A DNA stretch of 64,000 nucleotides, taken from the NCBI GenBank assembly GCA_937918935.1, contig CAKZSI010000074.1:1-64000 (forward strand). The letters are read 5' to 3'. Positions 1 to 64,000 of this stretch are shown here, piece after piece. The notes beneath the pieces were generated by a model, which saw only the letters and a program-made list of their open reading frames with translations, was not told where the DNA came from and searched no databases. How positions within the stretch are numbered: the stretch's first letter is position 1; every line of letters begins with the position of its first letter. The DNA comes from an uncultured Chloroflexales bacterium. Its GTDB lineage: Bacteria > Chloroflexota > Chloroflexia > Chloroflexales > Chloroflexaceae. Position numbers and translations under genes: made by a program.

Positions 1-73
1 TGATCTCCTCCGCCGTTGCATTGCGGTGGACGCCGAGTACTGCGTAGTAGTCAAGCTCCTCGAACTCGTCCAT
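1..73 (-). CDS. J-domain (DnaJ-like) protein, N-terminus only
   Basis: The minus strand reads Met at 73-71 and then 23 more codons to the window edge. The peptide contains LDYYAVLGVHRNATAEEI, which is the start of a J-domain (helix I with the typical DYY-x-VLGV opening). J-domain proteins stimulate the ATPase of DnaK-type Hsp70. AGAGGA lies about five bases before the ATG. The HPD motif, and any glycine-rich or zinc-finger part, would lie outside the window, so it cannot be told whether this is DnaJ proper, CbpA or another J-protein. It is transcribed away from the EVE gene. Confidence 0.82.
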   Translation of the reverse strand, partial: MDEFEELDYYAVLGVHRNATAEEI

Positions 74-120
74 GCCATCCTCTGGCCGATCACGTTCGTG
101 CTGCCTCACACAACCGATGC

Positions 121-126
121 ATTATA
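121..126 (-). promoter_or_regulatory. -10 box for the J-domain gene
   Basis: A perfect TATAAT on the minus strand, about 48 bases before the J-domain start codon. No good -35 hexamer is visible at the right spacing. Confidence 0.45.
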
Positions 127-172
127 GCACGCCCGCAAGGGGTGTTCCTGAGGTCAGTTGCCAGTGCGCCAG

Positions 173-203
173 TTGGACATATCCCCGTCGCGCAGCTTAC
201 AAT
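173..203 (+). promoter_or_regulatory. Candidate promoter of the EVE-domain gene
   Basis: TTGGAC at 173-178 (or TGGACA at 174-179) and TACAAT at 198-203, spacing 18-19 bases, 35 bases before the GTG start at 238. Spacing is slightly long. Confidence 0.4.
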
Positions 204-237
204 GCTTGCGTTTCATTGGCCCGTAAGGAGTGTCGCG

Positions 238-651
238 GTGGGCTACTGGCTCCTCAAGACTGAGCCACAGGCTTACAGTTACGCCGATCTGCTGCGCGAA
301 GGCGGCACGGTCTGGGATGGGGTGACGAACAACGTCGCCCTGAAGCATCTTCGAAGCATACAGCCGGGTGATCAGGCGCTCATCTACCACACCGGCGATG
401 AGCGCCGGGCCGTCGGCCTGGCCGAGGTGACCAGCGCCCCGTACCCGGATCCGCAACAGGACGATCCCAGACTGGTGGTGGTTGACGTGCGTCCGCTACG
501 TCTCCTGCCGCGCCCGGTCGATCTGGCGACGATCAAAGCCGATCCGTTCTTTGCCGAGTTTGCTCTGGTGCGTCAGGGGCGTCTCTCGGTAGTTCCGGTG
601 ACGCCTGAGCAATGGGCGCGTCTGCTGGCGATGGCCGGCCTGGAAGAATGA
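238..651 (+). CDS. EVE domain-containing protein
   Basis: 137-aa protein with the EVE fold (PUA/YTH-like), starting GYWLLKTEP and containing VWDGVTNN and GDQALIYHTGDERR, which are conserved EVE-domain stretches. EVE proteins bind modified bases in nucleic acid; the ligand here is unknown. The GTG at 238 is chosen because TAAGGAG lies at 224-230, seven bases upstream, and the family normally starts at this YWLxK segment. The frame stays open upstream, but that part reads as Arg/Ser-rich non-coding sequence. It stands alone between the divergent J-domain gene and a two-component system. Confidence 0.88.
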   Translation: MGYWLLKTEPQAYSYADLLREGGTVWDGVTNNVALKHLRSIQPGDQALIYHTGDERRAVGLAEVTSAPYPDPQQDDPRLVVVDVRPLRLLPRPVDLATIKADPFFAEFALVRQGRLSVVPVTPEQWARLLAMAGLEE

Positions 652-712
652 TGCGTGTGGTTTCCGTTGGTACATTTCTAGAAAGATAGTGGCGTTACAA
701 TCAGTGGCAGAG

Positions 713-727
713 GTTGTCGGCGACAAC
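713..727. promoter_or_regulatory. Inverted repeat upstream of response regulator
   Basis: GTTGTCG-G-CGACAAC is a perfect 7-bp inverted repeat 24 bases before the response-regulator ATG. A TACAAT -10-like box is at 696-701. Position and symmetry suggest an operator or a small leader hairpin. Confidence 0.4.
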
Positions 728-750
728 GCATAGCCGCGCGAGGTGCTGCG

Positions 751-1452
751 ATGGATGCAGCGACGATCCTGGTAGTTGACGATGAGCAGCCGATTGTAGA
801 CCTGGTGGCCAGTTACCTGACTGCTGAGGGGTTTGGCGTCCACCGGGCTTTCGATGGTCCAAGCGCTCTCAATCTGGCTCGCAGTTTGCGTCCTGATCTG
901 GTCATCCTCGATGTGATGCTTCCCGGCATCGACGGGATCGAGGTCTGCCGGCGCCTGCACCAGGAGACGGCCGTCTACGTGCTGATGCTCACCGCGCGCA
1001 CCGATGAGGTGGATAAGCTCATTGGCCTCTCTGTTGGCGCCGACGATTACCTCACCAAGCCTTTCAGCCCCCGTGAACTGGTCGCGCGGGTCAAGGCCAT
1101 TCTGCGCCGCGCTCGTACCCCGCTCGAAAAATATGCCGAACGGCCGGTGTTGCAGTTCGGGGAGATCAGTATTGACCCCGAGCGGCGCGAGGTGCAACGG
1201 GGCGGCTGCCGGATCGATTTGACCCCCCGTGAGTTTGACCTGCTCTACGCCATGGCCAGCCATCCGGGGCGGGTCTTTACCCGTGAGGAGTTGCTGCGCC
1301 GCGTATGGGGGCCGGATTTCGCCGGAATTGATCGGGTCGTTGATGTCCATGTCGGCACCTTGCGCCGGAAACTCGAAGATGATCCCGATGGCGCCCCCCT
1401 GCTGCAGACGGTGCGCGGCGTCGGCTACAAGTTTGTTGGTGGTCAGCGATGA
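751..1452 (+). CDS. OmpR-family response regulator
   Basis: 233-aa DNA-binding response regulator. The receiver domain (about 1-120) has the acidic pair D10/D11, phospho-acceptor D54 in VILDVMLPG and K103 in LTKPFSPRE. The C-terminal winged helix (about 135-230) carries LTPREFDLL and DVHVGTLRRKLEDD, typical of OmpR/PhoB. It is phosphorylated by the histidine kinase whose ATG overlaps its stop codon (ATGA). GAGGTG precedes the start. It closely resembles the second regulator at 20057. Target genes are unknown; the downstream symporter is the obvious candidate. Confidence 0.95.
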   Translation: MDAATILVVDDEQPIVDLVASYLTAEGFGVHRAFDGPSALNLARSLRPDLVILDVMLPGIDGIEVCRRLHQETAVYVLMLTARTDEVDKLIGLSVGADDYLTKPFSPRELVARVKAILRRARTPLEKYAERPVLQFGEISIDPERREVQRGGCRIDLTPREFDLLYAMASHPGRVFTREELLRRVWGPDFAGIDRVVDVHVGTLRRKLEDDPDGAPLLQTVRGVGYKFVGGQR

Positions 1453-2636
1453 GGTGGTACCATCAACTGCGCTGGAAACTGTTCTTCTCCCATCTGGTGA
1501 TCATTATCATTGCCGATGTGGTGCTGCTGGCCACCGCCGGCTTCATCGCGCGCATCGGCCTGGTCTATGTGGCGCCGTTGAACGTCGGCGCGGCTGCTGC
1601 CGAAACGGGTCGCCTGCCGGACGCTGGCGCCGCGGCGGTATCCTCAACGCCCGTTGAGCAGTTCCAGACGGTCCTGCAGCAGGCCCTGCTCGTGAGCGGG
1701 TTCGCCGCGCTGGCCGCGGCCGTCGTAGTAAGCCTCTTCGTGTCGCGACGGATCGTTGAGCCGCTGTTGACCCTCTCGATCGTCAGCCGCCGGCTGGCGC
1801 AGGGGTTTTACCGTGAGCGTACCCGCATCAGCAGCGATGACGAAATCGCCCAGCTCTCCCAGAGCGTCAATCAACTGGCCGACGCTCTCGATCAGACCGA
1901 GCGGCGGCGTCTGGCTTTGCTCGCCGATGTAACCCACGAGTTGCGCACTCCTCTGGCGACCATCGGCGGGTACATGGAGGGCCTGCTCGATGGAGTGATC
2001 GATCCCAGCGCCCAGACGTTCAGCCTCATCCTGCACGAGTCGAACCGTTTGCAACGCCTGATCGAAGATCTGGAGTTGCTCTCGCGGGTTGAGGCGGGCC
2101 AGTTGCCGGTGGTGGCGCGCCGCACCGATCTGCAGCGGGTGCTCGAGGAGGTGGTCGCTCAGTTCGAGCCGCTCTTCCGCGCCAATCAGGTCAGCCTGGC
2201 GTTACACCTCGACATTGACCTTCCGCCGGTCTGGGCCGATCCCGATCGGGTGAACCAGGTGCTGATCAACATCCTCTCCAACGCCTACCGCTATACGCCC
2301 TCCGGCGGGCGAGTAACGCTGGTCGCCGATGTGGTTGATAAGATGGTCATCGTTACCGTTCGGGATACCGGTATCGGGATCAGCCCGGAGCATCTGCCGC
2401 ACGTTTTCGAGCGCTTCTACCGGGTTGACAAATCGCGCGCCCGGCAAAGCGGCGGCAGCGGCATCGGTCTGGCCATCGCGCGGCACCTGGTCTATGCCCA
2501 GGGCGGGGAGATCTGGGCCGAGAGTGACGGGCCAGGCAAGGGGACGACCTTCTGTTTCACCCTGCCGGTCGTGCCAGCCGAGAGTGTGGCGCTGCCCGTC
2601 ACCGAGGCGCAACCCGAAGCGCTGCCCGCCGGTTGA
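1449..2636 (+). CDS. Membrane sensor histidine kinase
   Basis: 395-aa kinase overlapping the response regulator by 4 bases. There are two membrane segments (about 14-36 and 80-98) enclosing a short Ala/Gly-rich extracytoplasmic loop with no recognised sensor domain, then HAMP (about 98-150), HisKA with H163 in DVTHELRTPLA, and HATPase_c with an N box (NILSNAYRYTP), G1 (DTGIGI), F box (FERFYRVD) and G2 (GSGIGLAIARH). All catalytic motifs are intact. The small loop suggests it senses a membrane state or a partner protein. The signal is unknown. Confidence 0.95.
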   Translation: MRWYHQLRWKLFFSHLVIIIIADVVLLATAGFIARIGLVYVAPLNVGAAAAETGRLPDAGAAAVSSTPVEQFQTVLQQALLVSGFAALAAAVVVSLFVSRRIVEPLLTLSIVSRRLAQGFYRERTRISSDDEIAQLSQSVNQLADALDQTERRRLALLADVTHELRTPLATIGGYMEGLLDGVIDPSAQTFSLILHESNRLQRLIEDLELLSRVEAGQLPVVARRTDLQRVLEEVVAQFEPLFRANQVSLALHLDIDLPPVWADPDRVNQVLINILSNAYRYTPSGGRVTLVADVVDKMVIVTVRDTGIGISPEHLPHVFERFYRVDKSRARQSGGSGIGLAIARHLVYAQGGEIWAESDGPGKGTTFCFTLPVVPAESVALPVTEAQPEALPAG

Positions 2637-2664
2637 TCTCCCTGTCCGTCTCCGTGCGGGGTAT

Positions 2665-2682
2665 GGCGAAACCGGGTTTCCC
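2665..2682. repeat. Dispersed palindrome A, copy 1
   Basis: GCGAAAC-CGG-GTTTCCC, intergenic between the kinase and symporter genes. Member of the GGGGAAAC-CGG-GTTTCCCC family found 13 times in this window. Confidence 0.75.
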
Positions 2683-2724
2683 TATGTCTTTCCAGTCAGC
2701 GTTGGGGGCGCCGCTGCCCGCCCA

Positions 2725-2756
2725 TGGGCAGAGGTATGGGGAAATCCGGTTTCTCT
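2725..2756. repeat. Dispersed palindrome A, copy 2 (reverse orientation)
   Basis: The core GGGGAAAT-CCG-GTTTCTCT at 2738-2756 is preceded by GGCAGAGGTAT, the complement of the tail (ATACCTCTGCC) that follows other copies, so this copy is inverted relative to them. Its presence in the frame upstream of the symporter is one reason to start that gene at 2796. Confidence 0.7.
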
Positions 2757-2795
2757 GAAGGTAACATCCGCGTTGCGGCGCAGCCGCGGAGACCT

Positions 2796-5006
2796 ATGAC
2801 ATCGCAGATCCTGCTAGGCATCTTTCAACTCTTCCTGATCATCGGCGGTTCGCTCGCCGTGGCGCTCTACGTGATTGACCGGCTCTTTCCGCCGATGGAG
2901 CGCATCCGCGAACCCGGCAGCGAGAGCAGTGTCGTCTCACCCGTGCCGGGCGGCCCGGGGATGCTGCGATTGCCGCGCGGGCCGGCGTCCGACGAAACGG
3001 TGGTGCCTGCTGCCCCGTCCTGGCTGGGCGCCTACTGGCGCGCCAACCTGCGCCTGATCGGGCCCATGCTGCTCATCTGGCTGTTCAGCTTCACCCTGCC
3101 CGTGCTCCTGGCGCCGATGCTGAACTCGATCACCGTGCTTACCGGTTTTCCCCTGGGCTACTACCTCAGCGGCCAGGGGGCGCTCCTCTTCTTCGTGGCC
3201 CTGACGGTGATCTATAGCTGGCGCATGGCCCGCCTCGATCGGCGCTTTGGCGTCTATGTCGCCGATACGGCGGAACAGCGCCGCTACCGTAGCCGCCTCA
3301 TCGTCAAGTATGCGATCTTTGTAGCCAGCTTTATCCTGTTCGTTGTGGTCGTGGGGGCGATAGACGCCTTCTATAGTCTGCCGGCGCCGTTCATCGGCTG
3401 GGTCTTTCTGTTTCTCACCATTGCCATCTATGCCGTGATTGGCCTGCGCGCTCGCACCAATCGCCTCGATGAGTACTACGTCGCCGGGCGGCGCGTGCCT
3501 GGATTGCTCAATGGCCTGGCTACCGGCTCAGACTGGATGAGCGCCGCTTCGTTCATCTCCATGGCCGGCGCGCTTTTCCTCCTGGGCTATGAGGGGCTTG
3601 CCTACATCACCGGCTGGACGGGCGGATACGTGCTGCTGGTGTTGCTCCTGGCGCCCTACCTGCGCAAATTCGGCCAGTTCACCGTCCCCGATTTCATCGG
3701 CGCGCGGTACCCTGGCGCGATGGCGCGGGTGATCGCCGCCGTCGCCAGCGTCATCATCAGTTTTACCTACCTCACCGCGCAGGTCACCGGGGTCGGCATC
3801 ATTATGAGCCGCTTCCTGGGGCTCAACTACATGCTCGGTGTAATCGTCGGCCTCGCGGCGGTGCTGCTGTGTTCGTTCCTGGGGGGGATGAAGGCAATCA
3901 CCTGGACGCAGGGGGTGCAGGGGATCATCCTGGTCTTCGCCTACCTCGTGCCGGTGACCTGGCTCTCGTTCAAACTGACCGGGGTGCCGCTGCCGCAGTT
4001 AATGTACGGCGAGGCGCTGCGCAACATCGAGACGCTGGAAGCGAGCCAGGGTATCACCCGGAGCTACACCGCGCCCTTCAACGACTGGTCGCCACTCAAT
4101 TACCTGGCGCTGACCATCTGCCTGATGCTGGGCACCGCCGGGTTGCCGCACATTCTGGTACGCTTCTACACTGTACCCACGGTGCGCGAAAGCCGCAGCA
4201 GCGTTGGATGGGCGCTGGCCTGGATCTGTGTGCTCTACCTCACCGCGCCAGCATACGCGGCCTTCTCACGCTGGGAGATACTGGAGAATGTGGTTGGGCG
4301 ACCGGCAAGCGACCTGCCGGCATGGGCCGAGACCTGGGCGCGCACCGGCTTGCTGTCCTTTGCCGATGCCCCTGATGCCGGAGGGAACGGCGATGGGGTA
4401 TTGCAGTACCGCGAGTTGAGTATTGACCAGGATCTGATCGTGCTGGCGACGCCGGAAATCGCCGGGTTGCCGGCGACAGTGGTGGCCCTGGTAGCCGCCG
4501 GAGGTATGGCTGCGGCGTTGTCTACCGCCGATGGGTTGCTCATGGTGATCGCCTCCGCCGTGGCCCATGACGTGTTTCACCGTACCCTCAACCCCAATGC
4601 CAGCCGCCATGAGCGCCTCTGGCTCGGGCGGATCTTGATCCTTGTTGTGGCCATTCTTGCAGCCCTCACCGCCCTGCAGCGCCTGGCGATCATCGTGCAG
4701 ATGGTGGCCTGGGCCTTCTCACTGGCCGCAGCGACATTTTTCCCCGTGCTGGTGCTGGGGGTGTTCTGGAAGGGCGCCACCAGTCGCGGTGCGGCCGCCG
4801 GTATGCTCAGCGGCCTGCTGGTGACTCTGGTGTACATGGGTTTGAACTACACCATGCCCGAGTTTAATCTTTTTGGCATCAGCCACGTGGCCGCGGGGAT
4901 CTTCGGGGTGGTGGTGAACTTCGTCGTCACCTGGAGCGTGAGCCGGGCCGGTCCGCGTCCGGGGCCGGCTACCGAGGCCCTGGTTGATCATCTGCGTTAT
5001 CCCTGA
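2796..5006 (+). CDS. Sodium:solute symporter, DUF4212 small subunit fused to SSS subunit
   Basis: 736-aa inner-membrane transporter. One N-terminal helix and a Pro/Gly linker (about 30-70) are followed by a DUF4212-like module (about 72-155: YWRANLRL, FPLGYYLSGQGALLFF, YSWRMARLDRRFGV) and then an SSS permease (about 180-720) with DWMSAASFISMAGALF. The loop at about 510-560 contains an EF-hand-like DAGGNGDGVLQYREL, as in the VC_2705 subfamily, where DUF4212 is normally a separate small protein. That family is usually linked to uptake of acetate or other organic acids; the substrate here is unproved. ATG 2796 is preceded by GGAG; the in-frame ATG at 2724 would place a repeat copy inside the protein. 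Confidence 0.88.
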   Translation: MTSQILLGIFQLFLIIGGSLAVALYVIDRLFPPMERIREPGSESSVVSPVPGGPGMLRLPRGPASDETVVPAAPSWLGAYWRANLRLIGPMLLIWLFSFTLPVLLAPMLNSITVLTGFPLGYYLSGQGALLFFVALTVIYSWRMARLDRRFGVYVADTAEQRRYRSRLIVKYAIFVASFILFVVVVGAIDAFYSLPAPFIGWVFLFLTIAIYAVIGLRARTNRLDEYYVAGRRVPGLLNGLATGSDWMSAASFISMAGALFLLGYEGLAYITGWTGGYVLLVLLLAPYLRKFGQFTVPDFIGARYPGAMARVIAAVASVIISFTYLTAQVTGVGIIMSRFLGLNYMLGVIVGLAAVLLCSFLGGMKAITWTQGVQGIILVFAYLVPVTWLSFKLTGVPLPQLMYGEALRNIETLEASQGITRSYTAPFNDWSPLNYLALTICLMLGTAGLPHILVRFYTVPTVRESRSSVGWALAWICVLYLTAPAYAAFSRWEILENVVGRPASDLPAWAETWARTGLLSFADAPDAGGNGDGVLQYRELSIDQDLIVLATPEIAGLPATVVALVAAGGMAAALSTADGLLMVIASAVAHDVFHRTLNPNASRHERLWLGRILILVVAILAALTALQRLAIIVQMVAWAFSLAAATFFPVLVLGVFWKGATSRGAAAGMLSGLLVTLVYMGLNYTMPEFNLFGISHVAAGIFGVVVNFVVTWSVSRAGPRPGPATEALVDHLRYP

Positions 5007-5028
5007 TGCCCCGACCCGGGGGAAAAAA

Positions 5029-5065
5029 GGAGGTTCCGGGAGGGCCTGGCCCTCCCGGAACCTCC
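5029..5065. terminator. Bidirectional terminator, hairpin family B
   Basis: GGAGGTTCCGGGAGGGCC pairs perfectly with its complement over 18 bases around a central T. AAAAAA lies just before it and a T-run (CTGTTTTTC) about 10 bases after, so it suits both converging genes, the symporter (+) and the PHP phosphatase (-). Confidence 0.8.
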
Positions 5066-5086
5066 CATCTCCGACTGTTTTTCGCA

Positions 5087-5863
5087 TCAGAAGAAGCTAA
5101 AGCGTTGACGAATGGGGATCGGCGGCGGGGGGGTTATCGGGCCGTCGTTCAGGATGAGGGTCGGGACGGCGCGGGTCATCGCGTCGGCCTCGGCGTCGCC
5201 GACCAGTTCGGCAGCGCGGGCACGGGCGGCCCCCAGGTTGGGCAGGCGCCCGAAGTGGGGGCCGTGGGCATCGCTGGCGATGATCTGCACCAGCCGGTGG
5301 GTTACCAGTGTTTCGGCCAGATGGCGCATCACCGGCCCCTGGGCGCCGAGCAGCGCGTCGCCGGTGAGTTGCATGAGCGCACCGCGCTCGATCAGTGGTA
5401 CGAGGCTGTTTGGGTCGTGCTGCACGTAGCGCATGCGCTCAGGGTGGGCATAGACCACCCGGTAGCCGGCCACCTGCAGGCCGAAGACGATCTGCTCGAC
5501 GACGTCGGCGGGGCTGGTGAGGGGAAACTCCACCAGCACAGTCCGGCTCTCGCCGTAGGGCAGCAGTTCGCCTGCCTTCAGGCGCTCGACCACGCCCGGC
5601 TCGCCGTAGATTTCGGTCCCTGGCACCAGTTCCAGGTTGATGTCCTCTTCCGCCAGGGCGGCTCGCAACTCGGCGAGCCGTTCGGCCAGCAGGGCCACGG
5701 TGTAGCGTGAGTGGTCGGCGTTGGTCGAATTGCGCCCATGGGGCGTAGCGGCCATCACGGTAACACCCATGGCCGCCGCCTCCCGGGCCATAGCGATGGC
5801 AGCCTCCAGGGTACGGGCGCCATCGTCGAAATCGTGGAGAATGTGTGAGTGGAGATCAATCAT
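5087..5863 (-). CDS. PHP-family tyrosine-protein phosphatase (YwqE/CpsB-like)
   Basis: 258-aa PHP-fold metal-dependent phosphatase. It begins MIDLHSHILHDFDDGA, the metal-binding HxH of this family, and has further conserved acids and histidines (TPHGRN, VEFP, YAHPERMRYV, ASDAHGPHFGR). CpsB/YwqE enzymes dephosphorylate the C-terminal tyrosines of their BY-kinase, and the BY-kinase gene lies just upstream in the same operon. ATG 5863 was chosen because the family starts at this HxH; the frame is open further upstream but that overlaps the kinase gene. No clear ribosome site is seen. Confidence 0.9.
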   Translation of the reverse strand: MIDLHSHILHDFDDGARTLEAAIAMAREAAAMGVTVMAATPHGRNSTNADHSRYTVALLAERLAELRAALAEEDINLELVPGTEIYGEPGVVERLKAGELLPYGESRTVLVEFPLTSPADVVEQIVFGLQVAGYRVVYAHPERMRYVQHDPNSLVPLIERGALMQLTGDALLGAQGPVMRHLAETLVTHRLVQIIASDAHGPHFGRLPNLGAARARAAELVGDAEADAMTRAVPTLILNDGPITPPPPIPIRQRFSFF

Positions 5864-5909
5864 AGAGTAAAAAGAGTACGGGGGCCGGTCGTCCGGCCCC
5901 CCTGGCTCC

Positions 5910-6578
5910 TCAGTAGCTGTAGCCACGCTCCAGGCGCGAGCCGTTGAGCACCACGCCGATAATATTGGCCTTGACCTTTTCGAGCATCTGCCGGGCTTCG
6001 CGTGCCCGGTCGCGCCGGGTGTGGCCGGCCTGCAACACGAGCAACACCCCGTCCACGCGGGGCGCCAGCACCGCGGCATCGGTAACGGCGACGACGGGAG
6101 GGGTGTCGAACAGCACCATATCTGCCTCGGCGCGCAGACGCTCGATCAGCGCGCCCATACGGCGGGAGCCGAGCAGATCGGCCGGACGCGGCGGTAATGG
6201 GCCGCTTGCCAGCAGGCGCAGCCCGGCCACGCCGGTCTCCTGGATGGGCAAGGGGCCTTCACTCTGCTCCAGCAGGGCGCTGGTCAGTCCGCGGTCATTT
6301 GGCGTGCCAAAGAGAGCGTGCAGACTCGGACGCCGCAGATCGCAGTCCACTAGCAATACTCGCTGCTCGGCCTGGGCCATGGTCACGGCCAGGTTCGCCA
6401 GCGTGGTGCTCTTGCCCTCGTCCGGCCCGGTGCTGGTAATTACCAGCGTGTGCAATGGGCGGTCGAGGCTGGAGAAAAGAATATTCGTCCGCAGGGTGCG
6501 ATAGGCCTCGGCGGCGGCGGAACTCGGGTCGCGCAGGGTGATCAACGCGCGTTCGGCGGCGGTCCCGTTCACGGCCAC
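5910..6578 (-). CDS. CpsD/CapB-type tyrosine kinase (BY-kinase)
   Basis: 222-aa cytoplasmic P-loop tyrosine kinase for exopolysaccharide control. Walker A is GPDEGKST (about 51-58), Walker A' LLVDCDLRRP and Walker B MVLFDTPPV; the early EAYRTLRTNI helix is the oligomerisation motif. The tail ends in GYSY, so the tyrosine cluster is very short (two Tyr) compared with most BY-kinases. It needs a membrane activator, supplied by the Wzz-like protein 16 bases upstream. The GTG start at 6578 is preceded by GGGAGG. Confidence 0.92.
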   Translation of the reverse strand: MAVNGTAAERALITLRDPSSAAAEAYRTLRTNILFSSLDRPLHTLVITSTGPDEGKSTTLANLAVTMAQAEQRVLLVDCDLRRPSLHALFGTPNDRGLTSALLEQSEGPLPIQETGVAGLRLLASGPLPPRPADLLGSRRMGALIERLRAEADMVLFDTPPVVAVTDAAVLAPRVDGVLLVLQAGHTRRDRAREARQMLEKVKANIIGVVLNGSRLERGYSY

Positions 6579-6594
6579 GGCTTCCTCCCGGCTA

Positions 6595-7254
6595 CTACTT
6601 CTCGACCGTCGGGATGGCCCCGATGGTCGTCAACCCGACGAAGCGCTCGACATCGGCGCTACTCTTCAGGGTATCATCGAGGTATTCCAGCACAAACACG
6701 AGCAAGACGCCAACGATCAGGCCCAGGATGGCACCGGCGAGCACATTGACGCGGGTGTTGGGGCTGATGGACACCAGGCGCGCCCGCTGGATCTGCTGGA
6801 CGTTGATGCGCGCAGTGCCTTCCAGCGTGGCATTGATACGGTTGACCTCGGCGACGATGCGCGCGCCGACGGCGTCGGCCATGGCCATGGCCTGGTCGAG
6901 CGTGGGCGCGTCAACCTCGATGACGATTTTCTGCTCATCGGGGCGGGGTTGAATGTTGACGTCTTCCATCCACCGTTCGCCGCTGACATCGAGGCCGAGT
7001 TGCTGGCTGATCTGGTCGAGCACATCGGGTTGCAGCACCAGTTCACGATAGCTGTTCATAGAGTTGCGCAGCACGATGTTGAGGCCATTATCAGCCTGGT
7101 TGGCAAAGGCCAGGTAGACGGCCTGGGCGCGGAAGGTCTGAGGCAGCAGTTTGCTTACCCCGTAGGCGGCCACTGCGGCGGCGAGGAGGGTAAGGGCCAC
7201 CACCCACCAGCGTTTGATCAATACATTGACATAATCTGTAAGTTGCATAGGCAT
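6595..7254 (-). CDS. Wzz-like polysaccharide chain-length/kinase activator protein
   Basis: 219-aa protein with an N-terminal helix (about 16-36), a periplasmic/extracytoplasmic alpha-beta domain with a heptad-like part (about 100-165), and a C-terminal helix (about 172-194, VLAGAILGLIVGVLLVFVLE) followed by a short cytoplasmic tail. This is the Wzz/CpsC layout, which sets polymer length and activates the BY-kinase encoded next. It may start at 7254 (MPMQL) or 7248 (MQL). It is the second of two Wzz-like genes in the run. Confidence 0.85.
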   Translation of the reverse strand: MPMQLTDYVNVLIKRWWVVALTLLAAAVAAYGVSKLLPQTFRAQAVYLAFANQADNGLNIVLRNSMNSYRELVLQPDVLDQISQQLGLDVSGERWMEDVNIQPRPDEQKIVIEVDAPTLDQAMAMADAVGARIVAEVNRINATLEGTARINVQQIQRARLVSISPNTRVNVLAGAILGLIVGVLLVFVLEYLDDTLKSSADVERFVGLTTIGAIPTVEK

Positions 7255-7330
7255 ACCTGATGTGAAAGCCTCTACGGCAGGGACTTGTTTAGTAACCTCG
7301 GCTGGCCACTCCCTGGCAGGGAGGGCCAGA

Positions 7331-8023
7331 TCACTCTTTCGGGATCACGCCAATCACACGCACGCCGAGCCACTGTTCGGCCTGGCGCGGGCTGTGCAGC
7401 CGGTCATCGAAGGCATTGAGCAGAAAAGCCAGGCCCACCCCGGCGGCGAGGGCGAGCGCCACACGCAGGGCGATATCGCGCAGCACCTCACGGCGGCCAG
7501 CAACCGGGGCGGCTTCCCCGGGCGGATCGAGCACGGCCACATTTAAACCTCCGGCGGAGGTGCGGCCCCAGTACTTCAGCCCGCCGCTCTGCAGGGTCGC
7601 CAGGGTGGCGCGGAGCATGGCGCTGGCAGCTTCGGGAGTTTTGGCGACAGCGCGGAAGGTCACAGCACGGTGGGTTACATCGGCCCGCAGGCTGCCGCGG
7701 ATCGTTGTGGCATCGATCGAGTAGCCCTCGGCTGCCAGGGCATCCCGCACATCGGCGGCAAAGGCGGCGCTTCCCACGACGAAGGGCAGGTCGTCGAGGA
7801 GGTACTCCGTGGTCATCCAGGTGGAACGCTCGTCAACATCGGGCAGCGGCGAGGGTGCTGTAGCCGAGAGCGGCACACGCGAGACCAGGGCCAGCGCGCT
7901 GGCCTGGTAGGCCGGGGCGCGGCCCAGGGCCAGGGCCAGGCTGAGCGTGCCGGCGATGAGGGGAGGCAGGAGCGCCAGCAACCAGTAGCGCCGCAGGATG
8001 GAAAGGTACTCGTACAGATGCAT
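7331..8023 (-). CDS. Second Wzz-like chain-length determinant protein
   Basis: 230-aa protein with the same layout as the downstream gene: a helix at about 13-33 (LLALLPPLIAGTLSLALAL), an extracytoplasmic domain, a helix at about 185-205, and a short tail ending IGVIPKE, which parallels IGAIPTVEK of its neighbour. Sequence identity is low, so this is an old duplication or a two-component Wzz. ATG 8023 (MHLYEYL) is chosen because the longer frame adds an Arg/Pro-rich leader. A 76-base gap separates it from the next gene. Confidence 0.8.
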   Translation of the reverse strand: MHLYEYLSILRRYWLLALLPPLIAGTLSLALALGRAPAYQASALALVSRVPLSATAPSPLPDVDERSTWMTTEYLLDDLPFVVGSAAFAADVRDALAAEGYSIDATTIRGSLRADVTHRAVTFRAVAKTPEAASAMLRATLATLQSGGLKYWGRTSAGGLNVAVLDPPGEAAPVAGRREVLRDIALRVALALAAGVGLAFLLNAFDDRLHSPRQAEQWLGVRVIGVIPKE

Positions 8024-8218
8024 GCTCAGACAAAAGGGTAGTGTTGCGGGAGTGGCCCCTGGGCGACGGCGCACAGGTTAGCTGGCAGACGCCACCCATC
8101 CGTACCGGCTCGTTGCAGCAGCGGCCCTTCGGGGACGGCGCGTCTGGTATGCTGCGGAGCGGGCGCGTCACCCGTGCGCCCCGCGCTGACCGTCGAGGAT
8201 GCGGCAGCGGATCGAGTT

Positions 8219-9331
8219 TCAGTGGACACGCGCAACGCGCTCCTCCTGCCGGGACTCAACGGCTTCATCAATCACCGCGCGCATCTGGCGCAGAAAACGC
8301 TCGCGGCCAAAGTGTTCCGCGTGCTGGCGAATGGTCAGTGAATCGTAATCATCCTGCCGTGCGACGAGAACGGCGGAGGCCAGCGCCGTCGCCGTCGGTT
8401 CGTAGAAGAACCGCCCCGTCACTCCTTCGATCACCGTCTCCAGTGCGCCACCCGCGCCATAGGCAATCACCGGGCGGCCGGCGGCCATTGCCTCAACAGG
8501 CGTAATGCCAAAATCCTCCTCGCCTGGAAAGACAAAGCCGCGACAACGTGCGAACAGATCACGCCGGGTTGTCTCATCCACCCGGCCGAGGAACTCGATG
8601 GTTGGGCCGGCCAGGCGTTCCAGGCGTCGCCGGTCGCGACCATCGCCAAAGATCTTCAGCGGCAGGCGCAGGCGGTTAAAGGCCTCGATAATCAACTCGA
8701 TGCGCTTGTAGGGGATAAGGCGCCCGCCGGCGAGGTAGTAATCGGCGGCGGGTTGCGGAGCATAGGGTGGCAGATCGACCGGTGGCGGCACAATCTCGGC
8801 CTCGCGCCGGTAATACCGGCTGATGCGCCTGGCGACCTCGCGCGAATTGGCAACGAAGACATCCACCCGATTGGATGTCACTACGTCCCAGAGTCTAACA
8901 TAGGTGAGCATGAAGGGCAAGAGCAGGCCGGGCAACCCGCCGATCCCCTCGCGGAGAATATAATCCTGGCTCCGCCAGGCGAAACGCATTGGCGTATGGC
9001 AGTAGCAGATGTGCAGCGCATCGGGCCGCGGAATGACCCCCTTGGCAAAGGCGCTGCTGCTGGAGAGAATCAGATCGTAGTCGTGCAGGTCGAAGCTCTC
9101 GAAGGCGCTCGGATAGAGCAGAAAGTAGCGCCGGAAATGCCGGCGCCAGCCCGGAACCCGCTGGATAAACGAGGTGCGAATGTCCCAGTTCCGGTAGGCT
9201 TCGGGCATTGCATCGGGATCATAGACCGAGGTGAAAACAGGCGCGTCGGGATACAGTTCGTGCAGGGCCTCCAGCACGCGCTCGGCCCCGCCGTACTGGT
9301 TGAGATAGTCGTGAACAATGGCGACACGCAT
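8219..9331 (-). CDS. Glycosyltransferase family 4
   Basis: 370-aa GT-B glycosyltransferase. It starts MRVAIVHDYL with a Rossmann-type N-domain and a conserved GGAERVLEAL; the C-domain has GGRLIPYKRIELII and the EX7E signature EEDFGITPVEAMAAGRPVIA. It should transfer a nucleotide-sugar residue onto a lipid-linked glycan in exopolysaccharide synthesis, as the first gene of the wzz/BY-kinase block. ATG 9331 is used because the frame upstream is a Cys/His-rich non-homologous stretch. Sugar and acceptor are unknown. Confidence 0.93.
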   Translation of the reverse strand: MRVAIVHDYLNQYGGAERVLEALHELYPDAPVFTSVYDPDAMPEAYRNWDIRTSFIQRVPGWRRHFRRYFLLYPSAFESFDLHDYDLILSSSSAFAKGVIPRPDALHICYCHTPMRFAWRSQDYILREGIGGLPGLLLPFMLTYVRLWDVVTSNRVDVFVANSREVARRISRYYRREAEIVPPPVDLPPYAPQPAADYYLAGGRLIPYKRIELIIEAFNRLRLPLKIFGDGRDRRRLERLAGPTIEFLGRVDETTRRDLFARCRGFVFPGEEDFGITPVEAMAAGRPVIAYGAGGALETVIEGVTGRFFYEPTATALASAVLVARQDDYDSLTIRQHAEHFGRERFLRQMRAVIDEAVESRQEERVARVH

Positions 9332-9636
9332 AACCAGAGGATGTGAACATGCATGCACAGGGGCATGCGAGCACTTCCTCGATGCCTGCCTGGCTGATGG
9401 TTTCGCTATAGGATAGCACAACCTGGGGTTGTTGCTGCAGGGAGCGGAGATCATGTGCAAGTGGTTGGCAGAATCCCTGCAAGTAGCGAGAATATCCCAT
9501 CAGGTAGTGGCGCTCTTGCTTGAACCAGACGCGGGATATCTCGTATCCTGAAGGTGTGTGCCTGGCCGTCCTGCGCCTGGTGCATCCAGCCCGCCCTGCG
9601 ACGGGCATCTTGCGTTCTTATGGAGGGAGGTGCTGT
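9332..9636. other. Divergent intergenic region
   Basis: 305 bases between the glycosyltransferase (-) and an 80-aa hypothetical (+). No convincing gene. A 32-codon frame at 9453-9551 was considered and not accepted. Weak promoter-like boxes occur on both strands, none strong enough to call. Confidence 0.5.
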
Positions 9637-9879
9637 ATGACGGAGCAGGAGTTCGAGGATCAATCCCCACGCATGGCGCAGAGCCATCTGGAGCGTGCGT
9701 ACATGGAGGAGTATCTGCGCGGGCTTGGCCTGAGCCTCGATGATCTGCGGCTGCTTCCGACCGCCCAGGCGCGTGAGTTGCTGCGCGCCGCCTCGACCTA
9801 CGCCTCGATGCGCCTGAGCGAGGTCGAGTCTCGTTCGCATCTGGTTGAAGAACTCCACGGAGGCCCGCCGCCGATGTAG
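9637..9879 (+). CDS. Small hypothetical protein (80 aa)
   Basis: I do not recognise this protein. It is acidic and helical in look (LERAYMEEYLRGLGLSLDDL, then ARELLRAASTYASMRLSEVE), with no signal peptide or membrane segment. GGAGGGAGG ends five bases before ATG 9637, a strong ribosome site, and codon choice is like its neighbours, so I take it as real. It faces pyrE; the stops are 23 bases apart. Confidence 0.7.
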   Translation: MTEQEFEDQSPRMAQSHLERAYMEEYLRGLGLSLDDLRLLPTAQARELLRAASTYASMRLSEVESRSHLVEELHGGPPPM

Positions 9880-9901
9880 GGTGAGGAGACCTGGCGCGTC
9901 G

Positions 9902-10546
9902 TTACGATCTGCCAGGTCTCGCTCCCACATAGGCGGCGCCTTTGCCCACCCGGGTGTTGATCGGCACGCCAGCGGCGCACAGCGGGCAGTCTTCGGGGGC
10001 GTAGCTTTCCAGGGGTACGTCAACCAGGGCAAACAGTTCCGGCGCGGCCACCATCGCCGCGGTAACGCCGCCACGGTTGCAGAGCGCCCCGACGCCGATC
10101 ACCTCGCCGCCCGCCTCTCGAGCGGCCTCGACCACCTGCCGCGCCGATCCGCCGGTGGTCAGCACGTCCTCAACCACCAGCACCCGCCGTCCGCGTGCTA
10201 TGGCGTCGTAGCCGCGTCGCAGCACGCGCCGTTTGCCCTCAGCGGAGGTTTCCTCCTCAGCATAGACCGCCAGCACCTCGCGCCCCTCGATCGCGCCCAG
10301 ATGGTACGCCGTCCACTGGGCCAGTATCACGCCACCAACGGTCGGGCCGGCGACTACCTCGACCCCCGCGCCCGCAAAGTGGCGCGCGATCCGTTCGCAG
10401 ACCGCGGCGGTTGCGGTGGTGTGCGGGTAGAGGGCGTCTTTGTTGACATAACTGCTACCGTGGCGACCTGAGGTGTACACCAGATGGTCGCCGGTGATCA
10501 GCGCGCCCACGCTGGCGAGGAGCGTCAGTACGTCGTCTCCCTTCAT
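9902..10546 (-). CDS. pyrE: Orotate phosphoribosyltransferase
   Basis: 214-aa PRTase. The PRPP loop is VLVVEDVLTTGGSARQVVEA; YTSGRHGSSYVNKD and GPTVGGVILA are typical of PyrE. It converts orotate and PRPP to OMP in de novo UMP synthesis. Its start codon overlaps the pyrF stop (ATGA), so the two are translationally coupled. A C-terminal CPLCAAGVPINT part is present, as in several longer PyrE forms. Confidence 0.93.
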   Translation of the reverse strand: MKGDDVLTLLASVGALITGDHLVYTSGRHGSSYVNKDALYPHTTATAAVCERIARHFAGAGVEVVAGPTVGGVILAQWTAYHLGAIEGREVLAVYAEEETSAEGKRRVLRRGYDAIARGRRVLVVEDVLTTGGSARQVVEAAREAGGEVIGVGALCNRGGVTAAMVAAPELFALVDVPLESYAPEDCPLCAAGVPINTRVGKGAAYVGARPGRS

Positions 10547-11307
10547 TGTGCCTCCGCTTCGATTTCATGCACTATCCGGGCTGCCGCGCTGGCCGGTCCT
10601 CCCACGTCTGGTGGTGGAGCAGTGATCGGGCGACCGATGACCAGGTAATCGGCGCCGGCACGCAGGGCAGCGGCGGGGGTCATAACGCGCCGCTGGTCGC
10701 CGCTGGCGGCCCAGGCCGGGCGCACCCCCGGGGTGATGATCAGCAACCCGTCACCGCAGGCGGTGCGGATCGCCGCGACCTCGTGGGGCGAGGCCACCAC
10801 TCCGTCCAGCCCGCAGTCCTGCGCCAGACGAGCCAGGTGCGCCACGTGCTCGGTCATGGGCGCCCCGACGCCCAGTTCATCGCGCAGGGACGTCTGGTCC
10901 ACACTGGTCAGCACGGTAACCCCGAGGAGCAGCGGACGTTGCGGGGCGGCGCGGGCCGCTTCGACGGCGGCGCGCAGCATCGCCGCGCCGCCCTGGCAGT
11001 GCAGGGTCAGCATCCGCACTGCGGGGCCGAACGCGCAGACGGCGCGCACGGCGCCGGCCACGGTGTTGGGAATGTCGTGCAGCTTCAGGTCGAGGAACAG
11101 GCTGCCTCCGGCGGCGGCCACGGCCTCCGCTACCCGGGGTGCGCCCGCCGCCGTACACAACTCCAGTCCGACCTTGAAGCCGCCCACCAGCGGCCGCAGT
11201 TCGCGAACCAACCCGAGCGCGGTGTCCAGATGATCCACGTCCAGGGCCGCCAGAACGCGCTCGCGCGGCGCCAGATGGACAGGGATGGGGCACATCGGAG
11301 TGTCCAT
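10543..11307 (-). CDS. pyrF: Orotidine 5'-phosphate decarboxylase
   Basis: 254-aa TIM-barrel enzyme that makes UMP from OMP. It has LAALDVDHLDTAL, the catalytic LFLDLKLHDIPNTV (Asp-Lys-x-x-Asp) and ITPGVRPAW near the phosphate site. ATG 11307 is one base after the upstream gene's stop, so it is likely coupled; it overlaps pyrE by four bases at its 3' end. It forms the last two steps of the pathway with pyrE. Confidence 0.95.
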   Translation of the reverse strand: MDTPMCPIPVHLAPRERVLAALDVDHLDTALGLVRELRPLVGGFKVGLELCTAAGAPRVAEAVAAAGGSLFLDLKLHDIPNTVAGAVRAVCAFGPAVRMLTLHCQGGAAMLRAAVEAARAAPQRPLLLGVTVLTSVDQTSLRDELGVGAPMTEHVAHLARLAQDCGLDGVVASPHEVAAIRTACGDGLLIITPGVRPAWAASGDQRRVMTPAAALRAGADYLVIGRPITAPPPDVGGPASAAARIVHEIEAEAQ

Positions 11308-11308
11308 A

Positions 11309-11764
11309 TCAGCGGTAAAGTACCAGATACACTGCCACGCCGACCAGCGTGGCAGCCATGTACAACCCATAAGCCCAGCGCATATAGGGCTTGTAGACGC
11401 GGAACTTCAGGCGCTCAGGCGCCAGGTTGTTGCCGCGCAGCATCACGAAGAGCCCAAAGAGCAGAGCGACGGCGCCCAGGATCTCGTGACCCGTCATAAA
11501 GAGAAAGGCTGCCGGTGGTAGATCCACGTTCTCCGCGGGATCCACGGCCAACAGGGCAGGGATCATGATCCCGATCACCAGCAGCAGGTTGATGAAAGCT
11601 GCTACGGTTTGTACAAGGCCATGGGCGGCGAACTTGCCGCGCCGGGCCAGCCAGGCGCCGATGGTGAAGGCAATGGCGATGATCAGGCTACCGACGAGGG
11701 CGATGTCGGCGCCCAGCGAAGCGCTGGTACCCAGAAAACCCGAGCTATGCACATGTGTCTCCAC
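11309..11764 (-). CDS. Small integral membrane protein, DUF420-like
   Basis: 151-aa protein with four predicted helices (about 18-38, 50-72, 88-107, 128-148) and conserved-looking His (HVHSS, AAHGL, TGHEI). It resembles the DUF420 group, whose members are often near respiratory oxidase genes. Here it sits inside the pyr cluster, one base before pyrF. PyrD of the quinone-linked class is encoded upstream, so a membrane link is conceivable, but that is inference only. Confidence 0.65.
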   Translation of the reverse strand: METHVHSSGFLGTSASLGADIALVGSLIIAIAFTIGAWLARRGKFAAHGLVQTVAAFINLLLVIGIMIPALLAVDPAENVDLPPAAFLFMTGHEILGAVALLFGLFVMLRGNNLAPERLKFRVYKPYMRWAYGLYMAATLVGVAVYLVLYR

Positions 11765-11920
11765 TGAATTTCATAACTACACAACTCCATTAACAGCGGA
11801 CCGTGTCCGGGATGGGGTGAAGAGAACGTTCTTTTGTGCCTCGTCGTGTAGCAATTCCCGGTGAAGCGACCGCATTGCCAGGGATGATTGGGAGGCCAGA
11901 TACTACAGTCCAGAATCGCG

Positions 11921-12982
11921 CTAGCTTGCCCGAAGTAGCCCGCGGCAGATGCGCCCGGGCAGTCCCGGCCCCTCGTAGACCAGACCGGTGTACACCTGCA
12001 GCAGGGTGGCGCCGGCGTCGAACATCCGCCGGGCGTCGTCGAGGTCGAAGATGCCGCCGACGCCGATGATCGGCAGCCTGCCGCCGCTCTCGCGGGCCAC
12101 GAAGCGCACCACGCGCAGCGCCAGGGGGTGCAGGGGCCGCCCGCTGAGGCCGCCGCTCTCGGCAGCGCGGGTATGGTCGGCGGGGGCTAACCCGTCACGG
12201 CAGATCGTCGTATTGGTAGCGATAATCCCCGCCACCCCGGTCTCGGCGCATACCTCGAGGGCCTCGGCAAGCGCCGGTTCGGCGAGGTCGGGGGCGAGTT
12301 TGACCAGGATGGGCCGCGGGTGAGTGTCGCGCTCGTGGGCCAGGCGCCGGTTTTCGCTCTGCAAGGCGATCAGCAGGCCGCGCAGGTGTGTCCGCTCCTG
12401 AAGCGCGCGCAAACCCGGCGTGTTGGGCGAACTGACGTTAACTGCGAAGTAGGCCCCGTAATCGAAAAGCAGGCGGAACGAGCGCAGGTAGTCCTCCTCG
12501 GCCCGCTCCAGGGGTGCGCGCTTTGACTTGCCGATGCTGATGCCCAGTGGCGCCGGCAGCGGCGGCCGGCTGGCGAGACGGGCAGCCAGGGCGGCGGCGC
12601 CGGCGTTGTTGAAGCCCATGCGGTTGATCAGCGCCTGGCTGGCCGGCAGGCGGAACAGACGCGGGCGCGGATTGCCCGATTGGGCCGCCGCGGTCACCGT
12701 GCCGACCTCCACGTGGCCGAAGCCGAGGGCCATCCAGGCCGGCAGGGCCACCCCGTCTTTGTCCATGCCGGCGGCAAGACCGATGGGGTTGGGGAAGCGC
12801 AGCCCAAACACCGTGCGTTCCAGCGCGGGATGCCGGCAGGCTAGCACGCGCTCACAGGCCCGGAGCGCCAATTGCCATCGCGAGAGGAGCGCCAGGGCCG
12901 CCAGCGCGCGCTCGTGGGCCGCTTCGGCCTCACCGCCCTGCATACGAAAGAGCACCGGGCGGATCAGGTGTTTGTAGAACAT
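11921..12982 (-). CDS. pyrD: Dihydroorotate dehydrogenase (quinone), class 2
   Basis: 353-aa flavoenzyme with an N-terminal amphipathic segment typical of membrane-associated class 2 PyrD (about 1-45), [19 protein letters not shown], the active-site [11 protein letters not shown] with catalytic Ser, the FMN site VKLAPDL, IATNTT, and the phosphate loop GVGGI. It oxidises dihydroorotate to orotate using quinone. It is first in the pyr run, with 156 bases before the DUF420-like gene. Confidence 0.95.
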
Positions 12983-13024
12983 ATCGGGGTCGTGAGACGC
13001 TGGCGGCGTTTCCGCGCATCGCGC

Positions 13025-13351
13025 TCAAAACGGTTCCAGCCCCGCCTCGGAGAGTGCGTCGGCGAACCGCTCGACATCACCCACGCGCTTGAGCATCTCC
13101 ACCTGTTCGAGGAGCCTGCGCCGGTCAGCCGTGTCGGAGATGACTGCCCGTTCGATGTACTGGCGCAGGTAGATCTTCAGGATCTCCATCTGTTCCGGGG
13201 TCAATTTATCGTTCCGCAGGTAGGTTTCGACCGCGTCGGCCAGGCGCCCGGTGGTCTCGTTCATCCAGAAGCGGGGCGGTAGGGGCACGTCGAACGGGTA
13301 GGGGTAGTCAGGGTTTTCAATAAAGGTCAGCGGGCCGATCTGTTCTGACAT
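13025..13351 (-). CDS. Conserved-looking hypothetical protein (108 aa)
   Basis: I do not recognise it. Acidic, soluble, helical in the second half (EQMEILKIYLRQYIERAV, RRRLLEQVEMLKRV), with an N-terminal NPDYPYPFDVPLPPRFWMN stretch. ATG 13351 is the likely start; the frame upstream enters a repeat at 13380-13405 and turns into Arg/Pro-rich non-coding sequence. It lies 42 bases upstream of pyrD on the same strand. Confidence 0.7.
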   Translation of the reverse strand: MSEQIGPLTFIENPDYPYPFDVPLPPRFWMNETTGRLADAVETYLRNDKLTPEQMEILKIYLRQYIERAVISDTADRRRLLEQVEMLKRVGDVERFADALSEAGLEPF

Positions 13352-13379
13352 ACGTTTACGCCTGTAATGATCTAATACT

Positions 13380-13405
13380 ACACCGAAACTTCGTCTCGGC
13401 CGGGG
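13380..13405 (-). repeat. 26-bp repeat C, copy 1
   Basis: On the minus strand this matches 61330-61355 at 25 of 26 positions (CCCCGGCCGAGACGAAGTTT and six more). Both copies are intergenic. Confidence 0.75.
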
Positions 13406-13515
13406 TTGCCGGGGCCTGCGGCCTCCGAACCTCCCCTTGCAAGGAGAAGTCTGATTGTAGTACCAATCGCGTGGCCCTTTCAGAGAGTCTCCCCCCGCTG
13501 CGGTCGTCACTCGGT

Positions 13516-14583
13516 TCACCTGCGCATCCCCAGGGCATCGTAGAGCCGGGGGTAATCGAAGTTGGCTTCGAGCAACTCGGTGAAGCGGCGCAGTTTCGCA
13601 TCCTCGTGGAAGCGCACGCGGCCAAAGAGGCGCTCCGCGCGTTCAACCGTGGCAAGGGTGTCATCGGGGACGATAATCAGCGGCACCTGCAAGTCCCCGG
13701 CGCGATCAAGGACCTCGGGGGCAGGTCTGAAATTACCGGTGAGCACCAGGGCGCTGGTGTGGGTCTTGAGCGCGGCCAGTTGCAGATCGGCGCGATCGCC
13801 GCCGGTGACCACCACCTTGTTGCCGCGGCGGCGGAAGAACGGTATACTGGCCTCGGCGCTCATCGCGCCGATCATCAACGTCTCGGCGACGCGGGAGCAC
13901 CACTCGCGCTGGCCGATCAACTGGCCGCCCAGGTGCGCCAGCAGTTCCTCAATGCTCACGCCCGCCAGGGTCGGGTCGCGGGGCAGCACGGCGAAGACCG
14001 GGATGCCGCGGCGCTCCAGGAAAGGCACGACCCGGCCGCGGACAAACTCGAACTGGGCGTCTTCCACCTGGTTGATCAACACCCCGAGCAGGCGCTCACC
14101 CACGTACCGTTGCACCGAAAGCACCGTGTCCACGCTGAGCGTCGTGTCGTAGCGCGTCACCAGCAGGCCAGGCGCCTGGAGCAGATCGGTAACCTGATCC
14201 GCTGAAAGATCCACCAGCGCGCCTTCCGACCAGGTGTTTGTCCCTTCGAGCACAACGATATCCTTGTTGCGCGAGACGTTCAGGTAGGCGTCACGCAGGA
14301 TGCGCGTATAGCTGGGATGCTGCCCGCGCAGGATCGCCTCGACTACGCCGGGGGTAATCAGCACCGGCACAATCTGGTCGATAGGGTCACTGATCCCAAG
14401 CCTCTCGCGAATGAATACGGCGTCCTCGTCCATCACCGCTCCGGAGGCGCCCGGGACCGAAACGCTCACCGGCTTCATATACCCGACATTGAAGCCATCG
14501 CGCTGCATGCGACGCAGCAAGGCGATACAGACGGCGCTTTTGCCGACGAACGTCTCGGTTGACGCAACATACAGCGTAGCCAT
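13516..14583 (-). CDS. AAA_26/DRTGG-domain protein
   Basis: 355-aa protein. The N-terminal half is a dethiobiotin-synthetase-like P-loop domain (LYVASTETFVGKSAVCIALL; VVLEGTNTWSEG), and the second half a DRTGG-type domain (about 215-320; KVVVTGGDRADLQLAAL). This pairing occurs in Pta-like and cobyric-acid-synthase-like proteins of unknown function. No phosphotransacetylase catalytic domain is present. ATG 14583 is preceded by GGGAGG. It is divergent from the U32 gene. Confidence 0.8.
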   Translation of the reverse strand: MATLYVASTETFVGKSAVCIALLRRMQRDGFNVGYMKPVSVSVPGASGAVMDEDAVFIRERLGISDPIDQIVPVLITPGVVEAILRGQHPSYTRILRDAYLNVSRNKDIVVLEGTNTWSEGALVDLSADQVTDLLQAPGLLVTRYDTTLSVDTVLSVQRYVGERLLGVLINQVEDAQFEFVRGRVVPFLERRGIPVFAVLPRDPTLAGVSIEELLAHLGGQLIGQREWCSRVAETLMIGAMSAEASIPFFRRRGNKVVVTGGDRADLQLAALKTHTSALVLTGNFRPAPEVLDRAGDLQVPLIIVPDDTLATVERAERLFGRVRFHEDAKLRRFTELLEANFDYPRLYDALGMRR

Positions 14584-15023
14584 GCTCTGCCTCCCTGGGG
14601 CGGGGGTGTACCTGTCGTGTGAGGTGCTGTCGAGCGGGGAGGTCTGCCTCCCGGTGGAGCCAGCAACCCGGATAGAGACGACAGGTAGCGAGTGATCGAT
14701 GGACGCCACACGCGCTTGCGACTGGCGCGGATCCGGGGCGCACCCAGGTCGCACATGGGTGAACTGGATACGCTGCGGTTCGGACGCTGTGTAGTGACAT
14801 CATACCTTACACAGGCGGGATGTGCAAAGGGGTGTTGGGCATTTCCGCTTGAGCAATGTCCGTCTCCGACAGCCGGGCGTGAGGCAGCATAGCCGCCCCA
14901 CCCATCCCGCTGCCGAAGATGGGCGCTGCGGGGCCTGCCTCGCTCCTGCCGGGGGAAGTCTGCTAGAATGAAGCGGGAACGGGTTTGAGAGGGCGCGGCC
15001 CTCCAGCGAGACAGGGATCACCA
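14584..15023. other. Divergent intergenic region with inverted repeat
   Basis: 440 bases without a supported gene. It holds CTGTGTA...TACACAG (7-bp arms, 14787-14814) and an extended -10, TGCTAGAAT (TAGAAT at 14964-14969), that could serve the U32 gene. Confidence 0.45.
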
Positions 15024-17552
15024 ATGCCAGGCGTTCCACGCAAGCCCGAAGTGATGAGCCCTGCCGGGTACTGGCCACAACTGCACGCGGCGATCGAGGC
15101 CGGCGCCGACGCGGTCTACTTCGGTCTCAAACACTTCTCGGCCCGCGCCAGGGTGGGTTTCACCCTCGCCGAGTTGCCCGAGGCGCTGCGCGTCCTGCAC
15201 AGCCGTGGCGTGAAGGGGTACGTCACCTTCAACACGCTGGCCTTCGACCACGAGTTGGCCGAGGCGGCCCGCGTGGCCGCGGCGATTGCCGAGGCCGGGG
15301 CCGATGCCGTCATCGTGCAGGATCTCGGCCTGGCGCGGCTGGTGCGCGCCATCGCTCCCGCGATGGAGGTGCACGGCTCGACCCAGATGTCGATCACCAG
15401 CGTCGAGGGGGTGGAACTGGCCCGCGCGTTGGGGGTGAGCCGGGTCGTGCTGGCCCGCGAGTTGTCGCTCGATGAGATCCGTGGCATCCTCGCTGTGACC
15501 GATGTGGAGGTGGAGATCTTTGTCCACGGGGCCTTGTGCGTCTCGTACTCGGGCCAGTGTTTTTCCTCGGAGGCCTGGGGCGGGCGCAGCGCCAATCGCG
15601 GGCAGTGCGCCCAGGCCTGCCGCCTACCCTACGAGTTGATCGTCGATGGCGCGCCCCGCCCCCTCGGTGACGCGCGCTACCTGCTCTCGCCTGGCGATCT
15701 CTCTGCGCTGCGCTTGATGCCGGAGATCGTCCGTCTGGGGGTGGCGGCGCTGAAGATCGAGGGCCGTTACAAGGACGAGAACTACGTGGCCCTGGCTACC
15801 AGCGCCTACCGCAAGGCGGTTGACGAGTCCTGGGCCGGATTGCCGCTGAGTCTGACCCCCGCCGAGGAACTCCGACTGGAGCAGGTCTACTCGCGGGGAT
15901 CGGGGCCGTTCTTCCTCGGCGGTACCAATCACCAGGCGGTCGTGCGCGGGCGCGCGCCGCGCCATCGGGGGGTGCTGGTGGGCCGGGTGGTGCGGGTGCT
16001 GGCCGATCGGGTGCTGATCGCCCCTGAGCCGGCCACGGCGATCGCCCCGTTGAAGCCGGGCGACGGCGTGGTGTTCGACGCCGCCCACCGGCGCAGCCCC
16101 GAAGAGCCGGAGGAGGGCGGGCGGATCTACCACGCCCGCACCCTCCGCGACGGGTTGCTGGAGGTCGAGTTTGGTAACCAGGCGGTAAACTATCGCCGGG
16201 TGCGGGCGGGCGACCTGCTCTGGCGCACCGGTGACCCCGAGGTGGCGCGGGCCGCGCGGCCCTTCACCCGGCCTGCCGCCCCGGCGCGCCGGCAGCCCGT
16301 GGCGGTGCGGGTCATTGCCCGCGCCGGGGCGCCGCTGGAACTGGTCTGGCGGCTGGTGGAGCATCCCAATCTGGCCGTCACCGTGCGTTCCCCCGAACCG
16401 CTGGCGAACGCGTGCCGCCACGCGCTGAGCGTGGCGGATCTGCGCGCGCAGCTTGGCCGTCTGGGAACCACTCCCTACACCCTGACCGAACTCGAGGCCG
16501 AGATCGCGGGTGAGCCGTTTGCGCCCGACTCACTGCTCAACGCCCTGCGCCGCGAGGCGGTCGCGCAACTGGCGGCCCTGCAGGCCCGCCCCCGCTCCGG
16601 GCCGGTGGCCGAGCCGCTGGCGGTGCTGGAGTCCCTGCTGGCGACGAGCCGGCTGGCGCCGGCTCCGACCAATCCGTCGCCGCGCCTGCATCTGCTGGTG
16701 CGCACCCCCGAGCAACTCCAGGCGGCCCTGGCCCTGCGCCCGGCGCCCGCCAGCATCACCCTCGACTACCTGGATCTGTACGGGCTGCGCCCGGCGGTCG
16801 AGCGGGTGCAGGCTGCGGGCATCGCCGCGCGGGTGGCCAGCCCGCGGGTCCTCAAGCCCGGCGAGGAGCGTATCACGCGCTTCTTGCTCAACCTCGGCTG
16901 CGGCATCCTGGTGCGCTCGACGGGCCTGCTGCACGCCCTGCGCCACGGCGAGGCACCGCCGCTGACCGGCGATTTCAGCCTGAACGCGGCCAATCTGCTC
17001 AGCGCCGCCACGCTGCTCGACCTGGGGCTGGAGCGCCTCACGCCCACCCACGACCTGAACGCGGCCCAGGTCGCCGACCTGGCGCGGGCGCTGGGGCCGG
17101 GGCGCACCGAAGTGGTGGCCTACCAGCACTTGCCGGTGTTCCACACCGAGCACTGCGTCTTTTGCCGCTTCCTCTCCACCGGCACGAGCTACAAAGACTG
17201 CGGGCGGCCCTGCGAGCGTCACCAGGTGAACCTGCGCGACCAGCGCGGGCGCGAGCACCCGGTGCTGGCCGATGTGGGCTGCCGCAATACCGTTTTCGGG
17301 GCCGAGGCCCAGACGGCCAGCCGTCATCTGGGGGTCTGGCGTGCGGCGGGCATTGTCCACTACCGCCTGGAGTTCGTCCACGAGGGCGGCGCGCAGCTCA
17401 CGGCCGTGGCGACGGCCTTCCGTGAAGCGTTGGAAGGGGTGATCGGCGAGCGGGATCTGGAGCGCCGTCTGGCGCAGAGCGCGCCTCAAGGCATCACCGA
17501 GGGCAGCCTGTTCGTGCCCGCCGGCCATGTGGTGATCCCGTTGCTGGATTAA
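15024..17552 (+). CDS. U32 peptidase-family protein with DUF3656 (RlhA/YdcP-like)
   Basis: 842-aa protein. The N-terminal U32 domain has MSPAGYWPQLHAAIEAGADAVYFG, the conserved GALCVSYSGQCFSS and NRGQCAQACRLPY with cysteines likely to hold an Fe-S cluster; C-terminal to it are a DUF3656-like part and a second Cys-rich block (HCVFCRFLSTG, YKDCGRPCERH). E. coli RlhA (YdcP) of this family hydroxylates C2501 of 23S rRNA; a similar rRNA or tRNA role is plausible. It is longer than YdcP (653 aa). ATG 15024 follows an AGGGA ribosome site. Confidence 0.88.
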   Translation: MPGVPRKPEVMSPAGYWPQLHAAIEAGADAVYFGLKHFSARARVGFTLAELPEALRVLHSRGVKGYVTFNTLAFDHELAEAARVAAAIAEAGADAVIVQDLGLARLVRAIAPAMEVHGSTQMSITSVEGVELARALGVSRVVLARELSLDEIRGILAVTDVEVEIFVHGALCVSYSGQCFSSEAWGGRSANRGQCAQACRLPYELIVDGAPRPLGDARYLLSPGDLSALRLMPEIVRLGVAALKIEGRYKDENYVALATSAYRKAVDESWAGLPLSLTPAEELRLEQVYSRGSGPFFLGGTNHQAVVRGRAPRHRGVLVGRVVRVLADRVLIAPEPATAIAPLKPGDGVVFDAAHRRSPEEPEEGGRIYHARTLRDGLLEVEFGNQAVNYRRVRAGDLLWRTGDPEVARAARPFTRPAAPARRQPVAVRVIARAGAPLELVWRLVEHPNLAVTVRSPEPLANACRHALSVADLRAQLGRLGTTPYTLTELEAEIAGEPFAPDSLLNALRREAVAQLAALQARPRSGPVAEPLAVLESLLATSRLAPAPTNPSPRLHLLVRTPEQLQAALALRPAPASITLDYLDLYGLRPAVERVQAAGIAARVASPRVLKPGEERITRFLLNLGCGILVRSTGLLHALRHGEAPPLTGDFSLNAANLLSAATLLDLGLERLTPTHDLNAAQVADLARALGPGRTEVVAYQHLPVFHTEHCVFCRFLSTGTSYKDCGRPCERHQVNLRDQRGREHPVLADVGCRNTVFGAEAQTASRHLGVWRAAGIVHYRLEFVHEGGAQLTAVATAFREALEGVIGERDLERRLAQSAPQGITEGSLFVPAGHVVIPLLD

Positions 17553-17564
17553 CGCCGCCGGAGG

Positions 17565-17596
17565 GGGGCAGGGAGGGCTTACGCCCTCCCTGCCCC
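17565..17596. terminator. Terminator hairpin, family B
   Basis: GGGGCAGGGAGGGC-TTAC-GCCCTCCCTGCCCC, 14 perfect pairs, 12 bases after the U32 stop and between convergent genes. No T-run follows. Confidence 0.7.
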
Positions 17597-17613
17597 TTCC
17601 TGAGGGGAGCGGT

Positions 17614-17636
17614 GTGGGGCAACCCGGTTTCCCCAC
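17614..17636. repeat. Dispersed palindrome A, copy 3
   Basis: GTGGGGCAACCCGGTTTCCCCAC, intergenic between the U32 and crtI genes. The outer GTG/CAC pair is maintained. Confidence 0.75.
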
Positions 17637-17665
17637 CTTACCTGCAGGAGTCATTCGAAAAGGCT

Positions 17666-19144
17666 CTAAGCCGCGCCAATCAACTGCTCGGCGATAATCG
17701 CCGACGAGAGCACCCCGGGAATGCCCGCGCCGGGGTGAGTGCCCGCGCCTACGAAGTAGAGGTTCTCGAACTCCTCCGAACGGTTGTGGGGCCGGAACCA
17801 GGCCGACTGGGTCAGGATCGGCTCGAGCGAGAAGGCCGAGCCGAGGAAGGCGTTCTGCTGGCGGGCGAAGTGGCGCGGGTCAACCATCGTCTCAACCACG
17901 ATGTTCTTGCTCAGGCCGGGCATGTAGCGCTCCTCAAGGAAGCGCACAATCGCGTCGCGGTAGGGCCGCGCCGCGATCGACCAGTCAATACCCGCGCCCA
18001 GGTGCGGCACCGGCGAGAGTACGTAGAACGACTCGCCGCCTTCCGGGGCGAACGAAGGGTCGTTGAGCGACGGAATGTGCACATAGAGCGAGAAGTCATC
18101 GGCCAGGCGCTTGTGGTGGAAAATATCCTCCAGCAGGCCCTGGTAGCGTTCGCCGAACATGATGTTGTGGCGCAGCAGCGAGCCATCGTCGTAGCGACGG
18201 CGCGTGCCGATATAGATCACTACCAGCGACATGCTGTACTTCTTGCGTCGCAGGCGCCGGTCGGTGAAATGGCGCCGGTGTCTGGGCGATACCAGGTTGC
18301 TGTAGGTGTAGGCGACGTCGGCGTTGGAGACCACGGCGTCGGCGCGGCGCACGATGCCGTCGGCGAGGCGCACGCCGATCACCCGGCGTCCCTCGATGAC
18401 GATCTCGCGCACCGGGCTGTTCAGGTGCAGTGTGCCGCCCAACTCGGTAAAGAGCCGGGCCATCGCCTGCACGATCGCTCCCGTGCCGCCCACGGCGTAG
18501 TGGATGCCCCACTCCCGCTCCAGGTAGTGCACCATAGCGTAGATTGACGAAGCGTCGAAGGGATTTCCGCCGATGAACAGCGGGTGGAACGAGAAGCAGC
18601 GGCGCAGAAAATCGTCGTTGATGAAGCGCGACACGTAGCGGTAGGTGCTCAAGTAGGACTGGAGGCGCATCAGGTCGGGGGCCACCCGGAGCATGTCGCC
18701 GATGTTCAGGAAGGGCTTGTCGGCCAGTTCCAGAAAGCCCTTCTCGAAGATCGGCCGGGTGCTGGCCATAAAGCGGCGGTAGCCCTCGACGTCGGCGGGG
18801 TTGAAACGGGCGATCTCCTGTGCGATGGCCTCCTCGTCGCCCGAGTAGTCAAAGTGTTTGCCGTCTTTGTTGAAGAGGCGGTAATAGGGCTGGCAGGGCC
18901 GGAGTTCGAAGTAATCCTCGCGGCGGCGTCCGGCGACGCGCCACAGGTCGTCGAACATAAACGGTGCGGTGATAACGGTGGGGCCGGCGTCGAAGCGATA
19001 GCCGTTACGCTCGATGACGTAGGCTTTTCCGCCTGGTTGATCGGCTTTCTCGAAGATCTCGACGCGGTGGCCACGGGCGGCGAGGCGAATTGCCGCGCTG
19101 AGACCGCCAAAGCCTGCGCCGATGACGATGATGTGTTGCTGCAT
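17666..19144 (-). CDS. crtI: CrtI-family phytoene desaturase
   Basis: 492-aa FAD-dependent carotenoid desaturase. It begins with the dinucleotide fold [22 protein letters not shown], then [22 protein letters not shown], and ends with the family signature [19 protein letters not shown]. It introduces double bonds into phytoene or a related C40/C30 chain at the membrane. ATG 19144 has GGGAG upstream. Members of this family also include carotenoid ketolases and oxygenases, so the exact step is not fixed. A carotenoid enzyme fits a phototrophic Chloroflexales host. Confidence 0.92.
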
Positions 19145-19200
19145 GGTTGCTCCCTGGAGACGAAACTCCTGCGGTGAACACGGCGGGTTGGAGGGGCGCC

Positions 19201-19219
19201 GAGAAACCTGATTTCCCTG
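19201..19219. repeat. Dispersed palindrome A, copy 4
   Basis: GAGAAACCTGATTTCCCTGT followed by the usual GCCCCTGCC tail. A degenerate copy in the crtI/rhodanese divergent region. Confidence 0.6.
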
Positions 19220-19392
19220 TGCCCCTGCCCGCCGGGCAACTGACCGGAGTATAGCCGCCCGGGTGGTTGGTGGAGAAGCAAGCCCGCTATCACGCGGAAA
19301 GCTCGCTTCTCCGCCTCTCCAGGCTCTTACCAAACCCTTACGAAACGCTCGCGTGCGCCTTACGTTCGCGCGCTATCATCCGTGCCGGAACG

Positions 19393-19422
19393 TTGATATT
19401 TGTACCATCCAACACAAACAAT
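19393..19422 (+). promoter_or_regulatory. Candidate rhodanese promoter
   Basis: TTGATA at 19393-19398 and AACAAT at 19417-19422, spacing 18, 19 bases before ATG 19441. Confidence 0.4.
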
Positions 19423-19440
19423 TGTGAGGAGCATTGCATT

Positions 19441-19800
19441 ATGCTGCGAAGTCTTTTCGGTGGTCGCGCCGCCGCCGACTCCATTGCGACGATCACTGTG
19501 CCGGAACTGAAACGCCGTCTTGATGCCGGCGAGCGCCTCTTCTTGCTCGACGTGCGCTCGGCCGATGAGTATGCCTACGACGGGCACATTGTCGGCGCGC
19601 ACCTGCTGCCACTGCCTATGCTCTCGCTGCGTCTCAACGAACTGCCCCGGGATACGCCGATCATCTGTATCTGCCGCTCCGGCAACCGCAGCGGCGTCGC
19701 CGCCGAGCAACTGGCCCGCCAGGGCTTCAGTGACGTGACCAACCTCACCGGGGGCATGGTGGCCTGGGCCCGCGCCGGCCTGCCGATGAAGCGTGGATAG
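19441..19800 (+). CDS. Single-domain rhodanese
   Basis: 119-aa rhodanese homology domain with FLLDVRSADEYAYDGHIVGA and the active-site loop CICRSGNRSG (C78 as the expected nucleophile). It moves sulfane sulfur onto a thiol acceptor in the cytoplasm. GAGGAG lies upstream of ATG 19441. It is monocistronic, divergent from crtI. The loop length (CRSGNR) is typical of GlpE/PspE-like sulfurtransferases rather than Cdc25-like phosphatases. Confidence 0.92.
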   Translation: MLRSLFGGRAAADSIATITVPELKRRLDAGERLFLLDVRSADEYAYDGHIVGAHLLPLPMLSLRLNELPRDTPIICICRSGNRSGVAAEQLARQGFSDVTNLTGGMVAWARAGLPMKRG

Positions 19801-20044
19801 TCCGTCTAAACTCTTCCCCCTGGCAGGGGTAACAACACGTTGTCTCGGCGGGGGCTGCGGGAGCCTGGCCCCTCTGAAAATCCCTGTGAGGGTACACGCC
19901 GGCGTCGAAATAACCACGTGCCAGCCGTGGGCGCCGCGCCGCGAACAGTCGCGACCGTCACGGCTATCTGGGCGCGCCACAGCGCGTGGGAGGCGCTGCG
20001 GATGGGCCGCTATCGATCACCCCGCGCCCTGCACCAGATGAGTA

Positions 20045-20050
20045 TATAAT
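20045..20050 (+). promoter_or_regulatory. -10 box six bases before the response-regulator ATG (leaderless)
   Basis: A perfect TATAAT ends at 20050 and ATG 20057 follows after six bases, about where transcription should begin. No ribosome site fits in between, so the mRNA is probably leaderless. No clear -35 is seen. Confidence 0.65.
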
Positions 20051-20056
20051 ACGCCC

Positions 20057-20749
20057 ATGAGTAACACGGGCGCGATCCTGGTCGTTGATGATGAGGCCAG
20101 TATTCGGACGATCGCCAGGGCCTACCTGGAGCAGGCCGGGTTTCGCGTGGTATGCGTGGATAATGGCGCCGATGCGCTGCGACTGGCCGAGGCCGATCCG
20201 CCGGATCTGGTCCTCCTTGATCTGAACCTGCCGGGTATGGACGGCATGGAGGTTGCCGCGCGTCTCCGCGAGCGCTCGGATGTCTTCATTCTGATGCTCA
20301 CGGCGCGCAGCGAAGAGGCCGACCGGGTGGCCGGCCTGCGGATTGGCGCCGATGATTACCTCACCAAGCCCTTCAGTCCCCGCGAGCTGGTGGCCCGCGT
20401 CGAGGCCATCCTGCGGCGGCGCCGCAGCTTCCCGTCCCGCGACAACCGCCTGCGCTTCCGCCACCTGACGATCGACCCCGACGCCCGCGAGGCCCAGGCC
20501 AGCGGCCAGACGCTCGAGTTGAGCCCCACCGAGTTCGATGTGCTGCTGGCGTTGGCGCGCCATCCCAACCGTGCCCTCAGCCGCGAGCAGTTGATCGATC
20601 TGGTCTGGGGAGCCGATTTCTACGGCACCGATCGGGTGGTTGATGTGTACGTCGGCCAGGTGCGGCGCAAGCTGGAGGCCGCTACCGGCGCGACGCTGAT
20701 TGTCACCGTGCGCGGCGTCGGCTATCGCTTCGTGGACGAGCGGCTATGA
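20057..20749 (+). CDS. OmpR-family response regulator (second copy)
   Basis: 230-aa regulator with an acidic pair at D11/D12, phospho-acceptor D55 (LLDLNLPG) and K104 (LTKPFSPRE), then a winged-helix domain (LSPTEFDVLLAL, DVYVGQVRRKLEAA). It is strongly like the regulator at 751, sharing long runs such as GADDYLTKPFSPRELVARV, so the two systems arose by duplication. It overlaps the kinase gene by four bases. It probably starts translation on a leaderless mRNA. Confidence 0.95.
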   Translation: MSNTGAILVVDDEASIRTIARAYLEQAGFRVVCVDNGADALRLAEADPPDLVLLDLNLPGMDGMEVAARLRERSDVFILMLTARSEEADRVAGLRIGADDYLTKPFSPRELVARVEAILRRRRSFPSRDNRLRFRHLTIDPDAREAQASGQTLELSPTEFDVLLALARHPNRALSREQLIDLVWGADFYGTDRVVDVYVGQVRRKLEAATGATLIVTVRGVGYRFVDERL

Positions 20750-21852
20750 GGGCGCTCTCGCAACTGCGCTGGCAGCTCATCGCTGCCCAGATGCTGGTGG
20801 TGTTGGTGGGGGTCGTGGTGCTGGCCGTCGCCGCCGATCGCATGGGAAGTGAGATCTTCGCCGCCGATCTACGCGCACGGCTCCAGGGCATCGCGATGAC
20901 TGAGCGCGCTGCGGTCGAAGCGGCCTTGCTCGCCAGCTTTCGCAAGGCCACCGGCCAGGCCCTCCTGGCTGCCGGCGCAGCCGCGGCGGTGGTGGGGTTG
21001 ACGACCAGTGTGCTGCTGCTGCGCCAGATCCTCCGCCCGTTGAACGAGATTGCCCGCAGCAGCCAGCGCATCGCCGAGGGCCGCTACGACGAGCGCGTGG
21101 CCGTGCCCGCCAGCGACGAACTGGCGATTGTCGCCACCAGCTTCAACCAGATGGCCGAAAGCCTGGAGCGGGTGGAGCAGCAGCGTGTGGCCCTGATCGG
21201 CAACGTCGCCCACGAACTCCGTACACCCCTCACCGGCATCGAAGGCTACCTGGAGGGCCTGATTGATGGCGTCTTCGTGCCTGAACCTTCCGTCTTCGGT
21301 GACATGCAGCACGAGGTGCGCCGCATGCGCCGTCTGATTGACGACCTCCAGACCCTCTCCCACGTCGAGGCCGGCCAGGTGAGCCTGCATCTGGCCGAGG
21401 TGGACCTGGTGGAGCTGGCCCGGCGCGTGGTCAACCAGTTACGCCCACAGACCATCACCAACTGCCTCGAACTGACGGTGCTCCCCGAAACCCCCTCGCT
21501 GATTGTCCGCGCCGATCCTGATCGCCTGGCGCAGATCCTGCTCAACCTGGTGGGCAACGCCATTCGCTACACTCCCGAAGGCGGCTGCATCACCGTGCGT
21601 CTGGGCGTGGATGGCGCCATGGCCCGCGCCGAGGTGATCGACACCGGCATCGGCATCCCCCCCGAAGAACTGCCCTACATCTTCGAGCGCTTCTACCGCG
21701 TCGATCGCTCGCGTTCGCGCGCCAGCGGCGGCAGCGGCATCGGGCTGACCATCGCGCGGCACCTGGCCTGGGCCATGGGCGGCGAGTTGACGGCCGAGAG
21801 CGCCGGTCCGGGTAAGGGCAGCACCTTCACCCTGACCCTGCCCCTGCGGTAA
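20746..21852 (+). CDS. Membrane sensor histidine kinase (second copy)
   Basis: 368-aa kinase with two membrane segments (about 12-30 and 72-94), a short extracytoplasmic loop, HAMP (about 94-146), HisKA with H157 (NVAHELRTPLTG) and HATPase_c with NLVGNAIRYTPEGG, DTGIGIP, FERFYRVDRSR and GSGIGLTIARH. It is the partner of the overlapping response regulator. The short sensor loop matches the first kinase. The two SPFH genes follow after 133 bases and may be targets. Confidence 0.95.
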   Translation: MRALSQLRWQLIAAQMLVVLVGVVVLAVAADRMGSEIFAADLRARLQGIAMTERAAVEAALLASFRKATGQALLAAGAAAAVVGLTTSVLLLRQILRPLNEIARSSQRIAEGRYDERVAVPASDELAIVATSFNQMAESLERVEQQRVALIGNVAHELRTPLTGIEGYLEGLIDGVFVPEPSVFGDMQHEVRRMRRLIDDLQTLSHVEAGQVSLHLAEVDLVELARRVVNQLRPQTITNCLELTVLPETPSLIVRADPDRLAQILLNLVGNAIRYTPEGGCITVRLGVDGAMARAEVIDTGIGIPPEELPYIFERFYRVDRSRSRASGGSGIGLTIARHLAWAMGGELTAESAGPGKGSTFTLTLPLR

Positions 21853-21985
21853 TATTGGGGGTGTCCGGGCGGGTGCAGCCCTCCCAGAAACGCCTCGTTG
21901 CAACAATCTGGTACGCCTGACGTTCTATTATTGCGACAAGAACCTGTCGGCCATTGTCACCCCTCTGAAAGGAGCCACAGAGCCA

Positions 21986-22984
21986 ATGTCCGCAACCATC
22001 CTCCTGGGCATCTTCGCTGGCTTGCTTGCCTGGTTCGTCGTCCGCTATCTTCTCTTCGGCTTCTACACGGTGGATCAGAACGAGCGCGCGGTCAAGACAG
22101 TCTTCGGCCGCGCCGAGCGTCTCCCGCTCTCGGCCAATACGGAGGACCCCTTCACCGAATACCTCCGCCCCGAGGAGCGCGATCGCTACCGCTACCCGCA
22201 GGTGCGCGTCATTCAGCCCGGGGTGTACTTCAAGTGGCCCTGGGAGAAAATCCACAAGGTTTCCATCGCCACCCAGACCGTCAACATGGCCCTGGATCTG
22301 GAAGATCCCCGCGCCAACCACAACGGCACCGTGCTGGAGGCGGTCACCAAGGATCAACTCAACGTCGGGCTGAAAGGGCAGATCCGTTATCGGATCTCCG
22401 AGCGCCACCTCTACGCCTACCTGTTCGGGGTGAAGAACCCGGTGGTGCACGTGATGGGCTACTTTGTCTCCATCCTCCGCGAGCGCATCGCCAGCTTCGA
22501 GGCGCCCCCCGACCCTGCCGGCAACGTGGCGGCCTCGCAGCCGGCCGACGCCAGCGCCGTGACCGGCGTCTCAATCAACGACCTGCGCAAGAACCTGCGC
22601 GACCTGAACGATTTGATGGACCGCGAGTGTCTCTCCGCACCCGCCCGTTATGGTGTGATCCTCGAAGCCTCGCTGATCACCGAGATTGACGCCCCGCCCG
22701 AGGTCGAATCGGCGATGGCGGCGATCAACACGGCCCACAACCAGGTCTCGTCGGACGTCAGCCTGGCCCAGGCTGCCGCCGACCAGAAGATCGTGCAATC
22801 GAAGCGCGCCGTGGAGATCGAGACGCTGAAGGCCCAGGCCGAGGTCGAGCCGCTGCTGGCCCTGGCCGAGCAGTTGCACGCCCTGCGGGCCAGGGGTCCG
22901 AACGCCATCGCCGCCTACCTGCGAAATGTGCGCCTGGGCCTCTTCCGCCAGGCCGAGCGCGTGATTATGGAGGTGGAACGATGA
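21986..22984 (+). CDS. SPFH/Band 7 membrane protein A
   Basis: 332-aa protein with one N-terminal helix (about 4-26), then a Band 7 domain (YTVDQNERAVKTVFGRAERL, VIQPGVYFKWPWEKIHKVSI) and a C-terminal Ala/Glu/Gln-rich coiled coil (about 240-300). A low-complexity insert (about 172-195) interrupts the Band 7 domain. SPFH proteins form large membrane scaffolds around proteases, flotillin rafts or channels. AAGGAG is placed well before ATG 21986. Its ATGA overlap with a second SPFH gene recalls hflK/hflC, but the sequences are not close enough to name them. Confidence 0.85.
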   Translation: MSATILLGIFAGLLAWFVVRYLLFGFYTVDQNERAVKTVFGRAERLPLSANTEDPFTEYLRPEERDRYRYPQVRVIQPGVYFKWPWEKIHKVSIATQTVNMALDLEDPRANHNGTVLEAVTKDQLNVGLKGQIRYRISERHLYAYLFGVKNPVVHVMGYFVSILRERIASFEAPPDPAGNVAASQPADASAVTGVSINDLRKNLRDLNDLMDRECLSAPARYGVILEASLITEIDAPPEVESAMAAINTAHNQVSSDVSLAQAAADQKIVQSKRAVEIETLKAQAEVEPLLALAEQLHALRARGPNAIAAYLRNVRLGLFRQAERVIMEVER

Positions 22985-23919
22985 TCAGCTTTATGGTGTT
23001 TGTCACTACTGCGATAATGACCTTCATTTTCGCGCCGGTCGTGATCGGGGTGACGCTTGGCCTGGCCCGGCTGTTTGGCCTGTATACGATCGTGCAGGAG
23101 GGCACCTGCCACGTCTATGTGCTCTTCGGCAACGTGCTGGGTGTGATCAGCGAGCCGGGGCTCCACTTTCTGCCCGAGCGCCTCGGGGCCTCCGCCTTTG
23201 TCGTGCGGCTGCTGGGCGAGCGCAAGGTGCTGGATATGCGTCTTAACCAGCGCTACCTGCGCAGCCAGCCGGTGAACTCCGAGGAAGGTGCGCCGATGGG
23301 CATTGGCGTGTGGTACGAGATGGCGATCAGTGACCCGGTCGCCTACCTGTTCCGCAATACTGATCCCGAAGGCTCGCTGGCTGCTAATGTGAGCAACGCC
23401 GTGGTGCGCACCCTCAGCAACATGCCCCTGGCCGAAATGCTCGAGAATCGCCACGCCATGAGCCAGACCGTGCGGGCCGAGGTATCGCCGAAGTCGATGG
23501 AGTGGGGCTACCGGCTCGGGTCGGTGTACGTGCGCAAGGTCCACTTCCGCGACGCGGGCATGATCCGCCAGATCGAAGCCAAGGTGGTCAACCGCCTGCG
23601 TCAGGTGACCTCGGCCATCTTGCAGGACGGCGCGAACCAGGTGAGCATCATCACCAGCACTGCCGAACGCCAGGCGGCGATCGCCTTCGCTCAGGCCCAG
23701 GCCATCCGCCCGCAGATCCTCGGCAAGGCGCTCAATGCCATCAATACCGACCGGGAGGTGGCCGAGGCCCTCTTTAGCATTCTGGAGACGCAAAATCTGA
23801 TCGAGGGCGGAGCGAAGGTGAACCTCATCCCCCGGCTCAACGAACCGTCACTCCTGCCTGATCTTCTCGCCGCCGCGCCGCCCACCAACCACGGCGCCAC
23901 GTCGCGGCCAGCCGGGTGA
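22981..23919 (+). CDS. SPFH/Band 7 membrane protein B
   Basis: 312-aa partner of the preceding protein. An N-terminal helix (about 3-30) is followed by a Band 7 domain (YTIVQEGTCHVYVLFGNVLG, SEPGLHFLPERLG) and a helical region with RQAAIAFAQAQAIRPQILG. The two SPFH subunits probably co-assemble in the membrane, as HflK and HflC do. No protease or NfeD partner is adjacent, which leaves the role open. A long terminator hairpin follows. Confidence 0.85.
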   Translation: MISFMVFVTTAIMTFIFAPVVIGVTLGLARLFGLYTIVQEGTCHVYVLFGNVLGVISEPGLHFLPERLGASAFVVRLLGERKVLDMRLNQRYLRSQPVNSEEGAPMGIGVWYEMAISDPVAYLFRNTDPEGSLAANVSNAVVRTLSNMPLAEMLENRHAMSQTVRAEVSPKSMEWGYRLGSVYVRKVHFRDAGMIRQIEAKVVNRLRQVTSAILQDGANQVSIITSTAERQAAIAFAQAQAIRPQILGKALNAINTDREVAEALFSILETQNLIEGGAKVNLIPRLNEPSLLPDLLAAAPPTNHGATSRPAG

Positions 23920-23948
23920 GGGTGCAGGTCTCAGCACCATAGGACGCG

Positions 23949-23988
23949 CAAGCGGGGTCAGGGTAAGCAGCACCCCTGACCCCGCTTG
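23949..23988 (+). terminator. Terminator after SPFH operon
   Basis: CAAGCGGGGTCAGGG pairs with CCCTGACCCCGCTTG around a short loop, with one bulged C. It lies 29 bases after the SPFH-B stop and is followed by TGTTGCTGTCTTGTC. Confidence 0.75.
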
Positions 23989-24077
23989 TGTTGCTGTCTT
24001 GTCACAGGGGGTGGGTGTCTCTCTACGTCAGGCGGATCCGTCTGGATGTACAATAATCCGCTGAATATAAATGGGAG

Positions 24078-24108
24078 GAGTGCAGGGAAACCTGGTTTCC
24101 CTACACTC
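24078..24108. repeat. Dispersed palindrome A, copy 5, with covarying arms
   Basis: GAGTGCAGGGAAAC-CTG-GTTTCCCTACACTC: 13 of 14 arm positions pair. The outer GAGTG/CACTC differs from other copies yet still pairs. Confidence 0.8.
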
Positions 24109-24207
24109 TCCACCGGGTGAAAAATGCTGTTGCACAACCCCAAGGGTTGCGCGCAGCTTTGATCCTGGATGCGCGGCTATGCCGCGCACGAGGAGAGGAG
24201 GTCGCAT

Positions 24208-25467
24208 ATGGTTCCGGCAAAGAAGCGCGTATGGACGTTCGCCGCGCTGGTCGCGGCGATCATCGCCTTACTGGTCGCGGGGCCGGCGTTCGCGGCGGAG
24301 TTTGGCTCAGGCGATACCTACCGCCTGCCGGCCGGCCAGGTGATCGAAGACGACCTGACCGTGATGGCGCAGGAGATCTACATTGATGGCACAGTGGACG
24401 GCGACCTTGTGGCCATGGGCGCCTATGTCGAGATCAACGGCGTGGTCACCGGTGACGTGCTGGCCGCCGCGGCGGAGGTGCGAATCAACGGCGTGGTTGA
24501 GGACGACGTGCGCGCGGCGGGCGCGGGGGTGATCGTCACCGGCAGGATCGGTGACCACCTCTTCGCGGCTGCCGGCGGTGGCGAAGGGGCCTTCAGCCCC
24601 ATGCAGGTCAGTGGGCGCAGCGTGGTTCAGGGTGTGCGTATCGAGCGCAGCGCCACGGTGGGTGGCTCGGCCTACCTCTTTGGCGGCGAGGCGTTGATTG
24701 ACGGCGCGATCGCCAATGACCTGCAAGCCGGGGCCGGCACGGTGGTCCTCAACGGCCAGGTGGGCCGCGACGCCACTCTGGACGTCGGCAAAGTCACCAT
24801 TGGCGATACCGCGCGGGTCGGGGGTGTGCTGAGCTATACCGCGCCCGAAGCGGCAAGTGTGCCGCCGGGTGTGGCGGGCGATGTGCGCTTCGAGCAGCGC
24901 GAGCAACCGCAGACTACGACGCCCGCACCGGCCTTCCGGCCCGGGCAGATCCTGCGACCGTTGCTGATGCTGGCCGGGTTCGCCCTGCTGGGCTGGCTGT
25001 TGCTGCGCTTCACGCCCGGGGCGCTGCGGCGCCCGGCGCGGGCCCTGGCGCTACGACCCGGGCAGGCGGCGCTCTATGGCATCGCCGCACTGGCGCTGCT
25101 CTTCGCCATTCCCCTGCTCTCGGTCCTGATCTTCCTGGCCATCCTGCTGTTCTGGGGCTGGTTCCCGGCACTTATGTTCGCCCTGCTGCTCACGGCCGCC
25201 CTGGCGCTCGCCTGGACGCTCAGCCCGCTCATTACCGGCCTGTGGGCCGGGCAGGCGCTGCTGCGAGCTACCGGGCGTGAGGCCAGCGATTTCCTCGCCC
25301 TGTGCCTCGGTGTGCTACTGATCGTCTTGCTCAGCCTGATCCCCTGGGTGGGCTGGCTGGTGGGGCTGGCGAGCCTGGTCTTCGCCCTCGGCGCGCTGAT
25401 CCTGGCGCGGCGCGGCGCCTTCGACGTGCCGGTGACGACGGCGACCCCGGCCCCGACGCCGGTGTAG
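24208..25467 (+). CDS. Bactofilin-like (polymer-forming) membrane protein
   Basis: 419-aa protein with a signal peptide or anchor (about 8-30, ends AFAAEF), then a right-handed beta-helix-like region (about 45-215) with repeated short rungs such as IDGTVDGDLVAMGA, INGVVTGDVLAAAA and INGVVEDDVRAAGA, as in bactofilins, and four or five C-terminal helices (about 250-410). The exported rung domain coupled to a polytopic domain is common in Chloroflexi but its function is unknown. ATG 24208 has GGAGAGGAGG upstream. The tail VPVTTATPAPTPV is low-complexity. Confidence 0.8.
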   Translation: MVPAKKRVWTFAALVAAIIALLVAGPAFAAEFGSGDTYRLPAGQVIEDDLTVMAQEIYIDGTVDGDLVAMGAYVEINGVVTGDVLAAAAEVRINGVVEDDVRAAGAGVIVTGRIGDHLFAAAGGGEGAFSPMQVSGRSVVQGVRIERSATVGGSAYLFGGEALIDGAIANDLQAGAGTVVLNGQVGRDATLDVGKVTIGDTARVGGVLSYTAPEAASVPPGVAGDVRFEQREQPQTTTPAPAFRPGQILRPLLMLAGFALLGWLLLRFTPGALRRPARALALRPGQAALYGIAALALLFAIPLLSVLIFLAILLFWGWFPALMFALLLTAALALAWTLSPLITGLWAGQALLRATGREASDFLALCLGVLLIVLLSLIPWVGWLVGLASLVFALGALILARRGAFDVPVTTATPAPTPV

Positions 25468-25510
25468 GCGGATGGCGGGGTATGCAGCGGGCCGGACGGG
25501 GGTCCGTTCC

Positions 25511-25553
25511 TTACCCTCCCCCGGCTCGCTGCGCTCGGCGCGGGAGGGTGAGG
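25511..25553. terminator. Inverted repeat between convergent genes
   Basis: TTACCCTCCC...GGGAGGGTGAGG with an inner GGCTCGCTGCGCTCGGC part. It can serve both the bactofilin-like gene and the mutase gene. Confidence 0.55.
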
Positions 25554-25557
25554 ACAA

Positions 25558-26928
25558 TCACCCATCGCCGCGGATGATCGCCAGCACTTCATCGCGGCGG
25601 GCGGCCATCTCCTCGGGCGAGGCGATCGACTCCAGGTTGAGGCGGATCAGCGGCTCGGTGTTCGAACCGCGCACGTTGAAGTGCCAGGTGGCGTAGCTCA
25701 CCGAGACGCCGTCGAGGCGCTCGATTTCGCCATCGGCGTAGCGGGCGGCGAGTTCGTCGAGTTTGGCGGGCACGTCGCGCACCTTCGAGTTGATCTCCCC
25801 GGAGATGAAATACTTCGCCTCCAGATCGGCCAGCAGCGCGCTCATCCTGACGCCGCGTTTCGCCAGCAGTTCCATCAACAGCAGCGACGGAATGATGCCC
25901 GAGTCGGCGTAGAAGAAGTCGCGGAAGTAGTAATGGCCGGTGACCTCGCCAGCAAACACCGCGTCTTCATTGGCCATGCGCCGCTTGATGAAGGCATGGC
26001 CGACCCGTTCCATAAGCGGAATGCCGCCGCTGGCGCGGATCAGGTCAGGCACGGCCCAGGAGGCGCGCACATCGTAGATCACTTTGGCCCCGGGGGCCTT
26101 CTCCAGCATATACTGCCCCAGGATCGCCGTCAGGAAGTCGCCGGAGATGAAGCGCCCCCGATCATCAACGGCGAAGAAGCGGTCGCCATCGCCGTCGAAA
26201 AGAAAGCCGATGTCGAAACCTTCGGCGGGCACGCGCGCCTGCAACTCGGCGCGGTTCTCGGGTTGCAGGGGATCGAGGCCGTGGTTGGGCAGCGTGCCGT
26301 CTGGTTCCAGGTACATGCCGGTAAAGGTGATCGGCAGGCGGCGGTAGATCTCCTGGAGGATGGGGCCGACCATACCGTTGCCGGTATCGGCGATGACCCG
26401 CAGGGGGCGCCCCAGGGCGCCGCCGTTTTCCAGCGCCCCCATGTCAATCAGCGAGAGCGCTCTGGTGATAAACTCTTCCTGAAAGTCGTAACGCCTGATG
26501 GCGCCCTTGCGCATGGGTTGGGGAAAGGCCTCGCTCTCAACGAGCCGGCGCAGGTCCTGGATACCCTCGTCGCCGCTGAGCAGGTAGGGCATCTGGCGCA
26601 CCATTTTGAATCCGCTATACTCTTTGGGGTTGTGCGAGGCGGTCACCATCATGCCGGGGAGACCGAGGGTGGCGCAGGAGAAGTAGTACTGGTCGGTGCT
26701 GACCATCCCGATGTCGGCCACGTCGGCGCCCTGGTCGGTAATGCCGCGAGTGACCGCCTCGAACATCGCCGGGCCGGAGGTGCGCATATCGCGCCCGACG
26801 ATGACCGTCTCGGCGCCGAGGAAGGTCACAAAGGCCCGCCCGATAAGATAGCCGATCGTTTCGTTCAAATCAGTGGGGTAGATCCCGCGAATATCGTAGG
26901 CTTTGAAGATCCCTGGATTGACCTGCAC
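25558..26928 (-). CDS. Phosphomannomutase/phosphoglucomutase
   Basis: 456-aa alpha-D-phosphohexomutase with all four domains: FKAYDIRGIYP, the phosphoserine loop MVTASHNPKEYSG, metal loop FLFDGDGDRFFAVDD, sugar loop GEVTGHYYF and the C-terminal phosphate loop VRGSNTEPLIRL. It interconverts hexose 1- and 6-phosphates for nucleotide-sugar supply. GHYYF in the sugar loop favours the PMM/PGM (AlgC/ManB) group over PNGM. Probably supports exopolysaccharide synthesis. Stands alone. Confidence 0.93.
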   Translation of the reverse strand: MQVNPGIFKAYDIRGIYPTDLNETIGYLIGRAFVTFLGAETVIVGRDMRTSGPAMFEAVTRGITDQGADVADIGMVSTDQYYFSCATLGLPGMMVTASHNPKEYSGFKMVRQMPYLLSGDEGIQDLRRLVESEAFPQPMRKGAIRRYDFQEEFITRALSLIDMGALENGGALGRPLRVIADTGNGMVGPILQEIYRRLPITFTGMYLEPDGTLPNHGLDPLQPENRAELQARVPAEGFDIGFLFDGDGDRFFAVDDRGRFISGDFLTAILGQYMLEKAPGAKVIYDVRASWAVPDLIRASGGIPLMERVGHAFIKRRMANEDAVFAGEVTGHYYFRDFFYADSGIIPSLLLMELLAKRGVRMSALLADLEAKYFISGEINSKVRDVPAKLDELAARYADGEIERLDGVSVSYATWHFNVRGSNTEPLIRLNLESIASPEEMAARRDEVLAIIRGDG

Positions 26929-27245
26929 AATTGCGCTCCTTCCGCAGAAAGTGACTGTGCCGCAGGCATGCTACCACATGCGGACGAACGGCGGCGTTTC
27001 GGCTCGCGGGACGGAGATTGAAAGTTTGTTCAAGTGGTAGGAACCCGGGGAAACCGGGATTCCCTATGTGCCTGCGACGCGGTTTTCCACGTGGTGGTTG
27101 AGATGTACCGCGCAGAGGAGCGCAGAGGCTTTTTGAGCCCTCTGCACTCTCCGCGTGCTCTGTGGCGAGTACATGGTGGAACCCTGAACCTTACCGGTTC
27201 CACTACAGGTTGTGCGAGAGCATAGAGTTGGTTGCGGAGGAGAAG
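26929..27245. other. Divergent intergenic region with palindrome A, copy 6
   Basis: 317 bases without a gene. GGGGAAACCGGGATTCCC lies at 27047-27064 with the usual TATGTGCCTGCG tail. Confidence 0.6.
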
Positions 27246-28208
27246 ATGGTCCGGCGACAGATTGTGACGGCGCTCCTCATCGCTCAGGTGGCGGGCGCCA
27301 TAATGATCACCATCGGCCAGATGCTCAAAGATGTGCGTGAGCCGGCCTTTGCGATCGGTGTGGCAGCTATTCTGCTGGCCGTTGGGATTCTGGCGGCCTA
27401 CCGGCGAGGCTGGGAAGCGGCGTTGACGGTGAACATGGTGGCAGTAACTGTGGCCGTGGGTCTTGGAACCCCTGAGAAATTCGTGCGCGAGTATTCGGCG
27501 CTGGTCGTGCTGGCGCCCCCGGCGGTGGCGCAGGTGCTGGCCGGGCCGCGATGGATCGTGGGCAGCGCCCTGGGTTTGCTGGCCATCCTGTCGCTGCGCG
27601 CCGGGCCGGAGGCGCACTTTCTGAGTAGCTATACGTATGACTTGCGCACCCTGGGGAGCTTCGCCCTGGTGGTGACCTGTATGCTCCTCAGCCGTCTGGT
27701 GGCCGATACGGCCCTGCAGGAGGCTATGACCAATGGCGCACGGGCTGAGGAGGCCCTGCGCCGTGCCGATGCTCAGGCAGACGAACTGCGGGCGCAGGCC
27801 GAGGCGTTACGTGAACAGAACGAGCGCCAGCGGCGCCTGCTCGAACTGGTGGCGCGGCTGGAAATCCCGGCAGTATCCCTGGCCGAGGGGGTATTGCTGG
27901 CGCCCCTTGTCGGCCCAATTGACGAGGGGCGCGCCGAGGCGCTGGTGGGGCGACTGGTGCGGCACGCCAGCGCGCAACGGGCGCGCCTGGTGGTGCTCGA
28001 TGTTGCCGGGGCCTCGGATGTAGATGCTGAGGCGGCGCGGGCGCTGGGGCGCGCGGTTGAGGCCCTGCGCCTCATCGGCTGCCGGGTGGCGATCAGCGGG
28101 ATCTCCGCCGCGACGGCCAGCGTGCTCGCCAAGGGCCAGGTGGCGTTCAACGGCGCGGTGACCGTGCGGACGCCGCGCGAGGCCCTGGAACGCGAACGGG
28201 CGCTATAA
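27246..28208 (+). CDS. Membrane-anchored STAS-domain protein
   Basis: 320-aa protein. Five N-terminal helices (between about 6 and 155) are followed by a coiled coil (about 160-205, Glu/Ala/Arg-rich) and a STAS domain (about 206-312: EIPAVSLAEGVLLAPLVG, RLVVLDVAGASDVDAEAARAL). The layout resembles RsbR-type proteins with a membrane sensor in place of the globin/PAS part. The Thr phosphorylated by RsbT in RsbR (DxTG) is Ala here (D252-V-A-G). No RsbT kinase is adjacent. GGAGGAG precedes ATG 27246. Confidence 0.82.
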   Translation: MVRRQIVTALLIAQVAGAIMITIGQMLKDVREPAFAIGVAAILLAVGILAAYRRGWEAALTVNMVAVTVAVGLGTPEKFVREYSALVVLAPPAVAQVLAGPRWIVGSALGLLAILSLRAGPEAHFLSSYTYDLRTLGSFALVVTCMLLSRLVADTALQEAMTNGARAEEALRRADAQADELRAQAEALREQNERQRRLLELVARLEIPAVSLAEGVLLAPLVGPIDEGRAEALVGRLVRHASAQRARLVVLDVAGASDVDAEAARALGRAVEALRLIGCRVAISGISAATASVLAKGQVAFNGAVTVRTPREALERERAL

Positions 28209-28210
28209 TC

Positions 28211-28227
28211 GGGAAACCGGGTTTCCC
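28211..28227. repeat. Dispersed palindrome A, copy 7
   Basis: GGGAAAC-CGG-GTTTCCC followed by TGTCCCCTTGCC, immediately downstream of the STAS gene stop. Confidence 0.78.
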
Positions 28228-28245
28228 TGTCCCCTTGCCGGAGAG

Positions 28246-28270
28246 TGTGGGAGGGGTATGCCCTCCCACA
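28246..28270. terminator. Hairpin family B between convergent genes
   Basis: TGTGGGAGGG-GTATG-CCCTCCCACA, 10 perfect pairs, between the STAS gene (+) and the ABC exporter gene (-). Confidence 0.65.
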
Positions 28271-28276
28271 TAGGAC

Positions 28277-30196
28277 CTACGCGGCGAGTTCCTCCTCTCG
28301 GCGGAACTGGCTGGTGTACAGGGCGTAGTAGGCGCCCCGCAGGGCCAGCAGTTCCTCGTGCGTGCCGCGCTCGACGATCTGCCCGCCCTGCACCATCAGC
28401 ACCTGGTCGGCGTTGCGGATGGTGCTGAGTCGGTGGGCGATCACGAAACTGGTGCGTCCCTCCAGCAGCGTGTCGAAGGCCCGCTGGATCAATCGCTCGG
28501 TGCGCGTGTCCACGCTGCTGGTGGCCTCGTCGAGGATCAGGATGCGCGGGTTGGCCAGCACCGCGCGGGCGATGGCGATCAACTGGCGCTGGCCCTGGCT
28601 GAGACCGGCGCCTCGCTCGCCCAGCCGGGTCTGGTAGCCCTCGGGGAGCCGGGCGATGAAGTCGTGAGCCATGGCCAGCTTCGCCGCAGCAATCACCTCC
28701 TCGTCCGTCGCATCGAGGCGACCGTAGCGGATGTTGTTCATCACCGTATCGGAGAAGAGGAAGGTGTCCTGCAACACGATGCCGATCTGGCTGCGCAGGC
28801 TGGCCGCGGTCACCTCACGCACGTCGTGGCCGTCTATCGTTACCCGCCCCCGGCTGACATCGTAGAAGCGCGGGATCAGGTTGATGATCATCGTCTTGCC
28901 CGCCCCGGTCGGCCCGACAATGGCCACGGTCTGCCCCGGTTCGGCCACGAAACTGACCCCCTTCAGCACCGGCTCGCCGGGCTTGTACTCGGCCCAGACC
29001 TCCTCGAAGGCCACCCGCCCGGTGATCGGCGGCAGGGGCCGGGCATCGGGGCGATCCACAAGGTCGGGAACCTGGTCAAGCAAGCCGAAGATGCGCTCAC
29101 CGCCGGCAATCGCGCTTTGAATGTTTGTCCAGAGGACGGCGATCTGCTGGATGGGCTGGTTGAAGCGCTGCACGTACTGAATAAAGGCGAAGACCGTGCC
29201 CAGCGAAATGACCGTGGCGCCCAGCAGGGGCTGGTTGCGCAGGGCGCTCAGGCCGCCGACGACGACGACGATGGCGATAGCCACGTAGCCCAGGGCTTCC
29301 AGCACCGGGTTGAGGGCGCTGGTGAAACTGGCCGCGCGCACGTTGGCGTCGCGATTGGCTGCGTTGGCGCGCCGGAACTGCTCGATGCTCTCCTCTTCGC
29401 GGCTGAAGGCCTGCACCTCCCGCACTCCGGCGATGCTCTCCTGCAACCCCGCGTTGACGCTGCCCATCTCCTGGCGGCTGCGTCGAAACGCCCGTCGCGC
29501 CTGCTGCGAGAAGTAGAAGGTGGCCCAGGCCATCAGCGGTAGCACGCTCAGGCTGAGCAGGGCGTAGGGGACATTGGTCTGCAGCATCAGCGCCCCGGTG
29601 ATCGTCAATTGGAGCACGCCGCTCACCACACTGAGCAGGGCGAAGCCGAGGGTCTGCTGGATGGTGTCGGTGTCGTTAGTGATGCGGCTCATGATGTTAC
29701 CGGCCTCGTTGCGGGTGTAGAAGCCCAGGGAGAGGCGGTGGATCTGGGCGAAGGTGTCTTCGCGGATCTGGCGCAGGGCGCGCTGCCCGGCCCAGTTCAG
29801 GGTGAAGAAGGCCAGACCCTGGAGCAGCGAGCCGGCGGTGAACAGCAACGCCAGGATCGCCACCAGGCGGCCCAGGCCGGCCAGTCGGGCCTGCACGTCG
29901 AGGCTGACCGCCGGCGGGTCGATCCAGCAGGCCGCCGGATTGGGCGCCAGGTAGCAGTCAACCGCCTGGCCGATCACCGGCGCCGTCGCCACTTGCAGGG
30001 TGGTGGCAACGACAATCAGCGCCACGGTCAGTGCGATGGCGTACCACCAGGGGCGGAAGTAGCTCCAGAAGCGTGCCAGCGTTGCGCCGATCCGTTTAGG
30101 TTTCTGTGTTTCCTGGTTGAGCAGGCGGCCAGGGCCGCCCGGTCCTCCCATCATCATCTGGGTGTTCCTTATTTTCCAGGGTGTCATGCGCCCCAA
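28277..30196 (-). CDS. ABC exporter half-transporter, catalytically complete Walker B
   Basis: 639-aa protein with a six-helix membrane domain (about 40-330) and an NBD (about 390-630): Walker A GPTGAGKTMI, signature LSQGQRQ, Walker B ILILDEATSSVD with the catalytic Glu, and H-loop IAHRLST. The signature deviates from LSGGQ. With the neighbouring half-transporter, which has an Asp and a Gln at the matching catalytic places, it forms one consensus and one degenerate ATP site, as in BmrCD, LmrCD and TM287/288 exporters. Function is likely drug or lipid export. Confidence 0.93.
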   Translation of the reverse strand: MGRMTPWKIRNTQMMMGGPGGPGRLLNQETQKPKRIGATLARFWSYFRPWWYAIALTVALIVVATTLQVATAPVIGQAVDCYLAPNPAACWIDPPAVSLDVQARLAGLGRLVAILALLFTAGSLLQGLAFFTLNWAGQRALRQIREDTFAQIHRLSLGFYTRNEAGNIMSRITNDTDTIQQTLGFALLSVVSGVLQLTITGALMLQTNVPYALLSLSVLPLMAWATFYFSQQARRAFRRSRQEMGSVNAGLQESIAGVREVQAFSREEESIEQFRRANAANRDANVRAASFTSALNPVLEALGYVAIAIVVVVGGLSALRNQPLLGATVISLGTVFAFIQYVQRFNQPIQQIAVLWTNIQSAIAGGERIFGLLDQVPDLVDRPDARPLPPITGRVAFEEVWAEYKPGEPVLKGVSFVAEPGQTVAIVGPTGAGKTMIINLIPRFYDVSRGRVTIDGHDVREVTAASLRSQIGIVLQDTFLFSDTVMNNIRYGRLDATDEEVIAAAKLAMAHDFIARLPEGYQTRLGERGAGLSQGQRQLIAIARAVLANPRILILDEATSSVDTRTERLIQRAFDTLLEGRTSFVIAHRLSTIRNADQVLMVQGGQIVERGTHEELLALRGAYYALYTSQFRREEELAA

Positions 30197-30210
30197 AACT
30201 GGTTGAGAAG

Positions 30211-30233
30211 GTGGGGAAACCGGGTTTCCCCAC
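30211..30233. repeat. Dispersed palindrome A, copy 8 (seed of tandem array)
   Basis: GTGGGGAAAC-CGG-GTTTCCCCAC, perfect 10-bp arms. The tandem array begins in its right arm. Confidence 0.85.
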
Positions 30234-30372
30234 GCCCCTGCGTGCGGCGGGGGAGCGGGTTTTTCCCACGCCCCTGCGTGCGGCGGGGAAGCGGGGGTTG
30301 CCCACGCCCCTGCGTGCGGCGGGGAAGCGGGGGTTGCCCACGCCCCTGCGTGCGGCGGGGAAGCGGGGGTTG
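30229..30372. repeat. 36-bp tandem array, four copies
   Basis: Units at 30229-30264, 30265-30300, 30301-30336 and 30337-30372, plus a 10-base partial unit. Unit: CCCACGCCCCTGCGTGCGGC then GGGGAAGCGGGGGTTG. Copies 2-4 are identical; copy 1 differs at a few places. No spacers, so not CRISPR. Each unit contains a decayed palindrome A core plus its CCCACGCCCCTG tail. Confidence 0.92.
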
Positions 30373-30403
30373 CCCACGCCCCGGCCCGGCGAGGCTTTCC
30401 TGG

Positions 30404-32221
30404 TCACCCCGCAGCCTCGCTCGTATCGGCCACCAGTTGCGAATGGTAGATCTCGGCGTAGATCGGGCTGTTCTCCATTAACTCGGCATGCGTGCCACGG
30501 GCGGCCACGCGCCCCTTGTCGAGTACGATAATCTGGTCGGCGTGCAGCACGGTGCTGATGCGCTGGGCGATCACGAAACTCGTGCGCCCCTCCATCAAAC
30601 GCTCCAGCGCGCGTTGAATGGCCTGCTCGGTTTGCAGGTCAACGCTGCTGGTCGAGTCGTCGAGGATGAGCAGGCGCGGGTTGAGCAGCAGGGCGCGGGC
30701 GATGGCGATGCGCTGCTTCTGCCCGCCGGAGAGGGTCACCCCGCGTTCGCCCACGCGGGTGGCGTAGCCCTCGGGGAAGCTCGTGATGAAGTCGTGCGCC
30801 GCCGCCGCTCGGGCCGCGGCGATCACCTCCTCGTCGCTGGCCTCGGGTCGCCCGAAGGCGATATTGTCGCGGATGCTGCCGCTGAACAGGTTCGTATCCT
30901 GTAGCACGATCCCGATCTGCGAGCGCAGGCTGTCAATGGTGACATCACGCACATCGTGGCCGTCAATCAGCACCGCCCCTTCGCTCACGTCGTAGAAGCG
31001 GGGGATCAGATTGATAATACTGGTCTTGCCGCTACCGGTGGCGCCGAGCAGGGCGATGGTCTGCCCCGGTTCGGCCACGAAGCTGACGTCGCGCAGCACC
31101 GGTTCGCTGTTGCCGAAGTAGCGGAAGGTGACATTGCGGAACTCGACGCGCCCCTCGATCGGTGGCAACGGATGGGCATCGGGGCGGTCGCTGATCTCAT
31201 TTTGCGTATCCAGCACCTCGAAAATGCGATCCGCCGAGGCCGCCGCCTGGGCCATCAGGGCGATGATGAAGCCCAACTGGCCCAGGGGGAAGAAGACGTA
31301 GACCAGGTACAGGCTGAACTTTTGATACTCGCCCAGGTTGAGTGTGCCGCCCAGGATCTGCTGCCCGCCGAAGTAGAGGATGGCCGCCTGGCCGATCTGT
31401 GCCACCAGAAAGACCACCGGGAACAGGAACGAGAAGACCCGGCTGACGCGCAACTGCTGGGCCATCAGTTCGGTGGCCGCCGCGTCGAAGCGGCGCGCCT
31501 CATACGGCTCGCGGGCGAAGGCCCTGACCACCTTGATGCCGGCCAGGTTCTCCTGCAGAATCGTGTTGAGCGCGGCCAGTTTCTGCTGCACCACCGCGAA
31601 GAGGGGCTGGATCAGGCGCCCGAAGACGACGAAGATCACCAGGGCGATCGGTAACAGCGGCACCACCACCAGGGTCAGTTGCAGATTGGTGAGGGCCAGC
31701 ACCACAAGCGCCCCGCCTAGCAGCAGAAAGGCCTGGACGCTCATAATCAAGCCCTGGGCGATAAAGGTGCGTAGCCGCTCGACATCGTCGGTGGCGCGGA
31801 CCATGAGCTGTCCGGTCTGGTTCTGGTCGTAGTAGCTGAAGGAGAGCCGCTGGATCTTCTCGAAGATCGCGTTGCGCAGATCGAACGCCAGCCCCTGCGA
31901 GGTGCTCTCCGACATAAAGGCCTGGAGGAAGGAAAAGACTCCCCGCAGCACGGCGAGGAGCAGGATCAGCGCGGCGCCGTTGAGGATGACCCGCTCGGCG
32001 ACGGCCAGGTTGGCGCCGGCCCGGGTCACAGCGTCGATCATGTTCTGCACCACCTGGGGTACGGCAAGCTGTGCCAGGGTGGCGATCACCAGGGCGCCAT
32101 AGGCGATCAGGGCGCTGCGACGCTGATTGCCGAGGTAGCTAATGGCGCGTAGCAGGCCGCGGCGCTGCGTGGCAGAGCCGCTGGCGCCCATACGCACCGG
32201 CGGGTTCATCTGAGCTTGCAA
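30404..32221 (-). CDS. ABC exporter half-transporter, degenerate catalytic site
   Basis: 605-aa protein with six membrane helices (about 35-320) and an NBD with Walker A GATGSGKTSI and a canonical LSGGQKQ signature, but Walker B LLILDDSTSSVD, where the catalytic Glu is Asp, and IAQRIST, where the H-loop His is Gln. These changes mark the degenerate-site subunit of heterodimeric exporters and match the altered signature (LSQGQ) of the downstream partner. It is encoded after marR and separated from the partner gene by 207 bases holding the tandem array. Confidence 0.93.
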   Translation of the reverse strand: MQAQMNPPVRMGASGSATQRRGLLRAISYLGNQRRSALIAYGALVIATLAQLAVPQVVQNMIDAVTRAGANLAVAERVILNGAALILLLAVLRGVFSFLQAFMSESTSQGLAFDLRNAIFEKIQRLSFSYYDQNQTGQLMVRATDDVERLRTFIAQGLIMSVQAFLLLGGALVVLALTNLQLTLVVVPLLPIALVIFVVFGRLIQPLFAVVQQKLAALNTILQENLAGIKVVRAFAREPYEARRFDAAATELMAQQLRVSRVFSFLFPVVFLVAQIGQAAILYFGGQQILGGTLNLGEYQKFSLYLVYVFFPLGQLGFIIALMAQAAASADRIFEVLDTQNEISDRPDAHPLPPIEGRVEFRNVTFRYFGNSEPVLRDVSFVAEPGQTIALLGATGSGKTSIINLIPRFYDVSEGAVLIDGHDVRDVTIDSLRSQIGIVLQDTNLFSGSIRDNIAFGRPEASDEEVIAAARAAAAHDFITSFPEGYATRVGERGVTLSGGQKQRIAIARALLLNPRLLILDDSTSSVDLQTEQAIQRALERLMEGRTSFVIAQRISTVLHADQIIVLDKGRVAARGTHAELMENSPIYAEIYHSQLVADTSEAAG

Positions 32222-32277
32222 GGTAGTTTCCTTGTTGGTTAAGAGCCCGTCTACAGAACCGGGTTGTCCGATTTTTG

Positions 32278-32302
32278 TCTGGGAGGGCTATGCCCTCCCA
32301 GA
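32278..32302. terminator. Hairpin family B, marR-exporter gap
   Basis: TCTGGGAGGGC-TAT-GCCCTCCCAGA, 11 perfect pairs, between marR and the exporter genes on the same strand. It may attenuate or process the operon mRNA rather than end it. Confidence 0.6.
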
Positions 32303-32318
32303 CCCTCCCCTGAGTCAA

Positions 32319-32825
32319 TTATTCGCTTTCTTTCCCGGAAGGGCCGCGCCCTTCCGGCCCCTCCAGACGCTCCTCGCCGGCGCAAATGGCCCGCTCCAGC
32401 AGGTTGAGCAGCAGTTCCTGCTCGTGGGGGCAAAGCCCGGTCAGGAACTGGCCCATACGCTGCATCTGCTCTTCGATAACCTGCGTATGCAACGCCTCAC
32501 CGGCGGGGGTAAGTTCGAGCAGCACTACGCGGCTATCCTCGGCGTGGGCGCGCCGCATGACCAGCCCCGTCGCTGCCAGCCGCCGGGTCAGCGCCGTCAC
32601 CGAGGGCGGGCTGATCCCCAGGCGCCCGGCCAGTTCCTTCATCGCCAGCGGACCCTCCGATTGCAGGAGGCGCATAAGGCGAATATGCGATGGAGAGAGG
32701 TGCAGTTCGGTGAGCCGCTGAAAGGTCGGGCCGATCAACTGCGGGCGCAGGCGCTCGACCAGGCAGAGCAGGCGTTGTGCGTTATTGAAAGTTGGCTCCT
32801 CACGGTTCCGGGAGGGCAGCGGCAT
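32319..32825 (-). CDS. MarR-family transcriptional regulator
   Basis: 168-aa winged-helix regulator: helices at about 15-45, the recognition part MKELAGRLGISPPSVTALTRRL (as two parts at about 60-85) and wing RRAHAEDSRVVLLELTPAG. MarR dimers repress until a ligand binds. It is first in an operon with two exporter genes, and a perfect inverted repeat overlaps the transcription start, so it should repress itself and the exporter. The last residues (EGPEGRGPSGKESE) are encoded by a copy of the GGAAGGGC/GCCCTTCC hairpin, suggesting the repeat extended the C-terminus. Confidence 0.92.
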   Translation of the reverse strand: MPLPSRNREEPTFNNAQRLLCLVERLRPQLIGPTFQRLTELHLSPSHIRLMRLLQSEGPLAMKELAGRLGISPPSVTALTRRLAATGLVMRRAHAEDSRVVLLELTPAGEALHTQVIEEQMQRMGQFLTGLCPHEQELLLNLLERAICAGEERLEGPEGRGPSGKESE

Positions 32826-32857
32826 CGGGTGGCTCTTCCATATGCGATCGTTCGGGC

Positions 32858-32878
32858 GATTAGTTAGATGAACTAATC
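32858..32878. promoter_or_regulatory. MarR-type operator
   Basis: GATTAGTT-AGATG-AACTAATC, perfect 8-bp arms, 21 bases long. It lies just downstream of the -10 box, over the expected start of transcription, and 33 bases before the marR ATG. Confidence 0.8.
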
Positions 32879-32886
32879 ATATATCT

Positions 32887-32914
32887 ATCGTACCACCACT
32901 ACGGTTACTGTCAA
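32887..32914 (-). promoter_or_regulatory. marR-exporter promoter
   Basis: On the minus strand TTGACA (32914-32909, perfect -35), 16-base spacer and TACGAT (32892-32887). Transcription would start near 32880, at the edge of the operator. Confidence 0.75.
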
Positions 32915-32933
32915 GGAACGGTGCGCCGGTTGG

Positions 32934-32966
32934 GAGGTATGGGGAAACCGGGTTTCCCCATACCTC
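32934..32966. repeat. Dispersed palindrome A, copy 9 (best copy)
   Basis: GAGGTATGGGGAAAC-CGG-GTTTCCCCATACCTC, 15 perfect pairs around CGG, 33 bases. It lies between the divergent marR and oleB genes. Confidence 0.9.
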
Positions 32967-33038
32967 TGCCTTTTGCCTTTTCCCTTTTCCGGTTTGCCCT
33001 TATACTGCTCATGGTGCGTAATAGTAAGCAGGTGCGCT

Positions 33039-33929
33039 ATGCAGCAGACCCTGGCGGGCGACCTCGACGTGGATCTGGCGCCCATTCGCAAGATGTACCC
33101 CTTTCGCACGCAGCGTCTTGCCATGCCTGGCGGCGCGCTGAGTTACGTGGATGAAGGGGTCGGCCCACCGGTGGTATTGCTGCACGGCAATCCCACCTGG
33201 TCGTTCTACTATCGCCGGCTCATCTCGGGCCTCCGCGATGCCTACCGGGTCATTGCGCCTGACCACATGGGCTGCGGGCTTTCCGACAAGCCCCAGGAGT
33301 ACTCCTACACCCTCAGCACCCACATCGCCAACCTCGACCGTCTGCTGAGCCATCTGGATCTCGGTCCGCTGGACCTGGTGGTGCACGACTGGGGTGGCCC
33401 GATCGGTATGGGCTGGGCCGTGGCCCACCCCGAGCGGGTGCGGCGTCTGGTGGTGCTGAACACGGCAGCGTTTCTCTCGCCGCGGCTGCCCTGGCGCATC
33501 GCTGTGTGTCGCTACCCGCTCTTCGGCGACCTGGCGGTGCGGGGTCTCAACGCTTTCGTTCTCGGCGGCACAGTGATGGCCGTGGAACGCCCCATGCACC
33601 CCGAGGTGCGCTATGGCTACCTGCTGCCCTACCGTTCCTGGCACGACCGGGTCGCCATCCAGCGTTTCGTGCGCGATATTCCCATGAGTCCCCGCCATCC
33701 CACCTGGGCCGTGGTTGACGCGATTGACCGGGATCTGGCCGCACTGCGGAAGCATCCGATGCTTATTCTCTGGGGCGGCAAGGACTGGTGCTTTACCGAC
33801 CATTTTCTCGCCGGCTGGCTCGAACGTTTCCCCGCCGCCGATGCAGTGCGTTTCGACAATGCCGGTCACTACGTGCTCGAAGATGCCCACGAGGAGATCG
33901 TGCCGCGCGTGCGGCGCTTCCTGGCGTAA
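33039..33929 (+). CDS. oleB: OleB, haloalkane dehalogenase-like beta-lactone decarboxylase
   Basis: 296-aa alpha/beta hydrolase of the haloalkane-dehalogenase type: LHGNPTWSFYYRR (oxyanion/halide Asn), nucleophile Asp D117 in VVHDWGGPIGMG and a late NAGHYVLED His. In olefin synthesis, OleB decarboxylates the cis-beta-lactone made by OleC to the alkene. Taken as OleB rather than a dehalogenase because oleC and oleD follow on the same strand and oleA lies 12 kb away. ATG 33039 starts MQQTLAGD; no strong ribosome site is seen, and longer frames read as non-coding. Confidence 0.82.
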   Translation: MQQTLAGDLDVDLAPIRKMYPFRTQRLAMPGGALSYVDEGVGPPVVLLHGNPTWSFYYRRLISGLRDAYRVIAPDHMGCGLSDKPQEYSYTLSTHIANLDRLLSHLDLGPLDLVVHDWGGPIGMGWAVAHPERVRRLVVLNTAAFLSPRLPWRIAVCRYPLFGDLAVRGLNAFVLGGTVMAVERPMHPEVRYGYLLPYRSWHDRVAIQRFVRDIPMSPRHPTWAVVDAIDRDLAALRKHPMLILWGGKDWCFTDHFLAGWLERFPAADAVRFDNAGHYVLEDAHEEIVPRVRRFLA

Positions 33930-34172
33930 GACGGGGCGCCTCTGGCTACTCCGGCAGTCATCTTGTTCACATGTGCCAGACACAACGCACCGTGGAGGGT
34001 GCGGAGGGTTTTCAGCAATCGATTTCACATTGAAAAGAAAAACCACGTAATGACGACGTCAGTCGTCCTATCATCACCAGGCAAGACCCGCATGCGGCGG
34101 GTGAATTCAATCAGGGTAACGGCGAACTCGCAAAGCACAGGTCATGCCTTTATTCCTGAGAACGAGACGCCC

Positions 34173-35864
34173 ATGACCATCAAACTGGAACCAGCCGAAA
34201 CCGCAGTCTACGGCGCCAACATTGCCCGCTACCTACCACAGATGGCCCGCGAGCGCCCCGAGCAGACCGCTGTGGTGTCCTGGGTAGGCCAGGACCGCGC
34301 CGGCGGGCCGATCTACCGGCGCCTCAGTTTCGCCGAACTCGACCAGGTGAGCGATCGCTATGCCTGGGGCCTGAGCGCCTCGGGGATCGGGCCAGGCACA
34401 CGGGTGCTCTCGATGGTGCCCGCCGGCATCCCCTTGATCAGCCTGACCTTCGCGCTGTTGAAAGTTGGCGCCGTGCCCATTCTGATTGACCCGGCGATGG
34501 GCCGGCGCAACCTGGCGCAGTGCATCGAAGAGTGCGCCCCCGAGGCCCTTATCGGCGTGCCGCGCGCCCATCTGGCGGCGCTGATCTTCCCGCGCGCCTT
34601 TCGCGCCGCGCGGCGGCGCGTTGTCGTCGGCTCGCGCTTCATCCCCCTCGGCGACGTGAACCTCGCCGACCTGAGCGTACCGCTCGAGGCGCCGTTGCCG
34701 CTGGAACCGGTGGCGCCCGAGGCGCCCGCGGCGATCATCTTTACCACCGGCAGCACCGGCGTCCCCAAGGGGGTGCTCTACGAGCACGCCATGTTCGAGG
34801 CGCAGGTGCGTCTGCTCCGCGACCTGTTTGGCATCGAGCCGGGCGAGGTGGAAATGCCGGCCTTTCCCCTGTTTGCCCTGTTCAACGTCGCCCTGGGCTG
34901 CACCTCGGCCATCCCGCCGATTGACCCCACCCGTCCTGCGGCCTGCGACCCTGCCGCCGTGGTGGCCTTTATGCAGGACCAGCGGGTCACCTCCACCTTC
35001 GGCTCGCCGGCGATCTGGGCGCGGGTGAGCGCCTATTGCCTTGAGCACAGCATCACTCTGCCGCACCTGCGGCGCGTGCTGATGGCCGGGGCGCCGGCAC
35101 CCGCCTCGCTCCACGAGCGTTTCCGGCGCATTCTGGCGCCCGCCGCCGACACGCACACCCCCTACGGCGCCACCGAAGCGCTGCCGATCACGTCAATCAG
35201 TGGCACCGAGGTGCTGGCCGTGATTGCCAGTCGCGGCGCCGATCCGACCGCCGGCACGTGCGTGGGCCGTCCTGTGCCCGAAGTGACGCTGCGCATCATC
35301 CCTATCAGCGAAGCGCCGATCGAGCGTTGGGACGAGAGCCTGGCGCTGCCGCCCTTCCAGGTCGGCGAGATCTGCGTCAAGGGCCCTTCGGTGACGAAGA
35401 CCTACATCAACCGCCCCGAGGCCACGGCGCGGGCCAAAATCGCCGACGACGGCGGCGTGTGGCACCGCATGGGCGATCTGGGCTATCTCGACGATGCGGG
35501 CCGGCTGTGGTTCTATGGGCGCAAGAGCCATCGCGTCGTGACTCCCGCGGAGACGCTGTTCACCGAGCCGGTGGAACTGATCTTCAACCAGCACCCCGGC
35601 GTGGCCCGCAGCGCCCTGGTCGGCGTGGGCGAGATGGGGGCGCAGCGCCCCGTTGTGGTGGTTGAGCCGCACGACCGGCGCGTACTGCGCGAGGCCGCCG
35701 CGCGCGCACGCCTGCTGGGTGAGTTGCGCGCTCTGGGCGCGCGCTACCCGATGACTGCCGGTATCGCCACATTCCTGGTACATCCGGCCTTCCCGGTGGA
35801 CATCCGGCACAACGCCAAGATCTTCCGTGAGCAACTGGCCGTATGGGCCGCTGGCCGGATCTAG
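34173..35864 (+). CDS. oleC: OleC, beta-lactone synthetase (ANL superfamily)
   Basis: 563-aa AMP-binding enzyme. The P-loop is IIFTTGSTGVPKGVLYEH, then YGATEALPITSI, the hinge GDLGYLDDAGRLWFYGRK and the C-terminal domain with HNAKIFREQL (catalytic Lys). OleC uses ATP to close a beta-hydroxy acid to a beta-lactone. The GSTGVPKG loop and ALPITSI motif match OleC better than fatty acyl-CoA ligases. The start could be 34050 or 34173; 34173 (MTIKLEPAE) fits the usual length. It follows oleB after 243 bases and precedes a MITE-like element. Confidence 0.85.
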   Translation: MTIKLEPAETAVYGANIARYLPQMARERPEQTAVVSWVGQDRAGGPIYRRLSFAELDQVSDRYAWGLSASGIGPGTRVLSMVPAGIPLISLTFALLKVGAVPILIDPAMGRRNLAQCIEECAPEALIGVPRAHLAALIFPRAFRAARRRVVVGSRFIPLGDVNLADLSVPLEAPLPLEPVAPEAPAAIIFTTGSTGVPKGVLYEHAMFEAQVRLLRDLFGIEPGEVEMPAFPLFALFNVALGCTSAIPPIDPTRPAACDPAAVVAFMQDQRVTSTFGSPAIWARVSAYCLEHSITLPHLRRVLMAGAPAPASLHERFRRILAPAADTHTPYGATEALPITSISGTEVLAVIASRGADPTAGTCVGRPVPEVTLRIIPISEAPIERWDESLALPPFQVGEICVKGPSVTKTYINRPEATARAKIADDGGVWHRMGDLGYLDDAGRLWFYGRKSHRVVTPAETLFTEPVELIFNQHPGVARSALVGVGEMGAQRPVVVVEPHDRRVLREAAARARLLGELRALGARYPMTAGIATFLVHPAFPVDIRHNAKIFREQLAVWAAGRI

Positions 35865-35867
35865 GGC

Positions 35868-36075
35868 CAGTACTTTTCAAAGAAGCGTGTTACCCCCTCC
35901 CAACCCTCCCCCGTTGGGGGAGGGCTTCCGGCGCCCCTCTCGGTTGGAGCGGTTCTGAGGCATACCGGCGGCTCGCCAGCACGTGACCCGCCACACGCTG
36001 CCCCGCTCCTCCCCCCGGCGGGGGGAGGTTGGGAGGGGGCCTTGCCGTAAGCCTTGTCTTATTTGAAAAGTATTG
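35868..36075. mobile_element. MITE-like element between oleC and oleD
   Basis: About 208 bases with terminal inverted repeats CAGTACTTTTCAAA (35868-35881) and TTTGAAAAGTATTG (36062-36075), 13 of 14 matching. Inner arms CCCCCTCCCAACCCTCCCCC and GGGGGGAGGTTGGGAGGGGG also pair. The ends are flanked by or overlap GGATCTAGGGCC (35857-35868) and GGATCCAGGGCC (36075-36086), 11 of 12 alike, a possible target duplication that includes the oleC stop codon. No transposase gene inside. Confidence 0.72.
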
Positions 36076-36172
36076 GATCCAGGGCCGGGTTGGGGTGGTG
36101 GGTGTGGCGGTGAGTGTTATCCAGACCTGACTGATTTGCCAGACCTTTCAGGTCCGGGTTCGCGGAAGGTCT

Positions 36173-37165
36173 ATGCTTACCCTGGTAACTGGCGGAAATG
36201 GCTTCATTGGGCGGGCGATTGTGGAGCAATTGCTGGCCCGGGGCGACCGCGTGCGGGTCATCGGGCGGAGCGAGTACCCCGAACTGGCCGCACGCGGTGT
36301 CGAGTGTCTGCGCGCCAATCTGGCCGCTCCCGACGCCAACGCCGTGCTGCACGCGGCCATGCGGGGGGTCGAGGTGGTCTTTCACGTTGCGGCAAAGGCG
36401 GGCGTGTGGGGGCCCTTTGACGAGTACTACCGCAACAACGTCAGCGCCACGCAGCGGGTGGTGCGCGCGGCCGAACGAGCCGGTGTGCCAAAGCTGGTGT
36501 TTACCTCGTCGCCCTCGGTGGTGTTCGGCGAAGAGGATGTGGAAGGCGCCGACGAGTCCTGGCCCTATCCCGAACGCTATCTGAGCCACTACCAGCATAC
36601 CAAGGCCCTGGCCGAGCGGTTCGTGCTGGCCCGTGAGGCCATTGCCACCACGGCCATTCGCCCGCCACTGGTCTGGGGGCCGGGCGATCCGCACCTCTTT
36701 CCGCGTATCCTGGCGCGGGCGCGTGCTGGCCGGCTCATCCAGATTGGCGATGGCAATAACAGGGTTGACGTAACCTACGTCGAGAACTGCGCCGAGGCCC
36801 ATCTGCTGGCTGCCGACCGGCTCGGCGAGCATTCGCCGCTGCGCAGGCGGGCCTACTTTATCGGGCAGGAGCAGCCGGTCAACCTCTGGGACTTCATTAA
36901 CGAGGTGGTGACGCGGGCGGGCTGCCGTCCGGCGCGGCGCAAGATCTCCCTCAAGCGCGCCGTGCAGATCGCGACGGTACTGGAGCGAACCTACGAACTG
37001 CTGGGTCTGCCCATGGAACCGCCGCTCACTCGTCTCACGGCGGTACAACTGGCCCGCTCGCGCTGGTTCGACCTCAGCGCCGCCCGGCGCGACCTGGGTT
37101 ACGGCCCGCGCATCAGCACCGAGGAGGGCCTGCGCCGCACGCTGGCGGCCCTGGGGCAATCCTGA
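36173..37165 (+). CDS. oleD: OleD, NAD(P)-dependent 2-alkyl-3-oxoalkanoate reductase
   Basis: 330-aa extended short-chain dehydrogenase/3-beta-HSD family protein. It starts with the nucleotide fold MLTLVTGGNGFIGRAIVEQL and has the catalytic YQHTK, S/T residues in FTSSPSVVFG, and IRPPLVWGPGDPHLFP. OleD reduces the beta-keto acid from OleA to the beta-hydroxy acid used by OleC. GGAAGG precedes ATG 36173. It is separated from oleC by the MITE-like element, which may affect coupled expression. Confidence 0.87.
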   Translation: MLTLVTGGNGFIGRAIVEQLLARGDRVRVIGRSEYPELAARGVECLRANLAAPDANAVLHAAMRGVEVVFHVAAKAGVWGPFDEYYRNNVSATQRVVRAAERAGVPKLVFTSSPSVVFGEEDVEGADESWPYPERYLSHYQHTKALAERFVLAREAIATTAIRPPLVWGPGDPHLFPRILARARAGRLIQIGDGNNRVDVTYVENCAEAHLLAADRLGEHSPLRRRAYFIGQEQPVNLWDFINEVVTRAGCRPARRKISLKRAVQIATVLERTYELLGLPMEPPLTRLTAVQLARSRWFDLSAARRDLGYGPRISTEEGLRRTLAALGQS

Positions 37166-37226
37166 GACGCCCGGTGTGGTATACTGCCCGTAGTATCTGC
37201 CGCCGCCATGCGTCCGCCGGCACCAT

Positions 37227-38390
37227 ATGAGCGCCAACGATCCGATCATCGCCAGGGAGCAGCGCTACACATCAGGTCTGTACCCCAAGCGTCCCGTGGC
37301 GATTGTGCGGGGCGAGGGGGCGCGTCTCTACGACGCCGAGGGGCGCGTGTACATTGACTGCGTCGGCGGTCAGGGCGCGGCCAACCTCGGCCACGGCCAC
37401 CCGGAGGTGGTGGCGGCGGTGCAGGCCCAGGCCGCCACCCTGATGAGCTGCCCTGAGATCTTCTACAACGACCAGCGCGCGGCCTATCTGAGCGAACTGG
37501 CGGCGGCCCTGCCCTTCCCAGCGCGAATCTTCCTCTGCAACAGCGGCGCCGAGGCGGTTGAAGCCGGCCTGAAGTTTGCGCGCCTGCTCAGCGGCCGCCG
37601 CAAGATCGTCGCCACGATGCGCGGCTTCCACGGGCGCACCATGGGCGCCCTCAGCGCCACCTGGGAGCCGAAGTACCGCGAACCCTTCGCGCCCCTCGTG
37701 CCCGAGTTCGTCCACGTGCCCTACGCCGATGTCGAGGCCCTTACCGCGACGGTCGGCGAGGATACGGCCGCGGTGATCCTCGAGCCGGTGCAGGGCGAGG
37801 GCGGTGTTCGCCCGGCGCCACCCGGCTACCTGGAGGCCGCCCGGCGCATCTGCGACGAGCGCGGCGCCCTGCTCCTGATTGACGAGGTGCAGACCGGTTT
37901 TGGCCGCACCGGGCGGCTCTTTGCCATCGAGCATAGCGGCGTGGTTCCCGATGGGTTGCTGCTGGCCAAGAGCATCGCCGCTGGCTTGCCCATGGGCGCG
38001 GTGGCGGTGCACGAACGCCACGGGCCGCTCCCCGGCGGGGCCCACGGTTCGACCTTCGGCGGCAACCCCCTGCTCTGCGCCGCCGCCCGGGCGGCCCTGC
38101 GCGCGTATATTGAGGAAGAACTGCCGCGTCAGGCCGCCGAGAAGGGCGACTGGCTCCTGGAGCGTCTGCGCGCCCTGCGCCTGCCTGCCGCGCGCGAGGT
38201 GCGCGGCCTGGGCCTGCTCGTGGGCATTGAACTGCGGACCCGCGTGCAGCCCTACCTCCAGGCCCTCCTCGAGCGGGGCGTACTGGCCCTGCCCGCCGGC
38301 CCGAATGTGCTGCGCCTGCTACCGCCCCTGGTGATCACGTATGACGATCTTGACATCGTCGCCGCGGCGATTGTCGAGGTGGTGCGGTAG
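37227..38390 (+). CDS. Class III aminotransferase (ArgD/LysJ-type)
   Basis: 387-aa PLP enzyme similar to N-acetylornithine and LysW-aminoadipate aminotransferases: FLCNSGAEAVEAGLKFAR, GFHGRTMGALSAT, the Asp-containing LLIDEVQTGFGRTGRLF, PLP Lys in LLAKSIAAGLPMGAV, and GSTFGGNPL. It transfers amino groups to or from a semialdehyde in Arg or Lys synthesis. ArgD and LysJ cannot be separated from sequence alone. TATACT at 37179-37184 may be its -10 box. It follows oleD after 61 bases. Confidence 0.9.
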   Translation: MSANDPIIAREQRYTSGLYPKRPVAIVRGEGARLYDAEGRVYIDCVGGQGAANLGHGHPEVVAAVQAQAATLMSCPEIFYNDQRAAYLSELAAALPFPARIFLCNSGAEAVEAGLKFARLLSGRRKIVATMRGFHGRTMGALSATWEPKYREPFAPLVPEFVHVPYADVEALTATVGEDTAAVILEPVQGEGGVRPAPPGYLEAARRICDERGALLLIDEVQTGFGRTGRLFAIEHSGVVPDGLLLAKSIAAGLPMGAVAVHERHGPLPGGAHGSTFGGNPLLCAAARAALRAYIEEELPRQAAEKGDWLLERLRALRLPAAREVRGLGLLVGIELRTRVQPYLQALLERGVLALPAGPNVLRLLPPLVITYDDLDIVAAAIVEVVR

Positions 38391-38437
38391 AACATTATCA
38401 ATGGTTCTGGGGGAAACTCATACCAGCGGCAACACCT

Positions 38438-39976
38438 ATGCGCAAAATTGGAATAATCGATCTGGGCTCGAACACCACCCGTCTGATCGTGATGGCTTAC
38501 GCGCCCGGGCGATGTTTCCGCCTGGTTGATGAAGTGAGCGAGGTTGTGCGCCTGGCCGAAGGGGTGGATGCCAGCGGCGCGCTCCAACCCTTGCCTATTC
38601 GCCGCGCCGTCGAGGCTCTGGCGATGTTTGAACGGTTGTGCCGGAACACCGGCGTTGAGGAGATCATTGCCGTCGGTACCAGCGCCATCCGTGAGGCGAG
38701 CAATCAGGAGGACTTCTGGGAGGCGCTGCGCAGCCAGACCAGCCTCGATCTGCGGATCATCTCCGCACGCGAGGAGGCTTACTATGCCTACGTGGGGGCG
38801 GTAAACGCCCTCAACCTCCGCGACGGGTTCATTTTCGACACCGGCGGCGGCTCGACCCAGGTGGACGCGATCGCCAACCGCCGCCTGGTGGAATCGTTCT
38901 CGGCCCAGGCGGGCGTGGTGCGCTTCACCGAGCGCTACGTCAAAAGCGACCCGATCAGCAAGTCCGACCTGCGCGCGCTGCTGGGCGCGGCGCGGCGGGT
39001 CTTCGCCGATCTCGACTGGCTGCGCGCTGGCGAGGGCGCAGTGCTGGCCGGCATGGGCGGTACGGTGCGCACCCTGGCGCGCATTGACCAGAAGCAGCGG
39101 CAGTATCCGCTCGATCGCGTGCATGGCTATGTATTGACCCGCGTGGCCCTGCTGGGGATCATCGAGCAACTGGCGCGCAAGAACCGCCGCGAGCGCGAGC
39201 AGATCCCCGGTATCAAGGCCGATCGCGCCGATGTCACCCTGGCCGGAGCGGTGATTATCGATCAGTTGATGGAGCGGGGTGGTTTTCATGAACTGGTGGT
39301 CAGCGGCCAGGGGGTGCGCGAGGGCCTCTTTTATAGCCACTTCCTGCGCGGTATGGAACCGCCCTTAATTGACGATCCGCGCGCCTTCAGCGTGATCAAC
39401 CTGGCCCGCCTCGATGACTACGAGCAAGGGCACTGCAGCAAGGTCGCCAGTATCTGTCTGAGCCTCTTCGACCAGTTGGCGCCGCTGCACCACTATGGCC
39501 CATGGGAGCGGGAGTTGCTTGGCTACGCCGCGACACTGCACGACATCGGCGTGATTGTCGGGTACTACGATCACCACAAGCATAGCGAGTACCTGATCCA
39601 CAACGCTGCCTTGCTCGGTTTCACCCACCGCGAGATCGTCATTCTCGGCGCGCTGGTGCGTAACCACCGTAAGGGATGGGCCGATCTGCATTCCTACGCT
39701 GGATTGCTTCAACCTGGGGACACGTTGCGCATCATGCGCCTCAGTTCCCTGTTACGTATCGCCGAGTACCTTGAGCGCAGCAAGAGTCAGGTGGTGCGCG
39801 AGGTGCGCGTGGAACTGGGCGATCCGGTGCGCATCTTTGTTGATAGTCGTGGCGACGCCACAGTGGAGATCTGGGAGGCCAATCGCCGCGCCGCGCTCTT
39901 CGAGCGGGCTTTTCAACGCAAGGTCCAGATCAGCGCCGGGTGTGTCGATGCCAGGACCCTGGAGGTGGTCGCCTGA
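38438..39976 (+). CDS. Ppx/GppA-family phosphatase with HD domain
   Basis: 512-aa protein. The N-terminal actin-like part (about 1-305) has IGIIDLGSNTTRLIV, AVGTSAIREA, IFDTGGGSTQVD and GMGGTVRTLA, typical of exopolyphosphatase/pppGpp phosphatase. The C-terminal part (about 315-480) is HD-like with GYAATLHDIGVIVGYYDHHKHS. The substrate is polyphosphate, pppGpp or both. Its gene begins 47 bases after the aminotransferase stop, so it may be co-transcribed. Confidence 0.9.
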   Translation: MRKIGIIDLGSNTTRLIVMAYAPGRCFRLVDEVSEVVRLAEGVDASGALQPLPIRRAVEALAMFERLCRNTGVEEIIAVGTSAIREASNQEDFWEALRSQTSLDLRIISAREEAYYAYVGAVNALNLRDGFIFDTGGGSTQVDAIANRRLVESFSAQAGVVRFTERYVKSDPISKSDLRALLGAARRVFADLDWLRAGEGAVLAGMGGTVRTLARIDQKQRQYPLDRVHGYVLTRVALLGIIEQLARKNRREREQIPGIKADRADVTLAGAVIIDQLMERGGFHELVVSGQGVREGLFYSHFLRGMEPPLIDDPRAFSVINLARLDDYEQGHCSKVASICLSLFDQLAPLHHYGPWERELLGYAATLHDIGVIVGYYDHHKHSEYLIHNAALLGFTHREIVILGALVRNHRKGWADLHSYAGLLQPGDTLRIMRLSSLLRIAEYLERSKSQVVREVRVELGDPVRIFVDSRGDATVEIWEANRRAALFERAFQRKVQISAGCVDARTLEVVA

Positions 39977-40318
39977 GTTCCAGCAGCCCCCTCCAGCCCC
40001 CCTGAAAGGGTTGGAAGGGTGAGGCTTCGACCCGCCTGCCACCTTTCACTGGCGCTTTGCATCCCCACCAAAACGTGCTATAATCAAAGTCGCTTGCCAA
40101 CGTCACATGCTGCGAGACTGGCATCAGAGACCTCGTCCGTCCCCTGGTGGCTCGTCAGAACTTCTTCGCTCGAAGGGATGTACGTTGTGGTGGCCGAGCG
40201 AGGCAGTCGGGTGCTGACCCGGGTGTCGGCCTGTGGATTTGTCGGGAAGGTCTGTCAGGGAGTGGTCGTGGCGCCATTTGCCCTGCCACACGGCGCAGTC
40301 GCGCCGAGGAGAACTCTG
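39977..40318 (+). promoter_or_regulatory. Promoter and long 5' leader of the RRM gene
   Basis: TATAAT at 40079-40084 with a weak TTGCAT at 40057-40062 (spacing 16). If transcription starts near 40091, the RRM mRNA has an untranslated leader of about 228 bases. No gene fits in it. A long leader in front of a small RNA-binding protein is typical of cold-responsive genes. Confidence 0.6.
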
Positions 40319-40612
40319 ATGCTGGTGAAGCTGTTTGTTGGGAACCTGTCCTGGAGCATTGGCGACGATGAGCTGGCGCGCTTCTTCGCGGACCACGGCG
40401 ATGTGCAGAGCGCCCGCGTGATCACCGATCGCGACACGGGCCGCTCGCGCGGCTTCGGCTTCGTGGAGATTGAGGTCGAGAACGTTGCGAACGTGATCCG
40501 CGCCACCGATGGCCAGGACCTGAATGGTCGCCCCATTCGCGTGAATGAGTCCGAGGATCGCAATCGCGGTCGCGGCGGAAACCGCGGTGGTGGCGGCTAC
40601 GGCCGGTACTGA
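40319..40612 (+). CDS. RRM RNA-binding protein with Gly-rich tail
   Basis: 97-aa single-RRM protein: RNP2 is LFVGNLS (5-11), RNP1 RGFGFVEI (about 45-52), followed by LNGRPIRVNES and an Arg/Gly-rich tail (RGRGGNRGGGGYGRY). Such proteins (cyanobacterial Rbp type) act as RNA chaperones, often cold-induced. GAGGAG lies before ATG 40319. The long frame upstream of it is non-coding leader. Confidence 0.92.
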   Translation: MLVKLFVGNLSWSIGDDELARFFADHGDVQSARVITDRDTGRSRGFGFVEIEVENVANVIRATDGQDLNGRPIRVNESEDRNRGRGGNRGGGGYGRY

Positions 40613-40680
40613 TGTGAAAAAAGGCCCGCGCGGCAGGGTTCGGAGGCGGCGCCTCTGTATCCCTGACCAGCGGGAAGGTC

Positions 40681-40700
40681 TGGGAGGGCAGTCCCTCCCA
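40681..40700. terminator. Hairpin family B after RRM gene
   Basis: TGGGAGGG-CAGT-CCCTCCCA, 8 perfect pairs, 69 bases after the RRM stop. Palindrome A copy 10 follows. Confidence 0.6.
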
Positions 40701-40747
40701 GGAACTCCGTACCGTTGGTGCGCGGCACGCTCGCATCTACATTTTAT

Positions 40748-40763
40748 GGGGAAACCTGGTTTC
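40748..40763. repeat. Dispersed palindrome A, copy 10 (partial)
   Basis: GGGGAAACCTGGTTTCATCG; the right arm is decayed. Confidence 0.6.
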
Positions 40764-40957
40764 ATCGTTCCCCGCCCCTCGCACAGGGGCGCATAGTTGT
40801 TGTCCTTCCGCCAATGGCAGTGACGGGGACGAGTAGTCGCGTTCGTTCGCGCCCAGCGAGCCTGGGACGGTGAGAGCCAGGCGGTCGAACTCGCGATGAA
40901 GATCACCCCTGAGCCGGCAGGTGAACGGCCTACTGGCCCACTAGCCCCGCCCGGAGT

Positions 40958-41140
40958 TGTCCCCCGTTATCGGGACAGAGCGTTGTCTGACGCTCCCTGA
41001 GCGCGATGATCGCCTGGGCGCTGCGCGTGTGCCCGGCTCTGCCGGGTATGTACGTCGTCGAGCCACGGCGGCATTGAACTGGGGTGGTACCGCGGGGTGG
41101 CTCTTGCGCCTCGTCCCCTTCCGGGGACGGGGTGTTTTTT
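40958..41140 (+). ncRNA. T-box riboswitch controlling ileS
   Basis: The 3' part has the T-box bulge TGGGGTGGTACCGCG (41080-41094), nearly identical to the consensus GGTGGNACCGCG, followed by an intrinsic terminator CCTCGTCCCC-TTCC-GGGGACGGGG and TTTTTT (41109-41140). Upstream hairpins: TGTCCC/GGGACA (40958-40977), GAGCG/CGCTC (40978-40995), AGCGC-GATGATCGCCTGG-GCGCT (41000-41022) and CCCGGC/GCCGGG (41032-41046, stem III-like). ATC at 41009-41011 in the third hairpin would be the Ile specifier. Uncharged tRNA-Ile should pair with the T-box and allow transcription into ileS. Confidence 0.92.
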
Positions 41141-41221
41141 GTTGGGCCGAAGCATTGGCGCCAACACTGCTTCGGCCTTACCGGGCCAGGGCCGGCCCGG
41201 CATAGATCCGAGGAGGTCGTC

Positions 41222-44200
41222 ATGTTCAAACCGGTCGCTCCTGATGTTGCCTTTCCCCGGCTGGAGGAAGAGATCCTGGCCTGGTGGCATGCCAATCGGG
41301 TCGTTGAACGCTCCCTCGCCGGCGGCGAGCGGCCCTTTGTCTTCTATGAAGGCCCGCCGACGGCCAATGGCCGTCCCGGTCTGCACCATGTCATTAGCCG
41401 CACGTTTAAGGACGTGATCCTCCGCTACCGGGCCATGCAGGGCCATCGCATCATCGGTCGCCGTGAAGGTTGGGACACCCACGGCTTGCCGGTTGAGATC
41501 GAGATTGAAAAAAAACTTGGTTTCAATGGCAAACCCGATATCGAAAAGTTCGGCATTGCCGAGTTTAATCGCCTGTGCCGCGAGAGCGTCTGGGAGTACA
41601 TCCAGGAGTGGAAAACCTTCACCCGCCGCATCGCTTACTGGGTCGATGAGAATGGCTACTATACCTACGATAACAAGTACATCGAGTCGCTGTGGTGGAT
41701 CTTTCGCCAGCTCTGGGACCGCGGGTTGCTCTTCCGCGACTACAAGGTGACCATGCACTGCCCCCGCTGCGGCACCAGCCTCAGCGATCACGAGGTCTCG
41801 CTGGGCGCCCGCGATGATGTGGACGATCCCAGCGTCTACATCAAGTTCCGCGTCACTGGCGAGAGTGCCCCGGGCTGCGCCTCGCCCCTGGCCGCCGATC
41901 TGCAGGGCGCCTTCTTGCTGGCCTGGACCACTACGCCCTGGACGCTGCCGGCCAATGTGGCCCTGGCGGTGCAGCACGGCGCGACCTATGTCGAGGCCCA
42001 CGCCGGCGGCGAGCGCTACGTGCTGGCCGAGGCCCTCGTCGCACCGGTGCTGGGGGAGGGGGCCAGCATCGCGCGGCGCTTCAAGGGTAACGACCTGGTG
42101 GGGCTGCGCTATGAGCCGCTCTTTACTGGTGTGCCCGCGCCCGGCGATACGCCGGATCTCGAAACCGCCTACCGCGTCGTCGCTGATGAGATCGTCACCC
42201 TTGACGACGGCACCGGCATTGTGCATATCGCTCCGGCCTACGGCGACCTGGAGGTGGGCCGTAAGCACGGCCTGCCAACCCTGTTCTCGGTGGACCTCAA
42301 CGGCATGGTGATGCCCGGACTGGGCGATCTGCCCTTTATCGGCAAGTTCTTCAAAGAGGCCGATCCCGACATCACCCGCAACCTGAAGCAACGGGGCCTG
42401 TTGCTGAAGAGCGGGCGCGTGCGCCACTACTACCCCTTCTGCTGGCGTTGCGGCACGCCGCTGCTCTACTATGCCAAGCGTTCGTGGTACATCAAGACGA
42501 CCGCGTTCAAAGATGACCTGGTGGCCAACAACCAGCAGATCCACTGGGTGCCCGAGCATATCCGTGATGGGCGCTTCGGCAACTGGCTGGAGAACAATAT
42601 TGACTGGGCCATCAGCCGCGAACGCTACTGGGGCACCCCGCTGCCGATCTGGATCAACGCTGATGGCAGTCACATGGAGTGCATCGGCAGCCTGGCCGAA
42701 CTCGAAGCGAAGGTGGGCCGCTCCTTGCGCGACCTTGACCTGCACCGCCCCTACGTGGACGAGATTACCTGGGAGGACCCGCAGCACGGCCTGATGCGCC
42801 GCATCCCCGACGTGGCCGATTGCTGGTACGACAGTGGTTCCATGCCCGTGGCCCAGTGGCACTACCCGTTCGAGAACCAGGACCTGTTCGAGGCCGCCCA
42901 CCCCGCCGATTATATCTGCGAGGCGGTGGACCAGACCCGCGGCTGGTTCTACACGCTCCATGCCATCAGCACGCTGCTCTTCGATCGCCCGGCCTTCAAC
43001 AATGTGATCTGTCTGGGGCACATCCTCGATGAGCACGGTATCAAGATGAGCAAGAGCAAGGGCAACGTGATCCAGCCCGAGGAGGTAATTGACGCCTACG
43101 GGGTTGACGCGCTGCGCTGGTATCTCTTCGCCGCCGCCCCGCCCGGCAATGCGCGCCGTTTCAGTCTGGGCCTGGTGAACGAGAGCCTGCGCAAGTTCCT
43201 GCTGACGCTGTGGAACACCTACAGCTTCTTCGTCACCTACGCCACGCTCGATGGGTGGCGCCCCTCCGACGAGGTGCTGCGCGCGGCGGCTAACGGCTCG
43301 GTCAGCTTCCCCACGCCGGAGTTGCGCGATGCCCTGACCCCTACCGACCGCTGGGCCCTGGCGGCCCTGAATGCCCTGGTGCGTGATGTGACCCGCAACT
43401 TCGAGGACTACGAGGTGTACCCCGCCGCTCGCGCCATCGAACAGTTTGTGGACGAGCTCTCCAACTGGTACGTGCGGCGCAACCGGCGGCGCTTCTGGAA
43501 GAGCGAGGCCGATGCCGACAAGCAGGCGGCCTACTTCACGCTCTACACCAGCCTGCTGACCCTCACCAGGCTGATCGCGCCCTTTACGCCCTTCGTTGCC
43601 GAGGAGGTGTATCGTAACCTCACCGGCCAGACCAGTGGCGCGCCGGCAGGCGATGTGCCCGACAGCGTACACCTGGCCCGCTGGCCCACAGTGAACGCCG
43701 ACTTGCTTGATGAACAACTGGTGGCCGATACGGAGGCCCTGCTGGCCGCGGTCTCGCTGGGCCGTGCCGCGCGGAAGAACGCGGGCCTCAAGGTGCGCCA
43801 GCCCCTTAGCGAGTTGTGGCTGCGCGCCAGCAGTCCCGCGGTGACCGAGGGGGTGCGGCGCTTCGAGGCCGATCTGCGCGATGAGTTGAACGTCAAGGCG
43901 GTGCGCTACCTCGACGCCTCGTCGGACATCGTGGAGTACCGCTTCCGGCCCAATCTGCGGCTGGTAGGCAAGAAGTATGGCCGGCTGGTGCCGGCCCTCA
44001 CCGAGGCGCTTAAGGCCCTGGCGGGCGAACCCGCCCGCGCCGTCGCTCACGCCGTAGAGCAGGGGCAACCCGTGCGCCTCGCGGTGAATGGCCAGGAGCT
44101 TGAATTGCTGCCCGAGGAGGTGCTGGTAGAGAGCAGCGCCCCCGCCGGGTACGCCGTGGCCGAGGGAGACGGCCTGATCGTAGCCCTCAACACCACCGTT

Positions 44201-44482
44201 ACGCCCGAACTGCGTCTCGAAGGGGCCGCGCGCGACCTGGTGCGCAACGTGCAGGACGCGCGCAAGAGCGCCGGTCTGGCCATTGCCGACCGGATCACGC
44301 TCTACGTGAGCAGCGAGAGCGAAGGCGCCCTGCTCCAGGAGACCCTGGCAGGATGGGGCGAGTACGTGCGGAACGAGACCCTGGCGACGCAACTGGTCGT
44401 CGCATCGCCGCCAGCGGGGGCCTATGTCGAGACGGTGGAGTTCGGCGACGCCGAGGCGACCATTGGAGTAGTGAAGACGTAA
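41222..44482 (+). CDS. ileS: Isoleucyl-tRNA synthetase
   Basis: 1086-aa class I synthetase. The HIGH-like motif is GRPGLHHV (about 50-57); DTHGLPVEIEIEK follows. An editing domain is present (TTPWTLPANVALAV), then WISRERYWG-like WAISRERYWGTPLPIW, and KMSKSKGNVI near 605-615. The C-terminal anticodon-binding domain includes PFTPFVAEEVYRNL, and a C-terminal extension follows. The length and motifs fit the longer IleS type 2 group, often mupirocin-tolerant. GAGGAGG precedes ATG 41222. Expression is under the T-box. Confidence 0.96.
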   Translation: MFKPVAPDVAFPRLEEEILAWWHANRVVERSLAGGERPFVFYEGPPTANGRPGLHHVISRTFKDVILRYRAMQGHRIIGRREGWDTHGLPVEIEIEKKLGFNGKPDIEKFGIAEFNRLCRESVWEYIQEWKTFTRRIAYWVDENGYYTYDNKYIESLWWIFRQLWDRGLLFRDYKVTMHCPRCGTSLSDHEVSLGARDDVDDPSVYIKFRVTGESAPGCASPLAADLQGAFLLAWTTTPWTLPANVALAVQHGATYVEAHAGGERYVLAEALVAPVLGEGASIARRFKGNDLVGLRYEPLFTGVPAPGDTPDLETAYRVVADEIVTLDDGTGIVHIAPAYGDLEVGRKHGLPTLFSVDLNGMVMPGLGDLPFIGKFFKEADPDITRNLKQRGLLLKSGRVRHYYPFCWRCGTPLLYYAKRSWYIKTTAFKDDLVANNQQIHWVPEHIRDGRFGNWLENNIDWAISRERYWGTPLPIWINADGSHMECIGSLAELEAKVGRSLRDLDLHRPYVDEITWEDPQHGLMRRIPDVADCWYDSGSMPVAQWHYPFENQDLFEAAHPADYICEAVDQTRGWFYTLHAISTLLFDRPAFNNVICLGHILDEHGIKMSKSKGNVIQPEEVIDAYGVDALRWYLFAAAPPGNARRFSLGLVNESLRKFLLTLWNTYSFFVTYATLDGWRPSDEVLRAAANGSVSFPTPELRDALTPTDRWALAALNALVRDVTRNFEDYEVYPAARAIEQFVDELSNWYVRRNRRRFWKSEADADKQAAYFTLYTSLLTLTRLIAPFTPFVAEEVYRNLTGQTSGAPAGDVPDSVHLARWPTVNADLLDEQLVADTEALLAAVSLGRAARKNAGLKVRQPLSELWLRASSPAVTEGVRRFEADLRDELNVKAVRYLDASSDIVEYRFRPNLRLVGKKYGRLVPALTEALKALAGEPARAVAHAVEQGQPVRLAVNGQELELLPEEVLVESSAPAGYAVAEGDGLIVALNTTVTPELRLEGAARDLVRNVQDARKSAGLAIADRITLYVSSESEGALLQETLAGWGEYVRNETLATQLVVASPPAGAYVETVEFGDAEATIGVVKT

Positions 44483-44580
44483 GACAGGGGTTCGTGGTAA
44501 GGGGGGGCGGAGGGGCCAGGCTCCTCCTGAACCCTCCCGCTGGCGCCTTGCAACACCACTGCAGCAGGGTCAGGAGTACC

Positions 44581-45360
44581 ATGACCAACCTGCTCGACGA
44601 CATGGCCCGCGGAGCGCCGCCGTGGCGTCATCTGCTCATCCGCCAGGGCCGCTGCGAGGCGGCGCCCGGCGCGCTCCGGTTAATTGTCGAGGATGCGACG
44701 GCCCGGGGGCTGGCCTACTCCGACGCGCAGATCGACGATTACCGGGCCGGGTCTGGCCTGCGCTTCATCCGCCGCCCGCCATTGCGCCTGCGGGTGCGGG
44801 CGCGATTTTCGCACCCCGAGGGTGGCCTGCGAGGCACGGCAGGCTTTGGCTTCTGGAACTACCCGATCGCCTGGCCGTTGCGCCTGCCGCGGGCAATCTG
44901 GTTCTTTTACGCTTCCGCGCCGAACGACATGCCCCTGGCCCTGGGGGTGCCCGGAAGAGGCTGGAAAGCGGCGGTGATTGACGCCACGCGCCCGCGCGCC
45001 CTGGCCCTGCTGCCCCTGGCGCCGGTGCTGGCGCCCCTGTTCAACCTGCCAGTTCTATACCGGGGTCTCTACCCGCCGGTCCAGCGCGCCCTTGGCGTGG
45101 CCGAGGCGCTGGTGCGCGCTCCGATGGAGGAGTGGCACGAGTATGTCATCGAGTGGGGCCCGCGCGCGAGCCGCTTCCTGGTGGACGGGCGCGTCGTGCT
45201 CTCCGATGCGCCCTCGCCGCGCGGTCCCCTGTGCTTCGTGACCTGGGTGGATAACCAGTACCTGGTCGCCACGCCCCTGGGCCGGGTGCGCTGGGGCTTG
45301 CTCGATGCCCCTGGCGCACAATGGCTGGAACTGGCTGGCGTCTGGCTGGAGGCCCTGTAA
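44581..45360 (+). CDS. Unknown 259-aa protein, possibly GH16/lectin-like fold
   Basis: I do not recognise a named family. The protein is beta-rich with FGFWNYPIAWPLRLPRA, WHEYVIEWGPRASRFLVDG and VTWVDNQYLVATPLGRVRWG, a pattern reminiscent of GH16-like concanavalin folds (WHxYxxxWxxxxxxFxVDG), but no clear ExDxxE active site is seen. No signal peptide. ATG 44581 follows TCAGGAG. It converges with oleA, the first gene of hydrocarbon synthesis; the stops are 172 bases apart. Confidence 0.7.
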   Translation: MTNLLDDMARGAPPWRHLLIRQGRCEAAPGALRLIVEDATARGLAYSDAQIDDYRAGSGLRFIRRPPLRLRVRARFSHPEGGLRGTAGFGFWNYPIAWPLRLPRAIWFFYASAPNDMPLALGVPGRGWKAAVIDATRPRALALLPLAPVLAPLFNLPVLYRGLYPPVQRALGVAEALVRAPMEEWHEYVIEWGPRASRFLVDGRVVLSDAPSPRGPLCFVTWVDNQYLVATPLGRVRWGLLDAPGAQWLELAGVWLEAL

Positions 45361-45363
45361 GGC

Positions 45364-45425
45364 GGGGCAAGCAGATTTCCCCACGCCCCCTGAAGGGAAG
45401 GTCTGGAAGGGCGAAGCCCTCCCAG
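45364..45425. repeat. Palindrome A copy 11 plus hairpin B
   Basis: GGGGCAAGCAGATTTCCCC with CCCACGCCCCCTG tail (45364-45385), then TCTGGAAGGGC-GAA-GCCCTCCCAGA (45402-45425). It shows the two repeat families side by side between convergent genes and may terminate both. Confidence 0.6.
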
Positions 45426-45489
45426 AAACCCTCTGCCCCGACCATTTGTGCGCCGAACGTGCCGGGTGCACCACAATGGCTTGAGGAGG

Positions 45490-45512
45490 GTGGGGAAATC
45501 CGCTGTCCCCAC
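45490..45512. repeat. Dispersed palindrome A, copy 12
   Basis: GTGGGGAAATCCGCTGTCCCCAC, 21 bases before the oleA stop codon on the + strand side. Confidence 0.65.
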
Positions 45513-45532
45513 ACCCACGTGTAATGGTGGTA

Positions 45533-46552
45533 TTACCAGGTCACACTCATCATCGAACAGTTCAGCCCCGAACCAATGCCCAGCAACCCGACATGGTCGC
45601 CGGGCTGAAGCCGGCCGGCCTCGTCCGCCTGGGCCAGACTGATCGGCAGCGCCGCCGGCCCGATATTGCCCAGCACGGGGAAGTTCAGGTAGAGCTTGGA
45701 GGGGGTGATCCCGATCGCCTCGGCCACGGCAGCCATGTGCCGCGCGCCCACCTGGTGGGGAGCGTAGAGCGCGATCCGCTCGTCGCTCCAGTCTGGCAGT
45801 CGCTCCTGGGCCAGTTGCCAGGTCTCGGCCGCGAGCTTGACCCCGGCCACCAGCAGGGCGCTGGCATCAGTCTTCATATAGTCGGGCATGCCCACGCACA
45901 GGTCATTGTGCTCCGTTGCCGCCAGCGAAACGACGCCATTGAGCTTGTGGCCATGCTTTGAAACCCGCTTATGGGCCAGTACCATGGCCGCGGCGCCCGA
46001 GCCGAGGGTAAGGGTGGCGAAATTGTCGCGGAACTCCTGGAGGGTAGTTTCGGGACGCTGGAGGCGGCGGATAGTGCTCATCACCGCGTCCTGTGAGCCT
46101 TCGCCGTTGACGATCAGGGCATAATCAATCTCGCCCGACTCGATCATCAGGGCGGCGATGTACATCCCGTTCAGGAAGCCCAGGCAGGCATTGCGCACAT
46201 CGTAGTTGATCGCCCGGGGCGTGAGACCGAGATTGCGGTGCACGAAACAGGCCGTCGAGGGTTCGAGGTAATCCTGGCAGACCGAGGTGTTGATCACGAT
46301 TCCGATCTGCTCCGGGTCGATCTCGGCGGCCGCGATGGCCTTACGGGCCGCCACCGTCGCCACGGCGCTGGGCAAGGTTCCCTCGTCCCAGAAGCGCCGC
46401 TCGCGGATCCCCGACAGTTGTTCCAGGCGTCCCCGGGGGATACCGAGACGCTGCATCGTTTCGCTAATTTGATCCTCCAGCCAGTCGGAGCTAATGCGAT
46501 GCGGCGCCAGTTCGTAGCCCAGGGCCTCGATCGCGACGTTCTGAAAGAGCAC
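45533..46552 (-). CDS. oleA: OleA, acyl-CoA head-to-head condensing enzyme
   Basis: 339-aa thiolase-fold (KAS III-like) enzyme. It starts at GTG 46552 (VLFQNVAIEALGY), with GGGAGG six bases upstream, matching OleA N-termini. It has active-site C123 in DVRNACLGFLNG, CQDYLEPSTACF with the Glu that distinguishes OleA (E97), APHQVGARHM and NFPVLGNIGPAALP. OleA joins two fatty acyl-CoAs into a beta-keto acid. It is 8 kb downstream of oleBCD and on the other strand, so the pathway is split. Confidence 0.88.
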   Translation of the reverse strand: MLFQNVAIEALGYELAPHRISSDWLEDQISETMQRLGIPRGRLEQLSGIRERRFWDEGTLPSAVATVAARKAIAAAEIDPEQIGIVINTSVCQDYLEPSTACFVHRNLGLTPRAINYDVRNACLGFLNGMYIAALMIESGEIDYALIVNGEGSQDAVMSTIRRLQRPETTLQEFRDNFATLTLGSGAAAMVLAHKRVSKHGHKLNGVVSLAATEHNDLCVGMPDYMKTDASALLVAGVKLAAETWQLAQERLPDWSDERIALYAPHQVGARHMAAVAEAIGITPSKLYLNFPVLGNIGPAALPISLAQADEAGRLQPGDHVGLLGIGSGLNCSMMSVTW

Positions 46553-46898
46553 GCCAGACCTCCCACTCAATAAGCGATACGACACTCGTGTGGCTGCGCC
46601 GCACACTGCGGAGATGAAAACGCTTTGTTCTGGGAGGGTGCGGTCCTCCCAGGCCCTCCTGCGCGGGGCGACGGTGTCCCCAGGCAGGAAAAGGCGGCGC
46701 CTGGGAGGACTGTGCCTTCCCGAACCTTCCACCGCAGGGCGGCTGTGTTATTACTGTACCACAATGTTACGGCTGTAATGGGGCAGGGGTATGGTAGAAT
46801 AGCCTGCGGTTGTTCACCGTCAGGGTCACTGGTACGCGCAAGGTGGAGCCTGGTGCTTCCTGGCGCGGTATCTGGCCCGCCTGCCACCCAGGAGCGCT
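46553..46898. other. Divergent intergenic region with two hairpins of family B
   Basis: 346 bases between oleA and the YIP1 genes. CTGGGAGG/CCTCCCAG (46630-46652) and an imperfect GGGAGG/CCTTCCC (46703-46721) are present. TAGAAT near 46795 may be a -10 box for the YIP1 operon. No gene seen. Confidence 0.5.
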
Positions 46899-47642
46899 GT
46901 GAACTTCTTCGCGACGATCTTCCGCCTGGCCCTCGGCGGACTCTTGCTTGATGCCCGCGTCTACCGCGCCCAGCGTGATTCACCAACCGGCGTGCAGCGG
47001 GCCCTGCTCGTTGTCGTCCTGGTGGGGTTCCTCGTCGGCCTCGCGGCCTGGATCGGTGACATCGGCGAGTATCTGACTCAGCCCGATCCGCAGGCCGTGC
47101 GCGACACGTTATACACCGGGCTGACCGCAATGCCCTGGTACGATCAGGTCGCGCGGGCCAATCCCGAGTTTGTCGTGGCCTTTGAACAACTCTTCGCCGA
47201 CCCGTCTACCTTTCCCCTCACGGCCAATCCGCTGGTTGGGGCGCTGGGGATCGTGCTGGCGCCGCTTGCCGGGATCATCGGCTGGTTCCTCGGCGGTTCG
47301 GTCGTCCATATCGCGGCCAGGGCCTTCGGCGGGACGGCGCGCTACCCTCAGACCATGGCCTGTACCGGCCTGGCTTCCGGAGTGAACCTGCTCGGCCTGG
47401 TGCAGATCGTGCCCTACGCCGAGGTGGTTCCCGGAGGTCTCTGGCTCTCCACGACCTTGCTGGGGCTGCTGGCGACCTACGTTGCCGTGCGCGAGGCGCA
47501 CGGGCTGGCGCCCTGGCGCTCCTTCTGGGCGGTGTTGATTGGCCCGTTGCTGCTGATAGTGATGCTGGTCGCCCTGTACTGCTGTATCGTGTTCTTCTTT
47601 GCGGCCGCGGTGGGAAGCCTCATTGGAGGAGCCGGGCGATGA
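46899..47642 (+). CDS. YIP1-family membrane protein A
   Basis: 247-aa protein with about five helices (about 32-54, 108-130, 150-175, 180-200, 205-240) and the YIP1 core (FLGGSVVHIAARAFGGTARYPQ). Bacterial YIP1 proteins are of unknown function. It starts at GTG 46899 with GGAG just before it. It overlaps the next YIP1 gene by four bases. Confidence 0.82.
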   Translation: MNFFATIFRLALGGLLLDARVYRAQRDSPTGVQRALLVVVLVGFLVGLAAWIGDIGEYLTQPDPQAVRDTLYTGLTAMPWYDQVARANPEFVVAFEQLFADPSTFPLTANPLVGALGIVLAPLAGIIGWFLGGSVVHIAARAFGGTARYPQTMACTGLASGVNLLGLVQIVPYAEVVPGGLWLSTTLLGLLATYVAVREAHGLAPWRSFWAVLIGPLLLIVMLVALYCCIVFFFAAAVGSLIGGAGR

Positions 47643-48373
47643 TCGAGCTGTTTAACGGCGCCCTGACCCTCAACCAGCGTGTGATGCTGGGGCTGCGCGA
47701 GTCGCCGGACGTGGTGCGACGCGGGCTGACGCTGGTGCTCTTTGTTGGATTGCTCGTCGGCGCGGTCAGCGGGGCCAGCACGCTGCTCAACACCGCCACG
47801 CCGGAACGCACCGTGGCCACGGTGCGCGAGTTCGTCGAGGCGCAGAAGCGCCAGATTGCCCTGGGACCTAACGCTGATCAGTTGCAACCACTGTTGCGGT
47901 TCGTCAACGAGAATGAAGAGGCATTCTACGCCCTGCTCAAGGAGTTGCTCGAACTGCCGACCCCCCTGCCCCGCCCGGTCGAGCAGGCCTTTCAATGGCT
48001 GGCGACGACGGTCAGCACGCCGCTGAGCTACCTCGGCGGTCTGCTCCTGACGGTCATCTTCACCCATATTGCGGCCCGGCAACTGGGCGGCCAGGGCCAC
48101 ATCCAGCACATGCTGGGTCTGGGCGCGCTCTCGGTGGCGCCGCATGCCCTGGACGCGCTGACATTCATCCCCGGTCTGGGATCGATCCTGGGCCTTATCG
48201 CCTGGGGATGGGGCCTGGTCATCCTCATTATTGCCACATCGGTGGCCCACCGTCTCGAAAGCACGCGGGCCATTCTGGCGGTACTGCTCTATCCGGTGCT
48301 GTTAGGGTTGCTGGGGTTCCTGCTCTTCTGCGGATTGTTGTTCCTGGCCCTGGCTGCCGCAGGGCAGAGGTAA
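47639..48373 (+). CDS. YIP1-family membrane protein B
   Basis: 244-aa protein with the same layout as protein A (LGGLLLTVIFTHIAARQLGGQGHIQHML) and helices at about 22-40, 120-150, 160-185 and 205-240. The ATGA overlap and similarity mark a duplicated pair that likely co-assembles. Function unknown. Confidence 0.82.
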   Translation: MIELFNGALTLNQRVMLGLRESPDVVRRGLTLVLFVGLLVGAVSGASTLLNTATPERTVATVREFVEAQKRQIALGPNADQLQPLLRFVNENEEAFYALLKELLELPTPLPRPVEQAFQWLATTVSTPLSYLGGLLLTVIFTHIAARQLGGQGHIQHMLGLGALSVAPHALDALTFIPGLGSILGLIAWGWGLVILIIATSVAHRLESTRAILAVLLYPVLLGLLGFLLFCGLLFLALAAAGQR

Positions 48374-48435
48374 TGGCTTGAGGCGCATGGAGGTCTGAAC
48401 CGGGTGTGCGGGCATCCGGCACGGATGCCCACATG

Positions 48436-48627
48436 CTGCTCGCTGGCAGGGGCGGTTCGCGAACAGCTCCTGCCTCGTTGAAGCGAGATTTCGTCCTGGC
48501 GGGGACTGCGAACCCTGCCAGGATGTACCTTTCCGATGCGACGGGGCGTTGCCGCGCCGCACCGGAAAGATGTTTTCGGAGGGGCGAAGCCCCTCCGGGC
48601 ATACACTGCAACGCGAAATCTCGTTGG
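48436..48627 (-). other. Highly structured 3' region of rho
   Basis: A set of nested helices right after the rho stop: closing stem from the arms at 48483-48493 and 48615-48625 (GCGAGATTTCG with CGAAATCTCGT), enclosing CTGGCGGGG/CCCTGCCAG, TTCCGATGCG/CGCACCGGAA and the family B hairpin CGGAGGGGC-GAA-GCCCCTCCG (48577-48597). Beyond it is GGCAGGGGC/GCTCCTGCC with an inner GTTCGCGAAC. It could be an RNA element, a terminator complex or a small non-autonomous repeat. Confidence 0.5.
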
Positions 48628-48631
48628 AGAG

Positions 48632-49879
48632 TCAGCTACTCTTGCTCAGCGTAGTAAGAAACTCGGCGTTGGTCTTCGTCTTGGCCATGCGGGTAAGCAT
48701 CAACTCGGTACCCTCATTGTCGCCGAGCATGCTCACCATGCGCCGCAGCGTCCAGACCTGGCGCAGGGTTTCAGGGGGAAGCAGCAACTCTTCGCGGCGC
48801 GTGCTCGAGCGCTGAATATCCACGGCGGGGAAAATGCGCTTCTCGGCCAGCTTACGGTCGAGGTGCAGTTCCATATTGCCGGTGCCCTTAAACTCCTCGT
48901 AAATCACATCGTCCATCCGCGAGCCAGTATCCACCAGGCAGGTAGCGATAATCGTCAGCGAGCCGCCGCCCTCAATGTTGCGTGCGGCGCCGAAGAACCG
49001 TTTCGGTGGATAGAGGGCCACCGGGTCAATACCGCCGGAGAGGGTGCGACCGCTGGGAGGCATATCGAGGTTGTAGGCTCGGGCCAGGCGGGTGATCGAG
49101 TCCATCAGAATGACCACGTCCTGACCACCCTCGACCAGGCGCTTGGCGCGCTCCAGGGTCATCTCCGAGACCTTGGTATGATCCTCAACCGGTTCGTCAA
49201 ATGTCGAGGCAATCACATCACCTTTCACCGATCGGCGCATGTCGGTGACCTCTTCAGGACGCTCACCGATGAGCAGGACCATTAACTGGATCTCGGGGTG
49301 ATTGGTGGAAATGCCATTGGCGATCGCCTTGAGCAGCATCGTCTTGCCGGCCTTGGGTGGTGAGACAATCAACCCGCGTTGCCCGCGCCCGATGGGGGCG
49401 ATCAGATCGACCAGGCGGGTGTGGAGCAGATTAGGTTCGGTCTCCAGCTTGATCTGCTGGTTCGGGAAGATCGGCGTGAGTTGATCGAACGAGGGACGCT
49501 TGCGCGCGGTTTCTGGATCCAGGCCATTGATCAATTCAACCCGCAGGAGCGAATGGAAACGCTCACTTTCCTTCGGCGGGCGGATCTGACCCCACACGCG
49601 ATCGCCAGTACGCAACCCAAAACGGCGAATCTGCGACTGGGAGACATAGACATCCTCAGGACCGGGCAGCATCCGTTCACCACGGAGGAAGCCGAATCCA
49701 TCGGCGACGATGTCAAGAATGCCATCGCTGAAGACGTTGCCCTGTTCTTCGGATTGCACTTGCAGCAGTTTGAAGATGAGATCCTGCTTTTTCAGCCCGC
49801 TGTAGCCCGAGATATCAAGTTTGCGAGCCATCTCGCGCAGGTCGCTAAGAGTCTTCGACTCTAATTCGGCGACGTTCAC
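48632..49879 (-). CDS. rho: Transcription termination factor Rho
   Basis: 415-aa hexameric RNA helicase. It has the N-terminal Rho_N helix bundle (LRDMARKLDI-like [18 protein letters not shown]), a cold-shock-like RNA-binding fold ([10 protein letters not shown]), Walker [13 protein letters not shown], Walker [15 protein letters not shown], the Q-loop region and R-loop [35 protein letters not shown] (here in parts). Length is typical. No N-terminal insertion like that of Actinobacteria. Followed by the structured region at 48436-48627. Confidence 0.97.
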
Positions 49880-50526
49880 CGCAGTGCTCCTTAAAAATTG
49901 GTCCGATGCAATACACGAGCAAGCTATGAGGTGTCTGGCGCGAACGCCATGGCAGGCCGAGAAACAACGAAAACATCTGCCGTGGTGGGCGTTTCACGCT
50001 GCTGAACGCGCGCTACGGCGCGTGCGCCGTCCAGACATGCTACGCCGGGGCCATCCATGACCCACAGTGCGACAAGGAAGTAACACCGGCGAAGACCCTT
50101 AGCCGGTCGCAGAGAAACACCGCGCGGAACAGCGATGTTGTTTCGACGGAGACCGGGCTATGGAAGCATCAAGCGGGGAGCGACGGACAATCAACCTGAC
50201 TGAGTCGCCGGCGCATCCTGAAGAGGATATTCGTGTTTACGATCCCGAATTCTGGCGTCAGTATAGCATAAATGTCAAGGTGTGGCAATAACTCTGTTAT
50301 TCGTAACTGTTCAGACTTCGGGATGCAGCTACGTGGCTGAGGAGGTAGCGCATGCGTGACAGGGGGTGAGGTTGTAGGCGCCCGGTCGCACAGCCTGGTG
50401 TGCTCTCCGCCGTGACGCATGCGGGTGAGACGCCCGCGACCCGGGGCGCAACGCGCCCTGGTTGCCAGGAGACGGGTGAACACCTCCTTCCAGCAGCCGG
50501 AGAGCCTTCCATCTGGCGGGGGCGGT
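49880..50526. other. Intergenic region between rho and apt
   Basis: 647 bases. It contains one possible small gene (50160-50291) and short imperfect repeats. The longer frames on the minus strand are Arg/Pro/Cys-rich and not coding. Confidence 0.5.
50160..50291 (+). CDS. Possible small protein (43 aa)
   Basis: The frame reads MEASSGERRTINLTESP, then AHPEEDIRVYDPEFWRQYSI and NVKVWQ. GGAGA at 50148-50152 is seven bases before ATG 50160. The composition (acidic, aromatic, few Arg/Pro runs) looks like a protein, unlike the chance frames here. Third-base GC (about half) is much lower than in neighbouring genes, which argues either against coding or for foreign origin. No function is proposed. Confidence 0.42.
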   Translation: MEASSGERRTINLTESPAHPEEDIRVYDPEFWRQYSINVKVWQ

Positions 50527-51048
50527 TCAAAACTGGATCAGCGAAAACACCGAGTAGGGGGCCAGTTTCTCGCGCCCGCCCAGGAAGGTCAGTTCGATAA
50601 CAAAAGCCAGTTCAGCAACGTTTCCGCCGGCACGTTCCACAAGCTGGGTGGCGGCGCGGATGGTGCCGCCGGTGGCGAGTAGATCGTCAATCAGCAGCAC
50701 GCGCATTCCAGGGCTCAGAGCATCGCGGTGGATCTCCAGCTTACTGGTGCCATATTCGAGTTCGTACTCGATCTGGTACGTTTCGGCGGGTAGCTTGCCC
50801 GGCTTGCGGATCGGAACCAGCCCCACGCCGAGCTGCAGGGCGATCGGTGCACTGAAGATGAAGCCGCGCGACTCTACCCCGGCCACGGCATCAATGCCCG
50901 CGTTCTGGTAGCGCTCGACCATCGAGCCGATCACCTGCTGAAAGGCTGGTCCGTTGCCGATCAAGGTCGTAATGTCTTTGAATTGAATACCCGGCTGAGG
51001 AAAGTCGGGGATGTTGCGGATCAGACTGGACAGGTCAGGGATGCTCAT
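50527..51048 (-). CDS. apt: Adenine phosphoribosyltransferase
   Basis: 173-aa PRTase: IRNIPDFPQPGIQFKDITTLIGN, the Apt-specific AVAGVESRGFIFSAPIALQLG, PRPP loop VLLIDDLLATGGTIRAA and a C-terminal FLGGREKL. It salvages adenine to AMP. GGAGG lies upstream of ATG 51048; TATAAT (51157-51152, minus strand) is a likely -10 box about 104 bases before the start. Confidence 0.96.
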   Translation of the reverse strand: MSIPDLSSLIRNIPDFPQPGIQFKDITTLIGNGPAFQQVIGSMVERYQNAGIDAVAGVESRGFIFSAPIALQLGVGLVPIRKPGKLPAETYQIEYELEYGTSKLEIHRDALSPGMRVLLIDDLLATGGTIRAATQLVERAGGNVAELAFVIELTFLGGREKLAPYSVFSLIQF

Positions 51049-51376
51049 GGCGCCTCCACAGGTGGACAGAGGTTCAGAGGGCTGTCAGGCAGGGTTCATG
51101 ACGACAGCCCGCCGGGCCCGGCGGGGGCGTCGGGAGAACGCTACCACACGCATTATACTATGCCGGAGGTGCGGAGATGTCGAGGTGTGGGGGTGTAACG
51201 GCGCTCCTTCATGCGCGGTCTGCTGGCTGGCTCGATGAAGGAAGGGGTAATGTTCAATTCAAGATCTTATTTCGCTGCGCGGCTGGTTGAGGCAGGTGTG
51301 CAGAGCGCAGCTCGCGGCATGCGGAAAGGCGCGGGGAGGCTACGCCTCGCCGCGCCTTTCTCATCTGCCCCCGCCG
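51049..51376. other. apt promoter region and nif-operon terminator
   Basis: 328 bases. Holds the apt -10 box (TATAAT, minus, 51157-51152) and the hairpin at 51324-51360. No gene seen. Confidence 0.55.
51324..51360 (-). terminator. Hairpin ending the nif operon
   Basis: GAAAGGCGCGGGGAGGC-TAC-GCCTCGCCGCGCCTTTC, 16 of 17 pairs, 16 bases after the stop codon of the 70-aa gene. No T-run, so termination would rely on hairpin strength or Rho. Confidence 0.65.
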
Positions 51377-51589
51377 TTACTCTTTGTCGTCCTCAATCGA
51401 CACCAGGCCATACACCGTTCCGGCGTACACGATGCTGCTGACCAGCGGATGGAGTTGCACACCGGGCTGCACGCGGCGGTAAATGTAGCGTGGCCCGTCT
51501 GCAGGTTCGACGCAGAGGTATTTGCCATGGATCTGGAAGTTGACCGTTTCGGGGCCGTCGGCCAGGTCATCGTCGAATGTATTGCTCAT
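51377..51589 (-). CDS. Unknown 70-aa protein at the end of the nif operon
   Basis: I do not recognise it. The sequence begins MSNTFDDDLADGPETVNFQI and continues with HGKYLCVEPADGPRYIYRRV, then QPGVQLHPLVSSIVYAGTVY and ends IEDDKE; it is acidic and beta-rich, with one Cys and no metal-binding pattern. GGAGGA lies about 8 bases before ATG 51589, and nifK ends 45 bases upstream, with a GC hairpin between (51603-51633). The hairpin at 51324-51360 follows. It is not a VnfG/AnfG delta subunit (those are about 110-130 aa and lie between D and K). Confidence 0.72.
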   Translation of the reverse strand: MSNTFDDDLADGPETVNFQIHGKYLCVEPADGPRYIYRRVQPGVQLHPLVSSIVYAGTVYGLVSIEDDKE

Positions 51590-51634
51590 AGGCCTGTCCT
51601 CCTCCGGGGGGCGGGGGTCCGCTGCCCGCCCCGG

Positions 51635-53059
51635 TCAAATGCCCTTGCCGTTACCATTGGGCAGGCTGATCGGCACGTAACTCGGTCCCTCGACGCCCCG
51701 CTCCACCAGCGTGTTGCTGACGATGGAACTGGCCCGCCGTTCGAAGATCAGGTTGGTGATCTCGTCAACCAGCGCAGTCGAGCCGTTGTAGCCGACGATA
51801 CTGCGGCGATGGTAGCCGAAGCGATCCTCCACCGGGAACCCGACTCGCAGCAGGGGGATGCCTTCCGCGTCGGCGATGAACTTGCCCTTCGAGTGGCCGA
51901 TCAGCAGGTCCACCGGATGGGCCTTGATCCGCTTGTGCAGTTCGTGCAGATCGCCCTTGAGGATGATCTCGCTCTCGACGCCCAGTTCCTCGGTGAGTTC
52001 GACCATGTGCTCGGCCCAGGGCATGGTGTCGGCAGCGGTCAGGACGTAGGCCGGCGTCATACCCATCTCGGCTACCAGCCCCACCAGACCCTCCAGCAGA
52101 TCGGGGTCGCCGTAGAGCGCCACCCGCAGCCCGGTGGTGAACATGTGCGTGTCTACCAGGGCGTCGAGGAGCCGGGCGCGTTCTACCTGCAAGGCTTCGG
52201 GAATAACGTGGTCGGTGATCTCTACCAGCGTGTCCACGAAGGCGTCGGTGTTGGCCAGGCCGATGGGCATGGTCAGCACGTGTGCCGGAACGCCATAGCG
52301 GCGCTCGTAGATGCGGGCCGCTTCGCCGCCGATGTAGCGTTGCAGGGCGATCGTTGCCAGCGATTTGGAGGAACTGCGCAGTTCCTCGACCGTAGTGCCC
52401 CCACGGGCGAAGTGTGGGCGCGGTTCGTAGTAGCCGCCATCGAGGGTCTCCGAGTAGTCAGTGATCCACAGACCGTGCAGCCCCATCTCGCGCAGGATGT
52501 GCTTCAGTTCGCAGATGTCGCCCGGGTTGACCCAGCCGGGGATCATATTGATCTTGCCGTTGGTCTCGCCCTTCTTCTTGCGCCGGTCGGGCAGGTTGTT
52601 GGCGATTTCCTTGAGGAAGTTGTCGAAGCCCGTGGTATGGTTGCCGATATAGGACGGGGTCTTAACCGGGAGGATGGGGATGGTCACCTCGGGATGCTGC
52701 TCGAGAAACTCGTCAATGATCCCTGGAATATCATCGCCGATCGTCTCAGAGAGGCAGGTTGAGCAGACCATAATCATCGTGGGATGGTAGCGCTCCCAGA
52801 TGTTCTTGAGCGCGGCCAGCAGGTTGCTCTTGCCGCCATAGACGGTAGTCTTTTCGGTGAGCGAGCTGGTGGCCACCTCGACCGGTTCGCGGAAGTGGCG
52901 GGCCATCTGATGGCGCGGGTAGGTGGCGCAGCCCTGTGAGCCATGGTTGATGGTAATCGCCCCGTGGATGCCGTAATTGGCCAGCATCGCCCCGATCGGC
53001 GCGCACGAGCGCGTCGGATTAATGGCGACTGCCCGGTCCTGTGTCGTTATCACGCTCAT
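51635..53059 (-). CDS. nifK: Nitrogenase MoFe-type protein beta subunit
   Basis: 474-aa beta subunit. P-cluster cysteines are in place: C19 (RSCAPIGAM), C44 (HGSQGCATYPRH) and C102 (CSTCLSETIGDD), with the Ser of TPSYIGNHTTGFDN. It lacks the N-terminal extension of classical NifK (A. vinelandii NifK is about 523 aa), as do VnfK and AnfK. The start codon follows the nifD stop directly (TAAATG), so D and K are translated together. It pairs with NifD as the alpha2beta2 catalytic component. Confidence 0.95.
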   Translation of the reverse strand: MSVITTQDRAVAINPTRSCAPIGAMLANYGIHGAITINHGSQGCATYPRHQMARHFREPVEVATSSLTEKTTVYGGKSNLLAALKNIWERYHPTMIMVCSTCLSETIGDDIPGIIDEFLEQHPEVTIPILPVKTPSYIGNHTTGFDNFLKEIANNLPDRRKKKGETNGKINMIPGWVNPGDICELKHILREMGLHGLWITDYSETLDGGYYEPRPHFARGGTTVEELRSSSKSLATIALQRYIGGEAARIYERRYGVPAHVLTMPIGLANTDAFVDTLVEITDHVIPEALQVERARLLDALVDTHMFTTGLRVALYGDPDLLEGLVGLVAEMGMTPAYVLTAADTMPWAEHMVELTEELGVESEIILKGDLHELHKRIKAHPVDLLIGHSKGKFIADAEGIPLLRVGFPVEDRFGYHRRSIVGYNGSTALVDEITNLIFERRASSIVSNTLVERGVEGPSYVPISLPNGNGKGI

Positions 53060-54487
53060 TTATTCGACCTCCTCGAACCCGTGGCTCGTGTGGTGCGCTA
53101 CCGGCGCGGGCCGGGCGCGGCTTCGCAGGGTCTTCCAGATGGGGGCGTGCAGGGCCTTGTCAATGTCGCGGGCAAAGTTGACCATGCCGACAAAGCCGGC
53201 ATACGGACCGGTGTCGTAGGTGTGGCCGTTGACGAACGGCACGCCCATCTTGTAAGCTACGTACTTCTCCTTATTGCCCGAGATGAACAGGTCAGGGCGC
53301 CGCTCGCGCAAGATCTCCTCGATCTCCGGCCCGTTCGGGTTGTCTACCACCAGGGCGCCTTCTTTGAGCTGGCGGAAGATCTTCTGGTAGTCGTCGTCGT
53401 GGCCGAAGGTGGTGGCGGCGGTCATGGTTTCCATGCCCAGCTCGCGCAGCAGTTCGATCCAGTGCCATACCCGCGGCCCGCCCTGGTAGATGAAGACCGT
53501 CTTGCCCTGCAGACGCTGGCGGTAATAATCCAGTCCGGGTTGGATGCGCGCCAGTTCGCGCTCGATCACTTCCTCGGCCTGCGCTTCGAGGCCGAAGAAG
53601 GCCGCGGTGTCGCGCAGGGCCTGCGACATGTTCTTAATGCCCCACAGGGTGACATTAATGTAGGGTGTGCCGTACTTATCGCGCATCATGTCGGCGATAT
53701 AGGTCGCTGAGCGCTGGCAGTGGACGACGTTGAGCGGGGCCTTGTGCATGATCTTCAGCTCATCCACCGAGACGTTGCCGGTGAAGCGGGTGAGGATCTT
53801 GAGGCCGACCGCCTCGAAGAGGTACTCAAAGGTGCGCAGGTCGTTCTTGATGTTGTAGTCGCCGATGATGTTGATTGACCGGCTGAAGTCGCCCTCCGGC
53901 TCGACCGAGCCGACGAGCTGGCGGAAGATCGTCTCGTTGCCAACGTGGTGGCCCATAGACTGGCTGACGCCGCGGAAGCCTTCGCACTCGAAGAAGACTA
54001 CCGGCTTGCCGATGAGTTCCTCAGCCTGTTTGGCTACATCGCGGCCATCGTCGCCGATCAGCGCCGTTGAGCAGGTGTTGTAGATGAAGACGGCCCTGGC
54101 GTCGGGGAACTCACGGCTGGCCTCGATGATGCACTGGAGCAGCTTCTTTTCGCCGCCGAAGACGATGTTGGTCTCGTTCATATCGGAGACGAAGGTGTAC
54201 TTGATGTGGAAATCGCTATCGGCGAGGTGTGGCCGGTAGCCCCAGGAGAAGAACGCGCAGCCGATGGGGCCGTGGGTGAGCTGGATGGCGTCTTTGACCG
54301 GGCCGCCGACCACGCCGCGGCAGCCAGCGTAGGTGCAGCCGCGCTCGGTCATGTCACCGGGAGTGGTGGGAACGTTGCTGGCGATGAAACAGCCTGATCC
54401 GTCGCCACGCTGGCACCCTCCGTCCGGTCCCTTGAGAGCGATGTGGATCGCTCGTTCAGGGAGGTTCTGATTGCACGTGAACTTCAT
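53060..54487 (-). CDS. nifD: Nitrogenase catalytic protein alpha subunit
   Basis: 475-aa alpha subunit. P-cluster ligands: C51 (RGCTYAGCRG), C77 (HGPIGCAFFS), C139 (YNTCSTALIGDD). Cofactor ligands: C257 (VVHCQRSATYIADM) and H422 (VNGHTYDTGPYAGF). Q176 and H180 of SQSMGHH (homocitrate/substrate side) are kept. The stretch GGPRVWHWIELL, the pattern FVNGHxYxxGPYxGFxGxVNxARD and the length are closer to VnfD/AnfD than to classical NifD. The start overlaps the nifB stop by four bases. No delta-subunit gene is present. Confidence 0.95.
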   Translation of the reverse strand: MKFTCNQNLPERAIHIALKGPDGGCQRGDGSGCFIASNVPTTPGDMTERGCTYAGCRGVVGGPVKDAIQLTHGPIGCAFFSWGYRPHLADSDFHIKYTFVSDMNETNIVFGGEKKLLQCIIEASREFPDARAVFIYNTCSTALIGDDGRDVAKQAEELIGKPVVFFECEGFRGVSQSMGHHVGNETIFRQLVGSVEPEGDFSRSINIIGDYNIKNDLRTFEYLFEAVGLKILTRFTGNVSVDELKIMHKAPLNVVHCQRSATYIADMMRDKYGTPYINVTLWGIKNMSQALRDTAAFFGLEAQAEEVIERELARIQPGLDYYRQRLQGKTVFIYQGGPRVWHWIELLRELGMETMTAATTFGHDDDYQKIFRQLKEGALVVDNPNGPEIEEILRERRPDLFISGNKEKYVAYKMGVPFVNGHTYDTGPYAGFVGMVNFARDIDKALHAPIWKTLRSRARPAPVAHHTSHGFEEVE

Positions 54488-55395
54488 ACGGCTTCTCCTT
54501 TGCGAGCCAGGAACCTGGGGATGCAGACGCGTTCACTCGGGCCACAGCCTTCCTCACCGGGGACGCCGATGGCGTCGGCGCGGCAGCGGGTGCAGTTGCG
54601 GAACTGATCAATGATTGACGCGCATGCGTTGCGAACCTGGTTGACCTGCTCAAGGGTTGGTTCAGGTAGATGGGCGAACTTCGCCAGGGGCAGCATCGGA
54701 ATGATGTTCATGATGTAGGCGCCGTTGTCTTTGACGGCACGGGCGATGGCGGGCATATGCTGGTCGTTGACGCCGGGGATCAGCACCGAGTTGACCTTGA
54801 CGACCATACCCCGCCATGCCGCCTCGCGTAGCCCTTCCATCTGGTTGTGGTGCAGCAGTTCAAAGGCGGCGCGGCCCCGGTAGGTTTTGCCCTTGTAACG
54901 CACGTACTCGTAGATCTGCTCGCCGATCGCCGGATCCACAGCATTGATGGTGATGGTGAGGGTGGTGATCCCGGCGCGCTCGATGGCGTCAATGCGATCG
55001 GGCAGCAGCAGGCCGTTGGTCGAGAGGCAGCGGATGAGCTGCGGAAACTCGTCGCGAGCGCGCTCGAAGGTGGCGAGGGTGGTCTCGTTGGCCAGGGCGT
55101 CGCCGGGGCCGGCCACGCCGAGCACCTTCAGGCGCGCGTCGCTGGCGATCGCCGCACGCACCGTGTCGAGGGCCTCGTCGGGCGAGATCACACGCATGGT
55201 GACGCCGGGGCGATTCTCGTTGGGGCAGGCGTACTTGCGAATGCAGTAGTTGCACTTGATATTGCAGCGCGGCGCCACCGGCACGTGGATGCGCCCGAAG
55301 CGAAAGTGGGCCGCGCGGCTGTAGCAGGGGTGGGTGTCGAGATCCACTCTGGGAACGCAACTACCGGCACAGCCTGCAGTGGGCTGAGTGTTCAT
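54484..55395 (-). CDS. nifB: Nitrogenase cofactor biosynthesis protein NifB (radical SAM only)
   Basis: 303-aa radical SAM enzyme with the CxxxCxxC cluster APRCNIKCNYC (C44, C48, C51), upstream HPCYSRAAH, then RKYACPNENRPGV, and a C-terminal FRNCTRCRADAIG Cys motif. NifB makes the NifB-co carbide cluster from two Fe4S4. There is no C-terminal NifX-like domain, so it is the short form. GGAGATC precedes ATG 55395. It lies between nifH and nifD, an order known from Roseiflexus. A family B hairpin lies between nifH and nifB. Confidence 0.95.
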   Translation of the reverse strand: MNTQPTAGCAGSCVPRVDLDTHPCYSRAAHFRFGRIHVPVAPRCNIKCNYCIRKYACPNENRPGVTMRVISPDEALDTVRAAIASDARLKVLGVAGPGDALANETTLATFERARDEFPQLIRCLSTNGLLLPDRIDAIERAGITTLTITINAVDPAIGEQIYEYVRYKGKTYRGRAAFELLHHNQMEGLREAAWRGMVVKVNSVLIPGVNDQHMPAIARAVKDNGAYIMNIIPMLPLAKFAHLPEPTLEQVNQVRNACASIIDQFRNCTRCRADAIGVPGEEGCGPSERVCIPRFLARKGEAV

Positions 55396-55457
55396 GATGA
55401 TCTCCAGATGACGTTTCTGGCGCCGTTCCTCTCACCAGTGGTCGAGGAAGAGGGTTC

Positions 55458-55480
55458 CTGGGAGGGCAAGGCCCTCCCAG
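55458..55480 (-). terminator. Hairpin family B between nifH and nifB
   Basis: CTGGGAGGGC-AAG-GCCCTCCCAG, 10 perfect pairs with a 3-base loop, 52 bases after the nifH stop on the transcribed strand. It could partly stop transcription or protect the nifH 3' end, giving more NifH than NifBDK. Confidence 0.65.
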
Positions 55481-55532
55481 ACCCTCACGCGCAAGGAACG
55501 TGCAGGATGCACAGCCGGCCTCCGGCTCGGCC

Positions 55533-56600
<1,068 letters not shown>

Positions 56601-57198
56601 TCAGGGCCTGCAGTGCACGTTGCCGTGCGTAGAGATGAGTCTGGCGCGAGTGCGACGGATGTACAACGTCGTCGCCCTGGCGCCATACGCGCCAGGCAGG
56701 GCCTGCCTGCCAGAAGCATGCCGCTCTGCGGGAAAAGGCAACGCTGATTGCTTACATCCTTGTTGCGCCGATCGCTCGGGGCCGGGGTGGTAGAGAACTG
56801 CGTTATTCTCTACCGTCGTTCACGCGGGATCTGGGGGTCGTTCGGTGACCTCTACGTTGTCGGTTCACGGCAATGCTACCGCAAGCGGAGGAGTGGGTGT
56901 GGGGCCTGCACGTACCCCAGACAGAAACCTCTGTTCTTTCGAGGGGCTCCGCCCCTCTGACCCTCCCCGTAGAGGAACCTGTCAAAGTAGAGTGACAGCC
57001 GCTCCGTTCCGTTTGTGACCGTTTGTGATCATTCCTGGTTGGATTTGCAGCGAATATACCATTTCTCGCTCGTCATCACAACCGATCAAGCGGGTTTTCC
57101 GGGTTGCATTTTCTTAACTCTGGTTTGATGCGTAGCCATGCCGGATAATTACACCTCAAAGACGAATAATTCGGGGATTACAGTGCCTTCTCCTGGTG

Positions 57199-57219
57199 AT
57201 TTGTATCTTTGGTACAAAT
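57199..57219 (+). promoter_or_regulatory. Operator-like inverted repeat upstream of malQ
   Basis: ATTTGTA-TCTTTGG-TACAAAT, perfect 7-bp arms in an AT-rich stretch, 41 bases before the malQ ATG. Confidence 0.5.
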
Positions 57220-57260
57220 GATAGACAGCGATTATCGTCATTTCTATCCATGAGGAGCGC

Positions 57261-58817
57261 ATGCGGTTTCCACGTTCCAGCGGCATTCTGCTGCACCCCA
57301 CCTCGTTGCCCGGTCCCTGGGGGATCGGCGATCTCGGCCCGGCTGCCTACGCGTTCGTGGATTTTCTGGCTGCCGCCGGTCAGAGCCTCTGGCAGATTCT
57401 GCCCCTGGGACCCACCGGCTACGGCGACTCGCCCTACCAGTGCTTCTCGGCCTTTGCCGGCAACCCGTTGCTGATCAGCCTTGACGCGCTCATCCAGCGC
57501 GGTCTGTTGAGCTACGACGAGGCGGCGGAGGCGGCCGCCGAACGTTACCTCTCCCTCGATGCGGTGCATTACGGCGAGGTGCTGGACGTCAAGCTCCCCC
57601 TGTTGCAGCGGGCCTTCGAGCGAGTGCGGGCAGGCGCCGCTCCCGACCTGGCCGAGGATTTTCGCGCCTTTCAGGCCGCGCAGGCCGGCTGGCTCCCCGA
57701 TTACGCCCTGTTTATGGCCCTGAAGAACGCCCACGCCGGCCAGGCGTGGAACACCTGGGAACCCCCGCTGCGTGACCGCCAGCCCGGGGCCCTGGCCCGC
57801 GCCCGCGAGGAGCACGCCGCGGCGATCGCCTTCCAGGAGTTCCTCCAGTTCCTCTTTTTCCATCAGTGGCGCCGCCTCAGGTCCTACGCTAACCAGCAGG
57901 GCATTGCCATTATCGGCGATGCGCCGATCTTCGTGGCCTATGACAGCGCCGATGTCTGGGCCAACCGCGAACTGTATTTTCTCGATGCCAGCGGCAATCC
58001 CACCGTCGTGGCCGGTGTGCCGCCCGACTACTTCAGCGCCACCGGGCAGCGCTGGGGCAATCCCCTCTACCGCTGGCGCGAGATGGCCCGAGATGGTTAT
58101 GGCTGGTGGGTCGCCCGCCTGCGCGCTATCTTCGACCAGGTTGACATCCTGCGCCTCGATCATTTCCGCGGCTTCGCCGCCTATTGGGAGGTGCCCGCAG
58201 AGGAGGAAACGGCGATCAACGGCCGCTGGGTGAAGGGTCCTGGCGCCGATCTCTTTACCCGGCTTGAAGCCGAGCTGGGCAGTTTGCCGATTATTGCCGA
58301 GGACCTGGGCCTGATTACCCCCGATGTCCATGCCCTGCGCGACCAGTTCGATTTCCCGGGCATGAAGGTGCTCCAGTTCGCCTTCGATACGCCTGAGAAT
58401 CCCTACCTGCCTCACAACCACGTGCCGAACTGCGTGGTCTATACCGGCACCCACGACAACAACACCAGCGTCGGCTGGTTCCAGGGCCTCTCCGAGGAAG
58501 AACGCGAGCGGGTGCGGGCCTACCTGGGCCGCGATGGCGCCGATATTGCCTGGGATCTGATACGTCTGGCACTGATGTCGGTGGCCGATCTGGTCGTGAT
58601 TCCCTTCCAGGATGTGCTGCGCCTCGGCGCCGAGGCGCGTATGAACACTCCCGGGCTCCTCGGCCAGAACTGGGCCTGGCGCTTCCGCGCCGAGGCGCTC
58701 AACGACGGTCTCGCCAGTGGTTTGCGCTTCCTGACCACCGTCTACGACCGTCTGCCTGCAGCGCTCAAGCCGGTGAAGGAGGAGGGGGAGCTGGAGTATC
58801 ATCCGGTGGAGGCGTAG
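57261..58817 (+). CDS. malQ: 4-alpha-glucanotransferase
   Basis: 518-aa GH77 enzyme: SSGILLHPTSLPGPWGIGDLG, PLGPTGYGDSPYQCFSAFAGNP, DAPIFVAYDSADVW, the nucleophile Asp in ILRLDHFRGF, acid/base IIAEDLG and YTGTHDNNTS. It disproportionates maltodextrins in glycogen/maltose metabolism. GAGGAGCGC precedes ATG 57261. Short form without the N-terminal extension of E. coli MalQ. Confidence 0.96.
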   Translation: MRFPRSSGILLHPTSLPGPWGIGDLGPAAYAFVDFLAAAGQSLWQILPLGPTGYGDSPYQCFSAFAGNPLLISLDALIQRGLLSYDEAAEAAAERYLSLDAVHYGEVLDVKLPLLQRAFERVRAGAAPDLAEDFRAFQAAQAGWLPDYALFMALKNAHAGQAWNTWEPPLRDRQPGALARAREEHAAAIAFQEFLQFLFFHQWRRLRSYANQQGIAIIGDAPIFVAYDSADVWANRELYFLDASGNPTVVAGVPPDYFSATGQRWGNPLYRWREMARDGYGWWVARLRAIFDQVDILRLDHFRGFAAYWEVPAEEETAINGRWVKGPGADLFTRLEAELGSLPIIAEDLGLITPDVHALRDQFDFPGMKVLQFAFDTPENPYLPHNHVPNCVVYTGTHDNNTSVGWFQGLSEEERERVRAYLGRDGADIAWDLIRLALMSVADLVVIPFQDVLRLGAEARMNTPGLLGQNWAWRFRAEALNDGLASGLRFLTTVYDRLPAALKPVKEEGELEYHPVEA

Positions 58818-58906
58818 AGGGGTGGCATCATGGAGGCGTAGATCAGGGTACGAATGAATATCCGCATCTCCACGCCTCCACACCACCTCCACATCTGTGC
58901 ATCCTC

Positions 58907-60085
58907 TCACCCCGGATAGATCCGCCCGTCTTCAATCCGCAGGCGAGTGATCGCCGCCAGGAAGGTAGGGGTGAAGTCGCTCAGGTCAGTGGCCGAGAGC
59001 AGGGTCTGCTGCTCGGGCTGGCGAATGGCCTCCAGCAGGTGGGCGCGGCGCGCAGCGTCGAGTTCGCTCAACACGTCGTCGAGGAGCAGCACCGGGGCTT
59101 CGCCGCTGCGCTGGCGCATGAGCCTCGCCTCGCCGAGTTTGAGCGTCAGCGTGACGCTGCGTTGCTGGCCCCGTGAGCCGTAGCGCCCCAGGTTCACCGT
59201 GCCGACGGTGAAGGCCAGGTCGTCGCGGTGCGGGCCGACCAGGGTTTGCCCACGGGCCAGTTCGTCGGGGCGCGCCGCGCGGAGGGCTTCGCCGAGGCGG
59301 GTCGCCAGGGCGCCGCTGTCGTGGGCCGCCTCCAGGTCGAAGCCTGGCAGATAGGCGATGGTCAGTGGCGCGTCGCCTCCGCTGATGGCCCGGAACAGCG
59401 GCCCGACAATGGCGTTGAGATCCCGCACCGCCCGCAGCCGTTCCGCCAGCAGGTAGCCCCCCGCGGCCGCGAGCTCCTCGTCCCAGTAGGCCAGTTCTTC
59501 GTCTACGGCGCGCGGTGGGCGGCGGCGTTCACGCCAGGCGCGCAGCAGGCTGTTGCGCTGCTGGAGGAGTTTCTGGTAGTGGGCCAGGGTGCGGACGTAG
59601 CGGGGGTCGAGTTGCGAGAGGGTGATATCCAGGTAGCGACGCCGCTCGGCCGGAGGCCCATCGGCGAGGGTCAGGTCGGGGGGGGTGAACAGCACGACCC
59701 GCAACTGCCCCACCAGGTCGAGCGCGCGGACCAGGCGCCGGTCAATGCGCATGATCTTCGTCGAGGCGGCGCTGAGCTGGCCGCCCTCGTCGGCGCGACG
59801 CTGCACAATCACCTCCAGGCGCACCCGGCCGGCCCGGCGCTGCACCTCGGCCGCCACCCGCGCGAAGGGTGGCACACCCGCCTCGCCCACCGCGTCCCAG
59901 CGCACCAGGTCGCGGTCGGCGCTGACGCGTGGCGAGCGGGTGGTGGCGAGGAAGTAGAGGGCTTCGAGGAGACTGGTCTTTCCAGCGGCATTGGGGCCGT
60001 AGAGCAGGGTGATGCCCGGGTCGAGGCGCAGATCGAGGCGCTGATAGTTGCGAAAGTCGCGCAGGCTGAGCTGGGAGACGTGCAT
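58907..60085 (-). CDS. recF: DNA replication and repair protein RecF
   Basis: 392-aa SMC-like ATPase: [19 protein letters not shown] start, Walker [15 protein letters not shown], signature region [17 protein letters not shown] and Walker [17 protein letters not shown]. RecF with RecO/RecR loads RecA at gaps. ATG 60085 is chosen on family N-termini; 13 further codons are open upstream. It is not next to dnaN/gyrB here. Its stop is 89 bases from the convergent malQ stop. Confidence 0.95.
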
Positions 60086-60133
60086 GCATTGTCCGGGTCG
60101 TGGGTACAACCCGGAGGGTTGCACCCACGCCGT

Positions 60134-61168
60134 TTATCTGCTCAACTCCAGCTTGCGCAGATCGGCCAGGGTAGCGCAGCCCGAGCAGAACATTGCGACG
60201 CGCAGTTCGCGGATGAAGGCCGTAAGGCCCTCGACCACGGCCTCGGCCCCGCGCTCGTCAATGGCGCTGGCGAGGGCCGGTTTCGCCGTTCCGGCGAGAT
60301 CGGCGCCGAGAGCGATGGCCTTGGCCACATCAACCCCGCTCCGCACGCCGCCCGAGCCGATAATGGTCACATCGGGAAGTGCGGCGCGCACGGCGCGAAT
60401 GCACTCGGTGGTGGGGAGGCCCCAATCGGCGAAAGCCCCCGCGACGCGGCGGCCCTGCTCATCGGGTTGGCGGTAGCGTTCCACCTCGCTCCAACTCGTG
60501 CCGCCCGCGCCGGCCACATCAATGATGCGCACACCGCAGGCATAGAGCCGTTGCGCGTCGTGGGCGCCGATGCCATTACCTACCTCTTTGACCACCACCG
60601 GCACCTCCAGGTTGCGGCAGAGGTGCTCGATCTTGTGCAGCAGACCCTTGAAGTTGGTATTACCCTCGGGTTGCACGGCCTCTTGCAGCGGGTTAAGGTG
60701 GAGGATCAGTGCGTCGGCCTCGATCATCTCCACCGCGCGGCGACACTGGTCCACTCCAAAGCCGTAGTTCAACTGCACGGCGCCGAGGTTGGCCAGCAGC
60801 GGGATGCGCGGCGCCACCCGGCGCACCTGGTAGGTCGGCGCGAGGCGCGCGTCAACCACTGCCGCGCGCTGCGAGCCGACCCCCATCGGCAATCCCAGGA
60901 GTTCAGCGGCCTCGGCCAGTGCCAGATTAATGCGCTCGGCCACGCTGGCGCCGCCGGTCATCGAGCTGATCAGCAAGGGGGCGCTGATCAGCTTGCCCAG
61001 AAAGGTCGTGCGGGTGTCGATCTCGGCCAGATCGAGTTCAGGAAGCGCGGCGTGCGGAAGGCGGTAGGCGCTAAAGCCGGTGCTTACTCCCTTGGCGGCC
61101 ACATCCTCACCCAGGACGATGCGAATATGATCGATCTTGCGCCCCTCGGTCTGTCCTGAGTCGGGCAT
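60134..61168 (-). CDS. fni: Isopentenyl-diphosphate delta-isomerase, type 2
   Basis: 344-aa FMN-dependent isomerase: [75 protein letters not shown] and [20 protein letters not shown]. It interconverts IPP and DMAPP for carotenoid, quinone and bacteriochlorophyll tails. ATG 61168 follows AAGGAG at good distance; six further codons are open. It is transcribed from a strong promoter at 61213-61241. Type 2 is expected outside Proteobacteria-like clades. Confidence 0.95.
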
Positions 61169-61212
61169 GGTACGCTCCTTGTTCAAACGGCTTTCTGACG
61201 CCTTGTGTTCGG

Positions 61213-61241
61213 ATCATACCAGTAACCGCAGGGGCCGTCAA
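61213..61241 (-). promoter_or_regulatory. fni promoter
   Basis: TTGACG (61241-61236), 17-base spacer, TATGAT (61218-61213) on the minus strand; near consensus. The leader would be about 38 bases. Confidence 0.75.
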
Positions 61242-61329
61242 ACCTGGGGGAGTGTGCCGATACGAATTGGAAAGGGGGGGGGTCAGAGGGGTTTCTGCCT
61301 TCCGAAAACCTTCCTGCGGGGGCGCAGAC

Positions 61330-61355
61330 CCCCGGCCGAGACGAAGTTTCGTTGT
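61330..61355 (+). repeat. 26-bp repeat C, copy 2
   Basis: CCCCGGCCGAGACGAAGTTT then CGTTGT; 25 of 26 positions match the complement of 13380-13405. Confidence 0.75.
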
Positions 61356-61484
61356 CGGAACAGGGCTCGCGCAAAGTACCCGGAGCATGGTCCAGACCAC
61401 CGCAAACACAACATCGTGGGAGGAGGGCTTTGCTCACGCCCTGAGTATGCTACAATCGGCGGAGGAGCGCCGGGCAGGGGCGCT

Positions 61485-61502
61485 GAGAAGCCTGGTTTCC
61501 CC
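61485..61502. repeat. Dispersed palindrome A, copy 13
   Basis: GAGAAGCCTGGTTTCCCC, a decayed copy just upstream of the HMA-fold gene. Confidence 0.6.
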
Positions 61503-61528
61503 GCTGTTTCAAGGAAGGGAAGATCGCA

Positions 61529-61741
61529 TTGATCCTCGAAATCCTGCGGGTCGAGCGCATGCGCACACGCCGTGACCGCTGGGCGCTGGCGGCGGCGGTG
61601 GAGGCGGTGCCGGGCGTGCGCCGGGTGCTGGCCAACCAGGCCGACCGAACCCTCCGCGTTGAGCGGGAAGACGACTCGAGCCTGGCGGCGATCATTGAGG
61701 CCATTAATGCCGCGGGTTACGATGTGGCGGTGCTGGCGTAG
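61529..61741 (+). CDS. Small HMA-fold-like protein without CxxC
   Basis: 70-aa protein probably starting at TTG 61529, with GGAAGGGAAG upstream. The pattern AVEAVPGVRRVLANQADRTL followed by AAIIEAINAAGYDVAVL matches the beta-alpha-beta-beta-alpha-beta fold of heavy-metal-associated domains, but the metal-binding CxxC after the first strand is absent (RMRTRRDR instead). It may bind a protein or peptide rather than copper. Faces the alpha/beta hydrolase gene. Confidence 0.6.
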   Translation: MILEILRVERMRTRRDRWALAAAVEAVPGVRRVLANQADRTLRVEREDDSSLAAIIEAINAAGYDVAVLA

Positions 61742-61801
61742 TCGGGCCGAAGCGTTGGCGCAGCCGCTGCTCTGGCCCGACTGCGCCGCGATCATCGCGT
61801 C

Positions 61802-62644
61802 TCAGAGGTACTCGCGCTGGCTGACACGGCGACGCCACTCTTCTTTCACTTCCACATTGGCGCCATCGGTGGTCATAAAGTCTATCAGCAACCGCGAGAA
61901 GGTATTCGACTGCTCCAAAAAGGGGAAATGGCTCGCCCTGGGAAGGGTCAGCCGTCTGATAGGACGCCCCTCGCGCTCGAAGGTGTCGAGCACCTCGCTA
62001 CACTCGACGGCTACGATGCGATCCTGCCCGCCATAGACCGCCAGCAGCGGCACCGGCAGGGCGGCCAGGGCCGGGCGCAGGTCGGTGTCGAGGAGCGAGT
62101 CCTGTACGCTGTTCAGCACCCGCTCACTCAGGCCCTCGGTGTCTTCGATCAGTTCCTGTTGCACGTCGGGATCAGCAATGGGGATGCTCTTCAGCAACTT
62201 GAGCCAGACATTGGCCGAGGTATTCAGGCCGAGCAGGCGCGAGAAGGTCCCGGATTTGAGATGCCCGGCAAGGGCTTCGCCATACAGCGGGGTTGCCACG
62301 GTCATCACCCGTGGAAAAGACTCCGGGCGCTCACGGGCGGCGCGGATGGCGACCATCCCTCCCATACCGTGCCCCACCAGGGTGGCCGAGGTAATCCCCA
62401 TCTGGTCAACGAAGCGGAAGAGCATATCCACATAGCTCGAGATGTTGAAGTCGGAACCGCGACGGTCGCTCTCGCCGAAGCCCCAGAAATCGAGGGCATA
62501 GGCGCGATAGCGCTCGGCTACTGCGTCCATCGTCGAGACCCAGTAGCGCCAGGAGCCGAGCCAGCTATGCAGGAACACGATCGGCTGGCCTCGGCCAAAG
62601 ACCTCGTAATGGACCAGCCGGTTGTCAAGATGAATTGCGCTCAC
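61802..62644 (-). CDS. Alpha/beta hydrolase-fold protein lacking the usual nucleophile
   Basis: 280-aa protein with IVFLHSWLGSWRYWVSTM (oxyanion loop), ALDFWGFGESDRRG, and a late VYGGQDRIV (Asp) and RASHFPFLEQ (His). The nucleophile elbow reads LVGHGMGGMVAI, with Gly where Ser (or Asp/Cys) is expected; the codon is GGT. The GTG start at 62644 overlaps the stop of the histidine kinase gene (GTGA). The co-transcription suggests a sensing or binding role instead of catalysis. Confidence 0.85.
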   Translation of the reverse strand: MSAIHLDNRLVHYEVFGRGQPIVFLHSWLGSWRYWVSTMDAVAERYRAYALDFWGFGESDRRGSDFNISSYVDMLFRFVDQMGITSATLVGHGMGGMVAIRAARERPESFPRVMTVATPLYGEALAGHLKSGTFSRLLGLNTSANVWLKLLKSIPIADPDVQQELIEDTEGLSERVLNSVQDSLLDTDLRPALAALPVPLLAVYGGQDRIVAVECSEVLDTFEREGRPIRRLTLPRASHFPFLEQSNTFSRLLIDFMTTDGANVEVKEEWRRRVSQREYL

Positions 62645-64000
62645 TCGGAGTCCTCTTGCGCTTCGTGTGCGCCCGCCTGCTCCAGCGGGATCATAAAGCT
62701 AAAGATGCTGCCTTTGCCTTGCTCGCTCTGCACCCACATTTCGCCGCCATGCTGCTCGACGAACTGTTTGGCGATCGCCAGACCCAGTCCGGTGCCGCCA
62801 GCCACGTCACGGAGGGGGTTGTCAGCGCGGTAGAAGGGGCGGAAGAGCTTCTTGAGTTGCTCGCGGGTCATGCCCACTCCATTATCTTCAACGTCAATTT
62901 GCAGCATATTGGCGCGGTTGAGAAACGCGCGCACCTGAATGCGCCCTCCCTCGTAGGTGTACTTCACCGCGTTCGAAAACAGGTTCTGGAACACCTGCGT
63001 GATCCGTTTCTGGTCGGCCACCACCGGGGGAAGCGCGGGTGCGATGTCAAGGGTGACCTGCATATCCTTGCGCTCGTACTCCAGGCGCAGTGATTGCAGC
63101 ACATCGTTGATCACCTGCGCAATCTCAACGCGGGTGAAGTTTAGTTTTTGCTTAGAATCAGGGCGGGCGAAGTCGAGAATATCTTCGATCAGCGCATGCA
63201 GGCGGTTGGTATTGGTCTTGATAATCTGCAGATGACTGATCTGATCCTCGCTCAGCGAGTGGGCGCTGGTGAGCAGCAACATATCCACGTAGCCCTTCAC
63301 CGCAGTGAGCGGGGTGCGCAGTTCATGGCTCACGTCGGAGATGAACTGCCGCTTGGCATGGTCGGCCTCGATCTCACGAGTGATGTCGCGCAACACCGCC
63401 ACGCTGCCGTAGCACTGCCCATCGCGGCTATTGCTCATCACCAGCGCCAGGTTGACCGCGATCACCTGGGTGGGATCGCTCAGGTCGAGGTAGGTCGAAT
63501 AGGCGTGTGAGCTTTCGCGCACCTGCCGCAGGCCATTGATCAGGCCGTTGTAGATGGTGGCGGCGCGTTTACGCTCCGTCTCATTGGCCCCGTAGCTCTC
63601 CAGTATCCGCAGGGGTTGGTGCAGCATCACCGCGGCAGGGATCTCCAGCACCTTTGCGGCTGCCGGGTTGTAGAGGATCACGCGCTGCTCGGTATCGAGC
63701 ACGATCACCCCCTCGGTGAGCGACTGGAAAACGGCATTGCTCTTGGAGGTCTCCTCGCGTTGTTCGGCGAGGAGCCGGGCGTGGGAACTCGCCAGGTCAT
63801 TGATGTAGCTGTAGAGTTGTGCGTTGGAAAGAGCCGCAGCCACTACGCCGGCAATCGTGCCGAGCAGGTTCATCTGCGAGTCGGTGAAGTAGCCCACCTC
63901 GGGGCTGGTGAGGACGAGTACGCCCAGGCGCGTGTCGCCAGTGTTGAGCGGCACCGCAGCGACCGAGCGCACATCATCGGCGCGACCGCTCTCCTGGAGC
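62641..64000 (-). CDS. GAF/PAS sensor histidine kinase, 5' end outside window
   Basis: At least 452 codons are visible to the edge. From the N-terminal side: the end of a GAF domain (DVRSVAAVPLNTGDTRLG, GYFTDSQMNLLGTIAGVVAAAL), a PAS domain (FQSLTEGVIVLDTEQRVILYNPAAAKV), HisKA (DVSHELRTPLTAVKGYVDML) and HATPase_c (NLFSNAVKYTYEGG, DNGVGMT, GGTGLGLAIAKQFVEQHGG). No membrane helix is seen in this part. A VicK/PhoR-like cytoplasmic part fits. It is co-transcribed with the alpha/beta hydrolase; no response regulator is visible. Confidence 0.93.
   Translation of the reverse strand, partial: LQESGRADDVRSVAAVPLNTGDTRLGVLVLTSPEVGYFTDSQMNLLGTIAGVVAAALSNAQLYSYINDLASSHARLLAEQREETSKSNAVFQSLTEGVIVLDTEQRVILYNPAAAKVLEIPAAVMLHQPLRILESYGANETERKRAATIYNGLINGLRQVRESSHAYSTYLDLSDPTQVIAVNLALVMSNSRDGQCYGSVAVLRDITREIEADHAKRQFISDVSHELRTPLTAVKGYVDMLLLTSAHSLSEDQISHLQIIKTNTNRLHALIEDILDFARPDSKQKLNFTRVEIAQVINDVLQSLRLEYERKDMQVTLDIAPALPPVVADQKRITQVFQNLFSNAVKYTYEGGRIQVRAFLNRANMLQIDVEDNGVGMTREQLKKLFRPFYRADNPLRDVAGGTGLGLAIAKQFVEQHGGEMWVQSEQGKGSIFSFMIPLEQAGAHEAQEDSE

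Follow-up and report, generated by a model that had tools for sequence, protein, structure and literature searches.

A small acidic protein family encoded behind nifK in the nifHBDK operons of Chloroflexales

Introduction

Does the nifHBDK operon, a proposed model of early nitrogenase, contain only the four genes after which it is named? The question arises from a 64,000-nucleotide stretch of DNA from an uncultured Chloroflexales bacterium (contig CAKZSI010000074.1; the whole stretch is called the window here), in which a first-pass annotation placed a small gene, here orf70, behind nifK and suggested an accessory or protective role for it.

Viridilinea was described as carrying nifHBDK without nifEN and nifV, and Roseiflexus and Oscillochloris as having a comparable cluster (PMC6346205). 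Roseiflexus genomes were said to encode just nifHBDK (PMC9241655). These NifEN-less nifHBDK nitrogenases were named the Clfx clade (PMC7216921), and it was suggested that the operon could bring nitrogen fixation to crops by a simple route (PMC11573651). The literature on nifHBDK and on Oscillochloris nifK, taken as main-text passages of mostly open papers, names no fifth gene. A conserved fifth gene would alter the assumed minimal gene set of the NifEN-less nitrogenase, and orf70 is probably such an overlooked gene, missing from the published gene lists.

Results and discussion

The nifHBDK operon of the window

By Pfam and NCBIfam names, the operon has the order nifH-nifB-nifD-nifK with all genes on one strand (Table 1). 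The gene order and the absence of nifE are common to this operon and the NifEN-independent (Clfx) nifHBDK of Roseiflexus sp. RS-1, but the latter has four genes in the published lists whereas orf70 makes a fifth in the window. The NifD of the window carries R85 and H422, the residues named for Roseiflexus NifD. The conserved domain of NifH starts at residue 66 of the listed ORF, so the true start of nifH probably lies further inside.

Table 1. Position of the nifHBDK operon, orf70 and neighbouring elements in the window.
Feature	Position	Strand	Evidence
nifH (within listed ORF, GTG start)	55533..56546	minus	TIGR01287 above cut-off, residues 66-336
nifB, short radical-SAM form	54484..55395	minus	TIGR01290 E 4e-95, slightly below cut-off
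nifD, nitrogenase alpha subunit	53060..54487	minus	TIGR01862 above cut-off
nifK, nitrogenase beta subunit	51635..53059	minus	PF00148 E 3.7e-127; under NifK equivalog cut-off
nifK-orf70 intergenic gap, 45 nt, carries ribosome site GGAGGAGGA	51590..51634	minus	sequence, spacing, upstream sequence
orf70 (70 aa, acidic, beta-rich, probably new family), last gene of nifHBDK operon	51377..51589	minus	synteny and dN/dS
Long GC-rich hairpin 3' of orf70, no U-run	51324..51360	minus	fold z -3.2; stem score 14, 0/100 shuffles equal

Relatives were compared in a set of 61 genomes that includes the window's own genome. With the NifE model, which speaks for nifE and not for nifN, no gene in the 61 genomes scored above the cut-off; in the genome of the window, the model matched NifD itself best. 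The earlier remark that the cluster lacks the usual accessory genes is thereby borne out for nifE. Extra nitrogenase-like component 1 genes, located apart from nifHBDK, matched the NifE model with E values of 1e-31 to 1e-34 (G005:C60, G032:C142 and G032:C1289).

Coding status of orf70

The ATG of orf70 occupies 51589-51587 and the stop codon ends at 51377; the coordinates given by the first-pass annotation were correct, and the strand, which it did not state, is minus. Its description of the product as a 70-aa acidic protein agrees with the pI of 4.55 (4.27-5.18 in all 27 members of the family), and both the 45-base distance from nifK and the ribosome site, located immediately 5' of the ATG and rated good, were confirmed.

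A 70-codon ORF by itself means little here, since 116 ORFs of at least 50 aa overlap 16 kb of the GC-rich DNA of the window and chance ORFs as long as orf70 are frequent in such DNA. However, homologs were found in 27 of the 61 genomes at E <= 1e-3, weaker matches being discarded, and dN/dS ranged from 0.09 to 0.43, below 0.5 in all 14 pairs of relatives (NifK, 0.05-0.12 in the same pairs). The members are near-constant in length (67-82 aa in 26 members, the G006 fragment excluded) and have ribosome sites. By these sequence comparisons orf70 is judged to be a real gene under purifying selection, more than a chance ORF because of its homologs and this selection; a chance ORF is ruled out by conservation to near certainty. 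The family alignment A1 takes in the G006 fragment (45 aa) and the G056 member truncated at a contig end.

Distribution among relatives

Both orf70 and NifK were found in 27 of the 61 genomes, and together in 26. The remaining orf70 genome, G026, has orf70 and nifD near a contig end, so that nitrogenase genes occur in all 27. Counted by nifD/K, orf70 was present in 27 of the 28 genomes with these genes and in none of the 33 without, a count that includes shared ancestry and carries no species-tree correction. Presence or absence agreed with nif in 60 of 61 genomes; the sole exception (G045) has NifK without orf70, which may be due to an assembly gap, ten Ns standing 118 nt after the nifK stop. 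Within genus g5, G033 has neither orf70 nor NifK, and five other genomes (including G064) have both. By this pattern, the loss of orf70 appears concerted with the loss of nif even within one genus.

A profile search at class level revealed orf70 in 29 of 158 genomes, all belonging to families f1 and f4. In a phylum sample of 400 genomes, 16 had a convincing orf70 and 20 a NifK relative. Four genomes of this sample have NifK but no orf70 (G045, G085, G185 and G201), and the NifK of G185 and G201 is only about 40% identical. G085, which lies outside the order, has nifHBDK with no gap after nifK and lacks orf70; therefore orf70 appears from genome content to be typical of the NifEN-less nitrogenase, not universal. 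In G085, Mop, MoeA-like (by eye) and NifX-like genes follow nifHBDK in place of orf70 (L133:6841-9082). Two further candidates from the phylum (G300 and G389, E about 0.009) had internal stops and were rejected, and no relative was found in plasmid records at E <= 1.

Gene neighbourhood

nifK and orf70 lie on one contig in 25 of 29 genomes, and in all 25 orf70 is located 3' of nifK on the same strand (as, for example, in G042). The association with nitrogenase proposed earlier is strongly supported by this position; the opposite case, that no relative has a homolog beside nifK, was checked, and homologs were found there in 25 genomes. In the other four (G006, G010, G026 and G027), the two genes are on separate contigs or nifK was not found. 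orf70 is the immediate next gene in 23 of the 25 contiguous cases, and one cysteine desulfurase gene stands between in two (G011 and G017). Adjacent nifK and orf70 genes are separated by 31-268 nt; spacing and distance comparisons cover the 23 of 27 genomes with both genes on one contig, and G064 and G072 complete the 25. The inserted gene, a class-V aminotransferase (cysteine desulfurase-like), lies at L035:7216-8460 and L034:4057-5313.

orf70 keeps its place beside nifK while the other operon neighbours vary. In 7 of 29 loci orf70 is followed by molybdate-transport or Mop genes (Pfam naming) of the same orientation, a NifX-like gene lies 3' in one and a cysteine desulfurase gene 5' in three. 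These neighbours would fit a function of orf70 in molybdenum or cofactor supply, as a partner of molybdate uptake, Mop storage or NifB and not of NifDK. We consider this unlikely: most loci, including that of the window, have no mod or mop gene 3' (several contigs end soon), G085 has a Mop gene behind nifK yet no orf70, and the protein has no conserved metal ligands, since only L25, Y37, Y60 and L62 are invariant.

Protein family and predicted fold

The first-pass annotation called the protein unknown, and searches of Pfam, NCBIfam, PHROGs and PDB sequences indeed gave no family match and nothing above chance. A match to hemP (E 0.013) occurred in just one of the 27 members and was rejected as a weak single match. 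Besides the four invariant residues, G22, G57, I65 and E66 are nearly invariant. No Cys or His is invariant, and as C26 and H47 vary, metal binding by the protein is unlikely.

Two AlphaFold2 runs gave the same five strands with mean pLDDT of 78.9 and 74.5, from a shallow alignment of two sequences each, 77% identical. The predicted protein consists of a small sheet of five strands and an acidic, loose N-terminus; the strands fit the beta-rich character read earlier from the sequence. Foldseek found no match in the PDB at E <= 0.001, an absence that does not establish a new fold. The best VIA-align match, part of a WD40 domain (Z 4.6), was read as a common sheet arrangement.

The mean amino-acid distance among 23 genomes is 0.55 for orf70 and 0.21 for NifK, and the two sets of distances correlate (Mantel r 0.54, 0/2000 permutations). 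The fast divergence, together with the absence from G085, would suit a passenger gene that travels with the operon and has no role for nitrogenase. Against such a passenger stand the purifying selection, the presence and absence that track nif and the retention beside nifK while other neighbours change, and we regard it as very unlikely. The orf70 products probably make up a previously undescribed family of small accessory Nif proteins linked to the NifEN-independent nifHBDK operon.

Transcription and hairpins

From the nifK start to orf70, the minus strand showed no sigma-70-like site. Considering the short gap, the lack of a promoter-like site in this interval and a hairpin only 3' of orf70, co-transcription of nifK and orf70 is likely in the window. 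The first-pass annotation supposed that the hairpin behind the gene ends the operon; a strong hairpin is present there, but it has no U-run and is absent from the consensus terminator scan. It is probably a transcript end or stabiliser, as judged from its predicted stem.

Among 18 of the 27 genomes surveyed for hairpins, six have a strong one (0/100 shuffles as good) in the gap from nifK to orf70 and seven have one 3' of orf70. The gap hairpins (L076, L085, L079, L080, L042 and L084) belong to genera g5 and g11, and their sequences differ between genomes.

Post-translational protection or regulation of the finished nitrogenase, for example against oxygen, carbon monoxide or ammonium, has models in CowN and the Shethna-type proteins. 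The position of orf70 as a separate gene closing the operon, and its small acidic product, would suit such a role, and the strong gap hairpin in 6 of 18 relatives would make uncoupled expression possible. The Pfam and NCBIfam searches, however, related orf70 to none of the described families, and we think this role rather improbable.

Comparison with known small Nif proteins

NifT in Azotobacter and Klebsiella is encoded directly 3' of nifK, and NifT/FixU (PF06988) is, like orf70, a small nif protein (about 72 aa). None of the 27 orf70 members matched the NifT Pfam model at E <= 1, and the conserved residues are different. hhalign gave a probability of 0.2% with a NifT profile of only two sequences. 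The orf70 model had no significant fold match of any kind in the PDB. NifZ, NifW and further accessory proteins resemble orf70 in being small and encoded in nif clusters, but no Pfam or NCBIfam match connects them with it. NifW was covered through these models alone; for NifZ, no Pfam match occurred in the 27 members and hhalign gave a probability of 0.6% with a profile of two sequences. In engineered Synechocystis, removal of nifT was reported to lower activity more than tenfold (PMC5989072).

Possible role of orf70

According to PMC11573651, Roseiflexus NifH, NifB and apo-NifDK are enough to make the cofactor and reduce N2 in vitro. The reported biochemistry, for Roseiflexus only, has the cofactor built on apo-NifDK. 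The enzyme made without orf70 had immature P-clusters; its solubility was better with NifUS, and NafY was used at 48 C (PMC11573651). These effects leave room for a helper. The reconstitution without the orf70 protein makes a strict requirement of orf70 for cofactor synthesis unlikely, and it argues, together with the nifHBDK of G085, that the gene is not strictly essential.

Nearly all Chloroflexales genomes with a nifEN-less operon have orf70 behind the nif genes, which suggests that it is probably a dedicated helper. We therefore favour, at a probability of about 0.5, that its product is an accessory protein dedicated to the NifEN-less (Clfx-type) Mo nitrogenase and would help by binding NifDK, the partner and the action being our inference. 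The protein would act by binding rather than by catalysis or metal transport, and would most likely dock on NifDK or on apo-NifDK, which may also be the FeMo-co workbench in the Clfx lineage. Docking might keep NifDK soluble or ready to accept the cofactor and so aid assembly or stability. orf70 would then fill the position held by NifT, NafY or NifW in other diazotrophs. The fast divergence speaks against a NifDK helper, being more than expected of a tight, constant interface.

A more specific and doubtful possibility is a chaperone that holds apo-NifDK competent to build its own FeMo-co or to mature its P-clusters in vivo. If orf70 were such a missing fifth part of the pathway, its absence would account for the activity of the four-gene system being low and heterogeneous.

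Other observations at the nif loci

A second unnamed small family, OrfB, was found in the surveyed loci (L035:8689-9048, L034:3550-3858, L040:8041-8331 and L042:9855-10124). It lies 3' of orf70 in seven genomes and is also present in two without nif (G019 and G046). OrfB has weak similarity to the BPL_C domain and to nothing better, and a comparison with orf70 revealed no relation between the two. Three more distant NifK proteins (L035:5667-7082, L034:5367-6785 and L072:7304-8734) have a Cys- and Gly-rich C-terminal tail, and the NifK of the window is without it. At a contig end in G013, a second NifK fragment lies behind orf70 (L043:2-196), with 83% identity over 65 aa.
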